A DNA stretch of 17,003 nt from an uncultured beta proteobacterium (GTDB lineage: Bacteria > Pseudomonadota > Gammaproteobacteria > Burkholderiales > Burkholderiaceae_C): positions 1 through 17,003 of the forward strand of contig CAJASG010000444.1 of NCBI GenBank assembly GCA_903944555.1. Direction: 5' to 3'. A program made the translations under genes and the position numbers. The notes below the pieces were generated by a model. That model searched no databases. It was not told the origin of the DNA and saw only the letters and a program-made list of their open reading frames with translations. Positions 1 to 17,003 of this stretch are shown here, one piece after another; position 1 is the stretch's first letter; the number at the start of each line of letters is the position of its first letter.

Positions 1-702
1 CAGTTCGGCAAACATTTCAGGCGTGGTGAATTGACGGATGTCGTCCAAGTCGCCTGCATCGTTGGCGGCTTGCAAACGAATAAAGTTGACCTTGGCGTTA
101 CGCTCGAAGCCAGCGGTGTCAAAGTCTGCAGGAATCCGGCTTGCGCTGGCGTTGTTTGCATCCATGCCTGCGCCGATTCCAGAGCCAATACCTGAGCCGA
201 TGCTGCTGCTCCCACTTGCGGGCATTGATACTTTGTAGGCAGGCACATTGTGCTCAGCGCGGGTAGCGGTATTGCGTGCCGTGCCAGGGTTCACGTGGGC
301 GTACTGCAAGCCCCCCGGCCCCGTCATATTGGGCTTTTGCGCGGCTGCACGTTTGCGCATAAAGAAGCCGATTGCAACCATGATGGCGGCCGCCAACAAG
401 CCCATCATCACCATGGATGCCAACTCATCGCCAAAACCCAAGTGGGAAGCCAATGCGGCCAGGCCCAAACCCGCAGCAAGCCCGGCAACCGGACCCATCC
501 ATGAGCGAGAAGGTGCTGCAGCAGCACCGGCAGCGGGTGTTGCTGCTGCGCTGGTTGCGGTTGGAGCTTTGTCCTGTGCCGCCTGGCGTTGCGTGCCCAT
601 GGATTTACCGGAGCCCATGCGTTTTGCGGCTTCGGCATCCATTGCCACAGTTGAAAGGGCTACGGTAAACACCACGGCCAAAAGTGAAAGCAAGCGCTTC
701 AT
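1..702 (-). CDS. Tim44-like domain membrane protein, 3' part outside the window
   Basis: The minus-strand reading frame is open from an ATG at 702 to the window edge (234 codons), so the C-terminus is missing. The product starts MKRLLSLLAVVFTVALS, a signal peptide or N-terminal membrane segment, followed by a basic Gly/Ser stretch (AKRMGSGKSMGTQRQ), an Ala/Pro-rich linker, and a hydrophobic region at about residues 70-112 that could form two membrane segments. After a Gly/Ser-rich spacer comes ...FERNAKVNFIRLQAAND, which resembles the start of the Tim44-like domain found in bacterial homologues of the mitochondrial import protein. The start is supported by AGGAG about 7 bases upstream. The bacterial family usually has a little over 300 residues, so roughly a third is off-window. 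Its biochemical role in bacteria is not established. I am fairly sure of the family from overall architecture, less so because most of the Tim44 domain is not visible. Confidence 0.75.
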   Translation of the reverse strand, partial: MKRLLSLLAVVFTVALSTVAMDAEAAKRMGSGKSMGTQRQAAQDKAPTATSAAATPAAGAAAAPSRSWMGPVAGLAAGLGLAALASHLGFGDELASMVMMGLLAAAIMVAIGFFMRKRAAAQKPNMTGPGGLQYAHVNPGTARNTATRAEHNVPAYKVSMPASGSSSIGSGIGSGIGAGMDANNASASRIPADFDTAGFERNAKVNFIRLQAANDAGDLDDIRQFTTPEMFAEL

Positions 703-828
703 ACGAATCTCCTTTGAATATGAAAGAACTGGAGCGAGCTTAGGCAACAAAAGGCCTAGGAAAAAGCAGCAATAACCGGAAATACGCTTCGGAAAATAGG
801 GGGTGATTGGACGGTGTGCAGAGGCCGT

Positions 829-1036
829 CCTACGCTCGATCTCGGTGGGGATGTCCAAATCAGGCTCATCTTTCTCCACCCCGTCGGTCTTGGCCGCCTT
901 TTGCACCAATGCACCAATGCGGCAATCTGGGCTTTGAGCTCGGCTTGGGCAAACAGTTCGGTGAATTCATCCAAGTGCAGTGCCCGAAAGTCACGGATGG
1001 TGCGGTGGGCGGGGAAGTTCTCGGCAATCACCCCCG
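829..1036 (-). pseudogene. IS1182-type transposase remnant (internal fragment, frameshifted)
   Basis: Translated on the minus strand this stretch reads AENFPAHRTIRDFRALHLDE, then FTELFAQAELKAQIAAL. After a change of frame it continues as KTDGVEKDEPDLDIPTEIERR. These blocks match in order the middle of IS1182-family DDE transposases: the DFRTI-type motif, then the coiled AELKAQ region and the LDIPAEIERR motif. The stretch that normally separates the first and second blocks (about 45 residues, including a DGT-type catalytic Asp region) is absent, implying an internal deletion. Both ends of the gene and both terminal inverted repeats are missing. The frame change coincides with an 8-bp tandem duplication (903-918). 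This is clearly dead. Family assignment rests on recalled motifs. Confidence 0.7.
903..918. repeat. 8-bp tandem duplication causing the transposase frameshift
   Basis: GCACCAAT occurs twice in direct tandem (903-910 and 911-918). Removing one unit restores a continuous minus-strand frame reading ...QIAALVQKAAKTDGVEKD..., which joins the two halves of the transposase coiled region. The duplication is therefore best read as the mutation that broke the frame. Confidence 0.75.
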
Positions 1037-1117
1037 ATTCACGAATTTGTCCTGAGCATGGCCTGCCCACGGTAGGCAGACCATTGCGGACAACAGCAGC
1101 AGTTTTGCGATGTGCAT
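1028..1117 (-). pseudogene. Truncated secreted-protein gene: signal peptide and a few mature residues
   Basis: An ATG at 1117 opens a 29-codon frame. It encodes a textbook signal peptide: MHIAKLLLLSAMVC with a hydrophobic core, then LPWAGHAQ with an A-x-A-like cleavage region (GHA|Q), then DKFVNRG and a TGA. The frame ends exactly where the transposase remnant begins (about 1036). The likely history is that insertion or recombination with the mobile element removed the rest of a periplasmic or outer-membrane protein gene. The residue left is too short to identify the original protein. It could be a genuine tiny exported peptide, but the junction makes truncation more likely. Confidence 0.55.
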
Positions 1118-1265
1118 GGGTATTCCACGTTGATCCAATGTGACCGCAATTTTCGCTGCAGACCTATGGGCAGGCTCTAGGTGCGGCTCACTATCAGCCT
1201 TAAATTTGACCTATCTCTCATAGGCTGCACAAATAGGTTTTGACGGTTAGCTACCTTCCATCGGG

Positions 1266-3137
1266 CTAAAACAGCATGGTGATGTGCACCGAGTCCGAGT
1301 TGCGCTCGGCCTGGACGTTGGGGGTGCCGTTGCGCGCCAGGCGCAGCATGCGGTCGTTGCTGGGCAAGATGTCGGCCACAAAGCCGCGCAGGCCGCGGCG
1401 CTTGGCGTGGTTGACCATGCAGGCTTGCAGTGCGCTGCCCAAGCCACAGCCCTGCCAGTCGGGGTGCACCATGAAGGCGGTGTCCGCCAGGTTGGTGGTG
1501 GGGTTGATGAAGTAGCACGACTGCCCCACGATTTGAAGTGCTTCCCGGTTGCCCGTGGTTGCGACAAACGCGACTTCATCCTCGTAGTTCACATTGCACA
1601 GGCGCTGCACTTCTACATCCGATAGGCCCCGCACATTTCGGAAGAAACGGGTGTACACGTCGGCCTCACTCAGGTGGTGAAACAATTCACGAATGCCTTG
1701 CGCATCGCTGGAGAGCGCAGGTCGCAGCATGACCGTGCGGCCATCTTTGAGGGTGACGGTCAGCTCCTCCTCCACCGGGTAGGCGCGCAGGTTTTGCAGT
1801 GTCTGGTCCGCAGGCAGGTAGCCCAGGACCTGGGCCTGGGCAAACAACTCAGGTCGAAACTTGGGGTGCGCCAGCTCGATCAACGCGGTGGCCCGCTGGC
1901 GGATGGATTTGCCAAACAGGTAGGCAATGCCGTACTCGGTGACCACGTAGTGCACATCGGTGCGCGCAATGCTGGCCGCTTCCCCGGTCAGCAGGGCCGG
2001 GCGAATGCGGGATGTTTTCCCGTCCTCCGTGGTGGAGGTCATGCAGATGATGGGTTTACCGCCGGGCGAGCGCGAGGCACCATGCAAGAACTCGCCCTGG
2101 TTGCCAATGCCACCCAGGAATTCGCCTTCAAACTGGTCTACGCAGACCTGGCCGGTCAGGTCGATCGCCAGCGCTTGCGCAATCGACACCATTTTGTGTT
2201 GCGCGGCAATGGTGGCCGGGTTGCAGACCACCTCGATGGGCTGAAATACAAACAGGGGGTTGCGGTCGATCAGGTCGTAGAGGCGCCGCGAGCCCAGCGC
2301 CATGCTGGTGACGATTTTGAAGGGCTGGCTGGTTTTTCGGGCGCCGGTCAGGCAGCCGCTTTCCAGTAACGGGAAAATCGCTTCGGAGATGACGTCGGAG
2401 TGCACTCCCAAGTCTTTGCGGTCAGTCAGGTACTGCAGCGCTTCGTGGGCCAATTGTCCCAGTCCAATTTGCAGCGTGGAGCCGTCTTCAATAATGCCCG
2501 CAATGTAGCGGGCGATGCGCTGCACATCTTCTTCCTGCGAGGGTGTTCGTTCCAGCTCCGTCACCGGAGTGGTAACCGGAACCAGGTGGTGGATGCGGCT
2601 GACGTGCAGTGTGGAGTCTCACATGGATCGGGGCATGGCGGGGTTGACCTCGGCAATCACCACGCGGGCCCGCGCCACGGCGGCTGGAATGATGTCCACC
2701 GACACGCCCAGGCTCACAAAGCCAAATTCGTCGGGCAGCGAAACCTGTATCAAGGCGACATCCACCGGGATGCGCCCCAGGGTCATCATCTCGGGCACCC
2801 GTGCGACTGACATCGGCACATACTCCACCAGCCCTTGCTTGAGGGCCGCGCGCATGTCATTGCCAACAAAAAAGGTGCGGTGCTTCAAGCGGGTAGTGCA
2901 GTGGCCATCGGCATCGTGGTTAAAGGCCTTGATGGTGAAAAAGTGCAGCAGCTCCAGGTCCGCCGGGAGTTTAGGCAAGGTGTCCAGCGCATGCAGCAGC
3001 TCCCGTGGCGCAGCGCAACCGGTGCCTACAAATACATGGTCGCCATGGCGGATGTTGCCAATAGCGAGGGCTGCAGTGGTGACCTTGTCGGCAAAGGCTT
3101 CAAGCGCTTTGAATTTTTTGGGACTTTTGGTAAACAT
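1266..3137 (-). pseudogene. Acetyl-CoA hydrolase/transferase-GNAT fusion interrupted by an in-frame TGA
   Basis: Two open stretches, 3137-2619 and 2618-1266, lie in the same frame and together make one 623-codon gene broken only by TGA at 2621-2619 (codon 173). The first part matches the N-terminal domain of acetyl-CoA hydrolase/CoA-transferase proteins and ends ...VIAEVNPAMPRSM, where the family normally reads NPxMPRTHGD. Past the stop it resumes with DSTLHVSRIHHLVP and the second CoA-transferase domain (IGLGQLAHEAL; VVTEYGIAYLFGKSIRQRA). The end is a GNAT acetyltransferase domain with the acetyl-CoA loop QGCGLG near codon 562 and a terminal ITMLF. The position usually held by the catalytic Glu of this CoA-transferase class appears to be Asp (GVHSDV, codon 248). 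The ATG at 3137 follows an in-frame stop. A GTG at 2564 could restart the second half but has no visible ribosome-binding site. It lies 68 bp after the GGDEF-EAL gene, possibly in the same transcript. It is either a recent pseudogene or a sequence error. Confidence 0.8.
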
Positions 3138-3205
3138 GGGCAGATACGTTCAACAGGCCGTGGAGGATCTTCATATCATCCACCATATTTCACTGCCTGA
3201 ACCCA

Positions 3206-5824
3206 TCAAACTGCGGTGAGGTGCATTCGCATAAATTCTTCAGCAGGCACTGCTCTGCCAAAGAGATAGCCTTGCCCCTTTTCGCAACCTAACTCGGCCA
3301 GTCGGTCGCATTGCGCTTGGTCTTCAATTCCTTCGGCGACCAATTCATGGCCCAGGTTGTGTGCCATGGTGACGATGGTTTCAATCAAAGAGTGGGCGCT
3401 TTGATTGATGAGCATGTCTCTGACAAAACTCTGGTCGATTTTGATCACGCCGGTAGGTAGTTGCCGAAGGTAGGACAGGCTGGAGTATCCGGTGCCGAAA
3501 TCATCGATGGCCAAAGTGATGCCCAGTGCTGTAAGTTCACCAAGCAGGCCAATGATTTCTTGGGTGTTTTCCAACAAGGCGTCTTCGGTAATTTCCAGTT
3601 CCAATACCGTCGCATTCAGGCCATGCTGGGCCAGCATTCCCTGCAATTCTGCAACCAGATGGGGGCGCTTCAAGTCGGCCGCGTTTTGATTCACGGCCAC
3701 GCGCCACGAGCTTTTCCACAATCCTTGTCGCGTCCATTGCGCCACCTGTTGCAGTGCGTTGTCGAGCACCCATCTGTCGATGGCAACCAGTTGCCCCGAT
3801 TTTTCAGCGATGGGGATGAATTCCAAAGGAGCCACTAATCCGTGCCCAGGACGCTCCCACCGCACCAAGGCCTCCGCACCCACGAGGGCGCCTGAGCCCA
3901 AATGGAACTTGGGCTGAAAGTACACCCGCAATTCCTGCTGTGCCAGGGCTGTCGCCAGCTCGGTCTGGATGGCAAACACCGAGGCCTTGTCTTCGCTCAT
4001 TCTCTGGGTGTATGACGCACTTCGGTTGCGGCCTGAGAGCTTGGCTTCGTACATAGCGATATCGGCATTGCGCAACAACAGGTCCGGCGTGTTGCCATCT
4101 TCCGGAAACATGGCCAAGCCAACCGACGCCATAGGTTGGTATTGAACCGCCCCGTCCAGGGTCATGGGTGCGCGCAGCATTTCCAGTAGATTGTTGGCCA
4201 CCAGCTCCGCTTTGTCCCGGTCAATGGCGGGCAGTAGCACCACAAATTCGTCACCACCCATGCGGGCCACCGTGTCTTCTGTACGCACTGCCTCTCGCAG
4301 CCGATTGCCAATGGTAATCAGCAGTTGGTCCCCCACTTGATGACCCAGCGTGTCGTTGACCTCCTTGAAATGGTCGAGGTCGATGAACAGCAGCGCAAAC
4401 GCAGATTTTTGGCGCAAGGTAATGGCCATGAGCTGGTTGATGCGGTCGGTAAATAGCGATCGGTTGGGCAACCCAGTCAGGCTGTCGTAGGAGGCCATGT
4501 GCTGTACTTTCGCCTCGACTTCACGCAGGGAGGTCAGGTCGGTCTGGACAGCGATGTAGTGGATGACTTTGCCCGACTCATCCCGCACCGCATTGATATT
4601 GCTCCAGATGGTGTAGAAGTGTCCATTCGACGTGCGATTGCAAATTTCTCCTGACCAATGCCCATGCGTGACCAACATTTCCCACATGGCTTGGTAGAAG
4701 GCCGTGTTCTGGCGGCCCGACTTCAACATACTGGTACGGTGACCCACCACCGAGGCTTCAGAAAAGCCCGACTGCTGGGTGAACGCGGGATTGACCCGGA
4801 TGATGCGCGTATCCGTATCGGTAATGATGATGGCCTCGGCGGCAGTGATAAAGACGGATTCGCTCAATACGTTTTGGCGCTGTCGGGCCTTGATGTCGGT
4901 GATGTCTGTAGAGATAGCGCCCACGCCATAAATTCGACCGTCCGCGTCGTGCAGAGGAAATTTGCGGGTTAAAAATTCCAGTGTGCCTTTGGTTCCGCCC
5001 ATATGAATCTGCTCTTCCAGCGTCATGGCTTCGGCGTTATGGGTGACTTTTTGATCTACCTCGTTATGCATCACGGCGTCTCGCAAAGGCAGAAAACTTT
5101 CACGGCGCTGCCCTAATACCTCTTCGCGCGGACGGCCCAAAAACGTGAGCATGGACTGATTGGCCAGCAGCATCTTCCCCTGGTTGTCCGTGGCGTAGAT
5201 GAAGTTGTCGCTGCTGTCGAGCAGCAGTGAGAAAAAACGATGGTCTTTTTCGCGTTCTACCTCCGCGCTGCGGTCCACCAGCAACACCAGCGTATGGTTG
5301 TTCAAGTGGTAGTCCATTGAGAGCTGAATCAGGTGAAAGTCCAGCATCCAAGGCGCTGCGTTGTCATTCGCTAATCCCATACCCGGCAGAACCAGCGGAT
5401 CGCCGTGTTGGCCATCACGCAGGGCTATGTGCAACCGCGAACGGTCGTCCCCGCTGAGGCGTTGAAACAGACGGTTGTCGGGGATGCCAAAGCGATTGGC
5501 AGGGCCCAGCAGGGAAAATGCACGTGCATTGCAATTTTCAATAATTCCTTGCCCATCCACCACCAGCGCTGCCAGGGGCATTTGGTCAAACAGAGTCTGG
5601 TAGCGCCGTTTGGATAGATCGGATTCTTGTTGCGCTGCGCGCAATTCCTCGTTTTGCAGTTCCAGTTCGACCTGGTAAATGCGCAGGTCTTCCAGTAGCT
5701 TGGTCACTTCCATCGACGCCAATTGCTCCGGTTGGTCAATGTGTTGGTGCTCTTGCAGCATTTCCTGCGCCCGGTGCTTGAGCAGTTGCAAGCGTTCGGT
5801 TCGTTCCGCGGTGGGCGCGTTCAT
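3206..5824 (-). CDS. PAS-GGDEF-EAL protein (diguanylate cyclase/c-di-GMP phosphodiesterase)
   Basis: The 872-residue product probably makes and/or breaks down the second messenger cyclic di-GMP. After a helical N-terminus (LEDLRIYQVELELQNEELRA), about three PAS-like sensor domains span roughly residues 65-440. The GGDEF domain has an intact active site (ARMGGDEFVVLLP, near 522) preceded by an RxxD product-inhibition site (RTED) exactly five residues upstream. The EAL domain keeps GAEALVRW (near 650), LELEITEDAL, IDDFGTGYSS, IKIDQSFV and GQGYLFG, so both activities look possible. No transmembrane segment is visible, so it is likely cytoplasmic. The start chosen is the ATG at 5824, whose ATGA overlaps the TGA of the CheB/CheR gene, implying translational coupling. 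An in-frame start at 5854 would add ten residues inside the upstream gene and is less likely. The PAS ligands cannot be read from sequence. Confidence 0.92.
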   Translation of the reverse strand: MNAPTAERTERLQLLKHRAQEMLQEHQHIDQPEQLASMEVTKLLEDLRIYQVELELQNEELRAAQQESDLSKRRYQTLFDQMPLAALVVDGQGIIENCNARAFSLLGPANRFGIPDNRLFQRLSGDDRSRLHIALRDGQHGDPLVLPGMGLANDNAAPWMLDFHLIQLSMDYHLNNHTLVLLVDRSAEVEREKDHRFFSLLLDSSDNFIYATDNQGKMLLANQSMLTFLGRPREEVLGQRRESFLPLRDAVMHNEVDQKVTHNAEAMTLEEQIHMGGTKGTLEFLTRKFPLHDADGRIYGVGAISTDITDIKARQRQNVLSESVFITAAEAIIITDTDTRIIRVNPAFTQQSGFSEASVVGHRTSMLKSGRQNTAFYQAMWEMLVTHGHWSGEICNRTSNGHFYTIWSNINAVRDESGKVIHYIAVQTDLTSLREVEAKVQHMASYDSLTGLPNRSLFTDRINQLMAITLRQKSAFALLFIDLDHFKEVNDTLGHQVGDQLLITIGNRLREAVRTEDTVARMGGDEFVVLLPAIDRDKAELVANNLLEMLRAPMTLDGAVQYQPMASVGLAMFPEDGNTPDLLLRNADIAMYEAKLSGRNRSASYTQRMSEDKASVFAIQTELATALAQQELRVYFQPKFHLGSGALVGAEALVRWERPGHGLVAPLEFIPIAEKSGQLVAIDRWVLDNALQQVAQWTRQGLWKSSWRVAVNQNAADLKRPHLVAELQGMLAQHGLNATVLELEITEDALLENTQEIIGLLGELTALGITLAIDDFGTGYSSLSYLRQLPTGVIKIDQSFVRDMLINQSAHSLIETIVTMAHNLGHELVAEGIEDQAQCDRLAELGCEKGQGYLFGRAVPAEEFMRMHLTAV

Positions 5825-8745
5825 GCTGTCGCCTGAAAATGGTGCTTGCGCCATTCGGTGATATTGAAGTGGCTCACCACTGCCCCCGCCTGCTCGCCGT
5901 CAATGGCGGACACATGCATTACAAACCAGCGTTCTTCGGTGGGTGTGTGACATGGATACTGGAGTGAGAAATGCGGTGTTCGGCCTGCCAGCACACCGCT
6001 CACGCCGCGCTGTGCCGCGATGGCAGAGCCATCCTGTGGTTCATGGGTCGTGTTGAATACTTCCATGTAGTTGGCACCTACGCCCGAGTGCTGAAGATCG
6101 GGGTTGCCGTTGTCCGCCGCGAACCGCACCCAGGCCTTATTTACCAGGGTAATCACACCATCCGTATTGAGCACTGCAATGTGCTCTGCCAGTGCGTCAA
6201 TGATGCTTTGCATGCGTGAGGCCTCGTGCAGTGCCGTTACATCCAGAAAACTGGTGACAGCACCTTTGGCAGACGATGAGGGCACGTTGTAGGGCAGCAT
6301 GCGCACAAAGTAGTGCAGGCCGTTGATGCCCCGAATTTCTTTTTCCACCTTGATGCCGTCTTGCAGCGTACGGCTCAGGTCGGCAATTAAATCTGGATAT
6401 AGCAGTGTGTGGGCCAGGTCGTCCAGCGGACGCCCGATGTCGGAGTCACGCAGCTTGAAGATGTGGGTGACATCGGGGGTAAAGCGCGTGAGGTGCAGGT
6501 TTTCGTCGACGAAGATGGTGCCTGCGGCCCCCGCTTGGGCCATGTTGTCCAGGTCCGCGTTCAGGCGGTTCAGGATGTCAATTTTCTCCTGATATTCCGC
6601 ATTGACGGTGTTGAGCTCTTCATTCACCGACTGCAACTCTTCATTGGAGCTTTGCAGTTCCTCGTTGGAGGACATCAACTCCTCGTTGGTGGCCTGCAGT
6701 TCTTCGTTGGAGGTTTCCAGTTCTTCAATGGTGGCTTGCAGGCTTTCCCGGGTGGCGGCCAATTCCCGCTCCAGGACTTCGATGCGTTCTGAAGTTTCGG
6801 CATCAAAATCGGCTGGGGTCATGGTCTCCGTGTTGGCCGTTGCGCGGAGTTGCTCAAAGGCCAGCAGTGTGAGGCGTTCGCCCTCGAATTCTTCCACCGG
6901 CCAAGTGCTGAGGCGCAAATTTTCGGGCTGCCCATCTGCATTGGTGAACTTCAGCCCATCCGAGCTGACGCTGGTGCCTTCCCGACCAGTTTTAAAGAGC
7001 AATGCAACCGCCACTGGAATCAGGGGGTCGGGCAGGATGCGGTTGAGATCCAGACTGGCATGCCCGGCCCGCAACTGGAGAATCTTTTGCACGTTGCCAT
7101 AGGAGTGCACCAGTTCATGGCGGCTGTTCACCAAGATCGCCGCAGGTGGTGCAAACGCTTTGAGCAAGGCCGAAAACCCTAAATCTACGGCGTCGGTCTT
7201 GATTCTGGACACTCGTTGCGGGCTGGTGACGGTACGGGCGCCAGAGTAGCCAAAGGCCGAACCCTTTGCGGTCTCCAGTGGCAGGCTGATGGGGCGCACC
7301 ATTTGCCAGATTTTGTGTTTAGCACTGATGGGCGTGAAATCTTTTTGAAGTTCGCCAAGCGATTCGCTGGACCCCAGAAACATATGGCCATTGGGGGAGA
7401 GCGCGTATTGCAGGCGTTTCAGGGCCCGCTCTTGCGCCGGGTTCTTGAAATAGATCAGTGCGTTGCGGCAAACCACCAAGTCCATCTTGGTGAAGGGTGG
7501 ATCGGTCAGAAGGTTGTGCCGCGCAAACACAATGCATTGGCGCAGCTCGTTTTTTACGGCAAAGTGGTTGCCTTTTTTGACGAAAAAGCGTTCCAGCTGC
7601 TGGGGTGAGACTTCCGCTGCAATGGACTCGGGGTAGGTCCCCGCGCCTGCAGTTTCGATGTTTTGTTGTTCCACATCGGTGGCAAAAATCTTCAGGCTGG
7701 GCCAGCGCTTGAGTTGGTCAAAGGTCTCCAGGAACAACATGGCCAGGGAGTAGGCCTCTTCGCCGGTAGCAATGGCTGCTGTCCAGACGCGAATGGTTTC
7801 CCCCGCCTGCTTTCTGGCCACCAAGGGCTCGACAATTTGGCGCCCAAGAATCTCGAAGGCTTCCGCGTCGCGGAAGAAGCTGGTGACTGGGATCAGCAAT
7901 TCCCGGCGCAGGGTGAGCACCTCGTTGCGATCTTCATGCAGCAAGTCCAGGTAATCGGCCAGTGTGGGGACCTGGCGCACCGTCATGCGCCGCTCAATGC
8001 GCCGGGCCACCGTGCCGGGTTTGTATTCCTGAAAATCGATTCCACCCACTTGCAGCAACAAATGCAAAATGCCATTCATTGCAGCCTCCGGGCTTTGCGC
8101 CAGTGCCCGGTCAGAAGGTTCGACTTGGGCCGCTGCCTTAACAACCGGCTGGTTCAGAATGTGCGCCAAAATGCGCTGCCCGATCTGCTCCACCGGCAAA
8201 ATGGCATCGACCAAGCCGGTGGCGATAACACTGCGTGGCATTCCGTCAAACTTTGCGTTCTCGGGCTCCTGTGCAATCAGCAAGCCCCCTGCATCGTTGA
8301 TGGCCGCGGCGCCGCGCGTGCCGTCCGACCCGGTGCCCGACAACACCACCCCGACCGACAACGGCCCATAGTGAGACGCCATGGATTTGAAAAATACATC
8401 AATGGGCAGCGTCAGGGTGCGGGGGTTTTTGGGGGTGAGGCGCAACTGGCCTTCGCCCATGTGCATGATGGACCCCGGTGGGATGAGGTAGACATGGTCG
8501 GGTTCAATCGGCATGTCTTGCTCCACCATAATCACCGGCATTTGGGTGTGCCGTGACAGCAGGTTGGCCATCATGCTTTTATGGTCTGGCGACAAGTGTT
8601 GAATGACCACAAAGGTTGAACCTGTGTCACACGCCAAGGTGTCAAACAGTTTTTCCAGCGCCTCAAGGCCGCCTGCGGATGCGCCGATGGCGACAATATG
8701 GGGCGGCAAAGCGACAGGTGCTGTGCCGAGGGGAGTTGCGGTCAT
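5821..8745 (-). CDS. CheB-CheR fusion with coiled coil and PAS domains
   Basis: A 974-residue protein joining both receptor-modification activities of chemotaxis-type pathways. Residues about 15-200 form a CheB methylesterase domain with its Ser-His-Asp triad visible (GASAGG, S23; IQHLSPDH, H50; [11 protein letters not shown]141) and no receiver domain. A CheR methyltransferase follows (about 210-475), with VARRIERR, the SAM-binding [13 protein letters not shown] near 325 and [10 protein letters not shown]. Next is a PAS-like region, then a long heptad coiled coil (about 645-725) with repeated SNEELQ units, and two more PAS-like domains. No histidine-kinase domain is present. The ATG at 8745 ([10 protein letters not shown]) is preferred; a GTG at 8796 would add 17 residues unlike the family's start, and neither has a good ribosome-binding site. 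With no chemoreceptor or CheA nearby, the partner receptor is unknown. Coupling to the GGDEF-EAL gene suggests a joint pathway rather than classical flagellar chemotaxis. Confidence 0.92.
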
Positions 8746-8821
8746 TAAGGGTGCCCATGTTTTGCGTAAGCAGGTGAGACCTTGCAGAATCCCCACTGAC
8801 TGGTGGGTTAGCGGTCCGGTT

Positions 8822-8851
8822 TTGCCATCGAGGGCATCCCGGCACTAATTT
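8822..8851 (+). promoter_or_regulatory. Candidate sigma-70 promoter for the MerR-type regulator
   Basis: TTGCCA (8822-8827) and TAATTT (8846-8851) are spaced by 18 bases. Transcription would start just before the dyad at 8863-8881, placing the dyad in the position of a repressor operator in the early transcribed region. The boxes are imperfect, so this is tentative. Confidence 0.25.
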
Positions 8852-8878
8852 TTATTGCACTATTGTTGTCCAGGACAA
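8850..8878 (-). promoter_or_regulatory. Candidate sigma-70 promoter for the cheB/cheR-GGDEF operon
   Basis: On the minus strand TTGTCC (8878-8873) lies 17 bases before ATAAAA (8855-8850), a plausible -35/-10 pair pointing at the CheB/CheR gene. The -35 box coincides with one arm of the dyad at 8863-8881, so a protein bound there could block or modulate this promoter. Assigned from spacing and match only. Confidence 0.3.
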
Positions 8879-8881
8879 AAA
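8863..8881. promoter_or_regulatory. Operator-like dyad between divergent genes
   Basis: TTGTCC-A-GGACAA (8866-8878) is a perfect 6+1+6 inverted repeat that extends to 9-bp arms with one mismatch (8863-8881). It lies 8 bases upstream of the preferred ATG of the MerR-type regulator and overlaps a candidate -35 box of the divergent operon. MerR/CarH-type regulators commonly bind dyads next to their own gene, so self-regulation and control of the divergent operon is a natural inference. No binding data are available. Confidence 0.45.
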
Positions 8882-8889
8882 ATGCAAGC

Positions 8890-9840
8890 ATGATCCAGAT
8901 CAAAGCAAAATCTATTAAGGAGAAGCCTTTGCCCTTGGTCAGTCAGGAAGTTGTTGAGCAAACGACGGGACTCAATCGGGAAGTGTTGCGTAAATGGGAG
9001 TTGCGCTACCACTTTCCCGTGCCGACCCGAGGTGCGCGAGGCCAGCGCTTGTATTCCCAAGACGATGTGTTCCGCTTGCAACTCATCAAGCAGCTGATGA
9101 ATCGGGACATGCGACCCGGCAAGGTGGTGCCTTTGCCATTGGCTGATTTACAGGCGTTGTTGGCTGATGCCCGTGCGGTAGTTAGCCGGGATACCGGGGA
9201 GTCGGTGGATTTGATATTGCGCTGTCTGACGCCGGGCGCACCTGTCCATGCTGTGCGCACCTATCTGGAGCGACTCATCAAGGTGGAGGGCTTGGCGCAC
9301 TTTGTCGAGCAATACCTGCCCATGTTCAATCTGGCCGTGGGCAATGCTTGGGAGGCGGGGAAGTTGGGTGTGCATGCGGAGCACCATTACACTGCGACGG
9401 TGTTTCACGTGGTTGGGCGTGCAATGCCGATCGTAGCGCCATTGAACGACTTGCCCCGTGTGCTGGTGACCACTCCGCCGGGTGAAATCCATGGGCTGGG
9501 GGTACTTGCTTTGCAGGCTGAGTTGACCCTGCAAGGTGCCTATTGCGTCAGCTTAGGAACCCAAACGCCGCCGCAGGACGTAGTCAGTGCGGTCGATGAT
9601 CTGGGTATCGCGGTGGTGGCTATTTCGGCCAGTGAGTGCCTGCCACCTGATCTGATGCGGTCCTATATGGTCACACTGCGCAAAACCTTGCCGGAGAGCT
9701 GTCGGTTGTGGGCGGGGGGTAAAGGGTGCGAGCCCTTGGCGCTGCAGTTACCCGCTGGCATTGAACTCTTTCAAACCGTGGCGCAAGCGGCACTCGCCTT
9801 GAGGACCAGCGCAGCACCGCACATCAACAATCGGCATTAA
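8890..9840 (+). CDS. MerR-type regulator with cobalamin-binding domain (CarH/LitR-like)
   Basis: A 316-residue transcription factor. Residues about 13-80 form a MerR winged helix-turn-helix (REVLRKWELRYHFPVPTR, RGQRLYSQDDV). The remainder matches the four-helix bundle plus Rossmann-type B12 domain of CarH/LitR regulators. The bundle signature W-x9-EH is present (WEAGKLGVHAEH; W154, E164, H165). The loop PPGEIHGLG supplies the expected lower axial ligand H201, 47 residues after the Trp, close to the 46 in Thermus CarH. In CarH a His directly follows that Trp and caps cobalt after light exposure; here it is Glu155. The family represses target genes with adenosylcobalamin bound in the dark and releases DNA in light. 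Whether this member senses light or only B12 is open. The ATG at 8890 was chosen over an upstream in-frame TTG at 8863 that lies within the dyad; AGGA at 8872 is somewhat distant. It is followed by an SDR gene 20 bp downstream. Confidence 0.88.
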   Translation: MIQIKAKSIKEKPLPLVSQEVVEQTTGLNREVLRKWELRYHFPVPTRGARGQRLYSQDDVFRLQLIKQLMNRDMRPGKVVPLPLADLQALLADARAVVSRDTGESVDLILRCLTPGAPVHAVRTYLERLIKVEGLAHFVEQYLPMFNLAVGNAWEAGKLGVHAEHHYTATVFHVVGRAMPIVAPLNDLPRVLVTTPPGEIHGLGVLALQAELTLQGAYCVSLGTQTPPQDVVSAVDDLGIAVVAISASECLPPDLMRSYMVTLRKTLPESCRLWAGGKGCEPLALQLPAGIELFQTVAQAALALRTSAAPHINNRH

Positions 9841-9860
9841 GCCAACAAAGGAACAACACC

Positions 9861-10655
9861 ATGGATTTGGGACTACACGGTAAATGGGCTTTGGTCTGCG
9901 GCGCCAGCAAGGGGCTGGGTTTGGGTTGCGCCACTGCGTTGGTGCAAGAAGGTGTGAACGTGCTGATCGTGGCGCGTGGGGCTGAAGTGCTGGAGCAAGC
10001 TGCTACTAATTTAATAGCTTCTCACGCATATTCCACGGGGGCTACAGTGCTATTTTGTGCCCAAGATATCACCACGCAGGTGGGCCGCGATGCGGTGTTT
10101 GCCCTGCGGAGCGACTTTGACATTGTGGTCACCAACGCGGGTGGCCCGCCCACCGGCAACTTCCGTGACTGGGACCGCGATACCTGGATCAAGGCGGTGG
10201 ACGCCAACATGCTGACCCCCATTGAGCTGATCAAAGCCACGGTGGACGGCATGGCCGCCCGCGGATTTGGGCGCATCGTCAACATCACCTCCAGCGCGGT
10301 GAAGTCGCCGATCGACATTTTGGGCTTGTCCAATGGCGCGCGCAGCGGCCTGACCGGCTTTGTGGCCGGTGTGGCCCGCTCCAGCCTGGCGGCGCAGGGT
10401 GTCACCATCAACAACTTGCTGCCTGGCGCGTTCGATACCGACCGCCTGCGCGGCACGCTGCAAGGGGCCGCGCAAAAGAGTGGGCAGTCTCTGGAGACCG
10501 TGACCGACAACCGCCGCAAGGGTATACCGGCCCAACGCTTCGGCACGCCTGCAGAGTTTGGTGCAGTGTGCGCGTTTTTGTGCAGCCAACAAGCCGCCTA
10601 CATCACCGGGCAAAACGTGCTGGTGGACGGCGGGGCTTTTCCCGGAACCTTTTAG
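9861..10655 (+). CDS. SDR-family oxidoreductase with atypical active site
   Basis: A 264-residue short-chain dehydrogenase/reductase. It has the N-terminal nucleotide-binding glycine motif GASKGLGLG (14-22), NAGG (92-95), catalytic-type NITSS (141-145) and the C-terminal ITGQNVLVDGG typical of FabG-like enzymes. The usual catalytic YxxxK is replaced: thirteen residues after S144 comes S157-N-G-A-R161, so Tyr and Lys are both missing. Some SDR subgroups share this Sx3R-type change and their activity is unclear. The substrate cannot be predicted. AAAGGAA 8 bases before the ATG gives a good ribosome-binding site, and the 20-bp gap to the MerR-type regulator indicates an operon. Codons 48-66 (ATNLIASHAYSTGATVLF) are made of a 55-bp dispersed repeat and form an unusual loop after the third strand of the Rossmann fold. 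Confidence 0.88.
   Translation: MDLGLHGKWALVCGASKGLGLGCATALVQEGVNVLIVARGAEVLEQAATNLIASHAYSTGATVLFCAQDITTQVGRDAVFALRSDFDIVVTNAGGPPTGNFRDWDRDTWIKAVDANMLTPIELIKATVDGMAARGFGRIVNITSSAVKSPIDILGLSNGARSGLTGFVAGVARSSLAAQGVTINNLLPGAFDTDRLRGTLQGAAQKSGQSLETVTDNRRKGIPAQRFGTPAEFGAVCAFLCSQQAAYITGQNVLVDGGAFPGTF
10002..10057 (+). repeat. Dispersed 55-bp repeat, copy A (inside the SDR gene)
   Basis: This AT-richer segment inside the SDR gene shares a gapless pattern with two other places in the window: an AGCT block, five bases, CGCAT, four bases, then an identical CACGGGGGCTA (10034-10044). Its left half forms an imperfect palindrome (GCTAcTAA-T-TTAaTAGC). It is read through in the same orientation as the gene without breaking the frame. 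The window edge of the unit on each side is approximate. Confidence 0.8.
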
Positions 10656-10676
10656 AGGAGGGTGCTCCAGCGGCCA

Positions 10677-11579
10677 TCAGCGCCGTGATGACAGCACGAT
10701 GCCCGACACAATCAGCACAAAGGCGACGGCATGGAATGCCTGTGGCGTTTCGCCCAGAAACGCCGATGACAGCAAGGCGGTAAACAGCGGCGTGAGGTTG
10801 ATGAAAAACCCCGCCACCGCCGGCCCGGCCCGCGCCACGCCTGCACCCCAGGAGCCATAGGCAATCACCGCTGGCCCCACCGCAATAAAGGCCAGCGCGC
10901 CGATCAGCGGCCAACTCCAGTCGACATGGGCGTTGGTCAGCGCCCACTCGCCACTGGTAAAGAGCGCCGACCAGATCAGCCCGAACACCACTTGCCCGAG
11001 CAAGAACCCTGCCCAATCGGTGCGCAAGGAAGCCGACTCGGGCGTGGGGTGGGCCAGCATCCAACTGTAATAGGCCCAGGCCATGGAGGCTATCAGCACA
11101 TACAGGTCACCCGCCACTAGGCGCATGTCCAGCAGCACCTCCCACTGCCCGCGCGACAGCACCAGCAACACTCCGCCGATGGATAACAGCGCGCCCATCA
11201 GTTGGCGTCGGGAAACGGGCACCTTGAAAAAAACCTTGCCAATCAGCAACATCCACACCGGCGTGCTGGCGCCCACCAACGTCACGTTGATGGGGGTGGA
11301 GGTGTTGAGCGCCAGGTACAGCATGGCGTTGTAGCCGCCAATGCTGAACAGGCTTAAAAAGGCAAAGCGCCGCCATTGCTGCCACAAGGGGCTCCCGGGT
11401 TTGAGCACACTGCCCGCCAGTGGCAGCAGCAGCACAAAGGCAATCGTCCATCTCAGCAGGTTGAGCGTCATCGGCGACACCATGGGAGCCACCAGGCGGC
11501 CCACCACGGCATTGCCAGACCACAGCAGCGGTGGAATGATGAGCAGCACAATGGCGGTAGGGGTCAGGCGTTGGGTCAT
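10677..11579 (-). CDS. EamA/DMT-superfamily transporter
   Basis: A 300-residue integral membrane protein with about ten hydrophobic segments arranged as two EamA repeats. The first repeat begins IVLLIIPPLLWSGNAVVGRL. It contains PxxLxxLRW-like (SPMTLNLLRW) and ALNTSTPINVTLVGASTPVW motifs. The second begins GDLYVLIASMAWAYYSWML and ends FTALLSSAFLGETPQAFHAV. Members of this drug/metabolite transporter group export amino acids or other small metabolites; no substrate can be named. The start at 11579 (MTQRLTPTAIV) matches the family. The frame stays open far upstream, antisense to the quinone reductase gene, but that extension is hydrophilic, atypical and rejected. It converges with the SDR gene (21 bp between stops) and diverges from the quinone oxidoreductase gene. 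Confidence 0.88.
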   Translation of the reverse strand: MTQRLTPTAIVLLIIPPLLWSGNAVVGRLVAPMVSPMTLNLLRWTIAFVLLLPLAGSVLKPGSPLWQQWRRFAFLSLFSIGGYNAMLYLALNTSTPINVTLVGASTPVWMLLIGKVFFKVPVSRRQLMGALLSIGGVLLVLSRGQWEVLLDMRLVAGDLYVLIASMAWAYYSWMLAHPTPESASLRTDWAGFLLGQVVFGLIWSALFTSGEWALTNAHVDWSWPLIGALAFIAVGPAVIAYGSWGAGVARAGPAVAGFFINLTPLFTALLSSAFLGETPQAFHAVAFVLIVSGIVLSSRR

Positions 11580-11705
11580 CACTGGAAATGTACTCGGCCC
11601 GCAAAGCCCTTGTGCACGCCGTTGGGTGATTCGTGGCACCATGGCGACCGAATAACATCGCCTGTTGCCTGCATACTGGCACGGCTCAAACTTCTGGAAA
11701 CCACT

Positions 11706-12701
11706 ATGACGCAAACCCAATCCCGCGCAATCCGAATTGACCAGCACGGTGGCCCTGAACAACTCAAGCTGGCGCAGGTGTCCGTGGGTGAGCCCGGCCC
11801 GGGCGAAATTCGCATCCGCCACCATGCGGTGGGGCTGAACTTTATTGACATCTACCAGCGCAGCGGCCTGTACCCCATGACACTGCCAGTGCAGTTGGGT
11901 ATGGAGGCGGCAGGCGTGGTGGAGGCCGTGGGTGAGGGCGTGACCCATTTGCAGGTGGGCGACCGCGCCGCCTATGCCAGCCAACCCCCGGGTGCCTATT
12001 GCGAACTGCGGGTGATGCCCGCCAAATGTGTGTGCAAGCTGCCCGACAGCATTTCCTTTGACACCGGCGCGGCCATGATGCTTAAAGGCCTGACCGCGCA
12101 GTACCTGCTCAAGAAAACCCTGCCCCAGGGCGGCCTGCAGCCCGGCGACTTTGTGCTGTTCCATGCCGCCGCCGGTGGCGTGGGCCTGATTGCCTGCCAG
12201 TGGGCCAAGGCCATGGGGCTGCAACTCATCGGTACGGCGGGGTCGGATGCGAAGTGCGCGCTGGCGCTGGAGCATGGCGCTGCCTTTGCGATCAACTACT
12301 CGACGGAAGATTTCTTGGCGCGGGTGAAAGACATTACCGGAGGCAAAGGCGTGAAGGTGGTGTACGACTCGGTGGGCAAGGACACCTGGGATAAGTCACT
12401 GGACTGCCTGGCGCCGTTTGGATTGATGGCCAGTTTTGGCAATGCCTCAGGCCCGGTGGCCCCCATGGCACCGGGTATTTTGGGCCCCAAGGGCTCGCTG
12501 TATTTGACGCGGCAAACCCTGTTCACCCACATCGCGACCCGCGAAAGTACGCAGGCCATGGCCGATGATCTGTTTGCTATTGTGGGCAGCGGCCAGGTCA
12601 AGATCCGCATTGACCAGCGCTATCCGCTGGAGCAGGTGCAACAAGCCCACCGCGACATGGAAGCCCGCAAAACCACCGGTTGCTCGATTTTGACGTTGTA
12701 G
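11706..12701 (+). CDS. qor: NAD(P)H:quinone oxidoreductase, zinc-independent MDR family
   Basis: A 331-residue medium-chain dehydrogenase/reductase resembling E. coli Qor. The start MTQTQSRAIRIDQHGGPEQL is typical, followed by GEPGPGEIRIRHHAVGLNFI and the GxxAxxGxV region (GMEAAGVVEAVGEGV). The NADPH-binding motif is AAAGGVGLIACQWAKAMG (about 158-175). The zinc-ligand cysteines of alcohol dehydrogenases are absent, as expected for this group. Length equals the family norm. It probably reduces quinones with NADPH in the cytoplasm, in redox housekeeping or detoxification. It is transcribed divergently from the EamA transporter (126 bp apart) and converges with the tctE-like gene across a repeat-filled gap. 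The ribosome-binding site is weak (GGAAA). Confidence 0.9.
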   Translation: MTQTQSRAIRIDQHGGPEQLKLAQVSVGEPGPGEIRIRHHAVGLNFIDIYQRSGLYPMTLPVQLGMEAAGVVEAVGEGVTHLQVGDRAAYASQPPGAYCELRVMPAKCVCKLPDSISFDTGAAMMLKGLTAQYLLKKTLPQGGLQPGDFVLFHAAAGGVGLIACQWAKAMGLQLIGTAGSDAKCALALEHGAAFAINYSTEDFLARVKDITGGKGVKVVYDSVGKDTWDKSLDCLAPFGLMASFGNASGPVAPMAPGILGPKGSLYLTRQTLFTHIATRESTQAMADDLFAIVGSGQVKIRIDQRYPLEQVQQAHRDMEARKTTGCSILTL

Positions 12702-12715
12702 TTCAATTTATACGT

Positions 12716-12770
12716 CATTTAGGGCTCTAGCCCCCGTGCAGTATGCGCAAGCAGCTCCTGAATTTATAGC
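12716..12770 (-). repeat. Dispersed 55-bp repeat, copy C (convergent gap and stop codon of the sensor kinase gene)
   Basis: On the minus strand this segment follows the same spacing pattern as copies A and B, with the identical CACGGGGGCTA at 12738-12728. It fills most of the 62-bp gap between the convergent quinone oxidoreductase and sensor kinase genes. Its first bases (GCTATAA) contain the TAA stop of the kinase, so the insertion may have set the present 3' end of that gene. A short GGGC/GCCC stem at 12722-12733 could add some terminator function, but there is no T-run. Confidence 0.75.
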
Positions 12771-14200
12771 GTTTTGGGTTGCGCTGGTTCGCGGTCCATT
12801 GGGCTCAGTGGCAGGCGCGCAGTAGCAGTCAGGCCGGTGATGTAGTTCATCTGGCCCCGGTTGTCCAAGTGGATGCTTCCGCCCAGGGCCTGCACAATTT
12901 CGTGGCAAATCGATAGGCCCAAGCCAGACCCGGAGCGTGATTCACCTGCTGAAAATGGCTGGAACAGCCGCTGCCGCAACTCCGCGGAAATGCCGGGGCC
13001 GCTGTCGCTGATTTCCAGCACGGCTTGGCGCGCATCACAGGTCAGTCGCACCACCAGCGCGCCGTTTGCCGGGGTGTAGCGAATCGCGTTGTGCAGTAGA
13101 TTGCGTGAGAGCTCGCGCAGCATCCAGTCATGGGTGCGGATGGGCGCTGCGACGGTCGAAATCTCAAAATCCAGGTTCTTGGCCGCAATCAAGGGGGACA
13201 CGTCAAGGGCCACCTCGCGCAGCACCTGGGCCCAGTCCAACGCGTGGCTGGCGGGTTGCTGGGTCAGTTGCGCCACCTTGGCGAGGGACAGCATCTGGTT
13301 GGCCAGCACCGTGGCGCGCTCCACCGTGTCCGCGATTTCCAGCAGGCCCTGCGTGGGTTCCACGTCGCCCCGCTGTGCTGACTGCACCTGCACTTTCAGC
13401 ACCGCCAGGGGCGTGCGCAACTGGTGGGCGGCGTCGCGCACAAAGCGCTTTTGATGGCTCAGCAGGTGCTGCAAGCGGGACATCTGGTGGTTGGTGGCTT
13501 CAATCAATGGCACCAGTTCACGCGGCGCGCCGGGCGCCTGCAGGGGGGTGAGGTCATCGTCTGAGCGGGCTTGCAGTTGTGCACTGAGTTTGCGCACCGG
13601 CCCGGTGGCGCGCTGCACCACCACAATCACCATCAGGACAATGACGGACACCAATACCGCTTGCCGCACCAGAGTGTCGATCAGGATCTGGCGCGCCAGA
13701 GCACGGCGCAGCTCTCGGGTCTCGGCCACCTGCACCATGGCCATGGCGCGCGCGTGATCGGTGGCAACGGGTTGCAGCAACACCGCCACGCGCACGGGGT
13801 CGCCTTGGTAGGTGTCGTCATAAAAGTCCACGAGAGCAGAGTAGGGCCCCTGGTCCGGCAGGCGACCATGCCAAGCGGGCAGGGCCTCAAACCCGTCAAT
13901 CAGTTCGCCTTGCATGGTGGAGATGCGGTACACCATACGGCTGCGGTTGTCGGCCTCAAACGCCTCCAGCGCGGAGTAGGGCACGTTGGCGCGCAGTTGC
14001 ACGGCTTCGCCCGTGCCCTGGGCCGTGATGTGTTCGCCGATGGACTTGGCCGACGCCAGCAAGGTCCGGTCGTAGGCCGTATTGACCACCGCCAGAGCCT
14101 GGTGGTACAGGCTGAAGGTGTCCACCAGAATGAACAACACGATGGGTAGCAAGATTCCCAGAAATAAATAGCGACGCAGTGACAGGGTGCGGGTGGGCAT
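12764..14200 (-). CDS. tctE: TctE-like sensor histidine kinase
   Basis: A 478-residue membrane sensor kinase. A transmembrane segment at about 11-33, a periplasmic domain of about 145 residues and a second transmembrane segment at about 179-197 match the two-component sensor N-terminal arrangement of TctE/QseC kinases. The cytoplasmic part has an H-box with the phospho-accepting H259 (RDAAHQLRTPLAVL), N-box NLLHNAIRYTP (N371), G1 DSGPGI, FQPF and G2 GSGLGLSI, so it looks active. It starts 9 bases after the stop of the tctD-like regulator, in one operon. The divergent tctCBA genes point to sensing a carboxylate taken up by that transporter. The last codons and stop (QPKTL) lie at the edge of a dispersed repeat, so the original C-terminus may have been altered. 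The symbol is by family and context. Confidence 0.88.
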   Translation of the reverse strand: MPTRTLSLRRYLFLGILLPIVLFILVDTFSLYHQALAVVNTAYDRTLLASAKSIGEHITAQGTGEAVQLRANVPYSALEAFEADNRSRMVYRISTMQGELIDGFEALPAWHGRLPDQGPYSALVDFYDDTYQGDPVRVAVLLQPVATDHARAMAMVQVAETRELRRALARQILIDTLVRQAVLVSVIVLMVIVVVQRATGPVRKLSAQLQARSDDDLTPLQAPGAPRELVPLIEATNHQMSRLQHLLSHQKRFVRDAAHQLRTPLAVLKVQVQSAQRGDVEPTQGLLEIADTVERATVLANQMLSLAKVAQLTQQPASHALDWAQVLREVALDVSPLIAAKNLDFEISTVAAPIRTHDWMLRELSRNLLHNAIRYTPANGALVVRLTCDARQAVLEISDSGPGISAELRQRLFQPFSAGESRSGSGLGLSICHEIVQALGGSIHLDNRGQMNYITGLTATARLPLSPMDREPAQPKTL

Positions 14201-14209
14201 GTTGTGCGT

Positions 14210-14890
14210 TCAATCCGCCGCTTTGAGCAGGTAGCCCAGGCCGCGCAGCGTCATCAGCGTGGTTCCGGTAGGAATCAGTTTTTTGCGCAGCCGGTACACC
14301 ACCACTTCGACCGCTTCATATTGCACATCGGTTTCGCCGGGGAAAACGCATTCAAACAAGCGCTCTTTGGTCACGGCGTGGCCGGGGCGCACCAGCAAGG
14401 CCCGGAGCAGGGCCAGTTCGCGGGGTGTGAGCTCCAAAACCTCCCCCTGGAAGTAGATGGCGCCGCTATCTTTATCATAGCTAATCGCGCATGTTTCACG
14501 GGGGCTAGCGGCCGATTTGTCACTGTATTCGGGCTGCCTACGGTGCAATGCACGTAGCCGCGCCTCCAGCTCGTCGAGGTCAAAGGGCTTGGGCAGGTAA
14601 TCATCGGCCCCGGCGTTCAGCCCCAAAATCCGGTCGCCCACGGTGCCGCGGGCGGTCAGGATCAACACCGGCGTGCGCAAGCCACCTTGGCGTGCCTGGG
14701 TCAAAATCTCCAGGCCATCCAAGCCGGGCAGGCTCAGGTCGAGCAGCACCACATCGGGTGGGTTCAGTCGCCATTGCGCCAGTGCCGCGTGGCCTTCCAT
14801 GCACAGCGTGACCTCCCATCCCAGCCGCGTCAGGGCACGCTGCAGTGTGGTGCGCAGGGCGTCGTCGTCTTCAACCAGCAACAGTTTCAT
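14210..14890 (-). CDS. tctD: TctD-like OmpR-family response regulator
   Basis: A 226-residue response regulator with a receiver domain (MKLLLVEDDDALR; phospho-acceptor D51 in LLDLSLPG; T79; K101 in LPKPF) and a C-terminal winged-helix DNA-binding domain (ELTPRELALL ... VEVVVYRLRKKL ... LRGLGYLL). The ATG at 14890 was chosen because it begins the receiver directly; a further in-frame start at 14932 would add 14 residues atypical of the family. It precedes the kinase gene by 9 bases and is divergent from tctC, so control of tctCBA is the natural inference. The linker, residues 124-142 (DKSAASPRETCAISYDKD), is encoded by a 55-bp dispersed repeat read antisense, an insertion tolerated between the two domains. 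Confidence 0.9.
   Translation of the reverse strand: MKLLLVEDDDALRTTLQRALTRLGWEVTLCMEGHAALAQWRLNPPDVVLLDLSLPGLDGLEILTQARQGGLRTPVLILTARGTVGDRILGLNAGADDYLPKPFDLDELEARLRALHRRQPEYSDKSAASPRETCAISYDKDSGAIYFQGEVLELTPRELALLRALLVRPGHAVTKERLFECVFPGETDVQYEAVEVVVYRLRKKLIPTGTTLMTLRGLGYLLKAAD
14465..14519 (+). repeat. Dispersed 55-bp repeat, copy B (linker of the response regulator)
   Basis: The plus strand shows the same AGCT - 5 nt - CGCAT - 4 nt - CACGGGGGCTA layout as copies A and C (identical block at 14497-14507), plus a GCTAT/ATAGC hairpin (5-bp stem, 7-nt loop) at its left end. It sits antisense within the tctD-like gene without breaking the frame. Confidence 0.8.
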
Positions 14891-14922
14891 GGCCGCAAGT
14901 TTGACATGGCACCCCGGGCGCG

Positions 14923-14943
14923 CACGGGGCATTGGGCCCCGTG
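14923..14943. promoter_or_regulatory. Inverted repeat in the tctD/tctC divergent intergenic region
   Basis: CACGGGGC-attgg-GCCCCGTG is a perfect 8-bp-arm dyad with a 5-base spacer, 33 bases upstream of the tctD-like ATG and 92 upstream of tctC. It could be an operator for the divergent promoters or an RNA hairpin in the tctD leader. OmpR-family regulators more often bind direct repeats, so assignment to TctD is uncertain. Confidence 0.35.
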
Positions 14944-15034
14944 TTTACCCCTAGAAAATGGGCATTGCCAGACAGCCGTTTGACAGCTTGGCTGCGCATC
15001 ATTTGAGGCATTGATCAACCCCCAGGAGACTCTG

Positions 15035-15994
15035 ATGCGTCGTGCTACTTTTCTCAAATCCATGGCCGCGATGGCCGTGTCTGCAGGCTTGCCCTTGTCG
15101 GCCCTGGCTGCCAGCAGCCTGAAGATCATGATCCCCGCCAACCCGGGCGGCGGCTGGGATTCCACGGGCCGGGCGCTGGGCCGGGCGCTGCAAGATGCCA
15201 AGGTGGCAGACACCGTTACCTATGACAACAAGGGCGGTGCCGCCGGGGCGTTGGGGTTGGCCCAGTTTGTGAACGGCAGCAAAGGTGATCCAAATGCGCT
15301 GATGGTGATGGGTGCCGTCATGCTGGGCGGGCTTATTACCGGAAAACCCCCTGTGTCTTTGTCGTCGGCTACGCCGTTGGCACGCCTGACCACTGAATAC
15401 AACGTCTTCGTGCTGCCCGCCAACTCGCCCTTCAAAAGCATGAAAGAGGTGGTCGAGCAGCTCAAAAAAGATCCGGGTAGCATCAAATGGGGCGGCGGTT
15501 CACGCGGTGCCACCGAGCACATTGCCGCCGCCATGATTGCGCGTGAAGCCGGTGTCGATCCAGCCCGCATCAACTATGTTGCGTTCCGGGGCGGCGGTGA
15601 GGCAACCGCCGCCATTTTGGGGGGCAACGTCACCATTGGCGGCAGTGGCTACAGCGAGTTTTCTGAATACATTGCGGCGGGCAAGATGAAGGCGCTGGCA
15701 GTGACTGCGGGCAGCCGTTTGAAAGGCATCAACATCCCCACCCTGAAAGAGTTGGGTCTGAATGTCGAAATCGGCAACTGGCGCGGTGTGTACGGCGCAC
15801 CAGGCATCACGCCCGAGCAGTGCAAAGCGCTGACTGACATGTTGCTCAAGGCCACGAAGTCCAAGGCATGGGCAGAAAGCCTGGAGAAAAACAATTGGAC
15901 GCCCGCGGTGCTGGCCGGTGCCGAATTCGAGAAGTTTGTGGACGACGATTTTGCCGCCCTGCGCGCCATCATGGTCAAGTCCGGTATGGTCTAA
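15035..15994 (+). CDS. tctC: TctC-like periplasmic solute-binding protein of a tripartite tricarboxylate transporter
   Basis: A 319-residue exported binding protein that would capture a carboxylate in the periplasm and hand it to the TctAB permease. The ATG at 15035 has AGGAG 6 bases upstream and begins a signal peptide (MRRATFLKSMAAMAV ... SALA|A). The twin arginine with FLK resembles a Tat signal but has one extra residue between RR and F. The mature part has family hallmarks: IMIPANPGGGWDSTGRAL, a NKGGAAGALGLAQFV segment and WRGVYGAPGITPEQ near the C-terminus. Length is normal. A TTG at 15011 would add eight residues and is less likely. tctB follows 16 bp downstream. The ligand (citrate or another carboxylate) cannot be told from sequence; this family is large in Burkholderiales. 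Confidence 0.92.
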   Translation: MRRATFLKSMAAMAVSAGLPLSALAASSLKIMIPANPGGGWDSTGRALGRALQDAKVADTVTYDNKGGAAGALGLAQFVNGSKGDPNALMVMGAVMLGGLITGKPPVSLSSATPLARLTTEYNVFVLPANSPFKSMKEVVEQLKKDPGSIKWGGGSRGATEHIAAAMIAREAGVDPARINYVAFRGGGEATAAILGGNVTIGGSGYSEFSEYIAAGKMKALAVTAGSRLKGINIPTLKELGLNVEIGNWRGVYGAPGITPEQCKALTDMLLKATKSKAWAESLEKNNWTPAVLAGAEFEKFVDDDFAALRAIMVKSGMV

Positions 15995-16010
15995 AACGCA
16001 GGCGCGCACC

Positions 16011-16532
16011 ATGCAACACCATGCTCCGGCGACCCCTTCCTTTCATCTACAAACCCTGGTGGGGATGGGCATTGTGGCCATCGCCCTGGGCCTTGCGTTT
16101 GGTGCTTTGAGCATCCCGGCGGATGCCGGGTATGCCGGCGTTGGCCCCAACTTTTTGCCGTGGGTGGTGGCCGTGGCGCTGCTGGTGTGCGGTGTTTACA
16201 TGGTTTACAAAGCCCGCAACGGGGGCTTTCGGCACATGGAAGCGCTTGGGGAGGACGAAAAGCCGTATTGGCCCGGTTTCGCCTGGATGTCGGCCGGCCT
16301 GCTCAGCAATGCGGCCCTCATCACCACCATCGGCTTTGTTTTTAGTTGCACCCTGTGTTTTGTGATGGCCGCGCGCGGTCTGCGCATGGCGCAAGGTGGC
16401 ACCGCGCCGGGCGTGAAATCCTGGCTCATCGACCTGGTAACCGGCCTGCTGATCGCACTGCCGGTGTACTGGATGTTTACCAAATTCCTCGCAATCAACC
16501 TGCCCGGAATCACCCAAAGCGGATGGTTGTAA
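16011..16532 (+). CDS. tctB: TctB-like small membrane subunit
   Basis: A 173-residue protein with about four hydrophobic segments ([38 protein letters not shown]; a segment around [38 protein letters not shown]), the size and topology of the small TctB subunit. The motif [12 protein letters not shown] resembles the conserved VGPxxFP-type region of the family. The frame extends upstream into tctC, but the ATG at 16011, 16 bp after the tctC stop, gives the expected length. Its stop overlaps the tctA start (TAATG), indicating translational coupling. It should form the inner-membrane permease together with TctA. Confidence 0.9.
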
Positions 16533-17003
16533 TGGATATCTGGAACCACCTTCTTGAAGGTTTCGCAACCGCCGGCACGCCCGTCAATTTGTTGTGGGCC
16601 TTTGTCGGCTGCGCCCTGGGGACCGCAGTGGGCGTGTTACCGGGTATTGGCCCTGCCACTGCGGTGGCCATGTTGCTACCGATCACGGCCAAGGTGGAGG
16701 CTACGGCCTCCATGATCTTCTTTGCCGGCATTTATTACGGTGCCATGTACGGCGGCTCTACCACCTCGATTTTGCTCAACACGCCGGGGGAAACCTCCAG
16801 CATGGTCACCGCGATGGAGGGCAACAAGATGGCCAAAAGCGGGCGTGCCGGTGCGGCGCTGGCGTCTGCGGCGATTGGCTCGTTTGTAGCCGGCACCATT
16901 GCCACCGTGCTGGTCACGCTGTTTGCGCCGGTGGTGGCAGAGTTTGCCGTCAAGCTGGGGCCGCCGGAATACTTCATGCTGATGCTGCTGGCCTTCACCA
17001 CGG
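16532..17003 (+). CDS. tctA: TctA-like large membrane subunit, 5' part
   Basis: The frame opens at ATG 16532, sharing its A with the tctB stop codon, and runs 157 codons to the window edge. The family normally has about 500 residues, so two thirds are missing. The visible part shows the two best-known TctA signatures: [19 protein letters not shown] (about 34-52) and [20 protein letters not shown] (about 68-87). Hydrophobic segments fit a multi-pass inner-membrane permease driven by a cation gradient. Assignment is secure from motifs and gene order. Confidence 0.93.

Follow-up and report, generated by a model that had tools for sequence, protein, structure and literature searches.

A dispersed repeat of about 65 bp with copies inside genes and beside a Y1 transposase gene in an uncultured beta proteobacterium and its relatives

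The window analyzed here, a stretch of 17,003 nucleotides from an uncultured beta proteobacterium, carries three copies of a repeat of constant length (∼65 bp). We tentatively read this repeat as an old REP-like family that is linked to a transposase and that appears, where it lies in genes, to have taken the place of resident codons. We give this combined reading a little less than an even chance of being right. On this reading, a Y1/HUH transposase would have amplified the family in trans, with single-stranded DNA as its substrate; copies would have come into genes in exchange for resident DNA of approximately equal length, through annealing or a conversion-like event, and some would later have been rewritten in place. 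Genic copies would persist only where the encoded peptide is tolerated. Plain insertion is doubted because the proteins do not show the expected gain in length.

The core of the repeat, AGCTNNTNNCGCATNNTNCACGGGGGCTA, occurs in the window at 10016-10044 (+), 12728-12756 (-) and 14479-14507 (+), each time with 0 mismatches, and its expected number by chance was 0 in 200 dinucleotide shuffles. A sequence-only reading had described three copies of a 55-bp unit at these sites; the copies and their positions stand, and conservation across 33 aligned copies extends the unit to ∼65 bp. In the consensus of these 33 copies, a GCTAT-like left end is followed by an A/T-rich stretch, AGCTGCTTGCGCATATTCCACGGGGGCTAGAGGCC, four A/T positions and an A/T-rich right end. 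Copy 1 (10002..10066, +; profile score 67 bits) lies in the sense frame of a short-chain dehydrogenase (SDR) gene (9861..10655, +; open reading frame with PF13561 and PF00106), at codons ∼48-69. Copy 2 (12706..12770, -; 83 bits) is located between convergent genes for a sensor kinase and a zinc-type oxidoreductase, and the kinase gene (12764..14200, -; PF08521, PF00512 and PF02518) ends inside it, with its stop codon at 12764-12766. Copy 3 (14465..14529, +; 63 bits) is antisense in a response-regulator gene (14210..14890, -, with the frame open to 14932; PF00072 and PF00486), between the receiver and DNA-binding domains. That copies 1 and 3 lie within open frames and that the kinase stop codon falls in copy 2 had been recognized in the sequence-only reading and is confirmed. 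In addition, the opposite strand immediately left of the SDR copy (9954-10018, -) scores as a weak second copy with the same left hairpin, as if the two formed a head-to-head pair; a similar arrangement is present in G323.

The family proved to be real and larger than the three copies first described. The 4.07-Mb source assembly contains 147 matches to the core pattern (82 forward and 65 reverse, at most three mismatches) and 0 matches to the reversed pattern. In the 91 loci of this genome that were read, which surround listed matches and the transposase gene rather than all 147 matches, 109 distinct copies scored above 15 against the profile (maximum in shuffled sequence, -32). The spacing between the two halves of the core was identical in all 87 pairs found. 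Further copies are present in related genomes: a broader pattern was identified in 91 of 299 genomes, representing 50 of 141 genera of the same family, and its reversed control gave at most one match per genome across the 299. By our own tally of these genomes, 66 contained at least five repeats, with a maximum of 256 per genome. A relative, G299, yielded 228 hits in the 1.6 Mb fetched of its 4.1 Mb, and named loci carrying copies include Rhodoferax and Polaromonas. An Rfam search of the window returned 0 matches, and a literature search found no description of the 65-bp family in openly licensed PubMed Central papers; the sequence itself led to a single paper, on an unrelated subject. Closely spaced, partly identical, array-like copies were noticed in two genomes (G010:C4:844-1379 and C12:1601-1637; G226:C1:3768436-3771523). 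Exact core matches occur in four stretches of a viral collection (L513-L516), and similar sequence occurs on plasmids of Comamonadaceae bacterium OS-4 and Rhodoferax antarcticus (AP026971.1; NZ_CP019241.1).

The structure of the unit agrees only in part with what had been supposed. The GCTAT/ATAGC hairpin proposed for the left end can be drawn in many copies, but covariation analysis of 106 copies of the source genome, 228 of G299 and 35 others found no pair of the left hairpin, the inner stem or TAGC/GCTA more than 1.7 sd above shuffles, and the hairpin was rejected as a feature conserved within genomes. In copies of other genera the inner part is better paired (GCGCTT...AAGCGC), and a hairpin may have a role there. 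By inspection, the consensus is without terminal inverted repeats. No empty site indicating a clean insertion of 65 bp was found either in the comparison of G299 sites or among 290 element-lacking pairs (described below), and the suggested MITE is unsupported. The suggested REP-like nature holds for the dispersed family and the Y1-linked copy but not for the GT[AG]G at the foot of a hairpin, which is absent: the two bases preceding AGC (AT in 54, GT in 26, GG in 23, GA in 4 and TG in 1 of 108 copies) are not at the foot of the inner stem.

A Y1/HUH transposase, which the sequence-only reading had proposed to look for, was found, and its gene has repeat-related sequence at the 3' end. It is encoded by the single Y1_Tnp gene of the source genome, is 229 aa long and has the motifs NHFH, YTDLNP and WSS. 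It scored 73 bits against the NCBIfam model of REP-associated tyrosine transposases, below the cut-off of 80, and Pfam gave Y1_Tnp only, a C-terminal HTH-like domain not being found at E up to 0.01, at which a weak domain could escape. The gene downstream of the transposase presumably resembles the glutamate synthase gene gltB. According to a published survey, TnpA-Y1 subclass 2.1, the second largest subclass there, is characterized by NH[YF]H, Y---NP (listed Y motifs, YIELNP and Y[IV]HLNP), an SS motif and a length of ∼238 aa, and no REP-like sequences were found for it by automatic or manual search (PMC6006769). The source transposase, filed by motifs and length and not by tree, appears to resemble this subclass; its YTDLNP differs by two residues from the listed Y motifs, and the C-terminal HTH-like domain that belongs to the subclass was not among its Pfam matches.

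In the source genome, a diverged repeat copy that is without the usual left end begins at the transposase stop codon, on the opposite strand; its divergence and its missing left end count against our preferred reading. We inspected 101 transposase loci (the source locus, 80 named loci and 20 high-copy genomes) for profile scores above 5 within 250 bp of the gene. Such matches were present in 27 loci, including 10 of the 20 high-copy genomes. In 23 loci they were 3' of the gene, without exception on the minus strand and, save in one case, at the stop codon; nine loci had them on the 5' side (eight minus-strand and three plus-strand hits). Away from the transposase flanks, 48 profile hits were found in ∼655 kb. 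A permissive left-end motif was seen 3' of the gene in 50 of the 101 loci, and the position and orientation of the 3' repeat were constant across lineages in which transposase identity to the source enzyme is 58-82%. A TGTCCC(C/T)AATTA-like motif follows in 100 of the 101 loci, beyond the repeat-like stretch and usually 60-80 bp past the end of the protein match (opposite orientation, 2/101); its 5' partner was present in 34, versus four in the opposite orientation.

It may still be that the transposase is an incidental neighbor, beside which one old copy was kept while a different enzyme, now lost or unrecognized, dispersed the family. A related transposase is present in 283 of the 299 genomes, most of which have no repeats detectable by the pattern used, and G270, a one-contig genome (100% complete) with 30 pattern matches, gave no transposase hit; both facts fit such an enzyme and are counted against our preferred reading as well. 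However, the constant place and orientation of the 3' copy across the diverged transposases, the nine loci with 5' copies and the hits at half of the high-copy loci speak against this, and we consider an incidental neighbor unlikely. It should be noted that, among the 66 genomes with at least five repeats, by our tally 56 had a transposase hit at 1e-80 or better and three had none (G040, 74% complete; G163, 70% complete; and G270). Because the gene is nearly universal, co-occurrence was rejected as proof that the repeat needs the transposase, and transposase similarity also follows host relatedness.

When codon usage was tested in both flanks, 29 of the 107 scored copies proved to be intragenic, a fraction that applies to copies found through the core pattern and not to all copies. 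As had been proposed, reading frames stay open in either orientation: 25 of the 29 genic copies fall into just two frames (sense in 13, antisense in 12), each being the sole stop-free frame of its orientation. The recurring peptides are IAACAYSTGARGLFG (sense) and RPLAPVEYAQAAIKIIA (antisense). NCBIfam searches with 20 reading frames identified hosts that include DnaX, LolD, glutamate racemase (MurI), DapF, the CCA enzyme, LpxB, HrpA, a RarA-like ATPase, GlcE, acetoacetate-CoA ligase, SrkA and AmiC. The LolD copy sits within the ATPase domain, and thus the copies are not confined to loops and linkers, where the sequence-only reading had placed them. The CCA gene (L036) and the HrpA gene (L088) each contain two copies, and both CCA sites are occupied in several relatives too.

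If these copies were insertions creating new protein segments, as first suggested, 65 bp would be expected to add 21-22 residues. No such gain was found in the genes compared. LolD aligns without gaps to E. coli LolD over 220 residues and likewise to 30 orthologue rows; just three of these rows exceed a score of 10 with the source-genome profile. The region around the MurI copy has 66 residues in all 27 other species evaluated (13 with element-like DNA, 13 without and one between; two incomplete rows excluded). For the CCA enzyme the corresponding region is 65 residues here, 65-77 in 16 element-bearing relatives and 64-71 in 13 element-free ones. Element-like DNA occurs at the same codons of the SDR gene in 13 of 29 other orthologous loci, and equal-length relatives without an element signal exist; two outgroups, L250 and L251, are four residues shorter at the copy. 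The response-regulator copy, with 63 bits here and -48 to -85 in the others, is absent from all 29 other loci, and in the 13 copy-less loci with alignable flanks the length difference was 0 in six, +3 bp in five, -3 bp in one and +15 bp in one. SDR orthologues thus share the residues with no insertion boundary, an outcome that the sequence-only reading had itself named as refuting its proposal, and as regards length the same is true of the response regulator, LolD and MurI. Among the 290 element-lacking pairs from six gene neighborhoods (the response-regulator copy being counted under two, and 358 pairs with intermediate scores being omitted), 125 differed by 0 and the largest gain listed was 54 bp. 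Another copy (L034), absent from G299, is accompanied by 50 bp less DNA here, not more. Compared with E. coli, the regions around the copies differ by 0 residues in LolD and MurI, -1 in LpxB, -6 in RarA, +10 in CCA, +12 in SrkA and +16 in DapF.

We also scored element-free orthologues in the homologous register, strand and frame. Median percentiles within the respective gene were 100 for LolD (n=25), 99.5 for CCA (13), 97.9 for SDR (16), 96.4 for MurI (14) and 83.3 for the response regulator (29), values which do not separate decayed copies from prior similarity. In E. coli, the homologous registers reached percentiles of 98 in LolD, 97.5 in LpxB, 83-89 in RarA and 73-79 in CCA, and were ordinary in DapF (59), MurI (32-41) and SrkA (17.5); prior similarity of target sites was rejected as a rule, not being general in E. 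coli. The resemblance could stem in part from the decay of former copies, in part from selection for tolerated peptides and in part from entry guided by similarity.

An ordinary REP-like insertion long ago, followed by loss of adjacent native codons under selection for frame and length and by partial loss of signal in element-free relatives through codon drift, would account for the longer DapF, SrkA and CCA regions, which we count against our preferred reading, for the shorter SDR outgroups and for the high scores of element-free LolD, CCA, SDR and MurI, as decayed copies would give. Such a history has against it the gapless LolD alignment with E. coli, the response-regulator copy, which all 29 other loci lack and whose gain hardly altered the length in the 13 that align, and a largest listed gain of 54 bp, and it seems to us rather improbable. 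A third possibility, that a binding site evolved in place by point mutation under selection without any mobile element, fits the constant spacing, the lack of a covarying hairpin and the resemblance of the LolD and LpxB registers in E. coli. However, in a single lineage the response-regulator site would have had to rise from a background score to 63 bits, needing dozens of matching changes, conservation in the copies scarcely exceeds that of the flanks, and the MurI, DapF and SrkA registers of E. coli are ordinary; we regard it as very improbable. Judged from these alignments, LolD and the response regulator are most simply explained by replacement, and insertion followed by partial loss is possible in DapF, SrkA and CCA.

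The family looks old and mostly quiet. Of 19 sites with both flanks alignable to the fetched 1.6 Mb of G299, 17 are occupied there (scores of at least 14), the other two scoring -3 and -61. G299 and G317, which are ∼95% identical, have all seven mapped copies in common, and no recent movement between these near relatives was seen, a point counted against our preferred reading. Identity within copies was 0.65 for nine intergenic or unclassified copies and 0.73 for eight genic ones, a level similar to that in the neighboring 40 bp (0.63 and 0.66, respectively), which also counts against it; strong purifying selection on the copies is unsupported.

Rewriting in place was examined at four genic sites (SDR in 12 species, MurI in 13 and the two CCA sites in 15 and 14), near-duplicate species having been removed beforehand and a few copies being missed by the filters. 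Copies at different sites were more alike within species than between them over 32 core columns (0.653 vs 0.600; permutation p=0.0005) and at codon positions 1 and 2 alone (0.657 vs 0.631; p=0.001), in a permutation that ignores shared ancestry and with a stronger third-position effect that can reflect codon usage. The right end showed a weak within-species excess (p=0.025) and the left 13 columns none (p=0.51). With a pattern leaving position 23 free, G319 has A at this position in 15 of 20 matches. The source genome has G there in 96 of 106 copies. The SDR, MurI and first CCA copies of G319 carry this A, giving Arg for Gly, and its second CCA copy has G. G301 agrees with G319 at position 23, and G309 does so in the MurI and first CCA copies; G328, which groups with G319 in a tree that excludes the element columns, carries G in its SDR and MurI copies. 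Several observations speak against rewriting: Arg is found at the same MurI residue in the element-free L438, A at position 23 occurs singly in G312, G330 and G331, and the genic copies of G299 are without A, the commonest base at this position in that genome (94/228), which we count against our preferred reading too. We regard the evidence for sequence homogenization of copies in unlinked genes as suggestive. A bolder proposal is that single strands from a subclass 2.1-like HUH transposase would anneal at partly similar sites, overwrite an equal length and keep rewriting old copies, so that one change in a dominant copy would edit several unrelated proteins in parallel. We hold it to be doubtful; the Gly-to-Arg change in three G319 genes is a candidate case.

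Several known systems share features with this family. REPs and their RAYT/TnpA-REP transposases (REPtrons) likewise combine short repeats dispersed in the genome with a copy next to a single-copy Y1 transposase gene and with some intragenic copies (PMC3733652, PMC6006769). In contrast, the present repeat is ∼65 bp (REPs, 20-40), has neither GT[AG]G at a hairpin foot nor a hairpin covarying within genomes, keeps its positions between species and accompanies an enzyme resembling subclass 2.1, which the latter survey reports to be without repeats. The 3' flank of the transposase also recalls TIRYT/TIR families, whose flanks share the motif GGGGWSAS (PMC3733652): TGTCCC(C/T)AATTA reads GGGGACA on the other strand and fits this motif, but the dispersed repeat is without it, and a repeat copy lies between gene and motif. 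The same study notes that intragenic REPs and Rickettsia palindromic elements (RPEs) are known, often in genes for DNA synthesis or repair (PMC3733652). These elements share in-frame copies in unrelated, often essential genes with our family; however, RPEs are described there as insertions and belong to another host group, and no plain insertion was found here. PARCELs are repeat DNA encoding a recurring peptide in different proteins, but are tandem arrays (PMC2996958), whereas the present copies are single or paired in ordinary enzymes.

If the link to the transposase and the filing of the enzyme hold, these would be the first repeats for subclass 2.1 and would offer a test of what its widely kept genes do. 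The copies in LolD, glutamate racemase, the CCA enzyme, DapF, LpxB and DnaX matter for aligning those proteins. If replacement is real, repeats would be able to enter essential genes without frameshift or change of length, and one element could alter several proteins together.
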